Below are positions 1-64,000 of a stretch of 64,000 nucleotides of DNA, one piece after another (position 1 is the stretch's first letter; each line of letters starts with the position of its first letter). Made by a program: the position numbers and the translations under genes. The notes below the pieces were generated by a model. That model ran no database searches. It worked only from the letters and a program-made list of their open reading frames with translations, and was not told where the DNA came from. The stretch lies in the NCBI RefSeq assembly GCF_014235875.1, contig NZ_JACJUK010000001.1, positions 62,001 through 126,000 of the forward strand, in the 5' to 3' direction. Source of the DNA: Croceivirga lutea (GTDB lineage Bacteria > Bacteroidota > Bacteroidia > Flavobacteriales > Flavobacteriaceae).

Positions 1-901
1 CACTGCTTTGATGTTCCATTCCTAAATATGGCACTTCAACCAGTTTAAAACCATCCTCATAAAATGGATAGGGACCAAACCAATGCTCAAAGGCTTCCAT
101 CATTTTTGGGGTCTGGGAAAATTGCTTTTTAGCCTTCTCAAGATTATCTCTTAAAACCCAGTAATCTAAATCTAATTTTCCTTTCTCACCATCGTAATCT
201 TCGCCAAAATGAACATAGTCGCCAATGTTTATATTAACCCCATAATTGTTTATTGGATTAGCTACAAACCAATGTGTAGTTTGTGTGTTTCTCTGCTCCT
301 CAGTACTGCGTAATCTACCGTTAGAAACATTCATTAAGTTTTTAGGAAAAGTTGTGCTAATAAGCATACTATCTACCTCATCATACATATGGTCTTTATT
401 AGGCCACCAAACACTGGCTCCTAAACCTTGGCAAGAAGTGGCTATAAATGGATTGCCATTTTTGTCTTTTTTCCAAGAAACTCCGCCGTCCCATGGTGCT
501 CTTACTGCTTCCTTTGGTTTGCCCGAGTAATAGACTTTTATAGAATGGTGCGTGTTTTTATCTAAATTTTCATCAAATAAGACGTAATACACATTTAGGC
601 CTTTTTTCTTAATAGGTAGTGCTTTGTTTTGGTAAAGAACACTATCAATTTTCAATGGTGGTTGTAAATCAACCTGTAAAACCTGATTTTCTTTTAGCAC
701 TTTAAAATGAATATCATTACTCCCAGAGATATATTTTTTTTCGGGATTTACGGTAATATCTAAATGGTAAAAAGTTAAGTCCCACCATTCTCTTTCTGGG
801 GTAATACTACCTCTTAAAAACTCGTCTTCTGTATAACTTTCTTGGTCTTGGCCAAATGCAAAAACACCTAAAAGCGAAAGAAGAAATACTCCTTTTTTCA
901 T
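1..901 (-). CDS. M1 family metallopeptidase, N-terminal part (cut by window start)
   Basis: Reading the minus strand from the ATG at 901 gives about 300 codons with no stop up to the window edge. The protein starts with a signal peptide (MKKGVFLLSLLGVFAFGQ), so it is exported. It continues with the beta-rich N-terminal domain of M1 aminopeptidases (EWWDLTFYHLDITVNPEKK; ASVWWPNKDHMYDE). The last visible motif, YLGMEHQS, corresponds to the GxMEN substrate-binding motif. The zinc site HExxH-(18)-E should lie just beyond position 1 and cannot be seen. It starts 6 bp after the M28 peptidase stop, so the two secreted peptidases are probably co-transcribed and act together in extracytoplasmic protein or peptide digestion. 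The family call is firm; substrate preference is unknown. Confidence 0.88.
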   Translation of the reverse strand, partial: MKKGVFLLSLLGVFAFGQDQESYTEDEFLRGSITPEREWWDLTFYHLDITVNPEKKYISGSNDIHFKVLKENQVLQVDLQPPLKIDSVLYQNKALPIKKKGLNVYYVLFDENLDKNTHHSIKVYYSGKPKEAVRAPWDGGVSWKKDKNGNPFIATSCQGLGASVWWPNKDHMYDEVDSMLISTTFPKNLMNVSNGRLRSTEEQRNTQTTHWFVANPINNYGVNINIGDYVHFGEDYDGEKGKLDLDYWVLRDNLEKAKKQFSQTPKMMEAFEHWFGPYPFYEDGFKLVEVPYLGMEHQSS

Positions 902-907
902 ACTACT

Positions 908-2236
908 TTATCTATAAACTCCTGATGGAAATGTAACAATACTCTCTTCACCATTTTCTCCTACAGCCGCTACTCCAAAGAAAAAATTATCAATAACTAT
1001 TCCGTTTAGGGTAAACTCGTTAACATCACCTACATAACGTTGATTATCCCAAGTTGGGCTAGTGGTATCTCTCCAATAGATTTTATAACCTTTGGCACCA
1101 TCGACTTTTTTCCACCTAAGTTTTGTCGAGGGTTGCACAATTCCACCAATTTCAACTTCAGTAGGTGCCGGCGGAGCCCATGCAATTGAAGCCAAATTAA
1201 TAGCATTTACAGCGGTTAATTTTTTGGCATAATCAAAATTTACATGTGCTAATACATCACCGTAGTTTATTCCGTTTTCTTCTCTAATGTCTTGGTGTTG
1301 TTGTGTATAGTTTTCATGGGCTTCCATGATTCTTATTCCTGCAAACCCTGCATCGTTAAAGGGTCTGTGATGACCTCCTCTACCAAATCTATCCAATCGA
1401 TAAATAAGCATTGGATTCATTTCTGGCATATAGGTTTTTGTTGTTTTATGAATGTACCTAGCCAATTGTCTAGAAATACCGTCAACTTCACCTCCATAAA
1501 AACGTCTAGAGTTACGTTGTCTTTCGGTTTCTGTAGGTGGTACGGGTTCTGAAAATATTCTGAAGTCTCTATTACTTACTACACCATCAACACCAGTAAT
1601 GTTACCAATCATATCATTATTTAAAACTCCCACAATATCCCAATTGTTATTCTTAGCGTAAGCGGCTAAGCCTTTACCTCCAAAAAGACCTTGTTCTTCT
1701 CCAGAAAGTCCAACGAAAATAATGCTACTTTCAAAATTATACTTTGATAACACTCTTGCGGCTTCAATAGTACCAGCCATTCCGCTTGCATTATCGTTAG
1801 CACCGGGTGAAGTAGAAGTAAAATCATTTGGGTCACTTACACGACTGTCAATATCACCACTCATGATAATATATCTATTTGGAAATTTAGTGCCGCGTTT
1901 TATGGCAACTACGTTAACCACATAAACGTCTTTTGTGATGCGCTGATTTTCTCCTTTTTTAACTAAATCTTTCTGGTAAAAAACGTCGAGGCAATTGTTA
2001 CATTCACTAGATATTTTTTCGAATTCAGATTTAATCCATCTTCTAGCAGCACCAATACCAGTAGTGGTTGAAGTAGTGTCACTCAAGGTATGTCTTGTGC
2101 CAAAATTTACAAGTGTTTCTACATCTTTTTCAATTCGCTCTGCCGAAACCGAATTGATAATATCATAGAGTTTGGTATTTGATTGGGCAAAACTTAAGGA
2201 AGTGACTAGTACTAATAAAAGGGTAAATTTTTTCAT
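908..2236 (-). CDS. Secreted M28 family zinc peptidase with C-terminal Fn3-like domain
   Basis: 442 residues with a signal peptide (MKKFTLLLVLVTSLSFAQS). The M28 core is visible: SGDIDSR, PGANDNASGMAGTIEAAR, SGEEQGLFG (catalytic and zinc Glu pair), LNNDMIGN, and a late GGHHRPF that supplies the last zinc His. After about residue 355 a fibronectin type III-like domain follows (TKLRWKKVDGAKGYKIYW), common in secreted flavobacterial peptidases. The usual HxD zinc motif reads DxD here (SGDIDSR), so the first zinc ligand His is replaced by Asp. Only 2 bp separate it from the TMEM175-like gene upstream and 6 bp from the M1 peptidase downstream, which indicates one transcript. Probably an exported aminopeptidase; substrate unknown. 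Confidence 0.9.
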   Translation of the reverse strand: MKKFTLLLVLVTSLSFAQSNTKLYDIINSVSAERIEKDVETLVNFGTRHTLSDTTSTTTGIGAARRWIKSEFEKISSECNNCLDVFYQKDLVKKGENQRITKDVYVVNVVAIKRGTKFPNRYIIMSGDIDSRVSDPNDFTSTSPGANDNASGMAGTIEAARVLSKYNFESSIIFVGLSGEEQGLFGGKGLAAYAKNNNWDIVGVLNNDMIGNITGVDGVVSNRDFRIFSEPVPPTETERQRNSRRFYGGEVDGISRQLARYIHKTTKTYMPEMNPMLIYRLDRFGRGGHHRPFNDAGFAGIRIMEAHENYTQQHQDIREENGINYGDVLAHVNFDYAKKLTAVNAINLASIAWAPPAPTEVEIGGIVQPSTKLRWKKVDGAKGYKIYWRDTTSPTWDNQRYVGDVNEFTLNGIVIDNFFFGVAAVGENGEESIVTFPSGVYR

Positions 2237-2238
2237 AA

Positions 2239-2862
2239 TTATTTAAGTTCAATTTTTTTATAAAACATTTTTGAATGTAGAAAACATAGGGGCCCTAAAA
2301 GAGCGTAAGAAAAGCCAGGAAAACCGTAGTTCATACCAATTTCTAAAACAGAAAGCAATACGCTAATGACGGCTACTAAGACAAAAATACTAAAGTGTCT
2401 AGCGTAAAAAAGTAGATTAATTTTTTGTGCTGTAGCCGTAGTTTTTTTGTAAGCTCTGTAGTACATCAAAGCAAAACATAAAAATATTAGTAAGAATCCA
2501 ATACCATACAGCACAAATAAGTTGGAAAGGTCTTCCTTTGTTTTCACACCTTCTCCCATCCAAGAGTAAACTAAGTGTTTTAGAGGAAATACATAGTATA
2601 AGACCACAAACAGTAAAAAGGCATTTAGGGTAATAATACCATTATCCATATACTTAGTTCTTCTAAAGAAATTATAATGCACCCACCAAAGGGCTACTAA
2701 AACAAAAAAACTCACAGCAAAACCAAGAAAATCGGCTGCATTAGATTTTGTGATATTTAGACCTTCTACAAAATTGAGATTGACTACCATAAGGGTAGCG
2801 GCAAAGGCAAAAACCGCATCGCTAAAGGCTTCGATGCGACTACTATTATGTAAGTATTTCAT
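2239..2862 (-). CDS. TMEM175-like (DUF1211) potassium channel family protein
   Basis: 207 residues, strongly hydrophobic with about six membrane segments. The N-terminal RIEAFSDAVFAFAATLMVV (from residue 9) is the hallmark FSD motif of transmembrane helix 1 in the TMEM175 family. Bacterial members carry one six-helix repeat and are potassium-permeable channels; that length fits here. The start codon lies 1 bp after the stop of the trehalose synthase/phosphatase gene, so the two are almost certainly translated from one mRNA. Linking a K+ channel to an osmolyte synthase suggests a role in osmotic or turgor adjustment, but this is inferred from context only. Ion selectivity cannot be read from the sequence. 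Confidence 0.85.
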   Translation of the reverse strand: MKYLHNSSRIEAFSDAVFAFAATLMVVNLNFVEGLNITKSNAADFLGFAVSFFVLVALWWVHYNFFRRTKYMDNGIITLNAFLLFVVLYYVFPLKHLVYSWMGEGVKTKEDLSNLFVLYGIGFLLIFLCFALMYYRAYKKTTATAQKINLLFYARHFSIFVLVAVISVLLSVLEIGMNYGFPGFSYALLGPLCFLHSKMFYKKIELK

Positions 2863-2863
2863 G

Positions 2864-5077
2864 TTAGCCTAATGTAGCAAACTTTTTCAAAAGTTCACGA
2901 ACCTTTTTAGGACCTTCTACATGGTATTTAGCATCCGTTTTTTGCAAACCTACCTTAACAGTGATGGCAGAATCTGGTAATTCTTGAAACATAAACTCAT
3001 CTGTCCAATCATCTCCAATGGCAAAAACAAATTGATAATTTTCTTCACTAAAGATTCGTGCAGAGGCTCTTCCTTTATTTACGTTGCTGTTTTTGACCTC
3101 CATAACTTTATTACCGTTTAGAATACTTATATCATCGTTGCCAATGAGGCTAGTAAGCACAGTATTTAGTTCCGTTGCTCTTTTGTTACCAAAATCAGGG
3201 TCAGTGTTTCTATAATGCCACGCTAACGAATAATTCTTTTCTTCAATAAATGAACCCGGGGTTCTGTCTACAAAAGATTCTAATACAGGTCGTATTTTTT
3301 CCATCCATTCACCTTTCACCTGTTCCATCATTTTAAATTCTTCACCATTTCTAGAAATCCAAACACCATGTTCCACAATCATATTGTATTTTTTAGGTAA
3401 AAACCAACGGGTAAAGGTGTCTTTATCTCTTCCGCTAATCAAAAACATGGTAGTGTTTTCTTGATTACTAATGGTATCTAGCAATTCATATAATTCATCA
3501 TCTGGTGATGCTTTTTGCGGGTCTTTATGAAAACCAGATAAGGTTCCATCATAGTCTAAAAACAAGAGACGTTTTTTAGCAGACCTGTATTTTTCAGAAA
3601 TGTTATCTAAAACCTGAGCTGAAAGTTTAAGTGAAATATTAGAAACTTCTTCTAATTTCATATTATTTAAAGCACCCATAAAATCGTTAGCCCATGTTTC
3701 AACATTGTAGCGTTTAAGTCGATTTTGTAGAAAAGTGTTTCTAGCTATCTGCTGTTCGTCTGGCATTTCTATAGCCTTTTTTAACGTATCTGCCTGTTGT
3801 TCAAAATTGTTTGGATTTATTAACAATGCTTCGTTCATTTCATAGGCTGAACCTGCCATTTCACTTAAAATTAACACCCCTTTTTTATCTGTTCTCGTAG
3901 CTATAAATTCTTTAGCTACTAAGTTCATACCATCTCGTAAGGGTGTTAACCAAGCTATATCACTAGAGGTATATAAATCAATTAAATCACTAAACGGAAG
4001 CGACCGATAGAAGTACCAAATTGGTGTCCAATTAACTGTTGAGAGTTCACCATTAATTCTACCCACTAGCTCATCTATCTCTCTTTTTAATAATTGATAT
4101 TGCGGAACATTAGAACGGGAAGGTACTGCCAAAATTATCAACCTCACTTTGGTTTTGTATTCTGGGTATTTGTTTAGAAAATATTCAAAAGCATTAATTC
4201 TTTTAGCTATACCCTTACTGTAGTCTAGGCGGTCAATAGAAACGATAAGTTTGGTGCCGGGTGCTGATTTTTTATGCTCGTCTAAACGTATTTGTATATC
4301 ATTACGTTCATCACCAGTTCTTGCCGCACTGGCTTCTGCCGCTTTTTCAAATTTTTGATAATCAATTCCCATTGGAAATGAATCTACTTTAATAACCCTA
4401 TTGTCTAAATAGATATCATTAAAACTAACATCTAGATTAAGTAATCTTCTAACAGAGCTTAAAAAATGACGTTCGTAATCATAAGTATGAAAACCAATTA
4501 AATCTGACCCTAAAAGACCTTGTAATACTTCTTCACGCCAAGGCATTGTTCTGAATATTTCGTAAGACGGAAAGGGTATATGTAAAAAGAACCCAATATT
4601 TACATTAGGCCAAACTTCTCTAACCATTTGTGGTACTAACATTAACTGATAATCATGTACCCAAATGGTATCATCTTCGTTACCATTAGCTATAATAGCG
4701 TCTGCAAATTTTTGATTAACATTTTTATAAGTTTCCCAAAAATTTAGTTCGTACTCAGTATATTCTAGAAAGTAATGAAATAACGGCCAAACCGTTCTAT
4801 TACTGAACCCAAAGTAAAAACCTTCAATTTCATCACTATTTAAAATTACTTTAGAACAATTTAAATCAGCAAGAGCACTATCAATTTCAGATTCCATTTC
4901 ACTGGGAGTGTCTTCTTCTGTTAATCCAGACCAACCTATCCACAATCCATTTCCATCTCTATGAACAGATTTTAATCCTGTAGCTAAACCACCAACACTT
5001 GGTGTAGCAGAAAGTTTTCCTTGTTCTATTTTTAACTGAACCGGTAATCTGTTGGAAATGATGATTGTTTTACCCAT
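2864..5077 (-). CDS. Bifunctional trehalose-6-phosphate synthase/phosphatase (OtsA-OtsB fusion)
   Basis: I place the start at 5077 (MGKTIIISNRLPVQ), giving 737 residues; a longer frame reaches 5146, but its extra 23 residues do not resemble the family. The N-terminal GT20 domain (about 1-470) shows ISNRLPVQ, VGGLATGL, WVHDYQLMLVPQMVR, GFFLHIPFPSYEIFR and VSIDRLDYSKG, and makes trehalose-6-phosphate from UDP-glucose and glucose-6-phosphate. The C-terminal HAD domain (about 500-737) starts with LLFLDYDGTL (nucleophile Asp) and contains SGRD and GDDWTDEFMF, and removes the phosphate. The enzyme is cytoplasmic and yields trehalose as osmolyte and stress protectant. It heads the minus-strand run with TMEM175 and two peptidases and diverges from a GH15 gene. 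Confidence 0.95.
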   Translation of the reverse strand: MGKTIIISNRLPVQLKIEQGKLSATPSVGGLATGLKSVHRDGNGLWIGWSGLTEEDTPSEMESEIDSALADLNCSKVILNSDEIEGFYFGFSNRTVWPLFHYFLEYTEYELNFWETYKNVNQKFADAIIANGNEDDTIWVHDYQLMLVPQMVREVWPNVNIGFFLHIPFPSYEIFRTMPWREEVLQGLLGSDLIGFHTYDYERHFLSSVRRLLNLDVSFNDIYLDNRVIKVDSFPMGIDYQKFEKAAEASAARTGDERNDIQIRLDEHKKSAPGTKLIVSIDRLDYSKGIAKRINAFEYFLNKYPEYKTKVRLIILAVPSRSNVPQYQLLKREIDELVGRINGELSTVNWTPIWYFYRSLPFSDLIDLYTSSDIAWLTPLRDGMNLVAKEFIATRTDKKGVLILSEMAGSAYEMNEALLINPNNFEQQADTLKKAIEMPDEQQIARNTFLQNRLKRYNVETWANDFMGALNNMKLEEVSNISLKLSAQVLDNISEKYRSAKKRLLFLDYDGTLSGFHKDPQKASPDDELYELLDTISNQENTTMFLISGRDKDTFTRWFLPKKYNMIVEHGVWISRNGEEFKMMEQVKGEWMEKIRPVLESFVDRTPGSFIEEKNYSLAWHYRNTDPDFGNKRATELNTVLTSLIGNDDISILNGNKVMEVKNSNVNKGRASARIFSEENYQFVFAIGDDWTDEFMFQELPDSAITVKVGLQKTDAKYHVEGPKKVRELLKKFATLG

Positions 5078-5178
5078 AAAATGTAAATTATGATGATTTT
5101 TCTTTAAAGTTTGTTGAAATTTCGTCAAATTCGGGCTCAAAAGCAATTAGTTAACCCCCTTTTATAGATAATTAATAT

Positions 5179-6978
5179 ATGGATAACCTAGATTACGGAA
5201 TTATTGGAAATTGCAGGAGTGCAGCATTAGTATCCAAAACCGGAGCAATAGATTGGTGTTGTTTGCCAGAATTTGATTCACCTTCCGTTTTTGGTAGGTT
5301 ATTGGATAAAAAAATTGGGGGAAGCTTTGAAATTATTGTAAGTGATGACTATACCATTGAACAACGTTATAAAGCAAATACAGCTATTCTAATTACAAAA
5401 TATAGTAATGGGACTGATTGTTTTGAAGTGTATGATTTTATGCCTCGTTATACAAAGCACAATGGCGCCTATTATTCACCACCAGAGCTGATACGCTATG
5501 TAATGATAGTAGAAGGTAAGCCAAAATTTAAGGTAAATTATACTCCAAAATTAAATTATGCAAAAGGGGGTACAGACTCTTATGTTAAGCCAGAATTTAT
5601 TGCAAGTTTAACTAAAGAAGGAAAGTTTGATACCGTTTTTCTATATACTTCATTTAATAAAGAGAAAATTTTAGCTGGTGAGGAATTAGAATTGGAAGAG
5701 GATGGATATTTTCTTTTAGCATATAACGAAAAGATTTTTGCGCCAACAACGGCTACAACCTATTTAGAGTTTGAACGCACCAAGGTTTACTGGTTAAATT
5801 GGTGTAGTAAAACACCAAATTACAAAACCTATAATGAGCAAATTACCAGAAGTGCCATTACCTTAAAACTATTGAGTTATGATAAATCTGGTGCAGTTTT
5901 AGCAGCGGCAACTACCTCATTACCAGAAACTATCGGAGAGGTGCGAAATTGGGATTATAGATTCTGTTGGATTAGAGATGCTTCAATGGTGATTAAAGTT
6001 GTCTCACAACTTGGTCATGAAAATGTTGCTCGCCGGTATTTAAAATTCATTATGAATATTATACCTGATAAGGCTGAGAAACTGCAAATAATGTATGGTA
6101 TTAACGGTGAAAAAATGCTTACCGAGGTAACATTAGAGCATCTAGCGGGTTATGAAGATTCCAAGCCTGTGCGTATAGGCAATGCTGCCTACATGCAAAA
6201 GCAGAATGATATCTATGGTATTTTGATGGATGTCATCTATCAACAGCTAGAGAAATTTAGTACAGATATCGAAAATGGAGAGGAATTATGGACAATTACC
6301 AAGGGTATTGTTTGGATTGTTAGCGAATCTTGGAAAGAACCAGACAAGGGTATTTGGGAGTTTAGAACAGAAGACAGGCATTTTACCTTTTCTAAAGTAT
6401 TATGCTGGACAGCGTTGAACAGAGCAATTAAGGTTGCTAAAATTTTAGGTAAAAAGCATAAAATTGAAAAGTGGAAACCACTTGAAGCAGAAATCTGGCA
6501 AGATATTTATGATAATGCTTGGAATGATGAAGTTCAAGCTTACACGCAATCTTACGGTAGTAAGCATTTAGATGCTTCAGTTTTATTAATGGAAGCTTAT
6601 GGTTGTGTTGATGCCAAAGATGAGCGCTATATTAAAACGGTACACGCTATAGAGAAAGAGCTGTGTTATGAAGGTTTGTTATATAGATATAAAAATGAAG
6701 ATGATTTTGGTTTACCATCTTCGTCTTTTACGGTATGCACTTTTTGGTTTATTAATGCGCTAATAAAAATTGGTGAGCGTAAAAAAGCAAAAGCAATGTT
6801 TGATGAATTGTTAAGCTATAGCAATCACTTAGGATTGTTTAGTGAAGACTTAGATTTTAAAACAAAAAGAATGCTGGGTAATTTTCCACAAGCCTATTCC
6901 CATTTAGCCTTAATTGAATGTGCTATTAATTTTTCAAGAAAAGAAAGTAGTGAACATATTTTAGAATCTATGAGCTAA
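5179..6978 (+). CDS. Glycoside hydrolase family 15 protein (trehalase/glucoamylase-like)
   Basis: 599 residues, no signal peptide, so cytoplasmic. The N-terminal beta-sandwich begins YGIIGNCRSAALVSKTGAIDWCCLPEFDSPSVF, standard for bacterial GH15. The (alpha/alpha)6 barrel follows with NWDYRFCWIRDAS, GIWEFR (E394, the general-acid position) and GLFSEDLD. The motif that normally carries the catalytic base, a Glu-Glu-Gly just before F-x-x-C-x-FW, reads PSSSFTVCTFW here (S514-S516), with no Glu. It is divergent from the trehalose synthase/phosphatase gene across about 100 bp, and GH15 trehalases are known in mycobacteria, so trehalose or a related alpha-glucoside is the likely substrate. Its 3' end overlaps the convergent decarboxylase by 11 bp. 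Confidence 0.87.
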   Translation: MDNLDYGIIGNCRSAALVSKTGAIDWCCLPEFDSPSVFGRLLDKKIGGSFEIIVSDDYTIEQRYKANTAILITKYSNGTDCFEVYDFMPRYTKHNGAYYSPPELIRYVMIVEGKPKFKVNYTPKLNYAKGGTDSYVKPEFIASLTKEGKFDTVFLYTSFNKEKILAGEELELEEDGYFLLAYNEKIFAPTTATTYLEFERTKVYWLNWCSKTPNYKTYNEQITRSAITLKLLSYDKSGAVLAAATTSLPETIGEVRNWDYRFCWIRDASMVIKVVSQLGHENVARRYLKFIMNIIPDKAEKLQIMYGINGEKMLTEVTLEHLAGYEDSKPVRIGNAAYMQKQNDIYGILMDVIYQQLEKFSTDIENGEELWTITKGIVWIVSESWKEPDKGIWEFRTEDRHFTFSKVLCWTALNRAIKVAKILGKKHKIEKWKPLEAEIWQDIYDNAWNDEVQAYTQSYGSKHLDASVLLMEAYGCVDAKDERYIKTVHAIEKELCYEGLLYRYKNEDDFGLPSSSFTVCTFWFINALIKIGERKKAKAMFDELLSYSNHLGLFSEDLDFKTKRMLGNFPQAYSHLALIECAINFSRKESSEHILESMS

Positions 6979-8398
6979 TTTTAGTAGCTATTGCTAAAAT
7001 TTTATCCAGTAGAGCTTTTAAGTGTTCTATGGTGGTCAACGGGTTCATTAACGTAGTTCGCAGGTAAAGAATACCATTAAGTTTGGTTTGCACCATATAA
7101 AACTCACCGTCGACTAAAATCATTTCTCGAATACGAGCATTAATTTCATTGCTTTGTTCTCCAGGTATTGATGGTCTTATATATCTGAAGCAAAGTATGT
7201 TTGATTTGGGCTGTACAGCTAGCTCAAAATTTGGGTGTTTATCTACTATTAGAGCAAAGTCTTTAGCAAGGTCATATTGTCTGGTTACAAATTCATCAAA
7301 GAGTGCTACACCATAATATTTTAGTAAAACAAACCAATGTAAACTCATCATTGTTTTTGTGCACTCAAAAGTCTTTTTACCACTTTGGTACCATTGGTCT
7401 TCCTCAGTATCTGTTAATAAATAATCAGCTTTTTGACTAAAAGTATGCTGTGCATGGAGTTTGTTTTTAAAGAGTAGGGCAGTGGTAATGGTTGGCATGA
7501 GCATCATTTTATGGCCGTCAATTACAACAGAATCGGCATTTTCTATTCCCTTAACAAGATGCTTGTATTTTTGAGAATAAATTGCTGCCCCACCATGGGC
7601 ACCATCAACATGAAACCAAATATTCTTTTGTTGTGCAAATTGTGCTATTTTTTGAAGGTCATCATAAGCTCCAGTAGCGGTAGATGGTGCTGAACCCACT
7701 ATAGCGAATATTTCAATACCACTTTCTAAAGCCTTATTAAAATATTGTTCCAATAAAGTAGTATCCATGTCAAATTGAGAAGTTGCTGGTATTTTGATGA
7801 TACCTTTTTCACCAAGTCCCATTATTCGAGCAGCTCTATCAACACAGTAGTGTGCTTCTTCACATACTAGTATTCCTAAAGGTTTAGTAGTACCATGGTT
7901 CCAAATGTCTTCTTTTACAACAGCTTTTCTTGCAGATAAAAGTGCGGTAAGATTAGCCAAGGTACCACCAGAGGTTAAAAATCCACCAGAATTTTTATCA
8001 TAACCAATGGTCTTACAAATTTCATCTGTTACCACTCGTTCTATAGCAGATGGAGCCATACCCATTTCGTAAACCGCCATACCGTTATTGAGCAATGCAC
8101 TTACCATTGCGGTTATAGCCGTAATTGGAGCGGGCGCAGCAACCTGATGCCCAACGTATTTAGGATTGTGAACATGAATGGTGCGCGTTAGAACTTCTTT
8201 TACAAAGTCATCTTTCTTACCATTATTTAGAAAGTCTAGCCAAAATGATAGCTCATTTTCAGGGCTATTCCAATTTATAGTTTTGGAAGTAGAATTTTTA
8301 GAGTTTTCCAGATGGTTTTGAAGCTCTTTAAGCATTAAATTGCTTAATCTTAAAAATTCATTTTCGTTATAAACAGAATCTTCCCAAATATTTTTCAT
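6968..8398 (-). CDS. Group II pyridoxal-phosphate-dependent decarboxylase
   Basis: Start chosen at 8398 (MKNIWEDSVYNENEF), 476 residues; the longer frame to 8455 runs through the preceding terminator region. It belongs to the glutamate/aromatic amino acid decarboxylase fold type I family: GGFLTSGGTLANLTALLSAR is the phosphate-binding region, AHYCVDRA supplies the ring-stacking His, HVDGAHGG the conserved Asp and Ala, and VIDGHKMMLMP the PLP lysine. It should remove the alpha-carboxyl group of an L-amino acid (aromatic, Glu, Asp or diaminobutyrate); the substrate cannot be decided from sequence. A small perfect hairpin (CTTCAA/TTGAAG, 8411-8425) sits 12 bp upstream of the ATG. It converges on the GH15 gene with an 11-bp 3' overlap and no terminator between. 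Confidence 0.88.
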   Translation of the reverse strand: MKNIWEDSVYNENEFLRLSNLMLKELQNHLENSKNSTSKTINWNSPENELSFWLDFLNNGKKDDFVKEVLTRTIHVHNPKYVGHQVAAPAPITAITAMVSALLNNGMAVYEMGMAPSAIERVVTDEICKTIGYDKNSGGFLTSGGTLANLTALLSARKAVVKEDIWNHGTTKPLGILVCEEAHYCVDRAARIMGLGEKGIIKIPATSQFDMDTTLLEQYFNKALESGIEIFAIVGSAPSTATGAYDDLQKIAQFAQQKNIWFHVDGAHGGAAIYSQKYKHLVKGIENADSVVIDGHKMMLMPTITTALLFKNKLHAQHTFSQKADYLLTDTEEDQWYQSGKKTFECTKTMMSLHWFVLLKYYGVALFDEFVTRQYDLAKDFALIVDKHPNFELAVQPKSNILCFRYIRPSIPGEQSNEINARIREMILVDGEFYMVQTKLNGILYLRTTLMNPLTTIEHLKALLDKILAIATKISS

Positions 8399-8430
8399 TT
8401 TGTAAAATTGCTTCAAAAATTGAAGTAAAC

Positions 8431-8463
8431 AAAAAACCGCCTTGATAAAAATCAAGACGGTTT
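8431..8463 (-). terminator. Terminator of the fatty acid oxidation operon
   Basis: Inverted repeat with one mismatch, AAACCG-C-CTTGAT / ATCAAG-A-CGGTTT, around a 4-nt loop, followed on the minus strand by a T-run. It lies 25 bp after the acyl-CoA dehydrogenase stop and upstream of the decarboxylase start. Confidence 0.85.
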
Positions 8464-8488
8464 AGCTTTAGTCGAAAAGCTATCTGAA

Positions 8489-10300
8489 TTAGTCGAATTT
8501 ATAACCGTTATCCTCGGCTATTTTGTTAGCAATTTGAGTTCTTAATTCCACAATATTTGGGAAGTTTGTGTACTTTGTAAATCGCTTAAGGCCCATTAAC
8601 ATCATACGTTGTTCATCACCTTCAGCAAATGAAATTATAGCTTCTTTACCTTTGTCACTGCAAACGTCAACTGCTTTATAAAGATAGTATTTGGCCATGG
8701 CTATCTGTGTAGCTTGATTATCTTCACCAAATCTATTTACATTCTTTTCGGTACGTAAAATTGCAGATTCAGCCATGTAAATTTCAATCAGAATATCCGA
8801 AGCTGCCATTAATAATTGTTGGTGTTTTTCTAATTCAGTTCCAAATTTTTGAACTGCACTACCGGCTACCATTAAGAAAACCTTTTTTAATCTTTTAATG
8901 ATATCTTTTTCTTCTGCAAATAATGCACTGTAGTCAGGAGCATCAAAAGAAGGAATACCCATTAGTTCTTCACCGACAGCACTGGCTGGACCCAATAAGT
9001 CTACATGACCTTTCATAGCCTTTTTAACTAACATACCTACAGAAAGCATTCTGTTGATTTCATTGGTACCTTCGTAGATTCTAGAAATTCTAGCATCTCT
9101 CCATGCAGATTCCATAGGCGTATCTGCACTAAAGCCCATACCACCAAAGATTTGAATACCTTCATCAGTAGTATTTTGTACATGCTCAGAAACAGCAACT
9201 TTTAAGATTGAACATTCAATAGCGTATTCTTCAACACCTTTTAGTTCAGCTTCTTGGTGCGTATTACCCTCAGCTTCTCTAATGGCTATTCTATCTTCAA
9301 TATTTTTTGCTGCACGGTAACAAGCAGATTCATCTACATAGGCATTGGTTGCCATATCTGCAATTTTAGCTTTGATAGCACCAAAATTGATGATTGGAGT
9401 TTTAAATTGGATGCGCTCATTTGCGTAGTTTACCGCTTCATTAATTACCCGACGTTGTGCCTCTAAACATGCAGCTGCAAGTTTAATACGCCCTACATTA
9501 AGTGCATTCATTGCAATTTTGAAACCATTACCTCTTTCAGATAGCATGTTTTCTACAGGAACTTTAGTCTCATTAAAGAATACCTGACGTGTAGAGGAAG
9601 AATGTATACCTAATTTCTTTTCCTCATCACCTAAAGTAATTCCGTTGCTAGGGTCATTTTCAACAATAAAGCCTGTAATGTTTTTATCGTCTTCGATTCT
9701 AGCAAAAACTATAAATAGGTTACAGAATCCGGCATTTGAAATCCACATTTTTTGACCAGTAATACTGTAATATTTTCCGTCTTCAGAAAGTACTGCTTTA
9801 GTTTTACCAGAATTGGCATCAGAACCAGCACCAGGTTCAGTTAAACAATAAGCACCAAACCATTCGCCAGATGCCAATTGAGGAACGTATTTTTTCTTTT
9901 GCTCTTCTGTGCCATAAAGGGTAATTGGCATGGTGCCAATACCGGTGTGAGCTCCAAAAGCTGTACTGAAAGAACCGGTTGCACCAGAGATGTAATCACA
10001 AACCAACATGGTAGAAACAAAGCCCATTCCCATACCACCGTAAGATTCTGGTACCGCAACACTAAGTAATCCTAATTCACCCGCCTCACGCATACACTCT
10101 TCTGTGTAGGCATAGTCTTTTTTCTCAAAGCGTTCCCAGTGCGCCCAAAGCTTTCGGTCAACGAATTCTTTGGTGCTTTCACGCATCATTTTTTGTTCTT
10201 CATTCAAATCTTCAAGGGTGAAAACATCTTCACAATTGGTTTCTTTAACCAAAAACTGCCCTCCTCGAAGAATATCCTTATTTAAAGTTTCAGTACTCAT
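8489..10300 (-). CDS. fadE: Acyl-CoA dehydrogenase (FadE-like)
   Basis: 603 residues, longer than the classic 380-residue enzymes and similar to FadE/VLCAD types that carry an extra C-terminal helical domain (after about residue 430). Motifs seen: GSFSTAFGAHTGIG, AYCLTEPGAGSDA (FAD and substrate contact), QKMWISNAGF, QIFGGMGF, and RISRIYEGTNEI with the catalytic-base Glu position. It oxidises fatty acyl-CoA to trans-2-enoyl-CoA using FAD and passes electrons to ETF, the first step of beta-oxidation. It is the last gene of the marR-fadN-fadA-fadE run, 26 bp after fadA, and is followed by a clear terminator. The gene order matches Bacillus subtilis fadN-fadA-fadE. Chain-length preference is inferred. 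Confidence 0.95.
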   Translation of the reverse strand: MSTETLNKDILRGGQFLVKETNCEDVFTLEDLNEEQKMMRESTKEFVDRKLWAHWERFEKKDYAYTEECMREAGELGLLSVAVPESYGGMGMGFVSTMLVCDYISGATGSFSTAFGAHTGIGTMPITLYGTEEQKKKYVPQLASGEWFGAYCLTEPGAGSDANSGKTKAVLSEDGKYYSITGQKMWISNAGFCNLFIVFARIEDDKNITGFIVENDPSNGITLGDEEKKLGIHSSSTRQVFFNETKVPVENMLSERGNGFKIAMNALNVGRIKLAAACLEAQRRVINEAVNYANERIQFKTPIINFGAIKAKIADMATNAYVDESACYRAAKNIEDRIAIREAEGNTHQEAELKGVEEYAIECSILKVAVSEHVQNTTDEGIQIFGGMGFSADTPMESAWRDARISRIYEGTNEINRMLSVGMLVKKAMKGHVDLLGPASAVGEELMGIPSFDAPDYSALFAEEKDIIKRLKKVFLMVAGSAVQKFGTELEKHQQLLMAASDILIEIYMAESAILRTEKNVNRFGEDNQATQIAMAKYYLYKAVDVCSDKGKEAIISFAEGDEQRMMLMGLKRFTKYTNFPNIVELRTQIANKIAEDNGYKFD

Positions 10301-10326
10301 GGCAATTGTATTTTGTTAAGTTTAAT

Positions 10327-11517
10327 TTATTTTAAAAATTCAAAGATTCCGGCTGCTCCTTGTCCGGTGCCCACGCACATGGTAACAAGACCGTGTTTAC
10401 CTTGCATGTTACGCTTACGCATTTCATCAAATAGTTGAACGGAAAGTTTAGCTCCTGTACATCCAAGTGGGTGACCTAAAGCTATTGCACCCCCGTTAGG
10501 ATTAACAATATCATTATTAAGGCCTAATTCTCGAATTACCGCGATAGACTGAGATGCGAAAGCTTCGTTCAATTCAATAAGTTCGATATCACTTTGTTGT
10601 AAACCAGCTTGTTTTAGCGCTTTTGGCACAGCTTTTACAGGTCCAATTCCCATAATTCTTGGTTCAACACCCGCTGCGGCATAACTCACTAATCTTGCCT
10701 CTGGTTCAAGGTTTAATTCTTTCACCATTTCTTCACTCATCACCATTACAAATGCAGCACCATCACTTGTTTGAGAAGAGTTACCTGCAGTAACGCTACC
10801 ATTTGCTGCAAAAACTGGTCTTAATTTGGCAAGCGCTTCTATTGAAGTGCCTTTTCGTGGGCCTTCATCTTTAGTGACCGTATATTTTTTGGTAGCTTTT
10901 TTACCATTTTCATCTACATAAGTTTGTTCAACTTCAATTGGAACAATTTGGTCTTGAAAACGGTCTTCAGCCTGCGCTTTTAAAGCTTTCATATGAGAAT
11001 TAAAAGCGAACTCATCTTGGTCTTGTCTAGAGACTTTGAATTCTTGAGCTACTGCCTCTGCAGTATTACCCATACCCCAGTAGTAATCTTCATGGCCAGA
11101 TTTTACCAAATCGTAATTTAATTCGGTTTTAAAGCCAGTCATGGGAACAGAGCTCATGCTTTCTACACCACCAGCAATAATACAATCAGCCATTCCTGAC
11201 TGAATTTTAGCTGTGGCAATACCAATGGTTTCCAATCCGGAAGAACAGAATCTGTTTACGGTTACTCCTGGTACGTCAACAATATTTAATCCCATTAAAG
11301 AGATTAATCTTGCCATATTTAATCCTTGAGAACCCTCAGGCATAGCATTACCAACAATGACATCATCAATACGTGTTTTATCAAAATCAGGTAATTGTTT
11401 TACCAAATGTTCAATAGTCTCTGCTGCTAATTCATCTGCTCTTTTAAAGCGAAAGCCGCCTCTTCCAGATTTACCAACTGCAGTTCTATAACCTTTAACT
11501 ATATATGCTGTTTTCAT
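10327..11517 (-). CDS. fadA: Acetyl-CoA C-acyltransferase (3-ketoacyl-CoA thiolase)
   Basis: 396 residues, full length for a thiolase. The nucleophilic cysteine lies in [13 protein letters not shown] (about residue 90), the NEAFA motif and the [15 protein letters not shown] active-site His loop are present, and the C-terminal CVGTGQGAA carries the proton-transfer Cys. It cleaves 3-ketoacyl-CoA with CoA into acetyl-CoA and a shortened acyl-CoA, the last step of each beta-oxidation cycle. It sits between fadN (71 bp upstream) and fadE (26 bp downstream) on the same strand; pairing with the fused hydratase/dehydrogenase identifies it as the degradative enzyme and not a biosynthetic acetoacetyl-CoA thiolase. 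Confidence 0.95.
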
Positions 11518-11588
11518 TTTATTCGATGTTAGATTTTAGATAGTAGTCAATTGCTATTCTGTTAACTATTATCATAATTAACTACTTC

Positions 11589-13997
11589 TTAATTACGAAG
11601 TGGTTTACCAGTTTTTAACATGTGTTGGATACGTTCTAAGGTTTTTCTTTCTGTACAAAGCGATAAGAAAGCCTCGCGCTCAATATCTAAAAGGTATTGT
11701 TCGCTAACGTAACTAGGTTCAGATAAATCACCACCAGCCATAACATAGGCCAATTTATTGGCAATTTTTTGGTCGTGCTCACTAATGTATTTACTAGCTT
11801 CCATAGAATCTGTACCTACCAAGAACATACCCAATGCTTGTTTACCAAGTACTTTAATATCCTTACGTTGTGGTGGTTTAGTGTACCCTTGTTCAGCCAT
11901 TAATTTAGCATATGCCTTTGCAGTTGCAATTTGGCGGTCTTTGTTTACCACAACAATATCTTTTCCTTTTTGAAGTATGCCTAAATCGAAGGCTTCATAG
12001 GCAGAGGTAGATACTTTAGCCATACCAATGGTTAAGAAATACTCTTGCAATACATTCAACTCAACATCTCCTTTACGGAAAGAGTCAGAAGCACGCATAG
12101 CCATTTCTTTAGAACCACCACCACCAGGAATTACACCAACACCAAATTCTACTAACCCGATATAGGTTTCTGCTGCTGCAACAACTTTATCAGCATGCAT
12201 AGAAAGTTCGCATCCGCCACCGAGAGTCATACCATGAGGGGCAGAAATAGTTGGAATAGAAGAATAACGCATACGCATCATGGTGTCTTGGAACATTTTA
12301 ATAGCCATATTTAGCTCATCATATTCTTGTTCCACAGCCATCATAAAAATCATTCCAATGTTGGCTCCAACAGAAAAATTAGCGGCTTGGTTACCAACTA
12401 CGAGACCTTGAAAATCTTTTTCAGCAATATCAATGGCTTTGTTTAGTCCGGCTAATACATCACCACCGATAGTATTCATTTTAGATTGGAATTCTACATT
12501 TAGTATACCATCACCTAAATCTTCAACAACAACACCACTATTTTTAAAGACTTCTTTAGATTCTCTAATGTTATCTAAAATAATAAAGGCGTCTTGACCT
12601 GGAATTTTAGTCATTTCCTTTTTGGGAATGTCATAATAGTAGGTTGCACCATCTTTTACAGAATAAAAGGAGTCGATACCATCAGCTTTCATTTGGTTTA
12701 CCCATTCTGCTGGTTTTTGACCTTCAGCTTCTATAAATTCTAAACCTTTATCTAAACCAACAGCATCCCAGATTTGGAAAGGACCGTGTTCCCATCCAAA
12801 ACCAGCTTTCATGGCATCATCAATTTTATAAAGCTCATCAGTGATTTCCGGTATTCTATGAGATACGTAGGCGAATAATTGACCAAAACTTTTTCTATAG
12901 AATTCTCCAGCTTTGTCTTTGCCACCACATAATACCGCAAAACGGTCTACTACTTTATCTATGGTTTTTGTAAGTTCTAAGGTTGCAAATTTTGCACTCT
13001 TTTTAGAACGATAATCCATGCTGTCTAAATCGAGCGTTAAAATTTCGCTCTTACCCTCAGCATTTTTAACTTTTTTGTAAAAACCTTGACCCGTTTTACT
13101 ACCTAACCATTTGTTTTCCATCATGGTGCTGATAAAACCAGGAAGTTTAAAAAGCTCATGGCGTTCATCATTAGGGCAGTTGTCATATATACCATTAGCT
13201 ACATGAACTAAGGTATCTAAACCTACAACATCTACGGTTCTGAATGTAGCAGACTTTGGTCTACCAATTACTGGTCCGGTTAATTTATCAACCTCTTCCA
13301 CTGTCATACCTAAATCTTTGACAGCATGGAAAAGGCTTTGGATGCTAAAAATTCCAATTCTATTACCAATAAATGCAGGAGTATCCTTAGCAACCACTGA
13401 AGTTTTTCCTAAAAACTGCTCTCCGTAGCCGTTTAAAAACTGAAGTACATCTTCTGAGGTTTTAGGTCCAGGAATAATTTCAAAAAGCTTTAAATATCTA
13501 GCTGGATTAAAAAAATGGGTACCACAAAAGTGTTTTTGAAAATCGTCACTACGACCTTCACTCATGAAATTTATTGGAATACCCGAAGTGTTTGAAGTTA
13601 TAAGTGTTCCAGGAGTTCTGTGTTTTTCTAAACTTTCGAACACCTTTTGTTTAATATCTAAACGTTCCACTACCACTTCAATAATCCAATCTACATTTTT
13701 AACCTTTGCAATATCATCTTCAAGGTTACCAGTGCTTATTCTCTTAGCAAAATCTTGATGATAAATTGGTGAAGGTTTAGACTTTAAGGCTTTGGTTAAT
13801 GAATCATTTACCAACCTATTTCTAACTACTTTGTCATCCAATGTTAGCCCTTTAGCTTGTTCTTTCTCGTTAAGTTCTCTTGGAACAATATCCAAGAGCA
13901 ATACTTCAACTCCAATATTAGCAAAGTGGCATGCAATACCACTACCCATAATACCTGAGCCTATAACGGCAACTTTGTTTATATGCCTTTTTTTCAT
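11589..13997 (-). CDS. fadN: 3-hydroxyacyl-CoA dehydrogenase/enoyl-CoA hydratase fusion (FadN type)
   Basis: 802 residues carrying two enzymes. The dehydrogenase comes first: KVAVIGSGIMGSGIACHFA (NAD Rossmann loop near residue 10), ITSNTSGIP, THFFNPARYLKLFEIIPG and FIGNRIG. The enoyl-CoA hydratase comes second, from about residue 490: GLVVGNQAANFSVGAN, LGGGCELSMHAD and GVGVIPGGGGSKEM. This order is the reverse of E. coli FadB and matches Bacillus FadN (YusL). It hydrates trans-2-enoyl-CoA and oxidises the 3-hydroxyacyl-CoA with NAD+. The start is 16 bp after marR, so it should be co-transcribed with its presumed regulator. Confident in the double function; the FadN name rests on domain order and operon order. 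Confidence 0.94.
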   Translation of the reverse strand: MKKRHINKVAVIGSGIMGSGIACHFANIGVEVLLLDIVPRELNEKEQAKGLTLDDKVVRNRLVNDSLTKALKSKPSPIYHQDFAKRISTGNLEDDIAKVKNVDWIIEVVVERLDIKQKVFESLEKHRTPGTLITSNTSGIPINFMSEGRSDDFQKHFCGTHFFNPARYLKLFEIIPGPKTSEDVLQFLNGYGEQFLGKTSVVAKDTPAFIGNRIGIFSIQSLFHAVKDLGMTVEEVDKLTGPVIGRPKSATFRTVDVVGLDTLVHVANGIYDNCPNDERHELFKLPGFISTMMENKWLGSKTGQGFYKKVKNAEGKSEILTLDLDSMDYRSKKSAKFATLELTKTIDKVVDRFAVLCGGKDKAGEFYRKSFGQLFAYVSHRIPEITDELYKIDDAMKAGFGWEHGPFQIWDAVGLDKGLEFIEAEGQKPAEWVNQMKADGIDSFYSVKDGATYYYDIPKKEMTKIPGQDAFIILDNIRESKEVFKNSGVVVEDLGDGILNVEFQSKMNTIGGDVLAGLNKAIDIAEKDFQGLVVGNQAANFSVGANIGMIFMMAVEQEYDELNMAIKMFQDTMMRMRYSSIPTISAPHGMTLGGGCELSMHADKVVAAAETYIGLVEFGVGVIPGGGGSKEMAMRASDSFRKGDVELNVLQEYFLTIGMAKVSTSAYEAFDLGILQKGKDIVVVNKDRQIATAKAYAKLMAEQGYTKPPQRKDIKVLGKQALGMFLVGTDSMEASKYISEHDQKIANKLAYVMAGGDLSEPSYVSEQYLLDIEREAFLSLCTERKTLERIQHMLKTGKPLRN

Positions 13998-14013
13998 GTT
14001 TAGACTTGAGTTT

Positions 14014-14463
14014 TTATTCAGTTGTTGTTTTAGTGTAGATTTTCTTATCTACGATAAGTTTATTAATAATCTCCATTATGTTAAAGAAGCCAATAAGGTC
14101 TTCTTGAGATGCGTTATGTTTTACAGCTTCATTAAAACGAAGTACAACTTCTTTGGAGTCTTCACGTTTTTCTAAGCCTAGTTCAGTAAGATGAATTAAT
14201 ACACCTCGACCATCATTTGGATTGGGTTTTCTAACAATGAAACCTCTTTCTTCCAAATTTTTTAATATTCTAGAAAGACTAGTAGCTTCCATTCCCATTT
14301 TAGGGCCAAGATTAGTACTAGGTGTTCCTTTCTTAGGGTCTATGCTTAAAAGGGTAAAACCAATTGCCATAGTTAGACCATAGTTTTTAGCCTCTTCGTT
14401 GTATAATTTAGTTACAGCTTGCCATGTAGCTCTGAGCGCCCAGTCAATTGTCAATTCTTTCAT
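14014..14463 (-). CDS. MarR family transcriptional regulator, presumed fatty acid oxidation regulator
   Basis: 149 residues, a winged-helix MarR-type protein. The recognition helix and wing are visible as GMEATSLSRILKNLEERGFIVRKPNPNDGRGVLIHLTELG (about 70-115), with the DGR wing tip typical of the family. Dimerising helices lie at both ends. It is the first gene of the marR-fadN-fadA-fadE operon, and a perfect 28-bp palindrome at 14492-14519 covers its own promoter, so autorepression together with control of the beta-oxidation genes is likely. The ligand, probably an acyl-CoA or fatty acid, is an inference from the neighbours. The start is supported by the promoter -7 box 17 bp upstream. Confidence 0.92.
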   Translation of the reverse strand: MKELTIDWALRATWQAVTKLYNEEAKNYGLTMAIGFTLLSIDPKKGTPSTNLGPKMGMEATSLSRILKNLEERGFIVRKPNPNDGRGVLIHLTELGLEKREDSKEVVLRFNEAVKHNASQEDLIGFFNIMEIINKLIVDKKIYTKTTTE

Positions 14464-14480
14464 GGAACAAATTTCGAATT

Positions 14481-14488
14481 CAAATATA
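14481..14488 (-). promoter_or_regulatory. Promoter -7 box of marR-fadNAE
   Basis: On the minus strand the sequence reads TATATTTG, an exact match to the Bacteroidota -7 consensus TAnnTTTG, 17 bp upstream of the marR ATG. The palindrome next to it fills the spacer where the -33 element would be; no clear TTG is seen. Confidence 0.65.
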
Positions 14489-14491
14489 GGA

Positions 14492-14519
14492 AAATTTATT
14501 ATGCATGCATAATAAATTT
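14492..14519. promoter_or_regulatory. Perfect 28-bp palindrome, likely MarR operator
   Basis: Each half is AAATTTATTATGCA and the two halves form an uninterrupted perfect palindrome centred at 14505/14506. It lies 3 bp upstream of the TATATTTG -7 box and 28 bp upstream of the marR start, so a bound MarR dimer would block the promoter. It has no loop and no T-run, unlike the terminator at 14535-14565, so it is better read as a protein-binding site than as an RNA hairpin. Confidence 0.75.
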
Positions 14520-14534
14520 GATGAAGTTATAAAT

Positions 14535-14565
14535 AAAAAAAGCTCACTTTAGGTGAGCTTTTAAA
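14535..14565 (-). terminator. Terminator after the acyl-CoA ligase gene
   Basis: Perfect stem AAAAGCTCAC / GTGAGCTTTT with a 5-nt loop. It separates the ligase transcript (stop at 14582) from the marR promoter, so the two are independent units. Confidence 0.85.
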
Positions 14566-14581
14566 ATTTTGTAGCCTTTAA

Positions 14582-16351
14582 TTAATGACCATAGATATCA
14601 TTATAAAGTGCAGCATATTTTTCTTTAATAATTTTTCTGCGGAGTTTCATTGTGGGGGTCATATGCCCTTCATCAATACTCCAAGCATCTGGTGTTAGTC
14701 TAAATTGCTTTACTTTCTCCCACTTAGCAAAATCTGCATTAGCCTTGTCTACTTCTTCTTGAAAACGTGCAATAACTTTTTCATTTATGCAGATATCAGA
14801 ATTTGCACCAATAGTTAGATTGTGTTTTTCTGCCCAAGCATAAACAAAATCAAAATTAGGTTGAATTAAAGCAGCTGGCATTTTTTCGCCCTCACCAACA
14901 ACCATTATTTGTTCTATGAAACGAGATTGTTTAAATCTATTTTCTAACAATTGCGGGGCAACATATTTTCCGCCTGATGTTTTAAACATCTCTTTTTTAC
15001 GGTCTGTGATTTTTAGGAATCCTTCTTTATCAATCTCCCCAATATCACCGGTATGAAAATAACCGTCAGTAATTACTTCAGCAGTTTTTTCTGGGTCTTT
15101 GTAATAGCCCATCATTACATTAGGTCCTTTACAAAGAATTTCACCATCATCTGCTATTTTTACCTCAACACGTTCTATAATTCTACCTGTAGTACCAATT
15201 TTCCAACCTTTATTGGCTATTTCATTTACAGAAATTACAGGAGAGGTTTCTGTTAAACCGTAACCTTCCATAACGGGCATTTGAGCAGCAGCGAACACCC
15301 GAGCTAATCTGGGTTGCAGAGCAGCACTACCTGAAACCATCATGCTAATTTCACCTCCTAGGGCTTCTTGCCATTTACTAAAAATTAGTTTTCTTGCAAT
15401 TCCGAGTTGTTTCTCATACCACCAGCCTTTAGCGCCATAAGGTTCAAATTTTAAACCTAGTTCAACAGCCCAGTAAAATAACTTCTTTTTAATTCCTGTT
15501 AGTTCAGAACCTTTAGCAACAATTGCATCATAAACTTTTTCAAGCAAACGAGGTACAACAGTCATTACATTAGGTTTAATATCTTTTGCATTATCAGCAA
15601 TTTTATCTAAACCTTCTGCAAAATAAATTTCTATACCACAGTACTGATATAGATATAAAATCATGCGTTCAAAAATATGACATACAGGTAAAAAACTTAA
15701 TGCTCTAGAACCTGCTTCTAAGGGAACTCTTTTTTCACTAGCAATAACATTAGATACGATGTTGTCATGACTAATCATAACTCCTTTTGGTTTGCCAGTA
15801 GTACCAGAGGTGTATATTAGTGTAGCTAAGTCTTCAGGTTTAACAGCATCTTTTAGCTCTTCTACTTTATTCTGATTAGACTTATCTTTACCAAGTTCTA
15901 ATACATTACTCCAATGATTGCAGTTTTTTAATTCATCAAAAGAATAAACATCTTCGAGTTTCTTAGTTTTACTGCTTATTGAAAGTACTTTTTGCAAAAC
16001 CTCGTCACACGAAACAAAACAGAATTTAGCTTCTGAATGATTCAATACATATTCATAATCGTCTTCTGAGATAGTTGGATAAATAGGTACTGTTTGTGCA
16101 CCAATTTGTAGTACACCAATGTCCATTACATTCCATTCTGTTCTATTTGTCATAGAAATAATGGCAATTTTATCATTGGGTTTAACGCCTAATTTCAAAA
16201 GACCTCTACTTATGGCATTTGCTTTGTCTATGTAGCCTTGAGAAGATGTTGCCTCCCACTTACCATTCTGTTTGGTAATCAATGCCTTTTGTAGGTTGAA
16301 TTTGTCCCTTTGATAGTAAGGGAAATCAAAGAGTCGGGTTACCTGAGTCAT
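14582..16351 (-). CDS. Long-chain fatty acid-CoA ligase (AMP-forming)
   Basis: 589 residues of the adenylate-forming family. The P-loop-like YTSGTTGKPKG, the GYGLTETSP motif, the YFHTGDIGEID hinge-side motif and ITDRKKEMFKTSGGKYVAP with the A8 region are all present, and the length matches bacterial FACL/FadD15-type enzymes. It activates free fatty acids to acyl-CoA with ATP, feeding the beta-oxidation operon directly downstream on the same strand. A terminator separates it from marR, so it has its own transcript. Cytoplasmic or membrane-associated; chain length not determined. Confidence 0.93.
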   Translation of the reverse strand: MTQVTRLFDFPYYQRDKFNLQKALITKQNGKWEATSSQGYIDKANAISRGLLKLGVKPNDKIAIISMTNRTEWNVMDIGVLQIGAQTVPIYPTISEDDYEYVLNHSEAKFCFVSCDEVLQKVLSISSKTKKLEDVYSFDELKNCNHWSNVLELGKDKSNQNKVEELKDAVKPEDLATLIYTSGTTGKPKGVMISHDNIVSNVIASEKRVPLEAGSRALSFLPVCHIFERMILYLYQYCGIEIYFAEGLDKIADNAKDIKPNVMTVVPRLLEKVYDAIVAKGSELTGIKKKLFYWAVELGLKFEPYGAKGWWYEKQLGIARKLIFSKWQEALGGEISMMVSGSAALQPRLARVFAAAQMPVMEGYGLTETSPVISVNEIANKGWKIGTTGRIIERVEVKIADDGEILCKGPNVMMGYYKDPEKTAEVITDGYFHTGDIGEIDKEGFLKITDRKKEMFKTSGGKYVAPQLLENRFKQSRFIEQIMVVGEGEKMPAALIQPNFDFVYAWAEKHNLTIGANSDICINEKVIARFQEEVDKANADFAKWEKVKQFRLTPDAWSIDEGHMTPTMKLRRKIIKEKYAALYNDIYGH

Positions 16352-16518
16352 ATTAAGTTTCTGTAAAGTAATTGCAAATTAGGAATTGAAAATGGTATTT
16401 TAAAATGTATTTAACAATATACACTCAAAAATTTTATCAAATAATCAATTTAAAAGCAACTAACTTACATAACCTAAATAAACGTAAACAGCTGATTTTT
16501 AGAATATAGTTTTGGTTA

Positions 16519-19500
16519 TCAGCTATTTTTTTCTATCCATTTTTTTGCATTAATAAAAGCGAGTACCCAAGGTGAAACTTTTTCATTTCTATCTTTGGGA
16601 TAATTCGCCCAGTTCCAAGGAAAAATACTACGTTCAATATGAGGCATGGTAACTAAATGGCGACCAGATTTATCACACATCATAGCTGTATTGTAATCGC
16701 TACCATTTGGATTTGCTGGATAACCTTCATAACCATATTTAGCTACAATATCATAATTGTCTTCAGATAGGGGTAATTTAAATTTACCTTCTCCATGGCT
16801 AATCCATACGCCAAGAGTTGTTCCTTCTAAATTAGAAAGCATTACAGAATTGTTCTTTTGAATAGCTACTAAAGTAAAATTACTTTCGTGTTTTTGAGAT
16901 TCGTTATGAATCATTTTTCCATGTTGCTCACCATGTTCTGGATTAATCAAATCTAGCTCCATAAACAATTGACAACCATTGCAAATACCCACAGAAAGGG
17001 TGTCTGGTCTAGCAAAGAAATCACTAATTACTTTTTGAGCCTTTTCGTTGTACTTAATAGCACCTGCCCAACCCTTAGCAGAACCTAAAACATCAGAGTT
17101 TGAAAATCCGCCTACGGCGCCTAAAAACTGAATATCTTTTAGGTCTTCTCTACCCGAAATTAAATCGGTCATGTGAACATCTTTAACGTCAAAACCAGCT
17201 AGATACATGGCATTTGCCATTTCTCTTTCAGAATTACTTCCTTTTTCTCGTAAAATAGCCGCTTTTGGTTTTTTGTTTGATTCTGAATTCACGATAATTT
17301 CATTTCCATTAAAATTATCTGGAAAAGAATAAGTTAGCGGTTGATTTTTGTAATTTTCGAATCGCTCTTTAGCAAGACCATTTGCAGTTTGCTTATCATC
17401 TAATAAATATGATGTTTTAAACCAAGTGTCTCTTAATGAAGCTATATTAAGGCCGATTTCAACACCTTGATTTTTTAATTTGAGTGTAGCTTCATTACCT
17501 GGTGTACCTATATTTATTACGTTTATTCCTCTAGACTGTAAACCCAAAGCTACACTGGTTTTAGCCTGAAAAACGATGCCTATGTTCTCAGCAAAAAGTA
17601 ACTTAATGGTATCATTTTCGTTTAGTCCGCTTAAATCAATAGCTGCCCCTAAATTGTTGTCCGCAAAACAGATTTCTAATAGCGTTGTTATTAAACCACC
17701 TGAACCAATATCATGTCCGCATTTAATGTTACCTGCTTTAATTTCTTCTTGTATGGCGTTAAAAGCTTTTTTGAAGTAAGCAGCATCAGTAATTGTAGGG
17801 GTATCGCTACCAACACTGTTAAGAATTTGATTAAAACTAGAGCCACCTAATTTGTAGTTGTCTTTACTAAAATTTAAATAATAAATATCACCACCATCTT
17901 TTTGAAGCACGGGTTCCACCACTTTAGTAAGGTCTGAGCAATGCCCTGCAGCTGAAATAATTACCGTACCTGGAGCAATTACTTCTTTATCAGCATACTT
18001 TTGTTTCATACTCAACGAGTCTTTGCCCGTTGGTATATTAATGCCTAATTCTATGGCAAATTTTGAGCAAGCTTCAACAGCTTCATACAACCTAGCATCT
18101 TCACCAGGATTTTTGCAAGGCCACATCCAATTAGCTGAAAGTGAAACTGATTTTAAACCGTCTTCTAATGGAGCCCAGATGATATTTGTTAGGGCCTCAG
18201 CAATACTATTTCTACTACCAGCACTTGGGTCAATTAAACCAGAAATTGGGGAGTGACCAATACTTGTAGCTAGGCCTTCTTTTCCTTTGAAATCTAAGGC
18301 CATTACACCAACATTATTTAAAGGTAGCTGTAACGAGCCAACACATTGTTGTTTAGCTACTCTGCCGCCAACACACCGGTCAACCTTGTTAGTAAGCCAA
18401 TCTTTACAAGCTACGGCTTCTAATTGAAGTACATTTTCTAAATACTCATGAAAATGTTCTAAACTGTACGAGTTATCCTTGTAGTTAGCCTCAATTTTAT
18501 GATCTTCAAGTATTGTTTTTGGTGAGCTGCCAAACATATCGGCAAGCTCCAGGTCCATAGGTTTATCACCGTTAGCACTACTTTCAAACGTAAATCTATG
18601 GTCACCAGTAACTTCACCAACCTCAAAAAGGGGAGAGCGTTCCCTTTCTGCTATTTTTTGAAGCAAATCCATAGCTGCCTCACCCATGACAAGACCCATA
18701 CGTTCTTGACTTTCATTGCCAATAATTTCTTTTGCAGATAGGGTAGGGTCGCCTATAGGTAATTTGTCTAAGTCTATTTTACCGCCAGTTTCTTCTACCA
18801 ATTCTGATAAACAATTTAAATGACCGCCAGCACCATGATCATGAATAGAAACTATGGGGTTGTGTTCTCCTTCAACCATTCCACGTATTGCATTCGCAGC
18901 TCTTTTTTGCATTTCTGGATTGCTACGCTGCACGGCATTTAATTCTATAGCGGCTTCAAATTCTCCGGTGTCAGCACTAGATACAGCAGCTCCACCCATA
19001 CCAATTCTATAATTATCACCACCAAGAATTACCACTTTATCTCCTTTTTCTGGAGTTTCTTTTAAGGCATGTTCTTGTTTGCCATAGCCAATACCCCCAG
19101 CAAGCATGATAACTTTATCAAACCCAAGAAGCTTAGACGCTTCTTGATGTTCAAATGTTAGCACAGAACCTGCAATTAATGGTTGCCCAAATTTATTGCC
19201 AAAATCAGAAGCTCCATTACTAGCTTTTATTAGGATATCCATTGGAGTTTGGTATAGCCATTCTCTTTCTGGAAAGGCTTTCTCCCAATTACGCTCATCT
19301 TCTAATCTAGAATACGAAGTCATATACACGGCTGTTCCCGCAAGTGGCAAACTACCTTTACCACCAGCAAGGCGGTCTCTAATTTCGCCACCAGAGCCTG
19401 TTGCAGCACCGTTAAAAGGTTCTACAGTTGTAGGAAAATTGTGTGTTTCTGCTTTTAAAGAAAGCACAGAATTATATTCTTTTTCTTGGTAATAATCTGG

Positions 19501-20187
19501 AATATCAGCTCTTTCAGGAGCAAATTGAATTACTTTAGGACCTTTAATAAAGGCAACATTATCCTTATATGCAGAAACAATTCCGTTCGGATTTTCTTCT
19601 GACGTTTTTTTAATCAATTTAAAGAGTGAAGTAGGCATTTCATTACCATTCACCACAAAGGTTCCATTAAATATTTTATGCCTACAGTGTTCTGAATTTA
19701 CCTGACTAAAACCAAATACTTCAGAATCTGTGAGGTTTCTACCCAATCGGTTTGCAAGGTTTTCTAGATAGGTTACTTCTTCATCATTTAAAGCCAGCCC
19801 TTCTTTAGTGTTGTAAGCCGCAATGTCTTCAATTTCAAGAATAGGTTCAGGAGAAACCGCAATTGTAAAAATATCTTGATTAAGACTAGTAAACTTTTGA
19901 AAAAGCATGGGGTCATAATCAGAATAATCAGCGGAGACCGAAACAAATTCTTCAATTCGTATAATACCTTGAATGCCCATATTTTGGGTTATCTCGGTAG
20001 CATTAGTGCTCCAGGGTGTAATCATTGCTGCTCTTGGACCAACAAAAAAGGCGTCTATTGACGCCGCTTCTATTTTTGGCTGGTTACCAAATAACCAGCT
20101 TAATTTTTCCTTATTTTGAACGCTAAGTTCTTCTTGAGTCTGCAGAGCGAAAACCTTTGTTTGTGGGTTTCCGAAAAAGTGAATCAT
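16519..20187 (-). CDS. purL: Phosphoribosylformylglycinamidine synthase, large fused form
   Basis: Start set at 20187 (MIHFFGNPQTKVFALQ), 1222 residues; the upstream in-frame ATG at 20244 would add 19 unlike residues and lies beyond the -7 box at 20208. This is the long PurL that fuses the N-terminal linker, two AIR-synthase-like halves and a C-terminal glutaminase. Seen: FSQVNSEHCRHKIFNG, KAETHNFPTTVEPFNGAATGSGGEIRD, DHGAGGHLNC, GKDSLSMKQKY and the glutaminase nucleophile in VGICNGCQLF with late MPHIERS. It converts FGAR, glutamine and ATP to FGAM in purine synthesis. Stand-alone in this window, with no other pur genes nearby. Confidence 0.97.
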   Translation of the reverse strand: MIHFFGNPQTKVFALQTQEELSVQNKEKLSWLFGNQPKIEAASIDAFFVGPRAAMITPWSTNATEITQNMGIQGIIRIEEFVSVSADYSDYDPMLFQKFTSLNQDIFTIAVSPEPILEIEDIAAYNTKEGLALNDEEVTYLENLANRLGRNLTDSEVFGFSQVNSEHCRHKIFNGTFVVNGNEMPTSLFKLIKKTSEENPNGIVSAYKDNVAFIKGPKVIQFAPERADIPDYYQEKEYNSVLSLKAETHNFPTTVEPFNGAATGSGGEIRDRLAGGKGSLPLAGTAVYMTSYSRLEDERNWEKAFPEREWLYQTPMDILIKASNGASDFGNKFGQPLIAGSVLTFEHQEASKLLGFDKVIMLAGGIGYGKQEHALKETPEKGDKVVILGGDNYRIGMGGAAVSSADTGEFEAAIELNAVQRSNPEMQKRAANAIRGMVEGEHNPIVSIHDHGAGGHLNCLSELVEETGGKIDLDKLPIGDPTLSAKEIIGNESQERMGLVMGEAAMDLLQKIAERERSPLFEVGEVTGDHRFTFESSANGDKPMDLELADMFGSSPKTILEDHKIEANYKDNSYSLEHFHEYLENVLQLEAVACKDWLTNKVDRCVGGRVAKQQCVGSLQLPLNNVGVMALDFKGKEGLATSIGHSPISGLIDPSAGSRNSIAEALTNIIWAPLEDGLKSVSLSANWMWPCKNPGEDARLYEAVEACSKFAIELGINIPTGKDSLSMKQKYADKEVIAPGTVIISAAGHCSDLTKVVEPVLQKDGGDIYYLNFSKDNYKLGGSSFNQILNSVGSDTPTITDAAYFKKAFNAIQEEIKAGNIKCGHDIGSGGLITTLLEICFADNNLGAAIDLSGLNENDTIKLLFAENIGIVFQAKTSVALGLQSRGINVINIGTPGNEATLKLKNQGVEIGLNIASLRDTWFKTSYLLDDKQTANGLAKERFENYKNQPLTYSFPDNFNGNEIIVNSESNKKPKAAILREKGSNSEREMANAMYLAGFDVKDVHMTDLISGREDLKDIQFLGAVGGFSNSDVLGSAKGWAGAIKYNEKAQKVISDFFARPDTLSVGICNGCQLFMELDLINPEHGEQHGKMIHNESQKHESNFTLVAIQKNNSVMLSNLEGTTLGVWISHGEGKFKLPLSEDNYDIVAKYGYEGYPANPNGSDYNTAMMCDKSGRHLVTMPHIERSIFPWNWANYPKDRNEKVSPWVLAFINAKKWIEKNS

Positions 20188-20207
20188 ATCCAAAAAATTG
20201 CAAAAAG

Positions 20208-20215
20208 CAAATTTA
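20208..20215 (-). promoter_or_regulatory. Promoter -7 box of purL
   Basis: The minus strand reads TAAATTTG (consensus TAnnTTTG), 20 bp upstream of the chosen purL ATG. A possible -33 TTG lies 22 bp further upstream, slightly far. The site favours the 20187 start over the longer frame. Confidence 0.5.
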
Positions 20216-20281
20216 CCAAATAGTTGAGTATTATTAGCAATCAATGGATTGAGTTGTTAACCATAATTGTTAAAAAACCTA

Positions 20282-21931
20282 CTACTCGAGTTTGGTTTTT
20301 AGGTAGGCAAATGCTTCATCAATAGTATTAAATACATCTTCATGAGGAATTAAATCATCTATTAAATCAATAGCTTCTAATTGGTCTCTTGGTTGCTCTT
20401 TAATTCCGGTTAGAATTACTTCAATATTTTGTTTACGCAAATCAAACACAGCTTCCTCTAGAGCATATAAACCTGATTGGTCAATATAAGGTACACGGTC
20501 CATTCTAATTATCAATGCTTTAATATCATTACCTAAACTTTTTATTTCATCTTTAAAATGAGATGTAAATCCAAAGAAAAAAGGTCCGTATAGGTGTTTG
20601 ATAATAACTTTGTCTTTATATTTTTCATAGAACTCTTTTTCGTCTTGCCATGGTTTTGAACCGTCAAAATCGGCTACAGGCCCAACGTCTAATCCATTTT
20701 TGGCCAAGTCACTAGATTGTTTCATAAAAAGTAGCGAAGCCAACGCTACACCAATACCAACGGCATTAATTAAACTTCCGAAGGTGGTAATAAGAAGCAC
20801 AATAATTAAGACCACAGAATCTGCTCGTGGAACTACCTTTAAATGCTTAAGTCCTTTAAAATCAATAATCTTGAAACCTACAGGAATTAGTAATCCGGCA
20901 AGAACCGCTAGGGGAATATGAGCTGCTAAGGTTCCCAGACCAAGTAAAACGGTTAAAAGAAAAATACCGTGTAAAACACCAGATAAACGCGTTTTACCAC
21001 CAGCATTAATATTAACAACAGTACCTTTTGTTGCTCCAGCTCCAGGAATACCGCCAAATAGGGCAGCAATCATGTTTCCAATACCTTGTCCTATAAGTTC
21101 TCGATTACTGTTGTGTTTGGTTTTGGTCATATTGTCAGCAATTACTGATGTTAATAATGAGTCTATACTTCCCAGCACTGCTAATACAACAGCGTACTCG
21201 ATGATAATGCTATAGGCTCCAGCATCTACAGGCCATAAATTTCCAATTTGTAAAGAAGGCAAACCAGATGGAATTTCACCAATTACTGGAACATCCCACT
21301 TTAAAAAATAACCCGCTAAAGACGCTAGTACAAGTGCTACAAGGGCGCTTGGAATGGCCTTAGTGATTTTTGGAAAAACGTAGTATATAACAATTGTCAA
21401 TACGCCAAGAATTAACGCATAAATATTAGCCTCAGCGAACATTCTGGGTAAATCTTGAATTACCTTAATTGTGGACTTTGGAGAAGAAAGCCCAACTAAG
21501 GGGAATAACTGCAAAATGATAATAATAAGTCCAACCCCACTCATAAAACCAGAAACCACGGGATACGGAAAGTACTTTACATAACCGGCAATATTTAATA
21601 AACCAAATATTACCTGTATAAGTCCGCCTAATAAAAAAGTAAGTAGAATAATACCCATGGCATTTTCTAGACTACCGTTGAGTTGTATTGCACCAGCAAC
21701 AAGTGCTGCAGAGACTACAGTCATGGGTCCGGTAGGTCCACTTGCTTGCGTTTCAGTACCACCAAAGAGTGCTGCGAAAATACCCACGGCGATTGCACCA
21801 TAAAGCCCAGCAGCTGCACCCATTCCAGATTGTACACCAAAAGCAAGGGCCAATGGTAATGCAATAATACCGGCAACTAAACCACCAGTTAAATCACCTT
21901 TGAAATTTTTAAAATCGTAAAACTTTTTCAT
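20282..21931 (-). CDS. SulP family inorganic anion transporter with STAS domain
   Basis: 549 residues. The N-terminal SulP core shows GDLTGGLVAGIIALPLALAFG, GATKGTVVN and about 10-12 membrane helices. A cytoplasmic STAS domain occupies about 430-549 (ALIIRMDRVPYIDQSGLYAL with the conserved DxSG). Members carry sulfate, bicarbonate or dicarboxylates, usually with sodium or protons. No carbonic anhydrase or sulfate assimilation genes are nearby to decide the substrate; in marine bacteria bicarbonate is a common choice. Located in the inner membrane, transcribed alone, divergent from the GntP cluster. Confidence 0.9.
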   Translation of the reverse strand: MKKFYDFKNFKGDLTGGLVAGIIALPLALAFGVQSGMGAAAGLYGAIAVGIFAALFGGTETQASGPTGPMTVVSAALVAGAIQLNGSLENAMGIILLTFLLGGLIQVIFGLLNIAGYVKYFPYPVVSGFMSGVGLIIIILQLFPLVGLSSPKSTIKVIQDLPRMFAEANIYALILGVLTIVIYYVFPKITKAIPSALVALVLASLAGYFLKWDVPVIGEIPSGLPSLQIGNLWPVDAGAYSIIIEYAVVLAVLGSIDSLLTSVIADNMTKTKHNSNRELIGQGIGNMIAALFGGIPGAGATKGTVVNINAGGKTRLSGVLHGIFLLTVLLGLGTLAAHIPLAVLAGLLIPVGFKIIDFKGLKHLKVVPRADSVVLIIVLLITTFGSLINAVGIGVALASLLFMKQSSDLAKNGLDVGPVADFDGSKPWQDEKEFYEKYKDKVIIKHLYGPFFFGFTSHFKDEIKSLGNDIKALIIRMDRVPYIDQSGLYALEEAVFDLRKQNIEVILTGIKEQPRDQLEAIDLIDDLIPHEDVFNTIDEAFAYLKTKLE

Positions 21932-22038
21932 GAATTAAAGTTGAAATAAAAATGCCTTCGAAAGATAATGAAATAGATTAGTTCCATCCTTTTTTCTACT
22001 TTTAAAGCTTGTACAACTAACTGAACCAAACTAGATCA

Positions 22039-23352
22039 ATGTCTTTATTAATTGTAATTGCGGGCATATTATTGCTCTTTGCTTTAATTGCTGGATTAAA
22101 ACTCAACTCTTTTCTATCCTTTATTATCGTTTGTTTATTTGTAGGACTATTACAAGGTATGGAGCCTTTAGCCATAATAGATTCTATACAGAAAGGTATT
22201 GGTAGCACACTAGGTTTCTTGGTACTTATTCTGGGCTTAGGAGCTATGCTTGGTAAATTAGTAGCTGATAGCGGAGCCGCACAAAGAATAACCACAAAAC
22301 TTGTAGACACTTTTGGGATTAAACATGTGCAGTGGGCTGTAGTACTTACGGGGTTTATTGTGGGTATACCTATGTTTTACTCTGTTGGTTTTGTGATTTT
22401 AGTTCCTTTGGCCTTTACCATTGCAGCAACCACAAGGTTACCATTGTTATATGTTGGATTACCTATGTTAACCTCTTTATCTGTAACGCATGGTTATCTA
22501 CCGCCACATCCTGCACCAACAGCCATTGCCACTATGTTTAATGCTGATTTTGGAAAAACATTAATGTATGGTTTACTAATTGCAGTGCCAGCTATAATAG
22601 TTGCAGGACCATTTTTTGCAAGAACAATAAAAAATATTGAAGCAAAGCCTTTAGCTGGTTTTTATAACCCAACCGTACTTACAGATGACGAAATGCCATC
22701 TTCGGCCACTAGTTTATTTACGGCCTTATTTCCTATAATTTTAATTTTTATTGCCATTGGTGCAGAGCAGTTTTTAAATGACGGATTATTAAAAACCATT
22801 TTAGTTTTTGTAGGTAGTCCAGTCATGGCAATGTTACTTTCTGTCTTACTTGCAATTTATACCCTAGGAATTAAACAAGGTAAAAAAATGAAAGCTGTAA
22901 TGGAAGTTATGGTAGACGGTGTAAAGGGCATTACCATGATTTTATTAGTTATTGCCGGAGCAGGGGCATTAAAACAAATATTAATAGACAGCGGAGTTAG
23001 TGATTATATAGCAAGTCTATTAGAAGGTTCAAATTTTTCTCCAATTCTTTTGGCTTGGTTGATAGCCACTGCCATCAGGGTTTGCGTTGGCTCTGCTACC
23101 GTTGCAGGATTAACTGCTGCGGGTATTGTATTACCACTAGCCTCAGCACCAGGCGTACATGCAGAATTGCTTGTTCTAGCTATTGGCTCTGGTAGTTTAA
23201 TGTTATCTCATGTGAACGATTCCGGATTTTGGCTATTTAAAGAATACTTTAATTTATCTGTAAATCAGACATTGCGTACTTGGACTGTTATGGAAACTAT
23301 TGTGGGTATTATGGGGCTATTAGGAACCTTACTATTAAGTACTATTATCTAA
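22039..23352 (+). CDS. GntP family permease
   Basis: 437 residues, about 12 membrane helices, of the gluconate:H+ symporter (GntP/DsdX) family. Seen: GLGAMLGKLVADSGAAQRI, MFYSVGFVILVPLAF, YLPPHPAPTAIA and ASAPGVHAELLVLAIGSGSLMLSHVNDSGFW, all typical signatures. The family includes gluconate carriers and the D-serine carrier DsdX. Because the three genes that follow encode RidA, a D-amino-acid PLP enzyme and a dipeptidase, D-serine or another D-amino acid is a more likely substrate here than gluconate; that is inference. Only 11 bp separate it from the RidA start. Confidence 0.9.
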   Translation: MSLLIVIAGILLLFALIAGLKLNSFLSFIIVCLFVGLLQGMEPLAIIDSIQKGIGSTLGFLVLILGLGAMLGKLVADSGAAQRITTKLVDTFGIKHVQWAVVLTGFIVGIPMFYSVGFVILVPLAFTIAATTRLPLLYVGLPMLTSLSVTHGYLPPHPAPTAIATMFNADFGKTLMYGLLIAVPAIIVAGPFFARTIKNIEAKPLAGFYNPTVLTDDEMPSSATSLFTALFPIILIFIAIGAEQFLNDGLLKTILVFVGSPVMAMLLSVLLAIYTLGIKQGKKMKAVMEVMVDGVKGITMILLVIAGAGALKQILIDSGVSDYIASLLEGSNFSPILLAWLIATAIRVCVGSATVAGLTAAGIVLPLASAPGVHAELLVLAIGSGSLMLSHVNDSGFWLFKEYFNLSVNQTLRTWTVMETIVGIMGLLGTLLLSTII

Positions 23353-23363
23353 ATTTAAGTCAA

Positions 23364-23828
23364 ATGAAAAAAGCTTCTGAAAAAATTAAAGAATTAGGAT
23401 TGATTTTACCACCTGCGCCACCTCCAGCAGGGGTTTATCGGCCTGTTTTGGTGGTAGATAATTTTTTATATGTCTCTGGTCAGGGACCCGTTCTTCCAGA
23501 TGAAAATCTTATGATTGGCAGAGCAGGAGATACTACAGATAAAGATGGTGCTAAATTAGCCGCTAGGCAAGTTGGCCTAACTATGCTCTCTACGATTCAA
23601 ACACATTTTGGAGATATAGACCAAATTAAAAGAGTAGTCAAAGTATTGGGTATGGTAAATTGTACTCCAGATTTTCAGCAACATCCTTATGTGATAAATG
23701 GGTTTAGTGAATTAATGGCTGATGTTTTTGGAAAAGAAAATGGTATTGGCGTAAGAAGCGCTGTAGGCATGATGCTACCCAGTAACGTTTTAGTAGAAAT
23801 AGAAGCAATGTTTGAGCTGCACAGATGA
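23364..23828 (+). CDS. RidA (YjgF/YER057c/UK114) family enamine/imine deaminase
   Basis: Start chosen at 23364 (MKKASEKIKELG), 154 residues; the frame is open further upstream but overlaps the permease. The YjgF fold is seen in GVYRPVLVVDNFLYVSGQGP and the C-terminal GVRSAVGMMLPSNVLVEIEAMFEL, with the conserved active-site Arg in the RSAVG segment. RidA proteins hydrolyse reactive 2-aminoacrylate and related enamine/imines released by PLP dehydratases such as serine or threonine dehydratases. That fits the PLP enzyme encoded next, whose start overlaps this stop by 4 bp (ATGA). This is the longer, roughly 150-residue YjgF type and not the 128-residue E. coli form. Confidence 0.92.
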   Translation: MKKASEKIKELGLILPPAPPPAGVYRPVLVVDNFLYVSGQGPVLPDENLMIGRAGDTTDKDGAKLAARQVGLTMLSTIQTHFGDIDQIKRVVKVLGMVNCTPDFQQHPYVINGFSELMADVFGKENGIGVRSAVGMMLPSNVLVEIEAMFELHR

Positions 23829-24934
23829 GTAATATAAACTGGTTTCAATTAAATAACCCTAGAGAAATTGCTTCACCTGGGCTACTTGTTTTCAAAGACC
23901 GCATTGCTCATAATATAAATTTGATGGTTGCGGCAACAGGTGACGCCAAAAAACTTCGGCCTCATATTAAAACCCATAAAATGGAAGAGGTTATTGCTAT
24001 GCAGGTAGCAGCTGGAATAACCAAATTCAAATGTGCAACAATTGCTGAAGCTGAATTGTTAGCAACTTCTGACGCTCAGGATATTCTTTTGGCAATGCAA
24101 CCCATTGGTCCAAATATTTCCAGGTTTTTCAATTTAAAACAAGCATTTCCTCATAAATACTTTGCTTGCCTTGTTGATAATGAGTTTTCATTAAATGAGC
24201 TATCCAAAGAAGCTAAAAGTAGAAATACCACCTTAGCTATTTTTATTGATTTGGATGTCGGTATGTCTAGAACAGGAATTTCACCAGAAGATTCTTTTGA
24301 GTTGATAAAAGAGATTACCAAAGATGAGTTTGTTCAATTAAAGGGTTTGCATGTATACGATGGACATATTCGGATTTCGAATATTGATGAACGCTTTACA
24401 AAGTGTAATGAAGCTTTTGTAGCGGTAGACGAATTGCTTAAACGTTTAGATTTGGAAAAAATACAGGCGGGTGAAATAGTTGCCGGTGGTTCTCCAACCT
24501 TTTATGTGCATGCAAAACGGCCAAAGGTTATTGCTTCACCAGGAACTACCTTACTATGGGACCAAGGTTACGGAAGCAAATTCCCTGATATGGAATTTAA
24601 ACACGCGGCTGTATTAGTTACCAGATTATTAAGCAAACCAAAACCAAATCAGTTTTGTCTAGATTTAGGACACAAAGCTTTGGCATCAGAAATGCCGTTT
24701 CCAAGAGTTAAGTTTTTAAATACAGATGATTTTGAGCAAATAAGTCAAAGTGAAGAACATTTTGTAGTAAAGGTATCCAATCCTGAAAAGTATCAAATCG
24801 GTGATGTTTTTTATGCTGTTCCTATACATGTTTGTCCTACCGTTGCCAAATACCCTAAAGTTACCGTAGTTGAAAATGGGGAAATTATTGATTCATGGAA
24901 AGTAGCAGCTAGAGACCATAAAATCACCTATTAA
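23825..24934 (+). CDS. D-threonine aldolase / D-serine dehydratase-like PLP enzyme
   Basis: 369 residues of the alanine racemase-like fold type III family. The PLP lysine lies in RPHIKTHK (residues 45-52; K49 by family pattern), followed by the barrel with FIDLDVGMSRTG and VAGGSPTF. The C-terminal IHVCPTV supplies His335 and Cys337, the metal-binding pair of eukaryotic-type D-serine dehydratase and D-threonine aldolase. The enzyme should either eliminate ammonia from D-serine/D-threonine or cleave D-3-hydroxyamino acids; sequence alone does not separate these. Its start overlaps the ridA stop (ATGA) and its stop overlaps the dipeptidase start (TAATG), so the three are translationally coupled. 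Confidence 0.9.
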   Translation: MSNINWFQLNNPREIASPGLLVFKDRIAHNINLMVAATGDAKKLRPHIKTHKMEEVIAMQVAAGITKFKCATIAEAELLATSDAQDILLAMQPIGPNISRFFNLKQAFPHKYFACLVDNEFSLNELSKEAKSRNTTLAIFIDLDVGMSRTGISPEDSFELIKEITKDEFVQLKGLHVYDGHIRISNIDERFTKCNEAFVAVDELLKRLDLEKIQAGEIVAGGSPTFYVHAKRPKVIASPGTTLLWDQGYGSKFPDMEFKHAAVLVTRLLSKPKPNQFCLDLGHKALASEMPFPRVKFLNTDDFEQISQSEEHFVVKVSNPEKYQIGDVFYAVPIHVCPTVAKYPKVTVVENGEIIDSWKVAARDHKITY

Positions 24935-26007
24935 TGCAGTACCCCTTCATTTTTGATGCACATTTAGATTTGTCTATGAATGCCATGGAATGGAATCGAG
25001 ATTTACGATTGTCTGTTACAGAAATTCGTGAGCGAGAAAAAGGCCTTTCAGACTTACCAGACAGAGGTAATAATATGGTATCACTTAAAGCTATGCGTAA
25101 AGGTAATGTAGGTTTATGTGTGGCTACACAAATAGCACGTTACGTTAAAAAAAGTAATTTGTTGCCAGGTTGGAACTCTCCAGAACAAGCATGGGCGCAA
25201 ACTCAAGGACAACTTGCTTGGTATAAAGCCATGGAGGCTGCGGGTGAATTAATACAAATTACGAATAAAGAGCAGGTAGAAAATCATTTAAGTAACTGGA
25301 AAACCAACAATACCGCTACACCTATAGGGTATATTCTAAGTTTAGAAGGAGCAGATAGTATTTGTAATCTAGATTATCTAGAAAAGTCATATGAACAAGG
25401 ATTGAGGGCTATAGGACCCGCCCATTACGGACCAGGCACGTATGCTTATGGGACAGATTCTGACGGCGGCATTGGTTTAAAAGGAAGAGAATTACTCAAG
25501 AAAATTGAAGAATTACAATTGATTTTAGATGTTACCCATTTAAGTGATACCAGTTTTTGGGAAACAATGGATTACTATAATGGTCCATTATGGGCAAGTC
25601 ATAATAATTGTAGAACTCTTGTTAACCACAATAGGCAATTTAGTGATAAACAAATTCTAGAAATTATTAGTAGAGGAGGGGTAATAGGGGTTGTTTTAGA
25701 TGCTTGGATGATGAAAGAAAACTGGCAACGGGGTGTATCAAAACCAGAAGCTATGGGAGTTTCACTACAGCAAGTAGCAGATAATATTGACCATATTTGT
25801 CAACTCGCTGGCAATTGCAACCATGTAGGTATTGGTTCTGATTTAGATGGGGGCTTTGGTAAAGAGCAAGCACCTTACGATATGGATACCATTGCAGACC
25901 TACAAAAAATTCCAGCAATATTACAATCCCGTGGATATTCTAAAACTGACATTTTAAAAGTTTTGCATGATAACTTTCTGTCTTTTCTAAAAAGAATTTG
26001 GAGTTAA
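24934..26007 (+). CDS. M19 (renal dipeptidase-like) membrane dipeptidase family protein
   Basis: 357 residues, no signal peptide, so probably cytoplasmic despite the family name. Metal-binding HLD motif at the N-terminus (FDAHLDLSMNA), SLEGADSI with the bridging Glu, LDVTHLSDTSFW and ASHNNCR with the metal His residues, and VGIGSDLDGGFG near the C-terminus. M19 enzymes split dipeptides and several tolerate or prefer a D-amino acid at the C-terminal position. Translationally coupled to the D-amino-acid PLP enzyme, it could release the D-amino acid on which that enzyme acts. Substrate is inferred. Confidence 0.9.
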   Translation: MQYPFIFDAHLDLSMNAMEWNRDLRLSVTEIREREKGLSDLPDRGNNMVSLKAMRKGNVGLCVATQIARYVKKSNLLPGWNSPEQAWAQTQGQLAWYKAMEAAGELIQITNKEQVENHLSNWKTNNTATPIGYILSLEGADSICNLDYLEKSYEQGLRAIGPAHYGPGTYAYGTDSDGGIGLKGRELLKKIEELQLILDVTHLSDTSFWETMDYYNGPLWASHNNCRTLVNHNRQFSDKQILEIISRGGVIGVVLDAWMMKENWQRGVSKPEAMGVSLQQVADNIDHICQLAGNCNHVGIGSDLDGGFGKEQAPYDMDTIADLQKIPAILQSRGYSKTDILKVLHDNFLSFLKRIWS

Positions 26008-26065
26008 TTACCTTATAATTTCAAATAAATTCTATTTAGTTTTAGTGTAAAGTGATGATTAGATT

Positions 26066-26102
26066 GATGATTTCTGATAATTAAATAAAATTATCAATCA
26101 TC
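26066..26102. repeat. Hairpin-forming inverted repeat before the M20 amidohydrolase gene
   Basis: GATGAT-(TTC)-TGATAATT, a 6-nt loop AAATAA, then AATTATCA-ATCATC: a 14-bp stem with one 3-nt bulge. No T-run follows, so it is not an obvious terminator. A second small hairpin TTCCTA/TAGGAA lies at 26123-26137. Together they could be an attenuator, mRNA stabiliser or operator between the coupled genes and the next gene. Confidence 0.6.
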
Positions 26103-26163
26103 TCATTTATATAGCTTTAAGTTTCCTATTTTAGGAATATCAACTACTTCAAAATACATTAAA

Positions 26164-27753
26164 ATGAAATTTACTTCTATTAGAATTTTATGCTTTCTTT
26201 TATTTCTACCATTATTCCTACAAGCACAAAAAATCTCAAAATCAAAAATTAAAAAACTAAAAACTGAAGTTGCTCAGATTGTTGAAGATAATCACAAGCA
26301 AAGCCAAATTATGGTTGATAAGCTATTTAGTTTTGCTGAATTGGGATTTCAAGAAGTTGAAACCCAAAAATATATTACGGGTATCCTAAAAAATAATGGT
26401 TTTAAAGTCACTGACTCTTTAAGCGGAATACCAACATCATGGTTGGCAACCTGGAGTAATGGAGAAGGGCCAGTTATTGCTCTTGGTAGTGATGTAGATT
26501 GCATACCAAAGGCATCTCAATATCCAGGGGTTGCCTATCATAAACCTATGGTTGAAGGAGCCCCAGGACATGGAGAAGGGCATAACTCTGGAGTTCCTTT
26601 AAATGTTACAGCAGCATTGGCAGTTAAGCAATTGATGGAACGAGAAAACATTGGAGGCACTTTGGTAATATGGCCGGGTATTGCAGAAGAGTTGTTAGGC
26701 TCAAAGGCTTGGTTTGTAAGAGATGGCTTATTTGATGAAATAGACTTGTGCATTTTTACGCATGTGAGTAGTAATTTTAGTGTGTCATGGGGGCAGGCCT
26801 GGGGTACGGGTTTAATTTCTGTAGCGTACGCTTTCTCGGGAGAGGCGGCACATTCGGCAGGTGCTCCTTGGAGAGGAAAAAGTGCTTTAGATGCAGCTGA
26901 GTTGATGAATATAGCTTGGAACTACAAAAGAGAACACCTACATCCTTTAAAAAGAAGTCATTCCATTTTTACAGATGCGGGAGACCAACCTAATGTGGTG
27001 CCGAGTAAAGCAAGTATTTGGTTTTATCTGCGGGATGTGACTTATGATGGAATTATGGAGATGTATGCAACTGCTAATGATATGGCAAAAGGAGCTGCCT
27101 TAATGACAGGAACTACTATGGAATCTAAAGTTCTTGGGGCAGCTTGGCCAAGACATTTTAATAAGACCATAGCAGAAACCATGTATAAAAATATCAAAGA
27201 AGTTGGTCTACCCACTTGGTCAGAAGAAGACCAAGTTTTAGCTAAGGCGGTACAAAAGGAAGTTAGTTCTAAAGATACTACCGGATTAGCAACAGAAATT
27301 TCAAAAATTGGTTTGCCCGTTGTGGAACCAAAAAGCGGTGGTTCAGATGACATTGGAGACGTTTCTTGGAAAATTCCGACCGTTACCATGCGCTACCCAA
27401 GTAATATTCCTGGGTTACAAGGTCATCATTGGAGTAATGCTATAGCAATGGCAACCCCTATTGCTCATAAAGGGGTAACCGCAGGAGCAAAAGCCGAAGC
27501 TATGACAATTTTAGATTTTTTATTAAATCCAACTTTGGTTGATGAAGCGTGGGACTATTTTAATAATGTTCAAAGTAAAGAACAACAATATAAGCCCATG
27601 ATTTCAGAAACAGATGTAGCACCTATCTATCTTAATAAAGAAAAGCAAGATGCATTTAAAAAAGAATTAGAGGTGTTTTATTATGATGAAACCAAGTACG
27701 ATTCTTACTTAGAACAACTTGGAGTTGATTATCCTACTTTAAAAAAACAATAA
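26164..27753 (+). CDS. Exported M20 family amidohydrolase, AbgB-like
   Basis: 529 residues with a signal peptide (MKFTSIRILCFLLFLPLFLQAQ), so periplasmic or secreted. Homologous to p-aminobenzoyl-glutamate hydrolase subunit B: VIALGSDVDCIPKAS, GHGEGHNSGVPLNVTAALAVK, WPGIAEELLGSKAWFVRDG, FSGEAAHSAGAPWRGKSALDA and LQGHHWSN carry metal and dimerisation-domain residues. Members cleave amide bonds of N-acyl amino acids. It lies 156 bp after the dipeptidase, and a hairpin in between suggests partial separation. An exported amidase would produce substrates for the GntP permease and downstream enzymes; that link is inference. Confidence 0.88.
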   Translation: MKFTSIRILCFLLFLPLFLQAQKISKSKIKKLKTEVAQIVEDNHKQSQIMVDKLFSFAELGFQEVETQKYITGILKNNGFKVTDSLSGIPTSWLATWSNGEGPVIALGSDVDCIPKASQYPGVAYHKPMVEGAPGHGEGHNSGVPLNVTAALAVKQLMERENIGGTLVIWPGIAEELLGSKAWFVRDGLFDEIDLCIFTHVSSNFSVSWGQAWGTGLISVAYAFSGEAAHSAGAPWRGKSALDAAELMNIAWNYKREHLHPLKRSHSIFTDAGDQPNVVPSKASIWFYLRDVTYDGIMEMYATANDMAKGAALMTGTTMESKVLGAAWPRHFNKTIAETMYKNIKEVGLPTWSEEDQVLAKAVQKEVSSKDTTGLATEISKIGLPVVEPKSGGSDDIGDVSWKIPTVTMRYPSNIPGLQGHHWSNAIAMATPIAHKGVTAGAKAEAMTILDFLLNPTLVDEAWDYFNNVQSKEQQYKPMISETDVAPIYLNKEKQDAFKKELEVFYYDETKYDSYLEQLGVDYPTLKKQ

Positions 27754-27780
27754 AAAAAGAGGCTGTACAGCCTCTTTTTT
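27752..27780. terminator. Bidirectional terminator between amidohydrolase and proA
   Basis: Perfect palindrome with half-site AAAAAGAGGCTGT, flanked by A- and T-runs. It touches both stop codons and can serve both convergent genes. Confidence 0.9.
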
Positions 27781-28979
27781 TAGTCTCTTATTTGTCCGTC
27801 TCCAAAAACATAATATTTATTGGTGACCAATTGTTTTAAACCTAACGGACCTCTATGATGAAGTTTGTCTGTACTAATGGCAAGTTCTGCTCCAACGCCC
27901 ATTTGACCCCCATCAGTAAAACGCGTACTTGCATTTTTATAAACAGCTGCACAATCTACTTGCTGCATAAAATTATCAGCAGTACTATTTTCTTCTGTCA
28001 TTATTGCTGCAGAATGTCCGCCAGAATTCAAATTGATTTTAGCAATAGCCTCGTCTACGTTTTGTACGGTTCCAATGACACATTTCATGGCTAGAAACTC
28101 TTCTTTCCAAATAGCTTCATCTTCTATTAGTTGAGCTTCTGAAAGCACTTGTTTACTGTTTGCATCAACCAATATTTCTACATTGTGTGATTTTAAAATT
28201 GCTTCGAGTTCTTTGATTTTTTGTTCATAGCCATTAAGATTAACATCAATTAAAATTTTATCTAAGGCATTACAAGCAGATATTTTATGTGTTTTTGCGT
28301 TTAAAATAACTTCAATACTTTTTTGCCAATCGGCTTTTTCGTGTACATATAAAAAATTATTTCCTCTACCACTAACTAAGACAGCACAAGTAGCATGCTC
28401 TTTTACAAAAGCTATTAAACGCTCACCACCTCTAGGTACTATTAAATCTAACTGTTCTGGCGGGTTTTTTAAGAATGCTTGAGTTGCAGTTCTGTCTAAA
28501 TTCAATAATTCTATATACCCCTTATCTAGATTGTTTTCTTCTAAAGCCTGGTGCCAAAAATCGACCAAAACGGTATTACTATGAATGGCTTCTTTACCCC
28601 CTTTAAGGAATATTTTGTTGTTGGCTTTAAAAGCTAGAACGGCTGCTTCTACAGTAACATCTGGTCTAGATTCATAGATGATAAGAATAGCCCCGAAAGG
28701 TGCTGTTTTATTGATAATATTTAAACCATTTTCTAATTCCACACTAGATATTTCTTGGTTGACTGGATCATCTTGCATGCGAACCTCTTTAACCGCTTGT
28801 ATCATTTGGTCCACCTTTTTAGAGTTTACAACCAAACGGTCATACAACGCTTGGTCGTTACGGTTAAAAGCTTCTAAGTCTTTTACATTTGCTTCAAGGA
28901 GTAGGTTTCTTTTTTCATTAAGAAGACGTTCCATTGTAGCGAGAACTTTATTTTTTATTTCGGTATTTAATAATTTCAT
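27780..28979 (-). CDS. proA: Glutamate-5-semialdehyde dehydrogenase
   Basis: 399 residues, full length for ProA. Seen: IYESRPDVTVEAAVLAFK, LKGGKEAIHSN, DLIVPRGGERLIAF, and KISACNALDKILID with the catalytic Cys, plus the C-terminal THRFTDGG-like segment STRFTDGGQMGVGAELAIST. It reduces gamma-glutamyl phosphate with NADPH in the second step of proline synthesis. Last gene of rpsU-proC-proB-proA; it starts 18 bp after proB and ends in a bidirectional terminator. Confidence 0.96.
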   Translation of the reverse strand: MKLLNTEIKNKVLATMERLLNEKRNLLLEANVKDLEAFNRNDQALYDRLVVNSKKVDQMIQAVKEVRMQDDPVNQEISSVELENGLNIINKTAPFGAILIIYESRPDVTVEAAVLAFKANNKIFLKGGKEAIHSNTVLVDFWHQALEENNLDKGYIELLNLDRTATQAFLKNPPEQLDLIVPRGGERLIAFVKEHATCAVLVSGRGNNFLYVHEKADWQKSIEVILNAKTHKISACNALDKILIDVNLNGYEQKIKELEAILKSHNVEILVDANSKQVLSEAQLIEDEAIWKEEFLAMKCVIGTVQNVDEAIAKINLNSGGHSAAIMTEENSTADNFMQQVDCAAVYKNASTRFTDGGQMGVGAELAISTDKLHHRGPLGLKQLVTNKYYVFGDGQIRD

Positions 28980-28997
28980 GAATTCTATTTTAAAAGA

Positions 28998-29768
28998 TTA
29001 AAGGGCTACTTTGGTGCCTACTTCTTTTCCTTCAATGACATCAATAATTACGTTTTCTGTTTTACCATTAACAATGTAAGAAGGTATGTTATTTGAAGCA
29101 GCTTGTTGGGCATAATTTAATTTAGAACCCATACCACCTCGGCCTTCACCTTCACCTTTTCCGGCTTCTTCAATGTATTTATTTAGGTCTTCTTGGGGTT
29201 CAACATTATGTATGATTTTAGAATCTTCTTCTTGCGGGTGCCCATTATAAAGTCCGTCAATATCGGTCATTAACAGAAATTTATCAGCATTCATTAATTC
29301 GGCAATTAAAGTAGCTAATTCATCATTATCTGAAAACATACTCATGGTAACTGAAACGGCATCATCTTCGTTAGCAATAGGAATAACCCCTTCTGAAAGT
29401 AATCCTTCAATACAATTAATCATATTATCGCGGTGTACACCGGGATTAAAATCTCTTTTAGTAGGAAGTACTTGTGCGCATTTCATACCATAATCTCTAA
29501 AAATGTTATAATAGAGGCGCATCATTCTTGGCTGCCCAATTGCGGAGTATACTTGCCTACGTTGTGTTTTATCTTTAATTTTTGCCTTACCTAAAACTTC
29601 TTTTCCGGCAATAACAGAACCAGAAGAAACTAAAATTGTCATGATGTCTCTTTCATAAAGCTCTGCAATTTGTCGTACTAAATTTTTAAGAACAGGTCTT
29701 ACAATTCTATTGTCTTTATTGGTCATTACGTTTGTTCCAACCTTAATAACCACTAATTGTTTATACAT
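28998..29768 (-). CDS. proB: Glutamate 5-kinase, PUA-less form
   Basis: 256 residues of the amino acid kinase family: VVIKVGTNVMT, ILVSSGSVIAGKEVLG, IPIANEDDAVSV, DNDELATLIAELMNADKFLLMTDIDGLY and GRGGMGSKLNYAQQAAS. It phosphorylates glutamate with ATP to start proline synthesis. The E. coli enzyme has about 367 residues with a C-terminal PUA domain; that domain is entirely missing here, leaving the catalytic domain alone. Proline feedback usually acts on the kinase domain, so regulation may persist. It starts 3 bp after proC. Confidence 0.95.
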   Translation of the reverse strand: MYKQLVVIKVGTNVMTNKDNRIVRPVLKNLVRQIAELYERDIMTILVSSGSVIAGKEVLGKAKIKDKTQRRQVYSAIGQPRMMRLYYNIFRDYGMKCAQVLPTKRDFNPGVHRDNMINCIEGLLSEGVIPIANEDDAVSVTMSMFSDNDELATLIAELMNADKFLLMTDIDGLYNGHPQEEDSKIIHNVEPQEDLNKYIEEAGKGEGEGRGGMGSKLNYAQQAASNNIPSYIVNGKTENVIIDVIEGKEVGTKVAL

Positions 29769-29771
29769 AAT

Positions 29772-30578
29772 TTAATATTCTTCACCCAATTCTACAGCTC
29801 TGTTAAACGCTGCGAAAGCGGCTTCTTTAATTAATTCTCCTACATTATTATCGTCCATAGAATCTAAGGCAGCTTGTGTAGTTCCCCCTTTAGAAGCAAC
29901 CTTGGCCATCCAGGTATCTGGCATTAAATTGGATTGATTGAATAGTTCAACCGCCCCCGTAAAAGTTTGGCTTACCAGAACTTTTGATACATTTTCTGAG
30001 AAGCCCATTTGTAATGCAGCTTCCATCATACTTTGCATAAAGTAAAATACATAGGCCGGTCCACTACCAGATATACCCGTTGAAGCATCTATAAATTTTT
30101 CGTTTTGAACGCGTAACGCTTTCCCCGTGGTTCCTAATAGGTCTTCTACTAAAAACATTTCTAAACGCGACACTTTTTCTGATGCCACATAAGAGGTTAG
30201 ACCTAAACCAACCTGAGCTGGCAAATTTGGCATTGCACGAATTATTTTTTCTATACCTAAGGCTTCTTGAATATAGTTTATGGTAACCCCAGCCATTATT
30301 GAGATAACCATTTGTTCATTGTTAACCAAGGGTTTAATTCTGTTAAACAGTTCTTCTGCGTGATAGGGCTTAACGGCAATCATTATTACTTCTGCCATAG
30401 GCACACAATCTTCTAACCTGTCAAACGTGTCGAAATGGGTTATTTTTTCAACCTTTTCAAGGGTTTCTGCAGATTTGTCTAATACCATAATATTGCGTTT
30501 TTTGAGCAATTTAGATTTAGACATACCTTCAGCATAGGTAAGTCCCATATTTCCGGCACCTATTAATAATACTCTCAT
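29772..30578 (-). CDS. proC: Pyrroline-5-carboxylate reductase
   Basis: 268 residues. The N-terminal Rossmann motif VLLIGAGNMGLTYAEGM, AVKPYHAEEL, IRAMPNLPAQVGLG and the signature ISGSGPAYVFYFMQSMMEAALQMG with KGGTTQAALDSMD are present. It reduces pyrroline-5-carboxylate to proline with NAD(P)H, the last step of the pathway. Together with proB and proA directly downstream it makes the whole glutamate-to-proline route in one operon. It starts 25 bp after rpsU. Confidence 0.96.
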   Translation of the reverse strand: MRVLLIGAGNMGLTYAEGMSKSKLLKKRNIMVLDKSAETLEKVEKITHFDTFDRLEDCVPMAEVIMIAVKPYHAEELFNRIKPLVNNEQMVISIMAGVTINYIQEALGIEKIIRAMPNLPAQVGLGLTSYVASEKVSRLEMFLVEDLLGTTGKALRVQNEKFIDASTGISGSGPAYVFYFMQSMMEAALQMGFSENVSKVLVSQTFTGAVELFNQSNLMPDTWMAKVASKGGTTQAALDSMDDNNVGELIKEAAFAAFNRAVELGEEY

Positions 30579-30603
30579 AATTTGTGGTCTTTAAGACACT
30601 TTT

Positions 30604-30801
30604 TTATTGATTATTGCTTTCTAAAATATACTGTTGCTTGTATGTTGCTTTCTGTAATTGTTCTCTTTTTTCTGCGGAAGGTTTTGCATAGTACCTTCTG
30701 GTTTTTAATTGATTGTGCAATTTAGTGTTGCGAACTTTTCTTTTGTAACGTTTTAAGGCGTTTTCGATTTTTTCGCCAGACTTAACCTCTATTTTTAACA
30801 T
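30604..30801 (-). CDS. rpsU: 30S ribosomal protein bS21
   Basis: 65 residues, very basic, with the bS21 core IENALKRYKRKVRNTKLHNQLKTR followed by YYAKPSAEKREQLQKA. bS21 binds the 30S platform and in Bacteroidota helps to hide the anti-Shine-Dalgarno sequence. No Shine-Dalgarno-like sequence is seen in the 40 bp upstream of the ATG. It leads the proline operon (25 bp before proC), an unexpected partner for a ribosomal gene. The central part differs noticeably from the flavobacterial bS21 sequences I remember, so a second copy elsewhere is possible. Confidence 0.9.
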   Translation of the reverse strand: MLKIEVKSGEKIENALKRYKRKVRNTKLHNQLKTRRYYAKPSAEKREQLQKATYKQQYILESNNQ

Positions 30802-31192
30802 AATTGCAATTAATAGTTATTAAATAAAATGAAATAACTGTTGAAGAATTCTAACAGTCTAAATGACTACATTATTAGAAAAATAGTTTTCCAATACGGT
30901 CTTTAGTATTAAGGTATTTGAAAGAGGGTGGCACCATTACAGCAAAATGCTGAAGTCTAAATGGTGCCTTTAAACCATTGGAGGTTTAAATAATAAAATT
31001 TGCTTTTTTGAAGTCGGAAGGCAAAATTTAAAATAAGAGATAATAATTACTTTTATAGATTCATTACAAGTGCACAATAGTCATGCCAGCATCCTATATT
31101 TATGATATGTTGAGGATATTTAGCGAAGACTTAACATTGCTTTTAGTAAATGGTAAATTGATTGGTTATGAGGTGAAGAATTGTCAGGTATT
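30802..31192. other. 391-bp gene-free spacer upstream of rpsU
   Basis: Longest gene-free stretch in the window, between the rsmB-like stop and the rpsU start on the minus strand. It contains the structured element at 30930-31025 and no TAnnTTTG box on the minus strand that I can find. A 37-codon open frame on the plus strand (31083-31196) is probably chance. Confidence 0.6.
30930..31025. ncRNA. Compact structured element, candidate leader or small RNA
   Basis: Three hairpins lie side by side. The first, 30930-30968, has a perfect 9-bp outer stem GGCACCATT/AATGGTGCC enclosing a second stem CAGCA/TGCTG. The second, 30969-30990, is a perfect 8-bp stem TTTAAACC/GGTTTAAA with a 6-nt loop. The third, weaker, pairs TTTGC (30999) with GCAAA (31021). 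The strand cannot be decided; if minus, it is part of the rpsU-proCBA leader. In the minus-strand sense the second hairpin carries ACCTCC, which resembles an anti-Shine-Dalgarno. Confidence 0.5.
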
Positions 31193-32416
31193 TTAGCCTA
31201 CTTCATCAATTTTATTTAGTAAGGCCATATAAAAACCATCAAATCCACTTTCAGAAGCAAAAATATTTTGGTCTTTTTCAAGCTTAAAATCTTTGCCAGC
31301 TTCTGAAGAAAGGAATTTTTTTACTTGTTCAGAGTTTTCTTCTGGTAAAATAGAACAGGTTGCATAGACCAATTTTCCACCAGGTTTTACCATTTTTGAG
31401 TAGTCTCTTAAAATCTCTGCCTGTACTGTTTTAATACGCTCTAAAAATTCAGGTTCTAATTTCCATTTGCTATCAGGATTTCTTCTAATAACCCCTAAAC
31501 CTGAACAGGGGGCATCTAATAGAACTCTATCAGCTTTTGCATGTAATTTTTTAATGGCTTTTGTAGAATCAATTACCCGAGTTTCCATGTTATGCACACC
31601 ATTTCTACGAGCTCTAACTTTTAGCTTTTTTAATTTACTCTCGTAAATATCCATAGCAATTAATTGACCTTTATTTTGCATTTGAGATGCCAAATGCAAA
31701 GTTTTACCTCCGGCACCAGCACAGGCATCAATAACACGTTGGCCAGGTTCCACTTGTAGGTAAGGAGCAACCAATTGGGAAGATGCATCTTGAACTTCAA
31801 ATAAACCATCTTTAAATGCCTGTGTTACAAAAACGTTTTTGCGTTCAACTAATTTTAAGGCATCAGGATTTTTAGCAATGGGAACGGTATTTATTTCCTC
31901 CTCAGCTAAAACAGCCTGTAATGTATTTTTATCTGTTTTTAGCGTGTTAACCCTTAGTATAACTTCTGCTTGTTTATTTAAGGCAGCAGCTTCTTTAGTC
32001 CATAAATCCTTTCCTAAAGCCTTTTCTGCTAAGGTATCTATCCAATCTGGGTAACTTTCTCTATACTTTCTAATCTTAGACAGTACATCAAATTTACCTT
32101 TTATGCGTCTCACAGGGGTGCTTTCTAATTGTTTCCAATCTGGTAATTGAATACCTCTTAACACTGCCCAAACGGCAAAAAGACGGAATAAATTAGCTCT
32201 TGAATATGGAGCATTAACTTCAGCAATTTCAGTATACAAGCGTTTGTAGCGTACAATTTCGTAAGTGGTTTCAGCAATAAACCCACGGTCACGGGCACCC
32301 CATCTTTTATCGTATTTTAATACCTTTTCAATAACCTTATCTGCATATTCATTTTCATTGAAAATCATGTTTAAGGCATCAATTACAGCAAAGACTAAAT
32401 TTCTATGGAGTCGCAT
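31193..32416 (-). CDS. RsmB/NOP2-type RNA (cytosine-5) methyltransferase
   Basis: 407 residues. A helical N-terminal region (about 1-150, NusB-like in RsmB) precedes the SAM-dependent methyltransferase domain: DACAGAGGKTLHLASQM (SAM site), DAPCSGLGVIRRNPD (motif IV Cys) and YATCSILPEENSEQV (motif VI catalytic Cys). It should methylate a cytosine in rRNA, in E. coli RsmB C967 of 16S. Whether it hits that exact base here is inference. Cytoplasmic; separate from the rpsU operon by the 391-bp spacer. Confidence 0.9.
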   Translation of the reverse strand: MRLHRNLVFAVIDALNMIFNENEYADKVIEKVLKYDKRWGARDRGFIAETTYEIVRYKRLYTEIAEVNAPYSRANLFRLFAVWAVLRGIQLPDWKQLESTPVRRIKGKFDVLSKIRKYRESYPDWIDTLAEKALGKDLWTKEAAALNKQAEVILRVNTLKTDKNTLQAVLAEEEINTVPIAKNPDALKLVERKNVFVTQAFKDGLFEVQDASSQLVAPYLQVEPGQRVIDACAGAGGKTLHLASQMQNKGQLIAMDIYESKLKKLKVRARRNGVHNMETRVIDSTKAIKKLHAKADRVLLDAPCSGLGVIRRNPDSKWKLEPEFLERIKTVQAEILRDYSKMVKPGGKLVYATCSILPEENSEQVKKFLSSEAGKDFKLEKDQNIFASESGFDGFYMALLNKIDEVG

Positions 32417-32498
32417 ATAAAAAATTAAGGGAGCAAAGGTAACTTATGATTTTTAATTAAGTAGACTCTTGTGTCACAACCAAACCCTTTGGTAATAG

Positions 32499-32506
32499 TA
32501 TCTTTG
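32499..32506 (+). promoter_or_regulatory. Promoter -7 box before the YCF48-like lipoprotein gene
   Basis: TATCTTTG matches TAnnTTTG and lies 14 bp upstream of the ATG at 32521. No TTG is found at the usual distance upstream. Confidence 0.5.
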
Positions 32507-32520
32507 AAAAAATTAGTGAA

Positions 32521-33555
32521 ATGAAATTGCTCACATCTCTCATGCTAATAGGTTTACTGCTAGTTGGTTGTAAGACCAAAAAAGAAGTTAAACCCATAAG
32601 TACGGTGACTATTGAAGAGGTTTATACAGATTCTATAAATATTAGAGCTATTACTTTTTTAGATACTAATACGCTCGCCTTTGCAGGAACTCATGGAACT
32701 TTTGGGACTGTAGATTTACCTTCAAAAAAAATTAGATCTAATGTTCAAAAGTTTGACAGTATTTACCCTGAATTTAGGGCTGTAGCCAATACATCAACAG
32801 ATTTTTTTATGCTATCTGTAGCTTCTCCTGCATTAATATATAAAACTGGGGGTAATGGTAAAATGGAATTGGTTTATAAAGAAGAAGGAGAAGATGTATT
32901 CTATGATGCTATGCTTTTTTGGAATGATGATGAAGGGCTTGCTATTGGCGATGGTAGCAATGGTTGTTTAGCCATTGTTATCACAAGAAATGGTGGAAAT
33001 ACTTGGTCTAAAATTGATTGTTCAGAATTACCAAAGCTACAGGGTGATGTTGGTGCTTACGCAGCCAGTAATACGAATATAGAAGTTAAAGGAGACAAGG
33101 CTTGGATTATGACATCCAAAGAAGAAATAGTAGTTACCAATGACAAAGGTAAAACATGGGAAAAAATACGTACCCCTATTGAAATAAAAGAACAATACCA
33201 GGGAATTTATTCAATTGATTTTTATGATGAAAACAATGGATATGGTATTGGTGGTGATTTTTCAAAGCCAACGCTAAATAAATCTAACAAAATACAGACT
33301 AAAGATGGTGGGCAAACATGGCAATTGGTTGCAGATAATGCTGAACCAGGTTATAAAAGCTGTGTGCAGTATGTGCCCAATTCTGATGCAGATAAACTAG
33401 TAACTGTTGGTTTTACGGGCATTTCTGTATCTAATAATGGGGGATTGGGTTGGTCTACTATTAGTGATGAAGGATTTTACACCATACGTTTTTTAAATGA
33501 TTCTATTGCCTATGCTGCTGGAAAAAATCGAATAGCTAAACTTACCTTTCATTAA
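32521..33555 (+). CDS. YCF48/BNR-type beta-propeller lipoprotein
   Basis: 344 residues. Lipoprotein signal MKLLTSLMLIGLLLVGC with the lipidated Cys at 17, so envelope-anchored. The rest is a beta-propeller with four Asp-box motifs (NGGNTWSKI, NDKGKTWEKI, KDGGQTWQLV, NNGGLGWSTI) as in YCF48-like and sialidase-type propellers. Such proteins in flavobacteria are often annotated as oxidoreductases, but no redox or catalytic motif is visible, and I assign only the fold. It stands alone between divergent rsmB and a convergent small gene, with its own promoter box and terminator. Confidence 0.8.
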   Translation: MKLLTSLMLIGLLLVGCKTKKEVKPISTVTIEEVYTDSINIRAITFLDTNTLAFAGTHGTFGTVDLPSKKIRSNVQKFDSIYPEFRAVANTSTDFFMLSVASPALIYKTGGNGKMELVYKEEGEDVFYDAMLFWNDDEGLAIGDGSNGCLAIVITRNGGNTWSKIDCSELPKLQGDVGAYAASNTNIEVKGDKAWIMTSKEEIVVTNDKGKTWEKIRTPIEIKEQYQGIYSIDFYDENNGYGIGGDFSKPTLNKSNKIQTKDGGQTWQLVADNAEPGYKSCVQYVPNSDADKLVTVGFTGISVSNNGGLGWSTISDEGFYTIRFLNDSIAYAAGKNRIAKLTFH

Positions 33556-33594
33556 AAAAGCACCTATTTCAAATACATGTTATAGATGCTTTTT
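33554..33594 (+). terminator. Terminator of the YCF48-like gene
   Basis: Stem AAAAAGCA-C-CTAT / ATAG-A-TGCTTTTT with one mismatch and a 14-nt loop, overlapping the stop codon. Confidence 0.7.
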
Positions 33595-33628
33595 AACTAA
33601 CAATCAATCAAACTAAACTAACCTATTA

Positions 33629-33976
33629 TTATACGTTTACTACCACAAAGTTTCTACCTGACTTTTTGTAATAAACACCTCTATATTTAAATAATTTTCT
33701 ACCATTAATTACCACAGCTTTTCGCCTAACTGGAAGTTTTGAAACTGTGACGCCTGTAGGAGCGCTAATTACAATATATCTGCCTTTTTGTTGCTTATAC
33801 CAAATACCATCAGCAAAATAGATTTTTGCTGTATTTCTAATGATAATTTTAGGTTTAGAAATTTTGGTAACTACCGTTCCAATAACAGGATAGACCCTAA
33901 TTTTTTTCTGTGCTTCAACGGAAGTTAACACTGCAGTTGAAAAGAATATGACCATTAAAACAACAAGCTTTTTCAT
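33629..33976 (-). CDS. Small exported protein of unknown function
   Basis: 115 residues with a clear signal peptide (MKKLVVLMVIFFSTAVLTSVEAQ). The mature part is basic and Tyr/Val-rich, with repeated short beta-strand patterns IYFADGIWYKQQKGRYIVISAP and LFKYRGVYYKKSGRNFVVVNV. This two-fold G-x-[WY]-[YF]-K pattern recalls small periplasmic DUF6515-type proteins, but I would not assign a function. It is a single gene, separated from the sigma factor cassette by a terminator at 34045-34070. Confidence 0.7.
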   Translation of the reverse strand: MKKLVVLMVIFFSTAVLTSVEAQKKIRVYPVIGTVVTKISKPKIIIRNTAKIYFADGIWYKQQKGRYIVISAPTGVTVSKLPVRRKAVVINGRKLFKYRGVYYKKSGRNFVVVNV

Positions 33977-34044
33977 ATTAATTACAATTTGGGATTATAT
34001 GTATTTGACTGTTATTAATTGAAAAGGTTTAATGCTATTCAAAA

Positions 34045-34070
34045 AAAAGAGCTTCAACTGAAGCTCTTTT
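34045..34070 (-). terminator. Terminator of the ECF sigma factor cassette
   Basis: Perfect 12-bp stem AAAAGAGCTTCA / TGAAGCTCTTTT with flanking A/T-runs, 9 bp after the last gene of the cassette. Confidence 0.9.
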
Positions 34071-34078
34071 ATAAATAA

Positions 34079-34516
34079 TTATTGTCTTTTTCGTCGAAAC
34101 TCTTGTAGTAACCTACGCTTAAATTGTTCTTCTGCCCTTATGAGCTGCACAATTTTTTTACTAGGAAGCACATTTTTGAGTTTAGCTATAAATGCGTTAT
34201 CAATTTCTACTTTTTTAGATTGTAAATTTTGAATTGATTCTAAAATTTGTTCAGCTTCCTTCTCTGAAAGTTCAGTCACGTTTGTATGTTTACCGCCAAA
34301 TTGTTCGCGTTCATTTCTTCTGAGCTTTTCCATCTGCTCTTCATGAGCGTTATAAATAGGCCAAAAATCTTGAGCTTCTTTTGAAGTCAATTCCAATTCT
34401 TCTGTAATAAAGGCAACTTTAAGTGTTTTTACCTTATCTCTTGGAGGTCTTTGTGCAAAGGTAAGCACTGTAAAAAGTAGTGTAAAAAGTGTGCTACTAA
34501 GTTTAATTAATTTCAT
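34079..34516 (-). CDS. Spy/CpxP-like periplasmic protein (sensor-of-sigma type)
   Basis: 145 residues with a signal peptide (MKLIKLSSTLFTLLFTVLTFAQ). The mature protein is helical and charged: VAFITEELELTSKEAQDFWPIYNAHEEQMEKLRR and an IQNLQSKKVEIDNAFIAKLKNVLPSKKIVQLIRAE-type helix, matching LTxxQ-like Spy/CpxP architecture. In flavobacteria such proteins are commonly encoded after an ECF sigma factor and anti-sigma factor, as here. Its start overlaps the anti-sigma gene stop by 14 bp. A periplasmic stress-sensing or chaperone role is likely but inferred. Confidence 0.8.
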   Translation of the reverse strand: MKLIKLSSTLFTLLFTVLTFAQRPPRDKVKTLKVAFITEELELTSKEAQDFWPIYNAHEEQMEKLRRNEREQFGGKHTNVTELSEKEAEQILESIQNLQSKKVEIDNAFIAKLKNVLPSKKIVQLIRAEEQFKRRLLQEFRRKRQ

Positions 34517-35042
34517 CTTGGGTAAAATTTATATCATCTATATCATCATATGCTTCATCTAAGTATTCTAAGATAGCTTCATCTTCAATAGCATAGGTTG
34601 AAATATCATCTAGAGAAAGGGTTTCAAATTCTAATACCTCGGTAATTTCATTAGAAGACATGTCTAAAATTGCGGTATCAAAATAAGTATCAATATCGTC
34701 TGCGGCCAAATCTTCAAATGTTATGCTTTTTTCTTGTTTAGATAAAAAGAAAACAGTAGCTAACGATAAGAGTATAACTATTGCTGCGGCAACTGCATAA
34801 TATTTTTTAAAGGGATTAAGTTGTATAACCTTTGATTCTTTATTATTTAAAGTTTTATGAAGTATTTTGGGTTGTACTTGCTCAAAATAATTTTGTGGCA
34901 CCGATAAACCGTCTGTCTTTGGTAAAAAATCAGTATTTGGTTCATTATCTGATTCCGCTTCAATTCTTGCAAATAGCCTTTCATTAAAGTTATCAAAATA
35001 ACCCTCAGGGGTAGTAAATTTATTTTCGTTTTTATCCTTCAT
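34503..35042 (-). CDS. Putative anti-sigma factor, single-pass membrane protein with acidic repeats
   Basis: 179 residues. The cytoplasmic N-terminal part has two PxxYF motifs (TPEGYFDNF at 11, VPQNYFEQV at 48), then one membrane helix (about 82-101), then a very acidic C-terminal tail. The tail holds a 12-residue motif twice, exactly 30 residues apart: FEDLAADDIDTY (109-120) and FETLSLDDISTY (139-150). No zinc-finger anti-sigma motif is seen. Position between an ECF sigma factor (33 bp upstream) and a Spy-like protein supports an anti-sigma role; that function is by context. Confidence 0.75.
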   Translation of the reverse strand: MKDKNENKFTTPEGYFDNFNERLFARIEAESDNEPNTDFLPKTDGLSVPQNYFEQVQPKILHKTLNNKESKVIQLNPFKKYYAVAAAIVILLSLATVFFLSKQEKSITFEDLAADDIDTYFDTAILDMSSNEITEVLEFETLSLDDISTYAIEDEAILEYLDEAYDDIDDINFTQDEIN

Positions 35043-35075
35043 TTCAATCGTAAGACTTTGATAAAGCTAATTGGT

Positions 35076-35618
35076 TTAACCTTCTTTTAAGAATGCTTCA
35101 ATTTTTTTTACTGCTAAATGATATGAAGCTTTTAACCCACCTACCGAAGTCTTTAAAACTTCTGAGATTTCATCGTATTTCATTTCTTGAAAATACTTCA
35201 TATTAAACACTAGTTTTTGTTTTTCGGGTAAGGTTGCAATTGCTTTTTGAAGCTTTAACTGAATTTCACTTCCTTCAAAATATACATCTGATTCTAAATT
35301 ATCAATAAGCGATTGCTGTAATTCCTCACTCGATATTCCTGACTTTTTTGATTTTTGCTTCAAAAAAGTGAGACTCTCATTTGTTGCAATTCTATATAGC
35401 CATGAATACAACTTACTGTCTCCTTTAAAGCTATTTATATTGCGATAAACCTTGATAAAAGTATTTTGCAAAACATCATCCGCATCATCATGGTTCATTA
35501 CAATTCTACGAATATGCCAATACAATCTTTCTTTGTAGGTATTTACCAAAACCTCAAAAGCCTTAGCTTGACTTTCTTTGGTTTTAAGTTCCAAAACAAG
35601 GGTTTCTTCTGAAATCAA
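35076..35618 (-). CDS. ECF-type RNA polymerase sigma factor
   Basis: 180 residues with region 2 (DADDVLQNTFIKVYRNINSFKGDSKLYSWLYRIA) and region 4 (LPEKQKLVFNMKYFQEMKYDEISEVL, a helix-turn-helix). Length and layout fit a sigma-70 ECF factor. It is the first gene of a three-gene cassette with the putative anti-sigma and Spy-like genes, so it probably responds to an envelope signal. The 118 bp upstream show no TAnnTTTG box, in line with possible self-transcription. Confidence 0.93.
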   Translation of the reverse strand: MISEETLVLELKTKESQAKAFEVLVNTYKERLYWHIRRIVMNHDDADDVLQNTFIKVYRNINSFKGDSKLYSWLYRIATNESLTFLKQKSKKSGISSEELQQSLIDNLESDVYFEGSEIQLKLQKAIATLPEKQKLVFNMKYFQEMKYDEISEVLKTSVGGLKASYHLAVKKIEAFLKEG

Positions 35619-35736
35619 AAGTGTGCTTTTACCTTATGACTATAAAAGTAATAAAAGGTTTAAAGGTTAAGTATTTTAATAATGCGGTTACTTATTAAGA
35701 TGAGATAGAAAACAATATTTAGTTTTGAACTTTTAA

Positions 35737-37569
35737 TTAAGCTAAAGTCTGTAACTCTACTAACTTTTTATAGCCTTTTTGAGATTTCATAAGTTCTTCA
35801 TGAGTTCCTTGTTCAACAATTTCTCCTTTATTCATTACTATTATTGAATCGGCATTTTGTATTGTAGATAATCTATGAGCAATAACCAAAGAGGTTCTGT
35901 TTTGCATCATTTTTTCTAGTGCATCTTGTACTAGGCGTTCACTTTCTGTATCTAAAGCAGAGGTTGCTTCATCTAAAATCATAATGGGCGGATTTTTCAA
36001 AACTGCACGTGCAATAGAAAGTCGCTGTTTTTGACCACCACTGAGTTTATTACCACTGTCACCTATATTGGTGTCATACCCATTTGGTAAGTTAACTATA
36101 AACTCATGGGCGTTTGCAATTTTAGCCGCTTCAATAATTTCTTCATCAGTAGCTAGTGGTTTGCCAAGGCAGATATTATTCTTAACCGAGTCATTGAACA
36201 AAATTGAATCTTGAGTTACTAAGCCCATTAACCCACGTAAAGATTTTTTTGTGATGTTTTTTATGTTTTCACCATCTATTGCAATGCTACCAGAATTTAC
36301 ATCATAAAAACGAGTTATGAGATTGGCAATTGTACTTTTTCCGCTGCCTGATTGGCCTACCAAAGCAACAGTCTGACCCTTTTTAATTGCTAGATTAAAG
36401 TCTTTTACAACAAGTTCATCTATATATTTAAAGGCTACGTTTTTAAATTCAATACCATTTTTAAGGTCTGTAACTACTTTGGCATCAATTTTATCTGCGA
36501 TAGGGTTTTTGGTTTCTAGAATTTCAAAAATTCGTTCTGCTGCGGCATTTCCTTTTTTAATACTATAGTTTACCGTTGTGATTGCCTTTACAGGATTAAT
36601 TATAGTGTAGAATAAACCAATATAGCCCATAAAATCTTGTGGTTTTAAGTTGCTACCCTCATCAAAAACTAAACTACCGCCATACCAAAGAACGGTTATA
36701 ACTACAGCTACACCCAAAAACTCACTAAATGGTGAAGCTAGACCTTTTCGGTGTAAAACCGAGGTCATAATATTTTTGAATTTATCAGTAGAATCGGTAA
36801 ATTTTTTGGCTAGGCTTTGTTCAGCATTAAAACCTTTAATCACTTTAAGTCCGGTTAATGTTTCTTCTAAAAAGGATAAAAATTTGCCCGTTTCTTTTTG
36901 TGCTTCAGCAGATTGTGCCTTTAATTTTTTACCAACTACAGATATTAAAAAACCAGCTATTGGTAAAAATAGAAATACAAATAGTGTAAGTTTTGCACTA
37001 ATACCAAGCATAGTTGCTAATACAATAACAATGGTAATGGGTTCTCTTACAAGAGCTTCTAGTGAGTTTATTATTGATCCTTCAACTTCTTTAACATCAG
37101 AGGTCATTCTAGCAAGTAAATCTCCTTTTCTTTTTTCTGAAAAAAATGAGATTGGCAAATCAACTGTTTTGTGATAAAGTTGGTCTTGTATGTCTTTAAC
37201 CATACCGGTTCTTAGAAATGCCAAAAAATACAAAGCCGCATATCGGAAAAAGTTTTTTAGAAAAAAGATAAATACACTAGCAATGCAAATAAAAGCGAGT
37301 GCAGCCATTGGACCATCAGCAGAAACTTTATCTGTTAAAAAGTAATTTAGCGAGTTTTCTGCATATGTTTTTAAATTAGAAAACCCCTCATAAACGGGCT
37401 TTTGATAGACCTTTTCTTGATTATCAAATAAAATACCAAGTGTTGGAATAAAAATGATAATGGAGAGTACATTAAAAAAGGCATACAAAACATTGGAAAT
37501 AATGTTGAGTATGCCATAAAATTTATACGGTTTGGCAAACCGTAAGATTTTGCCAAGTATGTTATTCAT
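35737..37569 (-). CDS. ABC exporter, fused permease and ATPase (MsbA-like)
   Basis: 610 residues: six membrane helices in the first about 330 residues, then an ATPase with Walker A GQSGSGKST, Q-loop VTQDSILF, signature LSGGQKQR, Walker B IMILDEATSALD and H-loop IAHRLST. A homodimeric type IV exporter of the lipid A/multidrug group. The start shares its A with the stop of the phosphosugar mutase gene (TAATG), so the two are translationally coupled. Substrate (lipid A core, lipid or drug) is not decided by sequence. Confidence 0.9.
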   Translation of the reverse strand: MNNILGKILRFAKPYKFYGILNIISNVLYAFFNVLSIIIFIPTLGILFDNQEKVYQKPVYEGFSNLKTYAENSLNYFLTDKVSADGPMAALAFICIASVFIFFLKNFFRYAALYFLAFLRTGMVKDIQDQLYHKTVDLPISFFSEKRKGDLLARMTSDVKEVEGSIINSLEALVREPITIVIVLATMLGISAKLTLFVFLFLPIAGFLISVVGKKLKAQSAEAQKETGKFLSFLEETLTGLKVIKGFNAEQSLAKKFTDSTDKFKNIMTSVLHRKGLASPFSEFLGVAVVITVLWYGGSLVFDEGSNLKPQDFMGYIGLFYTIINPVKAITTVNYSIKKGNAAAERIFEILETKNPIADKIDAKVVTDLKNGIEFKNVAFKYIDELVVKDFNLAIKKGQTVALVGQSGSGKSTIANLITRFYDVNSGSIAIDGENIKNITKKSLRGLMGLVTQDSILFNDSVKNNICLGKPLATDEEIIEAAKIANAHEFIVNLPNGYDTNIGDSGNKLSGGQKQRLSIARAVLKNPPIMILDEATSALDTESERLVQDALEKMMQNRTSLVIAHRLSTIQNADSIIVMNKGEIVEQGTHEELMKSQKGYKKLVELQTLA

Positions 37570-39278
37570 TAACCTAAATTCAAATCAGCTAAAATTCCAT
37601 CAATTTTGGAATCTAACTGCGAATTTACGGTTTTAAAATCTGAAGTATTTACTAAAGTTGTGTTCGTAGTAATATAAAACTTTACTTTAGGTTCTGTACC
37701 AGAAGGTCTAGCAGCTATTCTTGTTCCGTCTTCAGTTTCATAAATTAAAACATTAGACTTCGGAATGTCTATAGTAGTTTCTTCGCCGGTTTGAACGTTT
37801 TTTTTAATTGAAGTGTTGTAATCTTCAATGTAAAGTAGTTTTGCACCTTGAACAGATTCAACCGGATTCTCTTTAAAATCTTTAAGCATTTGCTTAATTT
37901 CTTCCGCTCCAGACTGCCCTTTTTTAGTTAAAGAAACAAGTTTTTCTTTGTAGAAACCAAATTGCTGATAACAATCAATTAAATCTTTGTAGAAAGAACT
38001 ACCATTAGCTTTTGCTTGAGTTGCAATTTCGCAGGCTAATAGGGTAGAGGTCACAGCATCTTTATCTCGAACAAAATCACCTACCATATAGCCAAAGCTT
38101 TCTTCACCGCCACCAATAAAATGGGACTCGGGAAAATCTTTAATCATTTTACCAATCCATTTAAAACCAGTTAATGAAGTTTTAAATTCAACACCATAAG
38201 AAGCTGCCATTTTTTCCATCATTGGAGTAGATACAATGGTGGTCGCAATAAATTCATTACCCGCAAAACCTTTTGCTTTGTACTGGTCTAAAAGAAATTT
38301 AGTCATTAAAACCATAGTTTGGTTGCCATTAAGCAATTCCATTTCGCCGTCAAGATTGCGAACAGCAATGCCTAAGCGGTCACTATCTGGGTCTGTACCA
38401 ACAACCATGTCAGCTCCAATTTCTTCTGCTTTAGCTAAAGCCATTGCTAAAGCTTCTGGTTCTTCAGGGTTTGGAGATTTCACCGTTGGAAAGTTGCCAT
38501 CAGGTGTAGCCTGTTCTTCAATAACAGTTACGTTTTTATAACCTGCACGCTTTAAAACCTCAGGTATTGCTGTAATTGAAGTGCCATGAATAGAAGTAAA
38601 TACAATGCTAAAATCGTCTTTACCATCGGCGTTAAAGTTGCCCACTTTTACAGATTCTTCAAAAAAAGCTTCGTCGACTTCTTTGTCTATAGCTTCAATT
38701 AAATTTGTATTAGGTTCAAATTTTATATCTGTAAAATCTAATTTATTAATTTCAGCAATTATTTCTCCATCTTGTGGTGGTACTATTTGACCACCATCTG
38801 TCCAGTAAACTTTATAACCGTTATATTCTGGCGGATTGTGAGATGCAGTTAATACAATTCCTGCATGACAATTTAAATGGCGCACTGCAAAAGACAATTC
38901 TGGAGTAGTTCTTAAATCAGAAAAGCGGTAAACTTTAATTCCGTTTGCTGATAGCACTTCTGCAACAACTTGCGATAAGGTGTCACTATTATGACGACAG
39001 TCATAAGCAATTACAACTTTTAAATCTTCATTAGGATATACCTTTTTTAGATAATTACTAAGACCTTGAGTATTTTTACCTAGGGTGTATTTATTAATTC
39101 TATTAGTACCAACACCCATGATACCTCGCATACCACCAGTACCAAACTCTAAGTTTTTGTAAAATGAATCGTTTAGTTCTTCTTCATTGGTATCAATTAG
39201 GTTTTGAATTTGATTTTTAATTTCTGGGTCGAAAAAATCGGTTAGCCATTTAGCGGCCGTATCTTTAATAGTACTCAT
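37569..39278 (-). CDS. Phosphoglucomutase/phosphomannomutase family protein
   Basis: 569 residues of the alpha-D-phosphohexomutase family. The phosphoserine loop is TASHNPPEYNGYKVYW (S146), the metal loop is DPDSDRLG, the sugar-binding loop is GGGEESFGY and the phosphate-binding loop is RPSGTEPKVKFY. It interconverts glucose-1-phosphate and glucose-6-phosphate or the mannose pair; the 570-residue length and EEKLN-type N-terminus fit the PGM2-like group. Glucose-6-phosphate made or used here links to trehalose and pentose phosphate enzymes elsewhere in the window. Coupled to the ABC exporter through TAATG. Confidence 0.94.
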   Translation of the reverse strand: MSTIKDTAAKWLTDFFDPEIKNQIQNLIDTNEEELNDSFYKNLEFGTGGMRGIMGVGTNRINKYTLGKNTQGLSNYLKKVYPNEDLKVVIAYDCRHNSDTLSQVVAEVLSANGIKVYRFSDLRTTPELSFAVRHLNCHAGIVLTASHNPPEYNGYKVYWTDGGQIVPPQDGEIIAEINKLDFTDIKFEPNTNLIEAIDKEVDEAFFEESVKVGNFNADGKDDFSIVFTSIHGTSITAIPEVLKRAGYKNVTVIEEQATPDGNFPTVKSPNPEEPEALAMALAKAEEIGADMVVGTDPDSDRLGIAVRNLDGEMELLNGNQTMVLMTKFLLDQYKAKGFAGNEFIATTIVSTPMMEKMAASYGVEFKTSLTGFKWIGKMIKDFPESHFIGGGEESFGYMVGDFVRDKDAVTSTLLACEIATQAKANGSSFYKDLIDCYQQFGFYKEKLVSLTKKGQSGAEEIKQMLKDFKENPVESVQGAKLLYIEDYNTSIKKNVQTGEETTIDIPKSNVLIYETEDGTRIAARPSGTEPKVKFYITTNTTLVNTSDFKTVNSQLDSKIDGILADLNLG

Positions 39279-39299
39279 GTTAAGAGGTGGTTTTATATT

Positions 39300-39325
39300 T
39301 TACCGTAAGTATTTGCTTACAGTAA
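39300..39325. repeat. Inverted repeat between glycosyltransferase and phosphosugar mutase genes
   Basis: TTAC-C-GTAAG / CTTAC-A-GTAA with a 6-nt loop, lying 2 bp after the glycosyltransferase stop. It is AT-rich without a strong T-run; a weak terminator or processing hairpin is possible. Confidence 0.4.
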
Positions 39326-39327
39326 TG

Positions 39328-40269
39328 TTAAAATTCGTCAATTATTGTATACCTAGCTTCCTTTTTGCGATTTCGGATTAGAATTTCTCCTAGAAATCCT
39401 GCCAAAAATAACTGTGTTCCAATAATCATGGCTGTTAAGCTTATGTAAAATTGAGGGCGATTGGTAATTAAACGTCCTGTTTTATTGATGAATAATTTAT
39501 CTACACCTAAATATACTGCAAATACAAAACCAATAAAAAACATAAAAACCCCAAGAGCTCCGAAAAGATGCATGGGTGCTCTACCAAATTTTGAGATGAA
39601 CCAAATAGTAGCTAAATCTAGAAAACCAATTATAAAACGACTCATACCAAATTTGGTTCTACCATATTTTCTGGCTTGGTGTTTTACTATTTTTTCTCCA
39701 ATATTATCAAAGCCCGCATTTTTGGCAAGAACCGGAATGTATCTGTGCATATCACCAGTAACGTCTACGGCTTTCACCACCTCATTTTTATAAGCCTTGA
39801 GACCGCAATTAAAATCGTGCAGTTTTAACCCTGAAGTTTTTCTGGCAGCCCAATTAAATAATTTTGAAGGTAGATTTTTAGCCAGAATAGAGTCATATCT
39901 CTTTTTTTTCCAACCAGAAACAATGTCAAAGTTTTCTTGAGTAATAAGTTGGTATAATTCAGGTATTTCTTCCGGATTGTCTTGTAGATCAGCATCCATG
40001 GTAATTACGACATCACCTTGAGCGGTATTAAAGCCAGCATGTAATGCTTGAGATTTACCAAAGTTTTTCTGAAAACGAATTCCTTTTACGAACTCATTAG
40101 ATTGGGAAAGTTCTTGAATGGTTTGCCAAGATTTATCTGTGCTACCATCATCAATAAAAATCATTTCATAAGAAAAACGGTTGGCTTGCATTACATCTAC
40201 AATCCAACCGTGTAATTCTTTTAAAGATTCTTCTTCGTTAAGTAACGGAATTACCAGCGATAACTGCAT
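39328..40269 (-). CDS. Family 2 glycosyltransferase, DPM/GtrB-like
   Basis: 313 residues. The GT-A domain shows SLVIPLLNEEESL, FIDDGSTDKSW, GKSQALHAGFN and the metal-binding DADLQDNPEEIP, and two membrane helices follow at about 228-255 and 270-295. This is the layout of dolichol- or undecaprenyl-phosphate sugar transferases (DPM1, GtrB, ArnC). It probably loads a sugar from a nucleotide donor onto undecaprenyl phosphate for envelope glycan modification. Donor sugar unknown. A TACTTTTG box lies 23 bp upstream. Confidence 0.9.
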   Translation of the reverse strand: MQLSLVIPLLNEEESLKELHGWIVDVMQANRFSYEMIFIDDGSTDKSWQTIQELSQSNEFVKGIRFQKNFGKSQALHAGFNTAQGDVVITMDADLQDNPEEIPELYQLITQENFDIVSGWKKKRYDSILAKNLPSKLFNWAARKTSGLKLHDFNCGLKAYKNEVVKAVDVTGDMHRYIPVLAKNAGFDNIGEKIVKHQARKYGRTKFGMSRFIIGFLDLATIWFISKFGRAPMHLFGALGVFMFFIGFVFAVYLGVDKLFINKTGRLITNRPQFYISLTAMIIGTQLFLAGFLGEILIRNRKKEARYTIIDEF

Positions 40270-40292
40270 GTTTGATTCAGTCGAAATTCCGT

Positions 40293-40300
40293 CAAAAGTA
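40293..40300 (-). promoter_or_regulatory. Promoter -7 box of the glycosyltransferase gene
   Basis: The minus strand reads TACTTTTG, matching TAnnTTTG, 23 bp upstream of the ATG. No -33 TTG at normal distance. Confidence 0.45.
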
Positions 40301-40308
40301 AAACTTTT

Positions 40309-40830
40309 CTAGTATTGTGCTCTCTTGTTTTGAACAATTGCACCAGTAATTAAACCCACAACTAATCCAAAAATGGTACTTAAAAGCACACCTATACCTA
40401 AAAATATTGGCATGAACTTTTTCTGCATTTCAACTCCTTGTTGCCATTGTTCTTCAGTCATAGATGGGTTTTGAGTAAAAGCTTGTTCTTTTGCTAAATC
40501 AATAGAATTGTCTAAGAAATTAGGGTCTAATACATTAGACATAAATAAATAGTAGATAATTCCAATTACAGCACTTAAGGCACCAACACCAGCGCCAATT
40601 TTCAAGGCCTGCATAATGGTTATGTACCCACCGTTAGATTTTTTGTATTGGATTACACCTAATACAACAAATAGTGCTACAATTCCAAATTGTACAGCTT
40701 GTATACCAAAGCTTCTTTCGTAATGTAATTCTTGAAAAAAGAGCATAAGTCCAAAAACTACACTGACTACACCAGCAAATATTCCAAAGTTTATGGTTTG
40801 TTTTCTTGTTTTTAAATCGGTTTCTTCCAT
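40309..40830 (-). CDS. DUF4199-type membrane protein
   Basis: 173 residues with four predicted membrane helices (about 15-33, 43-60, 75-97 and 140-165) and a central soluble loop. The pattern IMQALKIGAGVGALSAVIGIIYYLFMSNVLDP is typical of the DUF4199 family widespread in Bacteroidota. Function unknown. It lies 39 bp upstream of the glycosyltransferase on the same strand, an arrangement I associate with flavobacteria, and diverges from the L31 gene. Confidence 0.8.
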   Translation of the reverse strand: MEETDLKTRKQTINFGIFAGVVSVVFGLMLFFQELHYERSFGIQAVQFGIVALFVVLGVIQYKKSNGGYITIMQALKIGAGVGALSAVIGIIYYLFMSNVLDPNFLDNSIDLAKEQAFTQNPSMTEEQWQQGVEMQKKFMPIFLGIGVLLSTIFGLVVGLITGAIVQNKRAQY

Positions 40831-40921
40831 TATTAAGAATTTAGTTGATTACGGTTATTAGTAGTAAAGCAGTTAATTTTGTTACAAGAAAAATACAATT
40901 TAACTTTTTTTGTATTAAGTG

Positions 40922-40951
40922 TTGTAAGTGATAAAATTTTATCTAAATTTG
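40922..40951 (+). promoter_or_regulatory. Promoter of the L31 gene
   Basis: TTG at 40922-40924, 19-nt spacer, TAAATTTG at 40944-40951: a complete match to the Bacteroidota -33/-7 promoter. It lies inside the upstream extension of the open frame, which argues for the start at 40978. Confidence 0.8.
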
Positions 40952-40977
40952 CAGTCCGAAAAATTGAAGTCAAGAAA

Positions 40978-41238
40978 ATGAAAGCAGGAGTTCACCCAGA
41001 AAACTATAGATTAGTAGCTTTTAAAGATATGTCTAATGACGATGTGTTTATTACTAAGTCAACGGCAGATTCTAAAGAAACCATTACAGTAGATGGTGAA
41101 GAATATCCATTAATTAAATTGGAGATTTCTAGAACATCACATCCGTTTTATACTGGTAAAACCAAGCTTATTGATACTGCTGGACGTATTGATAAGTTCA
41201 AGAACAAATACAAAAAATTTAAAAAGGAAGATAAGTAG
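40978..41238 (+). CDS. rpmE2: 50S ribosomal protein bL31, type B
   Basis: Start chosen at 40978 ([20 protein letters not shown]), 86 residues; the frame extends to 40879, but the promoter lies within that extension. The type B family pattern is clear (MKxxVHPxxY at the start, [25 protein letters not shown] near the end). It lacks the zinc-binding CxxC of type A L31, so it does not need zinc. Transcribed alone from a strong promoter and ended by a strong terminator. Confidence 0.96.
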
Positions 41239-41262
41239 GTCCCTTTTACGAGAATATATATG

Positions 41263-41297
41263 AAACGCCTTCGTTCTTAACGAAGGCGTTTTTATTT
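41263..41297 (+). terminator. Terminator of the L31 gene
   Basis: Perfect 13-bp stem AAACGCCTTCGTT / AACGAAGGCGTTT with a 3-nt loop and a T-rich tail. Confidence 0.92.
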
Positions 41298-41317
41298 TTA
41301 CACAAACCTAAAGTGCA

Positions 41318-42490
41318 ATGAATATTATTCTAAAAGATTTCAATAGCGATAATTTACTTCCTTTTACGTTTACAAGGCCTGTAGCAGGCATTAGAGTTGG
41401 TATACTTACAATTGCTGAAAAATGGGAAAGATACCTAAAGGCAACGGTGAGTTATCAAACAAAAGACTACCTAGCGGCTAAATTTTCTTTAAAAGTTGGT
41501 GAAAATAATTTGGTGGTTAATGGAGGTATTTTGCCTACAGCAGTTTTAGTGAATCAACTACTTGCTTTGCAATCAAATGAGGTTTTGGTAAAAAATTCAC
41601 TTGTTATTGGTTATGTTACTAACGACCCTTTAAAAGACTTTTCTGTTGCTGATTTAAATGTTATTGAATCCAATGCTGAATTTATTTCTATAACAACTAC
41701 TTGGGATATTTTTTCTAAAAATGCTGAAGCTTTACAACAAGATTTTGATTTACTTACCAAAGACAGAAAAAGTCAACCAATACCGTCAAATAATACAGTA
41801 ATAAATCCTGAAAACGTTTTTCTTGAAGAAGGAGCCCAGGTGTCATGCTCTATATTAAATGCAAGTACGGGGCCTATTTATGTGGGTAAGAATGCAGAAA
41901 TTATGGAAGGTTGTATTATTCGTGGTGGCTTAGCTCTATGTGATAACGCAGTTTTAAAAATGGGTGCTAAAATTTATGGTGCTGCAACTTTTGGCCCGTT
42001 TTGCAAGGTAGGCGGAGAAGTAAATAATGCGGTCTTATTTGCGTACTCTAATAAAGGTCATGAAGGTTTTTTAGGAAATTCAGTTCTAGGAGAATGGTGT
42101 AATTTGGGTGCTGATACAAATACTTCAAACCTAAAAAATAATTATGCTCCTGTTAAACTTTGGGATTATAAAAAAGAAGGGTTTGTCCAAACCGGATTAC
42201 AGTTTTGTGGTTTAATGATGGGTGACCACAGCAAGGCAGGAATTAATACCATGTTTAATACAGGTACCGTTGTAGGGGTGAGTGCTAATGTATTTGGAAC
42301 TGGTTTCCCAAGAAATTTTGTACCAAGTTACAGTTGGGGAGGTGCATCTGGTTTTACTACATATAGAACTAACAAAGCATTTGAAACCGCCAAGGCTATG
42401 ATGGGTAGGCGAGGTGTTGAATTCGACCAAATTGAACAAGATATTTTGGAAACCGTATTTGAGCTCACTCAAAAATGGAGAAAAAGTTAA
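41318..42490 (+). CDS. GlmU-like putative sugar nucleotidyltransferase
   Basis: 390 residues. The N-terminal half resembles a nucleotidyltransferase (NIILKDFNSDNLLPFTFTRPVAGIRVGI) but lacks a clear GxGTRM pyrophosphorylase loop. The C-terminal half is a left-handed beta-helix of hexapeptide repeats (IYVGKNAEIMEGCIIRGG, AVLKMGAKIYGAATFGPF, WCNLGADTNTSNLKNNY, MMGDHSKAGINTMFNTGTVVG), as in GlmU and other acetyl- or nucleotidyltransferases. The family occurs throughout Bacteroidota as GlmU-family protein. Actual substrate unknown; it may be structurally divergent at the nucleotidyl site. It follows the L31 terminator and precedes mtaB by 84 bp. Confidence 0.85.
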   Translation: MNIILKDFNSDNLLPFTFTRPVAGIRVGILTIAEKWERYLKATVSYQTKDYLAAKFSLKVGENNLVVNGGILPTAVLVNQLLALQSNEVLVKNSLVIGYVTNDPLKDFSVADLNVIESNAEFISITTTWDIFSKNAEALQQDFDLLTKDRKSQPIPSNNTVINPENVFLEEGAQVSCSILNASTGPIYVGKNAEIMEGCIIRGGLALCDNAVLKMGAKIYGAATFGPFCKVGGEVNNAVLFAYSNKGHEGFLGNSVLGEWCNLGADTNTSNLKNNYAPVKLWDYKKEGFVQTGLQFCGLMMGDHSKAGINTMFNTGTVVGVSANVFGTGFPRNFVPSYSWGGASGFTTYRTNKAFETAKAMMGRRGVEFDQIEQDILETVFELTQKWRKS

Positions 42491-42546
42491 TCTTATCCTG
42501 ATTGACATTCTTATTTTAAGCTCCAAAAATTTTGTATCGAATATTG

Positions 42547-42554
42547 TATCTTTG
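42547..42554 (+). promoter_or_regulatory. Promoter -7 box of mtaB
   Basis: TATCTTTG (consensus TAnnTTTG), 20 bp upstream of the mtaB ATG. No -33 TTG at 19-20 nt. Confidence 0.5.
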
Positions 42555-42574
42555 CGCCCCATTTACAAGAGGTT

Positions 42575-43918
42575 ATGCAGAGGAACGTTGCTTTTTATAC
42601 ACTGGGTTGTAAGCTAAATTTTTCAGAGACTTCTACCATTGCTAGAAGTTTTGAAAATGACGGATTTAATCGGGTAGATTTTTCTGAATATGCTGATATT
42701 TATGTGATTAATACGTGTTCAGTTACAGAGAATGCTGATAAGCGTTTTAAAACCATTGTTAAGCAGGCCCAAAAAGTGAATCCGGAAGCCTTTGTCATTG
42801 CTATTGGTTGTTATGCACAATTAAAACCAGAAGAGTTAGCTGCAGTTGATGGTGTTGATTTGGTTCTTGGAGCAACAGAAAAATTTAAAATAACCGATTA
42901 TTTAAATGACCTATTAAGTCAAACCGAAAAATCTAAGGGGTTAGCTGAAATACATTCTTGTGAGATTGAAGACGCAGATTTTTATGTGGGTAGTTACGCA
43001 ATTGGCGACAGAACTAGAGCATTCTTAAAAGTTCAAGATGGTTGTGATTATAAATGCACCTATTGTACAATTCCGTTGGCTAGAGGAATATCTAGAAGTG
43101 ATTCTTTACAAAATGTGCTAAAAAATGCTAGTGAAATTGCAGCGCAAGACATCAAAGAGATTGTTTTAACCGGAGTTAATATTGGAGATTACGGCAAAGG
43201 AGAATTTGGTAATAAAAAGCATGAGCATACTTTTTTAGATTTGGTCAAAGCGCTAGATAATGTTGAAGGTATTCATAGGCTACGCATTTCTTCAATTGAA
43301 CCCAATCTTTTAAAAAATGAAACTATAAACTTTGTGGCGCAAAGCTCAAGTTTTGTCCCCCATTTTCATATTCCTTTACAAAGCGGAAGCGACAAAATTT
43401 TAAAGTTGATGCGCCGCAGGTACCTAACAAATTTGTATGTAGATAGAGTTAGGCAAATAAAAGAGGTGTTGCCGTATGCCTGTATTGGAGTGGACGTGAT
43501 AGTTGGTTTTCCTGGTGAAACTGATGAAGATTTTCTTGAGACCTATCACTTTTTAAATGAATTAGATATTTCTTACTTGCATGTATTTACCTATTCAGAA
43601 AGGGCAAATACAATAGCTGCTGAAATGGAAGCTGTGGTACCTAAAAATATACGCTCTAAACGAAGCAAAATGCTTAGAGGGCTTTCAACAAAAAAGAGAC
43701 GAGCCTTTTACGAAAGTCAGCTAGGAACCATAAGAACAGTTTTATTTGAAGGCGAAAATAAGGAAGGTTACATTCATGGCTTTACAGAGAATTATGTAAA
43801 GGTTAAAGCACCTTGGAATCCTGATTTGGTAAACACCTTACATAAAGTAGAGCTAACTCAGATTGCAGAAGACGGTTTGGTTAGGTTCGACTTTATAAAA
43901 GAAAAAGTTTTTGCATAA
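42575..43918 (+). CDS. mtaB: tRNA t6A37 methylthiotransferase
   Basis: 447 residues. The N-terminal UPF0004 domain begins FYTLGCKLNFSETSTIARSF and carries three Fe-S cysteines (Cys in LGCK, NTCSV and IGCYAQ). The radical SAM motif is C157-x3-C161-x2-C164 (DGCDYKCTYC), followed by the HIPLQSGSDKILKLMRRRY segment and a C-terminal TRAM-like domain. It converts t6A37 to ms2t6A in tRNAs reading ANN codons. Transcribed alone and closed by a bidirectional terminator. The MtaB assignment over MiaB or RimO rests on the N-terminal sequence and length. Confidence 0.93.
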   Translation: MQRNVAFYTLGCKLNFSETSTIARSFENDGFNRVDFSEYADIYVINTCSVTENADKRFKTIVKQAQKVNPEAFVIAIGCYAQLKPEELAAVDGVDLVLGATEKFKITDYLNDLLSQTEKSKGLAEIHSCEIEDADFYVGSYAIGDRTRAFLKVQDGCDYKCTYCTIPLARGISRSDSLQNVLKNASEIAAQDIKEIVLTGVNIGDYGKGEFGNKKHEHTFLDLVKALDNVEGIHRLRISSIEPNLLKNETINFVAQSSSFVPHFHIPLQSGSDKILKLMRRRYLTNLYVDRVRQIKEVLPYACIGVDVIVGFPGETDEDFLETYHFLNELDISYLHVFTYSERANTIAAEMEAVVPKNIRSKRSKMLRGLSTKKRRAFYESQLGTIRTVLFEGENKEGYIHGFTENYVKVKAPWNPDLVNTLHKVELTQIAEDGLVRFDFIKEKVFA

Positions 43919-43946
43919 AAAAATCCCGATGAGAATCGGGATTTTT
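43919..43946. terminator. Bidirectional terminator between mtaB and the small acetyltransferase gene
   Basis: Perfect stem AAATCCCGAT / ATCGGGATTT with loop GAGA, between convergent genes. Confidence 0.9.
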
Positions 43947-43965
43947 CTTTGGTACTGTTCTGTAC

Positions 43966-44253
43966 TTATATTCTTATTCCAACAGGTAACATCTCTTTAT
44001 ATTGATGTCTATTTTTACGTAAAAAGCCAGCAATGTGCGGACTTGTTGGAACCACTCTAAGATTTTGGTCTTGAATGTGGTTTAGTACAGCTTTAATAAA
44101 AGATTCTTTAAAACCTTCTTGCTCAATCGCTTCAGGGATGACTAATTTGGTCAAGAATACTTTTCTTTCTTGTGAAGAGTACTCAATTTTTGCCAAATGA
44201 CCGTCAACATTGATTTCAAATTGGCGTAAAAAGCTATTGTCAGTAATTTCCAT
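43966..44253 (-). CDS. Small GNAT-fold protein of the YjdJ/GATD1-like group
   Basis: 95 residues, matching the short single-domain GCN5-related N-acetyltransferases (PF14542 type). Pattern seen: FEINVDGHLAKIEYSS at the start, LVIPEAIEQEGFKESFIKAVLNHIQDQNLRVVPTSPHIAGFLRKN, where the V-x-P-x-C/S-P-y segment corresponds to the acetyl-CoA loop. The canonical Cys in VxPxCP is Ser here. Target unknown. It is convergent with mtaB. Confidence 0.82.
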   Translation of the reverse strand: MEITDNSFLRQFEINVDGHLAKIEYSSQERKVFLTKLVIPEAIEQEGFKESFIKAVLNHIQDQNLRVVPTSPHIAGFLRKNRHQYKEMLPVGIRI

Positions 44254-44410
44254 ATATAAAAAATATAGTGTTAATTCTTGTGTGGATTAGGTTTTGTTGG
44301 TTTGAATTCACTTCCATTATTGCCCTATTTTTAAAAAAGCATTAATTGGGGTAATTCACAAAAGGATTACAAAATTATGTAAAATATAGCATTTTTCCTA
44401 GTAAATCCGC

Positions 44411-44418
44411 TACTTTCG
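44411..44418 (+). promoter_or_regulatory. Promoter-like -7 box touching the start of an alpha/beta hydrolase gene
   Basis: TACTTTCG, one mismatch from TAnnTTTG, only 4 bp upstream of the ATG at 44423. If used, transcription would begin at or near the start codon, giving a leaderless mRNA. Confidence 0.35.
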
Positions 44419-44422
44419 ACTT

Positions 44423-45085
44423 ATGAATGCTGTTAAAGTTCCACTTTACCTAATGCCAGGTATGGCAGCTAGTATTAAAATATTCGAAAACTTAAGGCTA
44501 TCTGAAGAACATTTTGAAATTGTGTACTTAGAATGGTTTATGCCCGAAAAGGGAATGTCTTTTTCAGCATACGCTAAGCATATGTGTAACATGGTAACAC
44601 ATGATCATCCAGTACTTTTAGGGGTTTCGTTTGGGGGTATGTTAATTCAAGAAATGGCAAAGCATATACCAGTTCGTAAATTGATTATTATATCTTCAGT
44701 AAAATCCAATTCAGAAATGCCAAAGCGTATGTGGTTTGCTAAGTATACCAAAGTACATAAATTGTTGCCAACAGGTTTGGTAACTAATATAGAATTACTT
44801 GCTAAATATGCATTTGGAGAAACCGTAAATAAAAGATTACACCTGTACGAAATGTATTTAAGTGTAAGAGATAAAGTTTATTTGGATTGGGCCATAAATA
44901 CCATTGTAAATTGGAAACAAACTGAGCCTTTAGAAAATACTATTCATATACATGGAGAAAAAGACGCGGTCTTTCCAATAGTCAATATAAAAGAGTGTAT
45001 TACTGTAAAGAATGGGACACATACCATGATTATACATCGTTCAAAATGGTTTAATGAACACTTACCTGCACTAATTTTGTCTTAA
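44423..45085 (+). CDS. Alpha/beta hydrolase family protein
   Basis: 220 residues. The nucleophile elbow is LLGVSFGGML (S69, GxSxG), and a late HGEKDAVFP (Asp) and NGTHTMIIHRS (His) complete a catalytic triad. N-terminal PLYLMPGMAASIKIFENL provides the oxyanion region. No signal peptide, so cytoplasmic. Substrate unknown; the short length and lack of a large cap domain suggest an esterase-like enzyme. It precedes the lytic transglycosylase by 32 bp on the same strand. Confidence 0.83.
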   Translation: MNAVKVPLYLMPGMAASIKIFENLRLSEEHFEIVYLEWFMPEKGMSFSAYAKHMCNMVTHDHPVLLGVSFGGMLIQEMAKHIPVRKLIIISSVKSNSEMPKRMWFAKYTKVHKLLPTGLVTNIELLAKYAFGETVNKRLHLYEMYLSVRDKVYLDWAINTIVNWKQTEPLENTIHIHGEKDAVFPIVNIKECITVKNGTHTMIIHRSKWFNEHLPALILS

Positions 45086-45117
45086 TTAAGTTTATATATT
45101 GCATAAAAATTGATTTA

Positions 45118-46077
45118 ATGAAGTATTTGAAAAATATCCTAGCAATCATAGGTTTTGGTTTTGTGGTTGGCACTTTAATTTATGCCATTCAACAAGATAA
45201 TTCTGATAATGCCATTGAAAACCAAAAAGTAACAGAAACAGAGACTGATAAAAATGTTAGTGATACCTATCAAATTAGTGCTATTGATATACCAGAAGAT
45301 TTAAATTTTTCCGGTGAAATGGTACCATTATCAGACCCTGAAATAATGGAGCGTGTAGATAGGGAGTTTTTAGTAAACACCTATTGGCAGTCTAATGCTT
45401 TATTGTTAATGAAGCGTGCAAATAAATACTTTCCAATAATTGAACCTATTTTAGCTAAGAACGGTATACCAGATGATTTTAAGTATTTAGCTGTTGCTGA
45501 AAGCGGTTTGCAAAATGTTGTTTCACCAGCTGGTGCTACAGGGTTTTGGCAAATTATGAAGGCCACTGGTAGAGAATATGGCTTAGAAGTTAATGATAAT
45601 GTTGATGAGCGATATCATTTAGAGAAATCAACACAAGTAGCGTGCGATTATTTAAATAAATGGAAAAACCGTTTTGGTACTTGGACACTCACTGCGGCGG
45701 CTTATAATGCTGGACCAGGCGGTATTCAAAAGTACATGAATATTCAAAAAGTTGATGATTATTACGATTTACTTTTAGGGCAAGAAACCGGCCGTTATGT
45801 ATTTAGAATTATGGCCATTAAAGAGATTCTTTCCAATCCTGAAAAATATGGTTTTGAGCTGGAAAAAGATGATTTGTATAAAGATGTACCAACATTTACG
45901 GTAGAAGTAGATGAACCCATTGCAGATTGGGCCGATTTTGCTTCAACCTACGAAATCAATTACAAGATTTTAAAACGTCATAACCCATGGTTGCGCGAAG
46001 CACATTTAAATAATGCATCACGCAAAAAATACGGCATTAAAATTCCAAATAAAGGATATTATAGAACAGCCAAATAA
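45118..46077 (+). CDS. Membrane-anchored lytic transglycosylase (SLT domain)
   Basis: 319 residues. An N-terminal membrane anchor or uncleaved signal (residues 5-25) precedes a linker and the SLT fold: IPDDFKYLAVAESGLQNVVSPAGATGFWQIMKATG with catalytic E128, and YLNKWKNRFGTWTLTAAAYNAGPGGIQKYM. MltD-like but with no LysM repeat; the C-terminal segment (about 250-319) WADFASTYEINYKILKRHNPWLRE looks like a LysM-type fold. It cleaves peptidoglycan glycan strands in the periplasm. It ends 1 bp before the convergent TPR gene. Confidence 0.88.
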   Translation: MKYLKNILAIIGFGFVVGTLIYAIQQDNSDNAIENQKVTETETDKNVSDTYQISAIDIPEDLNFSGEMVPLSDPEIMERVDREFLVNTYWQSNALLLMKRANKYFPIIEPILAKNGIPDDFKYLAVAESGLQNVVSPAGATGFWQIMKATGREYGLEVNDNVDERYHLEKSTQVACDYLNKWKNRFGTWTLTAAAYNAGPGGIQKYMNIQKVDDYYDLLLGQETGRYVFRIMAIKEILSNPEKYGFELEKDDLYKDVPTFTVEVDEPIADWADFASTYEINYKILKRHNPWLREAHLNNASRKKYGIKIPNKGYYRTAK

Positions 46078-46078
46078 A

Positions 46079-46624
46079 CTAGCGATATCTTGGGCGGCCA
46101 CCAGCTGCCTGAGCTTTTTTCATTTGCTGTTGCATCATTTTAATTTGATCCGTCAGCATACCGTTTTTATCTAATTTTTTAGCTTCTTGTAGAAGCGTTG
46201 TAGCTTCTCTTTTTCTACCCTTTTGCGCTACAATTCCTGCTAAACTAAGTTTCGCCATGGCAGCATCATAATCCATGTTTAAACCCAGCTTAAGCGCTTT
46301 TCTAAAAAACTTTTCAGCTTTGCTTAAATTCTTTTGGCTTTGTATTATACCATGTAGGTAATTGTAGTAACCTTGTTGTTTCTGAACTAGGGCAGCTTCT
46401 GGATTTTTAATTTTTGATAACCATTTTTCTGTACCATTCAAATCTTGTTTACGCATTTGAAGAAAAGCTAAAAGAATGATTTCATTTCTGAAATACAAAA
46501 AAATAAATATCAAAGAAAGTAAGATTAGGAAAATACCATTTCCGATTTCACCCTCAATAAATTGATAAACTGCAAAACCAATTATTGCTGCTGCTAGTAC
46601 AAGTTTTATGTTTTTATGAAACAT
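46079..46624 (-). CDS. Membrane-anchored TPR-like protein of unknown function
   Basis: 181 residues. Two membrane helices at the N-terminus (about 7-22 and 28-48), then a soluble helical part with two to three TPR-like units (YYNYLHGIIQSQKNLSKAEKFFRKALKLGL; DAAMAKLSLAGIVAQKGRKREATTLLQEAKKL). The C-terminus is Gln/Met/Lys-rich. Probably a cytoplasm-facing scaffold at the inner membrane. It is convergent with the lytic transglycosylase with only 1 bp between the stop codons. Confidence 0.75.
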   Translation of the reverse strand: MFHKNIKLVLAAAIIGFAVYQFIEGEIGNGIFLILLSLIFIFLYFRNEIILLAFLQMRKQDLNGTEKWLSKIKNPEAALVQKQQGYYNYLHGIIQSQKNLSKAEKFFRKALKLGLNMDYDAAMAKLSLAGIVAQKGRKREATTLLQEAKKLDKNGMLTDQIKMMQQQMKKAQAAGGRPRYR

Positions 46625-46780
46625 TAAGCGTATTTTAATTTAGTTAGTTGTGTTCTGTTTTTAAAAATAATTTACCGCACTTAAGAATTTAAAAGCCTCG
46701 TATTTAAAAAGGGTCATAAATTATAAATGTGGTATTTTTATAAAAAAGCAAAACTAACACAAACATTTTTTTAAATGTTC

Positions 46781-46810
46781 TTGTCAGAGCAAAAAGTCTT
46801 TGTATATTTG
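46781..46810 (+). promoter_or_regulatory. Promoter of rpmH
   Basis: TTG at 46781-46783, exactly 19 nt, then TATATTTG at 46803-46810: a textbook Bacteroidota promoter. It is followed by a 50-bp leader before the rpmH ATG. Confidence 0.82.
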
Positions 46811-46860
46811 CGCCCAGAAATTTTGAAAGGCTTCATAATAACCTTTAAGCACGAAAACAA

Positions 46861-47019
46861 ATGAAAAGAACATTTCAGCCATCGAAACGAAAGAGAAGAA
46901 ACAAGCATGGATTTAGAGAGCGCATGGCAACAGCCAATGGCCGTAAGGTTCTTGCTAGAAGAAGAGCTAAAGGAAGAAAAAAATTAACTGTATCATCTGA
47001 GCCAAGACACAAAAAATAG
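46861..47019 (+). CDS. rpmH: 50S ribosomal protein bL34
   Basis: 52 residues, a short gene easy to overlook. The sequence begins [20 protein letters not shown] and continues [20 protein letters not shown], which is unmistakably bL34. In many bacteria rpmH sits next to rnpA and dnaA; here it is alone, 97 bp upstream of carB, with its own promoter and a terminator. Located in the large ribosomal subunit. Confidence 0.98.
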
Positions 47020-47044
47020 ATGATTGTAGATAACTTATGAATAT

Positions 47045-47079
47045 AAAGGTGCTGATATTTAAATTAGCACCTTTTTTTT
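47045..47079 (+). terminator. Terminator of rpmH
   Basis: Stem AAGGTGCT / AGCACCTT with a 12-nt loop, followed by eight Ts. It separates rpmH from carB. Confidence 0.85.
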
Positions 47080-47116
47080 GACCTATTTTTAACGATTGAA
47101 GTAAACCCACGAGAAT

Positions 47117-49969
47117 ATGCCAAAAAGAGAAGATTTAAAATCGATTTTAATTATTGGATCAGGACCAATTATTATTGGCCAAGCATGTGAATTTGATTAT
47201 TCTGGTTCACAGGCATTACGTTCGTTACGTGAAGATGGTATTGAAACTATTTTGATTAATAGTAATCCGGCTACGATAATGACGGATCCTTCAATGGCTG
47301 ACCATGTTTATTTAAAGCCTTTAAATACTAAATCGATAATTGAAATTTTAAAAAAACATCCAAATATTGATGCTGTTTTACCAACAATGGGTGGTCAAAC
47401 GGCATTAAATTTATGTATTGAGGCCGACGAAAAAGGCATTTGGGAAGATTTTGGCATAGAAATTATCGGGGTTGATATTGATGCTATTAACATTACTGAA
47501 GACAGAGAAAAATTCAGAGAGTTGATGACAGAGATTGGGGTGCCAATGGCACCACAAGCAACAGCTACATCATTCTTAAAAGGAAAAGAAATTGCTCAAG
47601 AATTTGGATTTCCATTAGTAATTAGAGCATCGTTTACGCTTGGTGGAGCTGGGGCATCTATTGTTTATGACCCAAAAGATTTTGATAAACTATTGAGCCA
47701 TGGTTTAGAAGTATCACCTATACATGAGGTGATGATTGATAAGGCCATGATGGGTTGGAAAGAATATGAGCTCGAATTATTAAGAGACAAAAATGATAAC
47801 GTAGTTATTATTTGTACCATAGAAAATATGGACCCAATGGGTATTCATACAGGAGACTCTATAACCGTTGCACCAGCAATGACCTTATCTGATAGAACTT
47901 TTCAGAGGATGAGAGATATGGCCATACATATGATGCGAAGCATTGGTGATTTTGCAGGGGGTTGTAATGTTCAATTCGCAGTTAGTCCTGATGAAGAGGA
48001 AGAAATAATTGCAATTGAAATTAACCCACGTGTTTCTCGTTCTTCAGCTTTAGCTTCTAAAGCTACAGGTTATCCTATTGCAAAAGTAGCCGCAAAATTG
48101 GCTATGGGTTATACTTTAGACGAGTTACAGAATCAAATTACCAAATCAACTTCTGCGTTATTTGAGCCAACCTTAGATTATGTAATTGTAAAAATACCGC
48201 GTTGGAATTTTGATAAATTCGAAGGTTCTGACCGTACACTTGGTCTTCAAATGAAAGCCGTTGGTGAGGTAATGGGTATTGGACGTTCTTTTCAAGAAGC
48301 GCTGCATAAAGCAACACAATCCTTAGAAATAAAAAGAAATGGTTTAGGCGCAGATGGTAAAGGCTTAAAAGATTATGATACCATCATTCAGAAATTAACA
48401 GTACCAAGTTGGGATAGGGTATTTGTACTTTATGATGCCATTCAGTTAGGTATTTCACTAAAGACCATTCATGATATTACTAAAATAGATATGTGGTTCT
48501 TAAAACAGTATGAAGAATTGCATCTATTAGAAAAAGAAATATCTAAATACACTATTGCAAGCTTACCAAAGTCTTTACTGCTCGAAGCCAAACAAAAAGG
48601 TTTTGCAGATAGACAGATAGCGCATATGCTAGATTGTTGGGAGAGTGAGGTGCATAAGAAAAGAGAAGAGTATGATATTACTCGAGTATACAAATTAGTA
48701 GATACCTGTGCGGCCGAATTTAAAGCGGTAACACCTTATTATTACTCTACTTTTGAGGAACAAATACAATCTGCAGACGGTAAAAAATATGTAGCCAATG
48801 ACAGTGAGGTTACAGATAGAAAGAAGATTGTAGTATTAGGTTCAGGGCCTAACCGTATTGGTCAGGGAATTGAGTTTGATTATTGCTGTGTACATGGGGT
48901 ATTGGCATCAGCAGAATGTGGTTATGAAACTATAATGATTAACTGTAATCCAGAGACGGTTTCAACAGATTTTGATACTGCTGATAAGCTATATTTTGAA
49001 CCTGTTTTCTGGGAACATATTTACGATATTATTTTACATGAAAAACCAGAAGGTGTAATTGTTCAGCTCGGAGGGCAAACTGCATTGAAATTAGCAGAAA
49101 AACTTGAGCGTTACGGTGTTAAAATTATTGGCACTAGCTTTGAGTCTTTAGATTTAGCCGAAGATAGAGGTAGTTTTTCTACTTTGCTTAAAGACAACAA
49201 CATTCCTTACCCAAAATTTGGCACTGCAGAAAGTGCAGACGAAGCTTTAGAATTGGCTGAACAGTTAGGTTTTCCACTTCTAGTTAGACCATCTTACGTG
49301 TTAGGAGGTCAGGGTATGAAGATTGTTATCAACAAGGAAGATTTAGAAGCTCATGTGGTAGATTTACTTCGTAAGATTCCAAATAATAAGTTGTTATTAG
49401 ACCACTATTTAGATGGAGCAATAGAGGCTGAGGCAGATGCAATTTGTGATGGTGAAGATGTATACATCATAGGTATTATGGAGCATATAGAACCTTGCGG
49501 AATTCATTCTGGAGACTCTAATGCCACCTTACCACCATTTAATTTAGGCGAGTTTGTAATTCAGCAAATAAAAGACCATACTAAAAAGATTGCGTTAGCA
49601 TTGAACACTGTTGGTTTAATCAATATTCAATTTGCGGTTAAAGACGATACGGTATATATAATAGAAGCTAATCCGAGAGCATCTAGAACAGTACCGTTTA
49701 TTGCAAAAGCTTATAAAGAGCCTTACGTAAACTATGCAACCAAAGTTATGTTGGGTGAAAAAAAGATTAAAGACTTTAATTTTAACCCGCAGTTAGAAGG
49801 TTATGCAATTAAACAACCAGTTTTCTCTTTTAATAAATTTCCGAATGTGAATAAGAATTTAGGTCCTGAAATGAAAAGTACAGGAGAGAGTATTTTGTTT
49901 ATTGATAGTTTAAAAGACGACGAATTCTACAATTTATATTCTAGAAGAAAAATGTACCTATCAAAATAA
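47117..49969 (+). CDS. carB: Carbamoyl-phosphate synthase large subunit, short form
   Basis: 950 residues. Both ATP-grasp halves are present: the first from SILIIGSGPIIIGQACEFDYSG and the second from IVVLGSGPNRIGQGIEFDYCC, each with TMGGQTALN/QLGGQTALK and EINPRVSRSSA/EANPRASRT motifs. It makes carbamoyl phosphate from bicarbonate, ATP and ammonia delivered by CarA, for arginine and pyrimidines. E. coli CarB has 1073 residues; the missing about 120 correspond to the C-terminal MGS-like domain that binds UMP and ornithine, so allosteric control must differ. carA is not in the window. Confidence 0.97.
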   Translation: MPKREDLKSILIIGSGPIIIGQACEFDYSGSQALRSLREDGIETILINSNPATIMTDPSMADHVYLKPLNTKSIIEILKKHPNIDAVLPTMGGQTALNLCIEADEKGIWEDFGIEIIGVDIDAINITEDREKFRELMTEIGVPMAPQATATSFLKGKEIAQEFGFPLVIRASFTLGGAGASIVYDPKDFDKLLSHGLEVSPIHEVMIDKAMMGWKEYELELLRDKNDNVVIICTIENMDPMGIHTGDSITVAPAMTLSDRTFQRMRDMAIHMMRSIGDFAGGCNVQFAVSPDEEEEIIAIEINPRVSRSSALASKATGYPIAKVAAKLAMGYTLDELQNQITKSTSALFEPTLDYVIVKIPRWNFDKFEGSDRTLGLQMKAVGEVMGIGRSFQEALHKATQSLEIKRNGLGADGKGLKDYDTIIQKLTVPSWDRVFVLYDAIQLGISLKTIHDITKIDMWFLKQYEELHLLEKEISKYTIASLPKSLLLEAKQKGFADRQIAHMLDCWESEVHKKREEYDITRVYKLVDTCAAEFKAVTPYYYSTFEEQIQSADGKKYVANDSEVTDRKKIVVLGSGPNRIGQGIEFDYCCVHGVLASAECGYETIMINCNPETVSTDFDTADKLYFEPVFWEHIYDIILHEKPEGVIVQLGGQTALKLAEKLERYGVKIIGTSFESLDLAEDRGSFSTLLKDNNIPYPKFGTAESADEALELAEQLGFPLLVRPSYVLGGQGMKIVINKEDLEAHVVDLLRKIPNNKLLLDHYLDGAIEAEADAICDGEDVYIIGIMEHIEPCGIHSGDSNATLPPFNLGEFVIQQIKDHTKKIALALNTVGLINIQFAVKDDTVYIIEANPRASRTVPFIAKAYKEPYVNYATKVMLGEKKIKDFNFNPQLEGYAIKQPVFSFNKFPNVNKNLGPEMKSTGESILFIDSLKDDEFYNLYSRRKMYLSK

Positions 49970-49989
49970 AGAATAGTGTATACTAGTTT

Positions 49990-50028
49990 AAAAAGGGATA
50001 TTTTCAATTCAGAAATATCCCTTTTTTT
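49990..50028. terminator. Bidirectional terminator between carB and the GIY-YIG gene
   Basis: Perfect 14-bp stem AAAAAGGGATATTT / AAATATCCCTTTTT with a 9-nt loop and a T-run; it overlaps the convergent stop codon. Confidence 0.9.
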
Positions 50029-50374
50029 AATTATACCAAACCGCATATCTTTTGCGGCGTAATTCTTTTGCCAGTTGCTCTTCTAGTTGTAAAGCTTCAG
50101 CTTTTGTATTAACGGGTTTAATGTGGTTGTATAAACTGGGTCTTAAATAGCTACCGTATTTACGTACAATACTGGATGAAATAGAATAACCTTTTTTGGA
50201 GGTTAATCCCTTTTTGTGTTGTTCAAAACGTTCTTTTGGTGTTTTACTAGTCATACCCACATAGAGGCATTCTAGCACTCCATTATACTGAGGATTTGCT
50301 TCTCTAAAGCGTTTATTCTCTGTGTACACTTTCTTGTGTAATTCAATAACATACACACAATACTTTTGCATCAC
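50027..50374 (-). CDS. GIY-YIG fold protein, small
   Basis: 115 residues with CVYVIEL near the start and LYVGMTSKTPKERFEQHKKG, corresponding to the GIY-YIG motif (YVI...YVG) and the conserved Arg helix. A C-terminal Glu lies in LQLEEQLAKELRRKRY. Small stand-alone GIY-YIG proteins are thought to be nucleases, but many are uncharacterised. An ATGATG allows a start at either Met. It lies 9 bp downstream of gnd on the same strand, without clear functional link. Confidence 0.78.
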   Translation of the reverse strand: MMQKYCVYVIELHKKVYTENKRFREANPQYNGVLECLYVGMTSKTPKERFEQHKKGLTSKKGYSISSSIVRKYGSYLRPSLYNHIKPVNTKAEALQLEEQLAKELRRKRYAVWYN

Positions 50375-50383
50375 AAAGACCTG

Positions 50384-51796
50384 TTATGCTTCCCACTCTG
50401 TGTGAAAAATTCCTTCTCTATCCAACCTTTCGTAGGTGTGAGAACCAAAATAATCTCGCTGTGCTTGTATTAAATTCAATGGTAAACGTTCAGAGGTATA
50501 CGCATCAAAATAGGTTAGTGCATTGGAAAGACCAGGTAAGGGAATTCCGTTTAAAGCACCATAAGAAACAAGTTTTCTAGCAGCGACCACTGTACTTTGA
50601 ACTTTTTCAACAAAAGAATCTGCTAAAAGTAAATTTTGCAATCCTGAATTAGCTTTGTAAGCATTAGTAATATCGGCTAAAAGAGCTGCCCTAATAATAC
50701 ATCCGGCACGCCATATTTTGGCAATCTCTCCTAAATCTAATTCATAACCATATTCTTTAGAGGCATCTGCTAATTGATGCATACCCTGAGCATACGCCAT
50801 AATAAAAGCAAAGTAAAGTGCTTGCTCACAGTCTTTAATCAATTCAGTTTTATTGATAGCGTTTGGAGTTGGTCTATTGTAAAGTTCGTCAGCTTTTTTA
50901 CGTTCGTCTTTCAAAGCAGAAATTTCACGCATGCTAACAGCAATGTCAATGGTGGGTACTGGTATACCTAAGTCCATTGCATTTTGAGAGGTCCACTTAC
51001 CAGTTCCTTTTTGCTTTGCTTTGTCTAAAATAACATCAACTAAGTCACCGTTAGTTAAGTTATCTTTTTGTTCAAAGATTTCAGAAGTTATTTCTACTAA
51101 AAAAGATTGCAATCTACCCTTATTCCATTCGGCATAGGTAGCATGTAATTCTTCATTAGATAATTTACCCGCTTTTTTAAGAACATCGTAAATTTCAGAT
51201 GTTAATTGCATTAAACCATATTCAATGCCATTATGTACCATTTTCACATAATTTCCTGCAGATTTTGGTCCTAAATAGGCCACACACGGTTCCCCATCAT
51301 ATTTGGCCGCAACAGCCTCAAAAATAGGTCTAACATGTTGGTAAGCATCTTTGGAGCCACCTGGCATTATACTAGGACCTCTACGGGCACCTTTGGCACC
51401 ACCAGAGACTCCTGCTCCAAAAAAGTTAATTCCCTTTTCCTTTAAAAAGGCTTCACGCCTGTCTGTATCAGTAAAAAAAGAATTTCCACCATCAATTATG
51501 ATATCGCCTTTGTCTAAAAGAGGCAAAAGATTTTCAATAACCGCATCAACAACTTTACCTGCGGGTACCAAAAGCATTATTTTTCTGGGCGTACTTAACG
51601 CATTTACAAACTCAGCAGCATCTGTACTTGCACTTACTTTTTGAGTATCACCACCTTCCTCAATTAGGGCATTTACTTTTTCATCATCTAAATCATTACC
51701 AAAAGCTGTAAAACCTTTGTCTGCTACATTTAGAATAAAGTTTCTACCCATTACGCCCAAACCTACAAGTCCGAAATCGTATTTTATATCTGCCAT
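50384..51796 (-). CDS. gnd: 6-phosphogluconate dehydrogenase, decarboxylating
   Basis: 470 residues, full length. The N-terminal Rossmann domain starts FGLVGLGVMGRNFILNVADKG, followed by IIDGGNSFFTDTDRR, GVSGGAKGARRGPSIMPGG, and the catalytic KMVHNGIEYGLMQL with KQKGTGKWTSQNA. It oxidises 6-phosphogluconate to ribulose-5-phosphate with CO2 release and NADP+ reduction. Divergent from zwf across 101 bp, so gnd, zwf and pgl together give the oxidative pentose phosphate branch. Confidence 0.97.
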   Translation of the reverse strand: MADIKYDFGLVGLGVMGRNFILNVADKGFTAFGNDLDDEKVNALIEEGGDTQKVSASTDAAEFVNALSTPRKIMLLVPAGKVVDAVIENLLPLLDKGDIIIDGGNSFFTDTDRREAFLKEKGINFFGAGVSGGAKGARRGPSIMPGGSKDAYQHVRPIFEAVAAKYDGEPCVAYLGPKSAGNYVKMVHNGIEYGLMQLTSEIYDVLKKAGKLSNEELHATYAEWNKGRLQSFLVEITSEIFEQKDNLTNGDLVDVILDKAKQKGTGKWTSQNAMDLGIPVPTIDIAVSMREISALKDERKKADELYNRPTPNAINKTELIKDCEQALYFAFIMAYAQGMHQLADASKEYGYELDLGEIAKIWRAGCIIRAALLADITNAYKANSGLQNLLLADSFVEKVQSTVVAARKLVSYGALNGIPLPGLSNALTYFDAYTSERLPLNLIQAQRDYFGSHTYERLDREGIFHTEWEA

Positions 51797-51897
51797 GCTT
51801 TGTAATTTTAAATGTTAAGATAGCACTAAGAAAGTCAATAACCAGCTATGCTGCTTAAAATAAAGGTTATATTCGTTTTTACCAATGTAAAAATACT

Positions 51898-53433
51898 ATG
51901 GCTAAGAAAACTGAGAATCAAATTTTAGTAATATTTGGCGCTTCTGGCGATTTAACTGCAAGAAAACTGGTGCCAGCATTATTCAATTTATTCGTTTCAG
52001 AAAATTTACCTAAGAATTTTGTGGTGTTAGGCGCAAGCCGTAGTGATATGTCTGATGAGGATTTTAGAAAACGGGTTGTTACAGAAAGTAAGTATTTAAA
52101 AGATAAGCGTGAGGAACTGAATACTAATGATTTAGAAAAATTTGCCAATTGTTTTTATTATCATGATTTAGGAGGTTCGTATGACACGGATTACAGTAAT
52201 CTTAAGAAAAGAATAGAGGATTTAAAATCTAAACACAATACCTCAGGCAATATTATTTACTATTTATCCACGCCACCTTCTTTATATGAAACCATTGCGC
52301 AAAATTTAGCTGATGCTGGAATGAGTACCCAGAAAAATGGTTGGAAACGTATGATAGTAGAAAAGCCGTTTGGTTATAGTTTGGAAACGGCTAAAGAACT
52401 GAACAATGGACTTCAAAAACATTTTGAAGAACATCAGATTTATAGGATTGACCATTACTTAGGTAAAGAAACCGTTCAGAATTTACTGGTTACCCGTTTT
52501 GCCAATAGCATTTTTGAACCACTATGGAATAGAAATTATATTCATCATGTAGAAATTACTAATGCCGAAGACGGAGGAGTAGAAAAAAGAGGTGGCTATT
52601 ATGACAAATCTGGTGCCTTGAGAGATATGTTTCAAAACCATTTATTACAGATTGTTTCACTAATTATTATGGAACCACCTATTAGTGACGCTCCAGAAGA
52701 TATCAGAGATGAAAAGGTAAAAGCCTTACGTTCTTTACAAATAATGAAAGACGAAAAAACTTTGTTTAACAACACCATAAGGGCACAATATATGCCTTCA
52801 ACCATTGATGGTGAAAAGGTAAAAGGGTACAGAGAAGAGGAAGGTGTTGCTGAAGATTCTACCACAGAAACCTATGCAGCTGTTAAGTTTTTTGTAGATA
52901 ATTGGCGATGGCAAGGAGTTCCATTTTATGTTCGAACGGCTAAACGAATGCCAACAAAAGTTACCGAAGTAGTAATACATTTTAAAACGCCTCACCATCA
53001 AATATTTCAAGATTCTGGCATGAGTAGTAAAGACAATAAGTTAATCATTAGAATTCAACCAGATGAGGGAATATTAATAAAATTCGGCGTTAAGGTTCCT
53101 GGTCAAGGTTTTAAAGTTGAGCGCGCAAATCTTGATTTTTATTATGCAGATTTGGCTGAAACCAATGTCATGGAAGCTTACGAACGCTTGCTATTAGATG
53201 CCATGCAAGGCGACGCTACTTTATATGCTAGAGCAGATGAAGTTGAAGCGGCTTGGGCATTTGTAGACCCAATTCTAGATTATTGGGCTAATGGTAAAGA
53301 TGTTAGAATGTATGGTTATGCTGCGGGAGTTTGGGGACCAGAAAATGCAGATGATTTAATTGAGGGCGTTGGTTTTTGGAGAAACCCAGGGCCAGAATTA
53401 ACAGATGAACCAGGGTATTGTGTGCTTTGTTAG
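51898..53433 (+). CDS. zwf: Glucose-6-phosphate dehydrogenase
   Basis: 511 residues. N-terminal nucleotide site VIFGASGDLTARKLVPALFNL, the active-site RIDHYLGKETVQNLLV, and VEITNAEDGGVEKRGGYYDKSGALRDM are typical. It oxidises glucose-6-phosphate to 6-phosphogluconolactone with NADP+, the first step of the oxidative branch. Followed 115 bp later by pgl on the same strand; the spacer has only weak repeats. A TATATTCG box at 51868-51875 may be its -7 element, 22 bp upstream of the ATG. Confidence 0.97.
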   Translation: MAKKTENQILVIFGASGDLTARKLVPALFNLFVSENLPKNFVVLGASRSDMSDEDFRKRVVTESKYLKDKREELNTNDLEKFANCFYYHDLGGSYDTDYSNLKKRIEDLKSKHNTSGNIIYYLSTPPSLYETIAQNLADAGMSTQKNGWKRMIVEKPFGYSLETAKELNNGLQKHFEEHQIYRIDHYLGKETVQNLLVTRFANSIFEPLWNRNYIHHVEITNAEDGGVEKRGGYYDKSGALRDMFQNHLLQIVSLIIMEPPISDAPEDIRDEKVKALRSLQIMKDEKTLFNNTIRAQYMPSTIDGEKVKGYREEEGVAEDSTTETYAAVKFFVDNWRWQGVPFYVRTAKRMPTKVTEVVIHFKTPHHQIFQDSGMSSKDNKLIIRIQPDEGILIKFGVKVPGQGFKVERANLDFYYADLAETNVMEAYERLLLDAMQGDATLYARADEVEAAWAFVDPILDYWANGKDVRMYGYAAGVWGPENADDLIEGVGFWRNPGPELTDEPGYCVLC

Positions 53434-53548
53434 TTTTAAAGAATAAAGTATAAAGATGAAATTGCAAAGTATAACCTACTACCTTAAAAGTAGTAAGATT
53501 TTATACTTACTAATAAGCCATTTTGAAAAATAAAGAACTAAAACAATA

Positions 53549-54259
53549 ATGAGAGTAGAGGTTTTTGAAAATAAAATCGAAGTAGCAAAACAGTTCTCAA
53601 AGTTTTTTACCGAGCAAATAAATAACTCAGATGTTTATCATGTTGCTTTGTCTGGTGGTAGTACACCAAAAATAGTTTTTGATGTTTTAGCAGAGGAGTA
53701 TGGTGATACTGTAGACTGGCAAAAGGTTCACTTTTATTGGGGAGATGAGCGATGTGTACCTTCGACAGATGACCAGAGTAATTACAAAATGACGGTAGAA
53801 CATTTGTTTTCTAAAATTGATGTGCCCGAAGAAAATATACATCGTGTTTTAGGCGAAGCTTCACCAGAAAGGGAAGTAATGCGTTATGCCAATCTCCTCG
53901 AAATAAATTTAGATAGGGTAGAAGAAGTTCCTCAATTTGACCTTATTATTTTAGGTATGGGAGATGATGGTCATACGGCTTCAATTTTTCCTCATCAAAT
54001 TGAATTGTGGGACGCTAATGACCATTGCGTGGTAGCAGAACACCCAGAAACGGGTCAAAAAAGAATAACTATAAATGGGAAGGTAATTAATGCCGCAAAA
54101 CAGGTTATTTTTCTAGTAACCGGAAAAGCAAAGGCCGAAAAGGTCAAAGAAATTCATAATCAGGTTGATGGCTTTAAGAACTATCCGGCAGCTTTGGTAA
54201 GCCCCAAATCGAAAGACTTGATTTGGTTTTTAGATGATGAAGCAGCTTCTTTCTTATAA
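53549..54259 (+). CDS. pgl: 6-phosphogluconolactonase
   Basis: 236 residues of the glucosamine-6-phosphate isomerase/lactonase fold. Seen: HVALSGGSTPKIVFDVL, VHFYWGDERCVPSTDDQSNYKM, LIILGMGDDGHTASIFPHQ and ALVSPKSKDLIWFLDDEAA, matching DevB/Pgl and not NagB. It hydrolyses the lactone made by Zwf. Same strand as zwf. The stop is 5 bp from the convergent thioesterase stop, with no terminator in between. Confidence 0.95.
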   Translation: MRVEVFENKIEVAKQFSKFFTEQINNSDVYHVALSGGSTPKIVFDVLAEEYGDTVDWQKVHFYWGDERCVPSTDDQSNYKMTVEHLFSKIDVPEENIHRVLGEASPEREVMRYANLLEINLDRVEEVPQFDLIILGMGDDGHTASIFPHQIELWDANDHCVVAEHPETGQKRITINGKVINAAKQVIFLVTGKAKAEKVKEIHNQVDGFKNYPAALVSPKSKDLIWFLDDEAASFL

Positions 54260-54264
54260 AAAAT

Positions 54265-54810
54265 CTAGTCCAAATCTAACTTTACATTTTCGCCCTCTAA
54301 AAAAGATAAGTACGCCTCGTTTTGTCTGCTCGTACCATCATATTTAGAGTCTCTTTTGTATACTGCCATTTTACGTTCAACGCTTCTAGCAAACCGTCTT
54401 AATCCTTCATTATTTTTAATGAGAAGTCCTGGAACAGGTTTGTTTTTACCGTTTTCATCTTTGGCAACCATGGTAAAATAAGAAGAATTGCAGTGTTTAA
54501 TCTGGCCAGTTTTTATATTTTCTGACTCTACACGAACCCCTATAACCATTGATGTTCGTCCTGTATAGTTAACAGATGCTTTTAAGGTAACCAGTTCGCC
54601 TACTTCAATAGGATTAAGAAAATCAACTCTATTTACAGAGGCTGTTACACAATAGCTTTGTGAGTGTTTACTTGCACAGGCAAAAGCAATCTGGTCCATT
54701 AAATTTAAAATATGTCCACCATGAACTTTACCACCAAAGTTTGAATGTTGCGGAAGCATTAGTTCTGTTATAGCAACACGAGACTCTTTTGATTTTTTGA
54801 ATTGTTTCAT
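54265..54810 (-). CDS. Acyl-CoA thioesterase, hotdog fold
   Basis: Start chosen at 54810 (MKQFKKSKESRVAITE), 181 residues; the longer frame to 54855 would overlap the preceding gene. One hotdog domain with SNFGGKVHGGHILNLMDQIAFACASKHS and VELGEL-type strand PIEVGELVTLKASVNYTGRTSM. Similar to bacterial BFIT/BACH-type acyl-CoA thioesterases that hydrolyse acyl-CoA to free acid and CoA. It could balance the acyl-CoA pool; chain length unknown. It follows the small membrane protein by 1 bp. Confidence 0.88.
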   Translation of the reverse strand: MKQFKKSKESRVAITELMLPQHSNFGGKVHGGHILNLMDQIAFACASKHSQSYCVTASVNRVDFLNPIEVGELVTLKASVNYTGRTSMVIGVRVESENIKTGQIKHCNSSYFTMVAKDENGKNKPVPGLLIKNNEGLRRFARSVERKMAVYKRDSKYDGTSRQNEAYLSFLEGENVKLDLD

Positions 54811-54811
54811 A

Positions 54812-55177
54812 TTAATTTCCAAAATGTGGAGAATCTTCTTCCGTGACTTCTTCAATAAAATATTTGGTGTCCCCTAACCAGAAAAAGGTGGCATATCGCT
54901 CTTTATAAGCAACTTTTACATATTTGCCTTGCAAATCGATTAGTTGTTGAATTACTTCTTTTTCTGAATCTTGTACTGAGAATTGAAATATTTGAGCCCC
55001 AGATATACCTTGGCTAATTTCTCCTTCCCAAGTTTTGACCATAACACCTTTTCTACTAAATTTTATCAATTCTCCTGAACGATATCCTTCACTAAATGGC
55101 ACATAATAAATAAATGCAAAGTAGCCCAATAAGCCTACCACAAGAACAGAAATAAAAATTACTAATATTTTTCTCAT
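54812..55177 (-). CDS. Small membrane-anchored protein of unknown function
   Basis: 121 residues. One N-terminal membrane helix (about 4-24), then a beta-rich soluble domain: SGELIKFSRKGVMVKTWEGEISQG and a terminal ATFFWLGDTKYFIEEV. No catalytic motif recognised. Homologs in flavobacterial genomes may carry the label 6-phosphogluconate dehydrogenase; nothing in this sequence (no Rossmann fold, too short) supports that. It overlaps the rmuC stop by 4 bp (ATGA) and is followed by the thioesterase, so the three form an operon. Confidence 0.7.
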   Translation of the reverse strand: MRKILVIFISVLVVGLLGYFAFIYYVPFSEGYRSGELIKFSRKGVMVKTWEGEISQGISGAQIFQFSVQDSEKEVIQQLIDLQGKYVKVAYKERYATFFWLGDTKYFIEEVTEEDSPHFGN

Positions 55178-56535
55178 TTTAAGTTGAGTTTAGGTTGTTC
55201 ATCTGAAAATTCATTGTCGTCATCTTCTAATGCCCGCTTAAGAATAGGTTCAGGTAACGATTTTTTAGCCTTAGCACCCATTTTCTTTAGCTTTTGAATA
55301 CTGGTGATAATATTTCCTCTACCTTCTACAAGCTTATTCATGGCACCACGATACTCGTTTTTGGCTTCATCCATTTTTTTGCCAACTTTAGTTAAATCAC
55401 CCACAAAACCTTCAAATTTATCGTAAAGTGCGCCAGCTTGTCTGGCAATCTCAATGGCGTTTCGTTGCTGTTTCTCATTGTTCCACATGGTATCAATGGT
55501 TCGTAATGTGGCCAATAAGGTCGAAGGTGTTACAATAACAATGTTTTGTTCAAAAGCTTTATTGTAAATAGAATTATCCTCATTAATAGCTATGGCAAAT
55601 GCAGGCTCAATAGGAACGAACATAAGCACAAAATCTGGGCTTTCCATCTCATACAAATCTTCATATTTTTTTGCGGATAGTTGGTCTACATGTTTACGAA
55701 TAGAATTAATGTGATCCTTTAAATAACGAGGCTTTTCTGCCTCATCAGCATTAGTAAAGCGCTCATAATCTGTTAGCGAAACTTTTGAATCTACTATCAT
55801 TTTCTTACCATCAGGTAAATTGATGATAACATCTGGTAATACTCTAGTGCCGTCTTCTCTTTTAAAGCTTTGTTGTACTGAGTATTCTCTGTCTTTTTCT
55901 AAGCCAGATTTTTCTAGTACGCGTTCTAAAACTAGTTCTCCCCAGTTACCTTGCATTTTGCTGTCACCCTTTAATGCTTTGGTTAGGTTTTCTGCCTCTT
56001 GTGTTATTTTAAGGTTTTGGTTTTGAAGGTTTAGCAACTGTTCTTTTAAGGCAGAATGAATACTAATATTCTCTTTTTGCGTTTCTTCTACCTTTTTTTC
56101 AAAAAGTTGAATTTTTTCTTGTAACGGATTTAAAATTAGCTTGATATTTTTTTGATTTTGCTCTGTAAACTTGGTACTCTTTTCGTCTAAAATTTTGTTG
56201 GCTAAGTTTTCAAAGTCTTTAGTGAACTTTTCTTGAAGTTGCTCAACCTCAGCTTTTTGTTCAACATTTATTCGGTGTAAATTTTCGATTTCAGCTTCAT
56301 ATCTAACTAACTGATTGCCCTGTTGTTCTTTTTCGCTTTGCAATTGGCGCTTCTCTGTATTCTCATGAACTAGTTTTGCATTAAGCTCAGCTATAGTGTT
56401 TTTCAATTGATTTTCGCGTTCTTGCCAAACACTTTCATTAGACTTTGTCTTTAATTTTTGAATATACATTCCAAGAAAAAGTCCGGCTATTAAAGCAACA
56501 GCAGCAATTATTAGTGTTAATACTTCGGTACTCAT
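55174..56535 (-). CDS. rmuC: DNA recombination protein RmuC-like
   Basis: 453 residues. An N-terminal membrane helix (about 5-25), a long coiled coil (about 30-190, rich in Glu, Gln and Lys), then the RmuC domain with GDSKMQGNWGELVLERVLEKSGL, LPDVIINLPDGKKMIVDSKVSLTDYERF and FVLMFVPIEPAFAIAI. The central part has a nuclease-like fold related to PD-(D/E)xK enzymes. It is thought to limit genome rearrangements at inverted repeats. First gene of a three-gene operon with the small membrane protein and the thioesterase. Confidence 0.93.
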   Translation of the reverse strand: MSTEVLTLIIAAVALIAGLFLGMYIQKLKTKSNESVWQERENQLKNTIAELNAKLVHENTEKRQLQSEKEQQGNQLVRYEAEIENLHRINVEQKAEVEQLQEKFTKDFENLANKILDEKSTKFTEQNQKNIKLILNPLQEKIQLFEKKVEETQKENISIHSALKEQLLNLQNQNLKITQEAENLTKALKGDSKMQGNWGELVLERVLEKSGLEKDREYSVQQSFKREDGTRVLPDVIINLPDGKKMIVDSKVSLTDYERFTNADEAEKPRYLKDHINSIRKHVDQLSAKKYEDLYEMESPDFVLMFVPIEPAFAIAINEDNSIYNKAFEQNIVIVTPSTLLATLRTIDTMWNNEKQQRNAIEIARQAGALYDKFEGFVGDLTKVGKKMDEAKNEYRGAMNKLVEGRGNIITSIQKLKKMGAKAKKSLPEPILKRALEDDDNEFSDEQPKLNLK

Positions 56536-56630
56536 ATAGTTTATTCTATGGGTAAAGATACTTCTTTACTTGCAGTAAATTAGACTTCATAAGAAGGGTT
56601 TATAAATGCTTTTTTAACAAGAAAAGTTGA

Positions 56631-57389
56631 TTATTGTTTAATTTTAAATGTACCAGAATTGGCATCAAAACGAATCAAATCGGTAGGAAAAAGCTTGTCA
56701 AAACAACCGTTTTCAATTAATTTACAAGGCTCCCCAAACGGATTGGTTTTTCCGTCTAATATCAAAATTTTATCGCATAGCTGAATAGCTAAGTCAACTT
56801 CGTGTGTAGTAAAAAGTAGAGTTTTGTTATTTGATTTAGCAAGTGTTTTTAGTAGCATTAGAATCTCCACCTTATGCGAAATATCTAAATGAGTTGTGGG
56901 TTCATCTAACAAAATTAACGGGGTATCTTGTACTACTGCTCTGGCAATTAAAACGCGTTGTAATTGACCATCACTTAACTCAAAGCACTTTTTTTGTTTT
57001 AAACTGTGTAAAGAAAAAGACTGCAGGCAGGTTTCAATTATTTTTTTGTCAGTAGTATTAAGAGCACCCAACCAGTTGGTATACGGTTGTCTTCCTAAAG
57101 CAATTATCTCAAAAACAGTGAGATTTTTAGTAGCAATAGGCTCCGTTAAAACCATTGATTGCAGTTTAGCAAGGTCTAAATTTTTTATTGTGGATAAATT
57201 AGTTTTATCCAAGTAAATAGTACCATTAATCTTTGGTTGAAGTCTTCCTAGAGTTCGCAATAGTGTAGATTTACCAATACCATTAACACCTACAACAGCA
57301 CAAAGTTCATTAGGCTGTAGCTCGAATGAAATATCTCTTACAATTGCATTTTTTTGATAACCAACCGCTAAATTAGAAACCTTAAGCAT
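56631..57389 (-). CDS. btuD: ABC transporter ATPase for vitamin B12 (BtuD-like)
   Basis: 252 residues. Walker A GVNGIGKST, signature LSDGQLQRVLIAR (an Asp replaces the second Gly of LSGGQ, seen in FecE/BtuD relatives), Walker B LILLDEPTTHLD and the H-loop TTHEVD. Of the iron-chelate/B12 importer class. It follows the permease by 3 bp. The neighbouring btuB operon with a cobalamin riboswitch points to B12, while heme or siderophore remain possible on sequence alone. Confidence 0.9.
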   Translation of the reverse strand: MLKVSNLAVGYQKNAIVRDISFELQPNELCAVVGVNGIGKSTLLRTLGRLQPKINGTIYLDKTNLSTIKNLDLAKLQSMVLTEPIATKNLTVFEIIALGRQPYTNWLGALNTTDKKIIETCLQSFSLHSLKQKKCFELSDGQLQRVLIARAVVQDTPLILLDEPTTHLDISHKVEILMLLKTLAKSNNKTLLFTTHEVDLAIQLCDKILILDGKTNPFGEPCKLIENGCFDKLFPTDLIRFDANSGTFKIKQ

Positions 57390-57392
57390 AGT

Positions 57393-58412
57393 TTAAAATA
57401 GAATTTTTCTTTTACGAACTAAGAGCCAAATTACTATAGGTGCTCCAAATAGAGATGTAATAGCATTAATAGGTAAAACAGTGGCAGAGTTAGGTAATTG
57501 CGCTATGGTATCACAGAGAAGCATTAGAATAGCGCCATAGATAAATACTGCTGGTAGTACAATACTATGATTGGTGCTGGAAATAAGTTGCCTGGTTAGG
57601 TGTGGTACGGCTAATCCAACAAAGGCAATTGGTCCAGCAAATGCCGTGATACTTCCTGCTAATAATCCAGTAGCTAAAATTATAAGGTATTTTGATTTTT
57701 TGATAGACACGCCTAAGCTTTCGGCATAATTTTCTCCAAGTAAAAATGCATTTAAGCTTTTAACGCTAAATAGACTTAGTACCAAACCTAATATCACAAT
57801 AGCTAAAAGAAGCAAAATTTGTTTCCATGAAAGACTACTTACACTACCATAAGACCAAAATATAAATCGTTGTAAGCTCTCAGCATCAGAAAAATAGGCC
57901 AAAACACTAACAATTGCAGCGGTTATGCTACCAAACATTAAACCAATAATTAATAATGTCATGGTGTCTCTTACCTTATTTGCTACTACCATTACTACTA
58001 ATAACACTAAAAAGCTACCAAGGCTGGCTGCAATTACTAGTGAAGTGTCAAAATATAGTATTCCGCCTAAAACCGAAGCACCTAAAAGTAACAGTGCGGC
58101 TCCTAAACTTGCACCTGAACTAATACCTAATACAAACGGACCCGCTAACGGATTACGAAATAGGGTTTGCATTAATAAACCACTAACAGCTAAACCACCA
58201 CCAACTAAAATTGCGGTTACAGCTTTGGCAAGACGGTAGTTTAAAATAATGTATGATTTTGATTCATCTACAGTTGTATCTCCTAATAGAATGGCAATTG
58301 TTTCAGAAAAAGGTATAGCCACAGAACCTAATGATAGATTTAATACAAAGGCAGCGATTACTAAAACTAAGAGTAGTAGGAATGAGAATTTATATGAACG
58401 TTCTTTTCGCAT
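57393..58412 (-). CDS. btuC: ABC transporter permease for vitamin B12 (BtuC-like)
   Basis: 339 residues, about ten membrane helices, FecCD/BtuC family: RLAKAVTAILVGGGLAVSGLLMQTLFRNPLAGPFVLGISSGA, LLGENYAESLGVSIKKSK and AFAGPIAFVGLAVPHLTRQLI (the ATPase-coupling loop). It passes the ligand across the inner membrane. It starts directly after the BtuF-like gene stop and ends 3 bp before the ATPase gene, so all three are coupled. Confidence 0.92.
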   Translation of the reverse strand: MRKERSYKFSFLLLLVLVIAAFVLNLSLGSVAIPFSETIAILLGDTTVDESKSYIILNYRLAKAVTAILVGGGLAVSGLLMQTLFRNPLAGPFVLGISSGASLGAALLLLGASVLGGILYFDTSLVIAASLGSFLVLLVVMVVANKVRDTMTLLIIGLMFGSITAAIVSVLAYFSDAESLQRFIFWSYGSVSSLSWKQILLLLAIVILGLVLSLFSVKSLNAFLLGENYAESLGVSIKKSKYLIILATGLLAGSITAFAGPIAFVGLAVPHLTRQLISSTNHSIVLPAVFIYGAILMLLCDTIAQLPNSATVLPINAITSLFGAPIVIWLLVRKRKILF

Positions 58413-59564
58413 TTACTGCAAAGGTGTAAAAAAGTATGGTGAATAGTTTGGTAATACCTGTGGGTGTAGAATTTTTACCAAGTCTTTAAGAACCAAATCA
58501 GGTCTTTGTGGGCCTAGTTCATAATAGAGTATACCTCCGGTTTCTCCTGTGGTGTTCGCAAAACTGTACAATTTTTTGTTTTTAAATGCTTCGAATTTTG
58601 AATAATGGGTATTCGAATTATTCATTTGGTCATAGCTTTCAAATTGAGCTGTTCCTATCCAATAATTGGCAGTTGCACCTTTAGCTAAGACATTTTCTAT
58701 ACTTAACGAAAGACTACCAGTGCCTTTAGTATCAGCATACATATAATTTGCATTTGCATCATTAAAAAATTGAGCGGCCCAACTATCTCCAGCAGGAGCA
58801 TACCAAACGTCTTTATATAGTGCACCACTAATAACAGAAGGTGTTTTTTTACCTTTTTTAGCTAAATCTTTTACCGCTTTATAATTGGTTTCAATGTTTT
58901 TAAAAATACTGTCAGCTTCTTTTTCTTTGTCTAAGAGGGCACCAAAAAACTTTATCCATTCTGCCTTTCCTAAAGGAGTCTGTTCCACCCAATCACCATT
59001 AAAAACAACAGGTATTCCGGCATTTTGAAAAGTTTCATAAGGGCTATTTGAGTTATCAATGGCAAACCCAACTATAATTTCTGGTTTAAGACTTAAGGTA
59101 ATTTCGGTATTCAACCGTTCATTTTGCCCCAGTTCCTGTATTTGACCATTATTGATAAACGTTCTTGCCTTTTTTGAAGAAATATAATTTGTTTGTGGAA
59201 ACCCAATTAGTTTATCTAGACTGTTTAATTCTTCCAAAGCCGGTATATGGGTAGTAGATGTAACTATTAGAGAATTTATTGGCGTTAGTACTACTGCATC
59301 AAAATAATCTTTAGGGTAGGTAAGGGTACTAATTTTTTCTCTTGGTATAACGGCGTAGGTAAAGGTTTTTTTAGCTTCTGGCCATGGAGCTCTAACTTTT
59401 ATAATTTTTATATCATCATGATTTTCAATAGTAAAACCTTTAGCATAGGTAATATTTTCTATCTGAGAGGGTGTTTTTTCTAAAGGTATGTTTTGGGTGC
59501 GTTTTTGCTTACAAGCAAGGCCCAACGTTAGCAAAAACAGGTAAAAGAGTATTCTTCCTTTCAT
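58413..59564 (-). CDS. btuF: Vitamin B12 ABC transporter substrate-binding lipoprotein (BtuF-like)
   Basis: 383 residues. Lipoprotein signal MKGRILFYLFLLTLGLAC, lipidated Cys at 18. Two lobes joined by a long helix, typical of class III binding proteins: VVLTPINSLIVTSTTHIPALEELN and LKPEIIVGFAIDNSNSP, then YKDVWYAPAGDSWAAQFFNDAN. It captures B12 in the periplasm and delivers it to BtuC. First gene of btuF-btuC-btuD, divergent from the riboswitch operon; no riboswitch-like sequence is found on its own strand. Confidence 0.9.
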   Translation of the reverse strand: MKGRILFYLFLLTLGLACKQKRTQNIPLEKTPSQIENITYAKGFTIENHDDIKIIKVRAPWPEAKKTFTYAVIPREKISTLTYPKDYFDAVVLTPINSLIVTSTTHIPALEELNSLDKLIGFPQTNYISSKKARTFINNGQIQELGQNERLNTEITLSLKPEIIVGFAIDNSNSPYETFQNAGIPVVFNGDWVEQTPLGKAEWIKFFGALLDKEKEADSIFKNIETNYKAVKDLAKKGKKTPSVISGALYKDVWYAPAGDSWAAQFFNDANANYMYADTKGTGSLSLSIENVLAKGATANYWIGTAQFESYDQMNNSNTHYSKFEAFKNKKLYSFANTTGETGGILYYELGPQRPDLVLKDLVKILHPQVLPNYSPYFFTPLQ

Positions 59565-59568
59565 TTCT

Positions 59569-59576
59569 CAAAAGTA
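59569..59576 (-). promoter_or_regulatory. Promoter-like -7 box touching the start of btuF
   Basis: Minus strand reads TACTTTTG, exact TAnnTTTG, 4 bp upstream of the ATG (59564). If real, the btuFCD mRNA would be leaderless. The same spacing appears in front of the hydrolase gene at 44423. Confidence 0.4.
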
Positions 59577-59596
59577 CTACTTCCACTTAATTTGAT

Positions 59597-59604
59597 TACT
59601 TTCG
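59597..59604 (+). promoter_or_regulatory. Promoter -7 box of the riboswitch-btuB operon
   Basis: TACTTTCG, one mismatch from TAnnTTTG, directly upstream of the cobalamin riboswitch. No clear -33 TTG at 19 nt. Confidence 0.45.
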
Positions 59605-59611
59605 TAAAAAA

Positions 59612-59822
59612 TTATGGTTTCTGAGGAGCGTATCCGAAGAATTAAAAGGGAATTTGGTGCAAAACCAAAGCTGTTCCCGCAACTGTAAGTTCTTGCCAAC
59701 TTAAATTGGCACCTTTTTTTAAAGACCTTAATTACTACAAAGCCACTGTTATTTACGATGGGAAGGCAAATTAAGGAGAACGAGCCAGGAGACCTGCCTT
59801 AATTTTGGCTGTTAGTTCAGCA
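59612..59822 (+). promoter_or_regulatory. Cobalamin (vitamin B12) riboswitch
   Basis: All conserved blocks are present in order: AATTAAAAGGGAATTTGGTG at 59640, the AAAACC and GCTGTTCCCGCAACTGTAAG block (59661-59690), a GCCAA/TTGGC hairpin (59695-59710) suited to the kissing loop, AAAGCCACTGTT (59739), GGGAAGGC (59760) and the B12 box AGCCAGGAGACCTGCC (59783-59798). AATTAAGG/CCTTAATT closes the B12-box arm. It precedes the btuB ATG by 38 bp with no T-run terminator, so translation control is likely. A GCTG/CAGC hairpin (59808-59821) follows. Borders are approximate. Confidence 0.95.
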
Positions 59823-59860
59823 AAATAAATTAGTAAGCTTTCGGGATAAAAGTTTAGATT

Positions 59861-61687
59861 ATGAGATTTTCTTGGCATCTATTATGCCTATTACTTTTTA
59901 GTGTCTTTTCTTTTGCTCAAGATTTACCTACCCAAGTTTTAGATGAAGTGGTTGTGGCTGATTTAAAGTTAAAAAAATATGCAGACGGCCATAAAGTAAA
60001 TGTACTTAACGATTCTACCATTTTAAATAACGGTACGCTTTTAACTTCTTTATTACACTTTAATAGCCATATTTATTTTAAAGAAAATGGTTATGGAATG
60101 GTTTCCTCTCCCGCTTTTAGAGGTACAAGCGCTTCGCATACCGCAGTGGTTTGGAATGGCATCACTATTAACTCACAATTAACCGGACAATTAGATTTTA
60201 ATACCATAAACCCTTTTAATTACAGTTCTGTTAGTATACGCAGTGGTGGTGGTAGCGTTCAATATGGCACTGGGGCTATTGGGGGCTCTATTCATTTGAA
60301 CAATGATTTAGCATTTACAAATCATTTTGAAAATAGAGTGGTTTTAGGTTATGGTAGTTTTAATACGCAAAGCATTAATTACCATAACAGTTTTGCTACG
60401 GGTAAATGGTCTTCAAATTTTGGTATTAATTACAACAGTTCTGATAATGATTTTAAGTATTTAGAAACTAATGAGCAAAATACCAATGGAGAATTTAATC
60501 ACTTAAATCTCAACTTTAATTCTGGTATTTCTTTAGCCAACAATCATGTAATCAAATTATTTCATCAGACATTTATTGGAGATAGAAATTTGTCGGGAAC
60601 GCTGCTAGCACCGGGTAGAAGTAAATTTGAAGATGAGAATTTTAGAACACAGGTGGAGTGGGGGCATTTTGGAGAAAAATTAATTACTAAATTAAAAGTT
60701 GCACACTTACATGAGCGTTTTAAATATTTTGAAAATAAAAATGCAGACAACTTTACTTCTAGTAGGGTAACTACGATGTTGGCAAGGTACTCGGTAGATT
60801 TATCACTTTCCAAGTCTTTTGACATCAACACCTTTGTTGAATATGCAAATTATAGTGGAGCGGGCGATAATATTGGTACACCAAGACGTAATGACGTTGC
60901 CATAGCAGGGATTTTAAAACATAAGTTTTCTAAAAAGTTTCGTCATAATTTAAGTGTTCGCCAAGATATATCTTCAGATTTTATGAGTCCGGTTTTATTT
61001 GCTTGGCATGGTAGTTATGATGCCAGCAGCTGGTACAAACTACAACTTAATGCCTCTCGTAATTTTAGAATGCCAACTTTTAATGATTTGTACTGGCAAC
61101 CGGGTGGAAATCTAGATTTACGAACAGAAAATTCGTATCAAATAGATTTAGGCAATCAGTTTTCTTTTAAAAAAATTAGTCTCAATTTAAATGGGTATTA
61201 TATTGATTCTAAAGATATGATACGATGGGTTCCTAATAATGAAGGAATTTGGTCGCCATCAAACATTGATAATGTGCGTGTTTACGGAGTAGAAGCTGAG
61301 CTAAGTTACCAATACAATTTTTTAACTAAACACTATTTAGCCTTTCAGTCAAATTATGCCTACACAGTTTCTGAAGATAAGGCTACAAATGAACAATTAA
61401 TCTATGTTCCGTTTCATAGAATCAATGGTAGCATTGCGTACAATTATAATACACTTGGTTTTTTTTACCAGCATCTATATAATGGTTCGGTACAAATTAT
61501 TGGTGGTGACCTAGGTAGTTACCAAGTAGCAAACCTTGGGGTACATTATCAATTTAAAATTAGACCGCGTCAACAGCTAAAACTTGGATTAACCCTAAAC
61601 AATGTTTTTAACACCTATTATGAAAATATTGCCTTTAGGCCTATGCCTAACAGAAATATTCAAACACAAATACAATTAAATTTTTAG
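59861..61687 (+). CDS. btuB: TonB-dependent vitamin B12 receptor
   Basis: 608 residues. Signal peptide MRFSWHLLCLLLFSVFSFAQ, a TonB-box-like LDEVVVADL, plug domain (GMVSSPAFRGTSASHTAVVWNGITINSQLTG; SVSIRSGGGSVQYGTGAIGGSIHL) and a barrel ending in a C-terminal Phe (TQIQLNF) for outer membrane insertion. No carboxypeptidase-like N-terminal extension as in SusC proteins. Control by the cobalamin riboswitch directly upstream identifies the ligand. It lies 1 bp from the next gene (BtuG-like lipoprotein), with which it should form a receptor complex. Confidence 0.95.
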   Translation: MRFSWHLLCLLLFSVFSFAQDLPTQVLDEVVVADLKLKKYADGHKVNVLNDSTILNNGTLLTSLLHFNSHIYFKENGYGMVSSPAFRGTSASHTAVVWNGITINSQLTGQLDFNTINPFNYSSVSIRSGGGSVQYGTGAIGGSIHLNNDLAFTNHFENRVVLGYGSFNTQSINYHNSFATGKWSSNFGINYNSSDNDFKYLETNEQNTNGEFNHLNLNFNSGISLANNHVIKLFHQTFIGDRNLSGTLLAPGRSKFEDENFRTQVEWGHFGEKLITKLKVAHLHERFKYFENKNADNFTSSRVTTMLARYSVDLSLSKSFDINTFVEYANYSGAGDNIGTPRRNDVAIAGILKHKFSKKFRHNLSVRQDISSDFMSPVLFAWHGSYDASSWYKLQLNASRNFRMPTFNDLYWQPGGNLDLRTENSYQIDLGNQFSFKKISLNLNGYYIDSKDMIRWVPNNEGIWSPSNIDNVRVYGVEAELSYQYNFLTKHYLAFQSNYAYTVSEDKATNEQLIYVPFHRINGSIAYNYNTLGFFYQHLYNGSVQIIGGDLGSYQVANLGVHYQFKIRPRQQLKLGLTLNNVFNTYYENIAFRPMPNRNIQTQIQLNF

Positions 61688-61688
61688 A

Positions 61689-63107
61689 ATGAAATTAAAC
61701 CAAATAGTAGCGTTATTAGCTTTAGTTATAGGATTAAGTTTAAGCTCTTGCAGTAGTGATGATGATGTTAACAATTTTAACCCAACTATTCAAATATCGG
61801 TAGACGCCAACACTTATCTTGAAGACGCAGGTAGCATTACGGTAACTTTTACTACTTCTGAAACTTTTACAGAGGCTCTAGAAATAATTTACGAAGTATC
61901 TGGCTCGGCAACAGCAGGTGAAGATTTTGAATCTTTGAGTGGTAGTATAACAATCCCAGCAGGTACCAAAACTATTACAGAAAGCCTAACTATAGTAGAA
62001 GATGATGAGGTTGAAACTTCTGAAGATATTGTAATAACTTTGCTTTCAGCTCAGGGTACTCAAGAGTTTTTAACCGGCACAACAAGTGTTGCTATAACTA
62101 TTACAGATAACGATTCTTTTGCATATGAAAACGGAATTTTTGTAGTTCATGAAGGTAGTTTCTTTGGTGGAAACGCTTCGGTTTCTTTTGTAACCGATGA
62201 TTTATCAAGTGTGAGCAATTCAATATTTTCGGAAGTAAATGATGCACCCCTTGGCGATACCGCACAGAGTATCACTTTCTTAGATGATAAAGCTTTTATT
62301 GTAATTAACAATTCACAAAAAATAGAAGTGGTAAACAGATACACATTTGAATCTATAGCTACTATCGGCGGCCCATCTAAAGATGACTTTCTGAATCCAA
62401 GATACATGGCTATAGCCAATGGTAAGGGTTATGTAACTAATTGGGCAGATGGTACAAATTCTGATGATGATTTTATCGCGGTTCTAAATCTAGAAAGTTA
62501 TACTGTGGAATCAACAATACCTGTAAGCGAAGGTCCTGAATGGATTGTTTCTACAGACAATACTATTTATGTTGCCCACCAAGGGGGTTTTAATCAAAAC
62601 AACATCATATCAGTAATAGATGCTACATCAAACACCGTTGAAACAACTATAACAGTCGCGGACAGGCCAAACTCCATGCATTTAGTTGAAGAGAACCTAT
62701 TTGTGTTGTCTGGAGGAAATCCTGCATGGACAGGGAATGAAACATCGGGGCAATTAGATATTATAAATACTCTAGATAATACGGTTACGTCAACACTTAC
62801 GTTTGAAACTACCATGCATCCAAATTATCTATCCGTTGATGGTGATAAACTATATTATCTTTTAGATGGGGCAGTTTATACATTGACCACTTCAGCAACC
62901 CAATTGCCTACAACACCAGAGTTTACGGGTGTTTCGTTTTATGATATGACGGTACATAATGGCAAATTATATGGTGTTGATGCAAAAGATTTTGCTAGTA
63001 ATGGTTCATTAGAGGTTTATGATTTATCTACGTACACACTAGAAGCGTCATTAGAGGTGAATATTGTACCTGCAGCTGTTTACTTTAATGATGCGTTTGA
63101 TTTTTAA
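61689..63107 (+). CDS. Calx-beta/beta-propeller surface lipoprotein, BtuG-like
   Basis: 472 residues. Lipoprotein signal ending SLSSC (lipidated C21) followed by SSDDD, an acidic stretch like the signal for surface display in Bacteroidota. Residues about 35-140 form a Calx-beta domain (ATAGEDFESLSGSITIPAG; ITITDND). Residues about 145-472 form a YncE-like beta-propeller with repeats such as IAVLNLESYTVESTIPVSEG and ISVIDATSNTVETTITVADR (DUF5074-type). Bacteroides BtuG is a surface beta-propeller lipoprotein that captures B12 for BtuB; the operon place and fold argue for the same role. The extra Calx-beta domain is not part of the known BtuG that I recall. Confidence 0.85.
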   Translation: MKLNQIVALLALVIGLSLSSCSSDDDVNNFNPTIQISVDANTYLEDAGSITVTFTTSETFTEALEIIYEVSGSATAGEDFESLSGSITIPAGTKTITESLTIVEDDEVETSEDIVITLLSAQGTQEFLTGTTSVAITITDNDSFAYENGIFVVHEGSFFGGNASVSFVTDDLSSVSNSIFSEVNDAPLGDTAQSITFLDDKAFIVINNSQKIEVVNRYTFESIATIGGPSKDDFLNPRYMAIANGKGYVTNWADGTNSDDDFIAVLNLESYTVESTIPVSEGPEWIVSTDNTIYVAHQGGFNQNNIISVIDATSNTVETTITVADRPNSMHLVEENLFVLSGGNPAWTGNETSGQLDIINTLDNTVTSTLTFETTMHPNYLSVDGDKLYYLLDGAVYTLTTSATQLPTTPEFTGVSFYDMTVHNGKLYGVDAKDFASNGSLEVYDLSTYTLEASLEVNIVPAAVYFNDAFDF

Positions 63108-63116
63108 ATTACTATT

Positions 63117-63605
63117 ATGAGAGAAAGTAAAGGAATAGTTATGCCATTAAATTGCTGGGATATATATGCAGTTCATTTTGATAAACTAATTCAACAAAGT
63201 AAAATAGCTTACGACATTAGGCAACTAAATACATTATTAGAATACAATCTCAATCAAAATGTTCTAAACCTTTTAGAGGAGCAACAATACGATGCCTTGG
63301 TGTACACAAATCCAACCCAGCAAATAGAATGGGTGAGTAAAGGGTTTACAGAGATGACTGGTTATCCAAAATCCTATGCGCTAGGTAAAAAGCCAACTTT
63401 TCTTCAAGGGGAGAAAACTTCCAAAAAAACAAGAAAAGCAATTAAACAACAATTAGGAGGTAACGACTATATTGAGGAAACCATTCTCAATTACAAAAAA
63501 AACGGAGACCAATACTTGTGTAAAATACATATAGTTCCGCTTTACAATAGTGAAGATTTACTTTCAGGTTATTTAGCTATTGAAAAAGAATTAAAGGCTG
63601 CATAA
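63117..63605 (+). CDS. Small PAS protein, LOV-like without the photoactive cysteine
   Basis: 162 residues, no signal peptide. A helical N-terminal region (1-57) precedes one PAS domain (58-162) that is very close to LOV domains: VSKGFTEMTGY (73-83), GKKPTFLQGEKT (90-101) and ILNYKKNGDQYLCKIHIVPL (123-142). In photoactive LOV domains the 90-98 segment reads GRNCRFLQG; the flavin-bonding Cys is Pro93 here, and the later Asn of FWN is Cys135. Thus it may bind flavin or another ligand but not by the usual photochemistry. No output domain. It starts 9 bp after the BtuG-like gene and before the terminator, so it is under the cobalamin riboswitch. Confidence 0.82.
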   Translation: MRESKGIVMPLNCWDIYAVHFDKLIQQSKIAYDIRQLNTLLEYNLNQNVLNLLEEQQYDALVYTNPTQQIEWVSKGFTEMTGYPKSYALGKKPTFLQGEKTSKKTRKAIKQQLGGNDYIEETILNYKKNGDQYLCKIHIVPLYNSEDLLSGYLAIEKELKAA

Positions 63606-63636
63606 AAAAAGCCCGGTTAAGTTAACCGGGCTTTTT
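63604..63636. terminator. Terminator of the btuB operon
   Basis: AAAAAGCCCGGTTAA / TTAACCGGGCTTTTT around a central G, with T-run; it also serves the convergent peptidase gene. Confidence 0.92.
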
Positions 63637-63639
63637 GTT

Positions 63640-64000
63640 TTATTTATTAAAGTTTAACTTAATCTCCTTATCTAGATACATATTATCCTTTAAAGGCGTA
63701 AACATTTTTGAACTGGTAAACGGTTTTGCTGGCATTAATACATCAAAACTTTGTTTAGATACGCTACCAGAAATTTCTTGCAATGCTCTAGCTAATAATG
63801 GCTCATCTGGCTCACCTAATGTGCCTAAGTCTGCTAAATCTTCTTCTAACGGTATGTCTGGTACTAAACCACTTGTATAATCTGAAAAACCTGCGGCATT
63901 TTCGTTTCTACCAACCAAGGGTTGTAAAGCCCAACTATTATTTGGATTTATTTGATTTTCTCTCGAAGCAGAATAAATAAAAGGTGCACCCTCACGGTCT
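63640..64000 (-). CDS. S41 family peptidase, C-terminal part (cut by window end)
   Basis: The frame is open from the window end to the stop at 63640, giving 119 residues. The segment WALQPLVGRNENAAGFSDYTSGLVPDIPLEEDLADLGTLGEPDEPLLARAL matches the C-terminal region of flavobacterial S41 (C-terminal-processing) peptidase lipoproteins, including the x-PDI motif and the LGxLGxPxEPLL ending. The catalytic Ser and Lys lie outside the window. The ATG-less start at 63918 is not the true start. Probably envelope located. Convergent with the btuB operon. Confidence 0.78.
   Translation of the reverse strand, partial: DREGAPFIYSASRENQINPNNSWALQPLVGRNENAAGFSDYTSGLVPDIPLEEDLADLGTLGEPDEPLLARALQEISGSVSKQSFDVLMPAKPFTSSKMFTPLKDNMYLDKEIKLNFNK

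Follow-up and report, generated by a model that had tools for sequence, protein, structure and literature searches.

BtuG lipoproteins were described from gut Bacteroides, where they act with the TonB-dependent receptor BtuB in a known lid system for vitamin B12. In BtuG2 of Bacteroides thetaiotaomicron, Trp194, Trp272 and Tyr316 narrow the cavity for the upper ligand and Tyr335 and Tyr239 make further contacts; on the receptor side, Tyr538 in loop EL8 of BtuB3 (Phe in BtuB2, Trp in BtuB1) is the sole BtuB residue touching the bound B12 (PMC10404256). The linker of the B. thetaiotaomicron lipoprotein runs along BtuB, is tied to EL2 and EL11 by four hydrogen bonds and has been proposed as a hinge, and the structures described there represent closed states only, which leaves the hinging of the lid open (PMC10404256).

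The window analyzed here, a 64,000-nucleotide stretch of the Croceivirga lutea genome, encodes a BtuG variant with a Calx-beta domain between its lipid anchor and its propeller. As far as the literature searched goes, the BtuG–BtuB lid system is known and the Calx-beta mount is new: the searches, with most subscription journals outside their scope, returned no description of a Calx-beta-mounted BtuG and nothing linking DUF5074 with B12, BtuG serves as an example and a reference in a paper that names it together with flavobacteria, and Calx is not mentioned in the examined parts of PMC6143338 and PMC12751083.

Identity of the window lipoprotein and its locus

The btuG reading frame starts 1 bp past the btuB stop (61687), downstream of the single RF00174 riboswitch detected in a genome-wide search (Table 1). 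This arrangement had been read from the DNA letters alone, as had the lipoprotein signal with SSDDD after the cysteine and the limits of the two domains; all of these readings hold, the domain boundaries to within a few residues of the Pfam and BtuG alignments. Calx-beta is matched at residues 32 to 142 (E 3e-9, 37.4 bits, above the Pfam cut-off of 27) and DUF5074 at residues 148 to 328 (E 3.1e-13, 50 bits, cut-off 27.2), and alignment with solved BtuG chains places the end of the propeller at about residues 463 to 468. Judged by its sequence, the lipoprotein signal carries a surface-export-like motif: SSDDD after Cys21 resembles the export consensus given in PMC5080379, SDDDD in B. fragilis and SDDFE in F. 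johnsoniae.

Table 1. Features of the btuG locus, with positions in the window
Feature	Coordinates	Strand	Evidence
btuG variant (P0001), lipoprotein–Calx-beta–BtuG propeller, 472 aa	61689..63107	+	ORF real
Lipoprotein signal peptide, residues 1-20	61689..61748	+	lipobox LSSC by eye; low-confidence model helix 3-16
Cys21 anchor and export-signal-like SSDDD, residues 21-26	61749..61766	+	sequence motif
Calx-beta, residues 32-142, replacing the hinge linker	61782..62114	+	PF03160; Ca-ligand positions kept
BtuG-type beta-propeller, residues 146-468	62124..63092	+	phmmer to 8bmy/3dsm/8okv; Foldseek
His377, at the BtuG2 Trp272 position (upper-ligand cavity)	62817..62819	+	alignment, tally
btuB (P0002), TonB-dependent B12 receptor, 608 aa	59861..61687	+	Pfam TonB_dep_Rec_b-barrel, Plug
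BtuB Trp464, EL8 loop aromatic	61250..61252	+	alignment to B. thetaiotaomicron BtuBs
Cobalamin riboswitch aptamer RF00174, upstream of btuB	59598..59815	+	cmscan 98.4 bits, E 2.4e-23
btuF-like periplasmic binding lipoprotein, divergent	58413..59564	-	Pfam Peripla_BP_2 E 7e-25
btuC permease, FecCD/BtuC-type	57393..58412	-	Pfam FecCD 1e-77
btuD-type ATPase	56631..57389	-	Pfam ABC_tran 1.1e-26; adjoins btuC
PAS/LOV-like protein without LOV cysteine, probably the final transcribed gene	63117..63605	+	YtvA_fam 1.3e-17, under cut-off

The comparison of the propeller with BtuG bore out the predicted relationship. In a full-length phmmer search of the PDB, residues 146 to 463 match Bacteroides BtuG chains first (8bmy/3dsm/8okv, E ~1e-20), chains that the propeller alone also retrieves, at an identity to BtuG2/BtuG3 of ~25%. 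A ColabFold model computed from 65 aligned proteins of the window and the loci (mean pLDDT 93.5, pTM 0.84) returns BtuG at all Foldseek PDB ranks from 1 to 16 (top hit 3dsm, E 4.1e-24, TM 0.85 by target length, 26% identity), and ranks 17, 18 and 20 are taken by BtuK1, another B12 binder. NCBIfam holds no BtuG-specific model.

Gene order points the same way, and homologs are not found mostly away from btuB. In two overlapping samples, btuB lies directly upstream of 85 of 94 propeller ORFs (window's family, window included) and of 79 of 81 (named genomes). Of the nine exceptions in the family sample, five are second copies that carry long C-terminal parts, one lies at the end of a contig, one is a fragment and two are others; of the two in the named sample, one lies at a contig end and the other is a second copy. 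RF00174 was present in every one of the 45 genomes searched. Sequence, fold prediction, pocket aromatics, operon and riboswitch thus support the assignment of the window protein as a BtuG.

The pocket was compared with BtuG2 numbering fixed by its loop limits (Asp236-Pro249 and Lys266-Ser274). The alignment pairs Trp194 with F301, Tyr239 with W347, Trp272 with H377, Tyr316 with Y418 and Tyr335 with F435, so that four of the five BtuG2 pocket residues named in the published text are aromatic in the window protein, and the fifth, Trp272, is a histidine. Tallied over distinct sequences (37 Calx-bearing, 114 plain), position 301 is F/Y/W in 34 Calx and 110 plain forms, position 347 is F/Y/W in 35 and 87 (21 plain forms being gapped), and F/Y occupies position 435 in 34 and 110. 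Position 418 is aromatic in 33 of the Calx forms (Tyr in 32) and Tyr in 103 of the plain ones.

Every one of the 37 distinct Calx forms has His at position 377, as do 88 of 114 plain forms (48/48 and 94/120, or 148/174 overall, with duplicates included). Fourteen of the 26 non-His plain rows make up one whole tree clade, six belong to a distant group gapped there and six are scattered. The match of His377 to Trp272 is firm against BtuG2, because the loop between a conserved Phe and a conserved Pro is equal in length. In Bacteroides, the position is Trp in BtuG2 and Ala in BtuG3 (8okv), which binds B12. Elsewhere in the phylum, the column holds His at two of 20 loci (L214, L232) and A, K, N, S, G, R, P or L at the rest, and the histidines of these two loci argue neither for nor against cobalt binding. 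His173 of human transcobalamin replaces the axial water of cobalamin. By analogy with this ‘Cbl-binding His173’ (PMC4947154), we hypothesize that His377, at a position on the side of the cyano group, could bind cobalt.

The divergent genes beside btuB were compared with NCBIfam models. For the divergent btuF-like lipoprotein, the best NCBIfam name is the haem binder IsdE (6e-6, with BtuF at 0.035); for btuC it is BtuC (E 6.5e-64); and for the ATPase it is FecE, with the corrinoid ATPase second. Since all of these matches are under cut-off, the B12 role of the divergent ABC genes rests on their position. The PF02310 B12-binding domain occurs in three frames of the genome (690, 902 and 1137 aa), and the organism therefore probably uses cobamides.

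The apparent operon has a third gene, the PAS/LOV-like one, which begins 9 bases after the btuG stop and is followed directly on its 3' side by a strong terminator-like hairpin (63606-63636). LOV photoreceptors carry their cysteine in a GxNCRFLQ motif; at this position the window protein has K-P, and relatives at L163, L166, L169, L177 and L209 have T-P or K-P. Scanning found PAS relatives near btuG at five of 80 named loci and at none of the other family loci scanned. Photoreceptor control of the operon was rejected because the LOV cysteine is missing in the window protein and its five relatives and because the PAS gene is rare at btuG loci.

The Calx-beta arm and the partner receptor

The distance from the anchor cysteine to the propeller separates the two forms. 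It is 126 to 131 residues in 48 Calx forms and has a median of 18 (range 15 to 96, the longest being a PKD form) in 102 plain forms, duplicates included in both; the lipobox pattern used missed 14 of 164 forms, several merely through its narrowness. With an arm of ~127 residues where a linker of ~18 residues otherwise sits, the Calx domain replaces the proposed hinge.

The calcium-binding positions of this domain were located by comparison with CBD1 of NCX1, for which PMC3386913 lists the Ca2+ ligands. E385, D421, D447, E451, E454 and D498 of NCX1 correspond to E45, D79, D105, E109, E112 and D140 of the window protein, in an alignment to NCX chains that is weak (E 0.003 to 0.2) and in which D498-D500 are matched by the end-of-domain motif alone. 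Across 37 distinct Calx-BtuGs, E45 is kept in 37, D79 in 36, D105 in 36, E109 in 37, E112 in 35 and D140 in 37, and all six columns fall within the eleven most conserved of the domain, whose median conservation is 0.57. The equivalent of D446 is Asp in 32 of the 37 and Glu in four, as in the window; that of D499 is Asn in 34, again including the window; and that of D500 is Asp in 32. Overall, this domain changes fast, with a mean identity to the window of 41% among Calx-BtuGs versus 62% for the propeller. Because the ligand positions are among the most conserved columns of a fast-changing domain, Ca2+ binding by the window Calx domain is probable. The calcium-type spacer of the original prediction is accordingly a fair reading, given the retained ligand residues and the position of the domain at the place of the hinge linker.

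Elsewhere in the window's genome, Calx-beta is matched 57 times in all, mostly within one 6802-aa frame (contig C19, ~106700-126751, outside the window).

At E 0.001, the window BtuB has only four sequence matches in the PDB, all of them B. thetaiotaomicron BtuB chains (best E 1.2e-43). Against the TIGR01779 TonB-B12 model it reaches E 8.9e-21, far under the cut-off and slightly below the haemoglobin/transferrin receptor model. Its Trp464 aligns with Tyr538 of BtuB3, and this EL8 position is W/F/Y in all 35 distinct Calx partners and in 109 of 111 distinct plain partners, counted without three btuB ORFs of <500 aa, a retention that would fit a conserved step of B12 hand-over.

Region lengths were compared in 161 BtuBs (45 Calx partners, 116 plain partners; of 164 pairs, L121, L137 and L149 were dropped for btuB ORFs of <500 aa) and showed no difference, the medians being alike or at most 3 residues apart. 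The BtuBs that accompany plain BtuGs of Pricia (L159, L160) share up to 73-75% identity with those of Calx forms. On both counts, an adaptation of BtuB to the arm was rejected.

Two groups of loci depart from the usual pairing. At L033 and L117, 119-141 bp separate the Calx-BtuG from a preceding receptor that shares just 21-22% identity with the window BtuB, as though the lid had stayed while the barrel changed or diverged. At L121 and L137, the btuB upstream of the Calx-btuG reads as 161 aa.

On balance, we consider it moderately probable that the window encodes a BtuG lid on BtuB with a Calx-beta mount acting as a permanently Ca2+-bound, stiff arm. In such a system, corrinoids would be captured by the surface-anchored propeller lipoprotein, which, capping the neighboring BtuB as a lid, would pass them on for TonB-driven uptake under riboswitch control; the Calx-beta domain, in place of the hinge linker, would form a stiff, Ca2+-filled arm and determine how far above BtuB the lid is held and how it swings. 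The homology, predicted fold, gene order, riboswitch, pocket and EL8 aromatics, arm length and calcium-ligand residues are observed features of the locus. B12 binding, the lid complex, Ca2+ occupancy and the mechanical role of the arm are what we infer.

A fairly unlikely alternative is a docking or adhesion role for the Calx domain, which, with Ca2+ bound, would grip BtuB, another B12 lipoprotein or a surface glycan. Large repeat proteins of the window's genome and of related genomes contain Calx-beta domains too, and the ligand residues are strongly constrained, both of which would suit such a role. Against it stand the presence of just one domain, at one place and of almost constant length, the unchanged region lengths of the partner BtuBs and the fast variation of the domain overall.

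Distribution and origin of the mounts

In the window's family, Flavobacteriaceae to judge by the record names, a BtuG match was found in 68 of 199 genomes at E 1e-10 and, in a search that scored at most four candidates per genome, in 127 of 397 at E 1e-30. A full-length match that includes Calx is present in 10 of these 127. The original prediction of a flavobacterial BtuG counterpart with an added domain is therefore supported as to BtuG and wrong about the added domain as the flavobacterial norm. Within the window's genus, the Calx form is found in 10 of 11 genomes, one of them with two copies. The phylum sample gave a BtuG match in 117 of 395 genomes (E 1e-12; at most four candidates scored per genome) and, apart from the window's own genome, none with coverage of both Calx and propeller. 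Its near-cases are one Calx-alone match in a long frame and one match starting at query residue 77, which is a plain 352-aa BtuG.

The Calx form is present at 29 of the best 80 named loci, a ratio that is not a frequency because these loci were ranked by similarity to the Calx form. By record name, the carriers include Maribacter, Croceivirga, Kriegella, Aurantibacter, Ulvibacterium, Arcticiflavibacter and Psychroserpens burtonensis. Calx-beta is above the Pfam cut-off at L073, L074, L078, L033, L116, L177 and L155 and just under it at L117 (26.8 vs 27); the other Calx labels come from BLAST with the window's Calx domain. The Calx-beta BtuG is a minority variant and not the flavobacterial norm.

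The eleventh genome of the genus (G207) has no BtuG match, and its riboswitch precedes a different receptor-like ORF of 628 aa (L133, 10768-12654, minus strand). Read by eye, this locus has similar peptidase-type and btuFCD-type ORFs alongside and apparently occupies the corresponding place. Its receptor is perhaps a natural lid-less replacement.

The phylogeny of the fusion was followed in both domains. On a propeller tree of 93 rows, the Calx label needs four changes, at least three of them forced by well-supported branches, and the plain BtuGs of L075 and L131 are nested within the main Calx clade. An AU test did not reject a single Calx clade (p 0.095). In the Calx-domain tree, 17 of the 18 domains from BtuGs lie apart from 55 others (from nine genomes and two further loci) with an unstarred support of 86, on few columns and with the others collected by an HMM built on BtuG-type domains. 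One Calx fusion followed by losses is favored as the better guess.

The nested plain forms of L075 and L131 would also agree with a Calx domain that is a passenger, dispensable and retained through drift, with a propeller working like any BtuG. Most BtuGs of the family manage without Calx, five Maribacter-named loci are plain (L173, L176, L200, L206, L213) while others so named bear it, and its sequence changes fast. A passenger is nevertheless quite improbable in view of the nearly invariant calcium ligands, the uniform arm of 126-131 residues and the presence of the Calx form in 10 of 11 genomes of the genus.

Other mounts occur among the relatives. L088, from the family, has a PKD_3 domain where Calx sits (26.4 bits against a cut-off of 26.3). 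Twenty phylum loci were chosen mostly for long frames, and Calx is absent from all 20. Fourteen of them (L217, L218, L220-L227, L229-L231, L233) are extended at the C-terminus by 97-192 residues, and no lipobox was seen in them; the type IX secretion tail domain Por_Secre_tail is above cut-off in 11 of the 12 extension loci scanned and below it in one, and would there take over from an N-terminal lipid anchor. A BtuB-type ORF lies beside the propeller ORF at 19 of the 20 loci. At L042, L045, L128, L129 and L130, a second btuG stands in tandem with the first and has a long C-terminal part, with Por_Secre_tail in all four scanned. These copies form one supported clade in the propeller tree and possibly represent a second, differently tethered B12 binder. 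To judge from sequence features, BtuG lids appear to be held by a lipid linker in some cases and by an arm domain or a type IX secretion tail in others, a variety that suggests that the mount of B12 lids is swappable in evolution.

Role of the mount and comparison with known systems

Calcium in the open sea is ~10 mM and nearly constant. Since sea-water Ca2+ is so high and steady, NCX-type sites would be permanently filled, and the Calx domain would be a stiff, constantly Ca2+-filled arm rather than a sensor of sea-water calcium. The predicted response to sea-water calcium is thus without support, and calcium sensing as the main role was set aside on this argument. A sensor in which the Ca2+ level alters lid opening is very unlikely with millimolar, steady calcium and sites that are always filled, even though the set of calcium ligands is kept and Ca2+ is described as ordering a neighboring linker in NCX1 (PMC3386913). 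It is hardly credible that the propeller binds another cofactor or a metal chelate and that the BtuG-like gene order misleads: ~25% identity with BtuG2/3, the replacement of Trp272 by His and the haem- or iron-type models that rank first in NCBIfam for some of the genes would allow it, but riboswitch, btuB and a FecCD/BtuC-type ABC importer share one locus, the PDB matches of the BtuB are all BtuBs, and the structural matches are led by BtuG and then by the B12-binding BtuK1.

The lid on a permanently Ca2+-bound arm can be combined with the histidine of the pocket. Aquo/hydroxocobalamin is the cobalamin form expected in sunlit water. By analogy with transcobalamin, a lineage-typical lid for oxic sea water could be imagined, in which the Ca2+-locked arm sets the propeller and His377 coordinates cobalt, favoring aquo/hydroxocobalamin; we regard this combination as unlikely.

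Beyond the single locus, the distribution of BtuG bears on how widely B12 lids are used. Described from gut Bacteroides, BtuG-type proteins are matched in about one third of the family genomes and in 117 of 395 genomes phylum-wide, mostly beside btuB where inspected, so that lid-assisted B12 capture would be a general strategy of Bacteroidota, the sea included. The natural mounts (short lipid linker, Calx-beta arm, PKD arm and T9SS tail) amount to a ready experiment on the hinging of the pedal-bin lid.

The closest known systems are BtuG2 and BtuG3 of B. thetaiotaomicron (8bmy, 8okv). As described in PMC10404256 and PMC6143338, the window BtuG has in common with them the lipoprotein nature, the seven-bladed propeller, the btuB neighbor, the B12 riboswitch, a pocket that is aromatic at four of the five named positions and a partner BtuB with an EL8 aromatic. 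It differs in its arm of ~127 residues with Calx-beta, as opposed to a linker of ~17 residues, and in His377 in place of BtuG2 Trp272; the net charge of the propeller is -34, versus -16 for a BtuG2-type chain fragment. BtuG1 (BtuGH) of B. thetaiotaomicron is likewise a BtuG with an extra fused domain. There, however, the addition is C-terminal and is a second B12 binder, BtuH (PMC10404256), whereas that of the window protein is N-terminal and belongs to a calcium-binding family.

For the arm itself, the model is NCX1 CBD1 (8sgi/2dpk), which shares with it PF03160 and the ligand positions E385, D421, D447, E451, E454 and D498. The window Calx domain differs from CBD1 in that it would be an extracellular spacer in a bacterial lipoprotein; its sequence is only weakly similar, the D499 position is mostly Asn among Calx-BtuGs, and there is no CBD2. 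At the level of the whole assembly, the SusCD glycan transporters follow the same ‘pedal bin’ plan of a TonB-dependent barrel with a lipoprotein lid (PMC10404256), but with another kind of lid and another kind of ligand.
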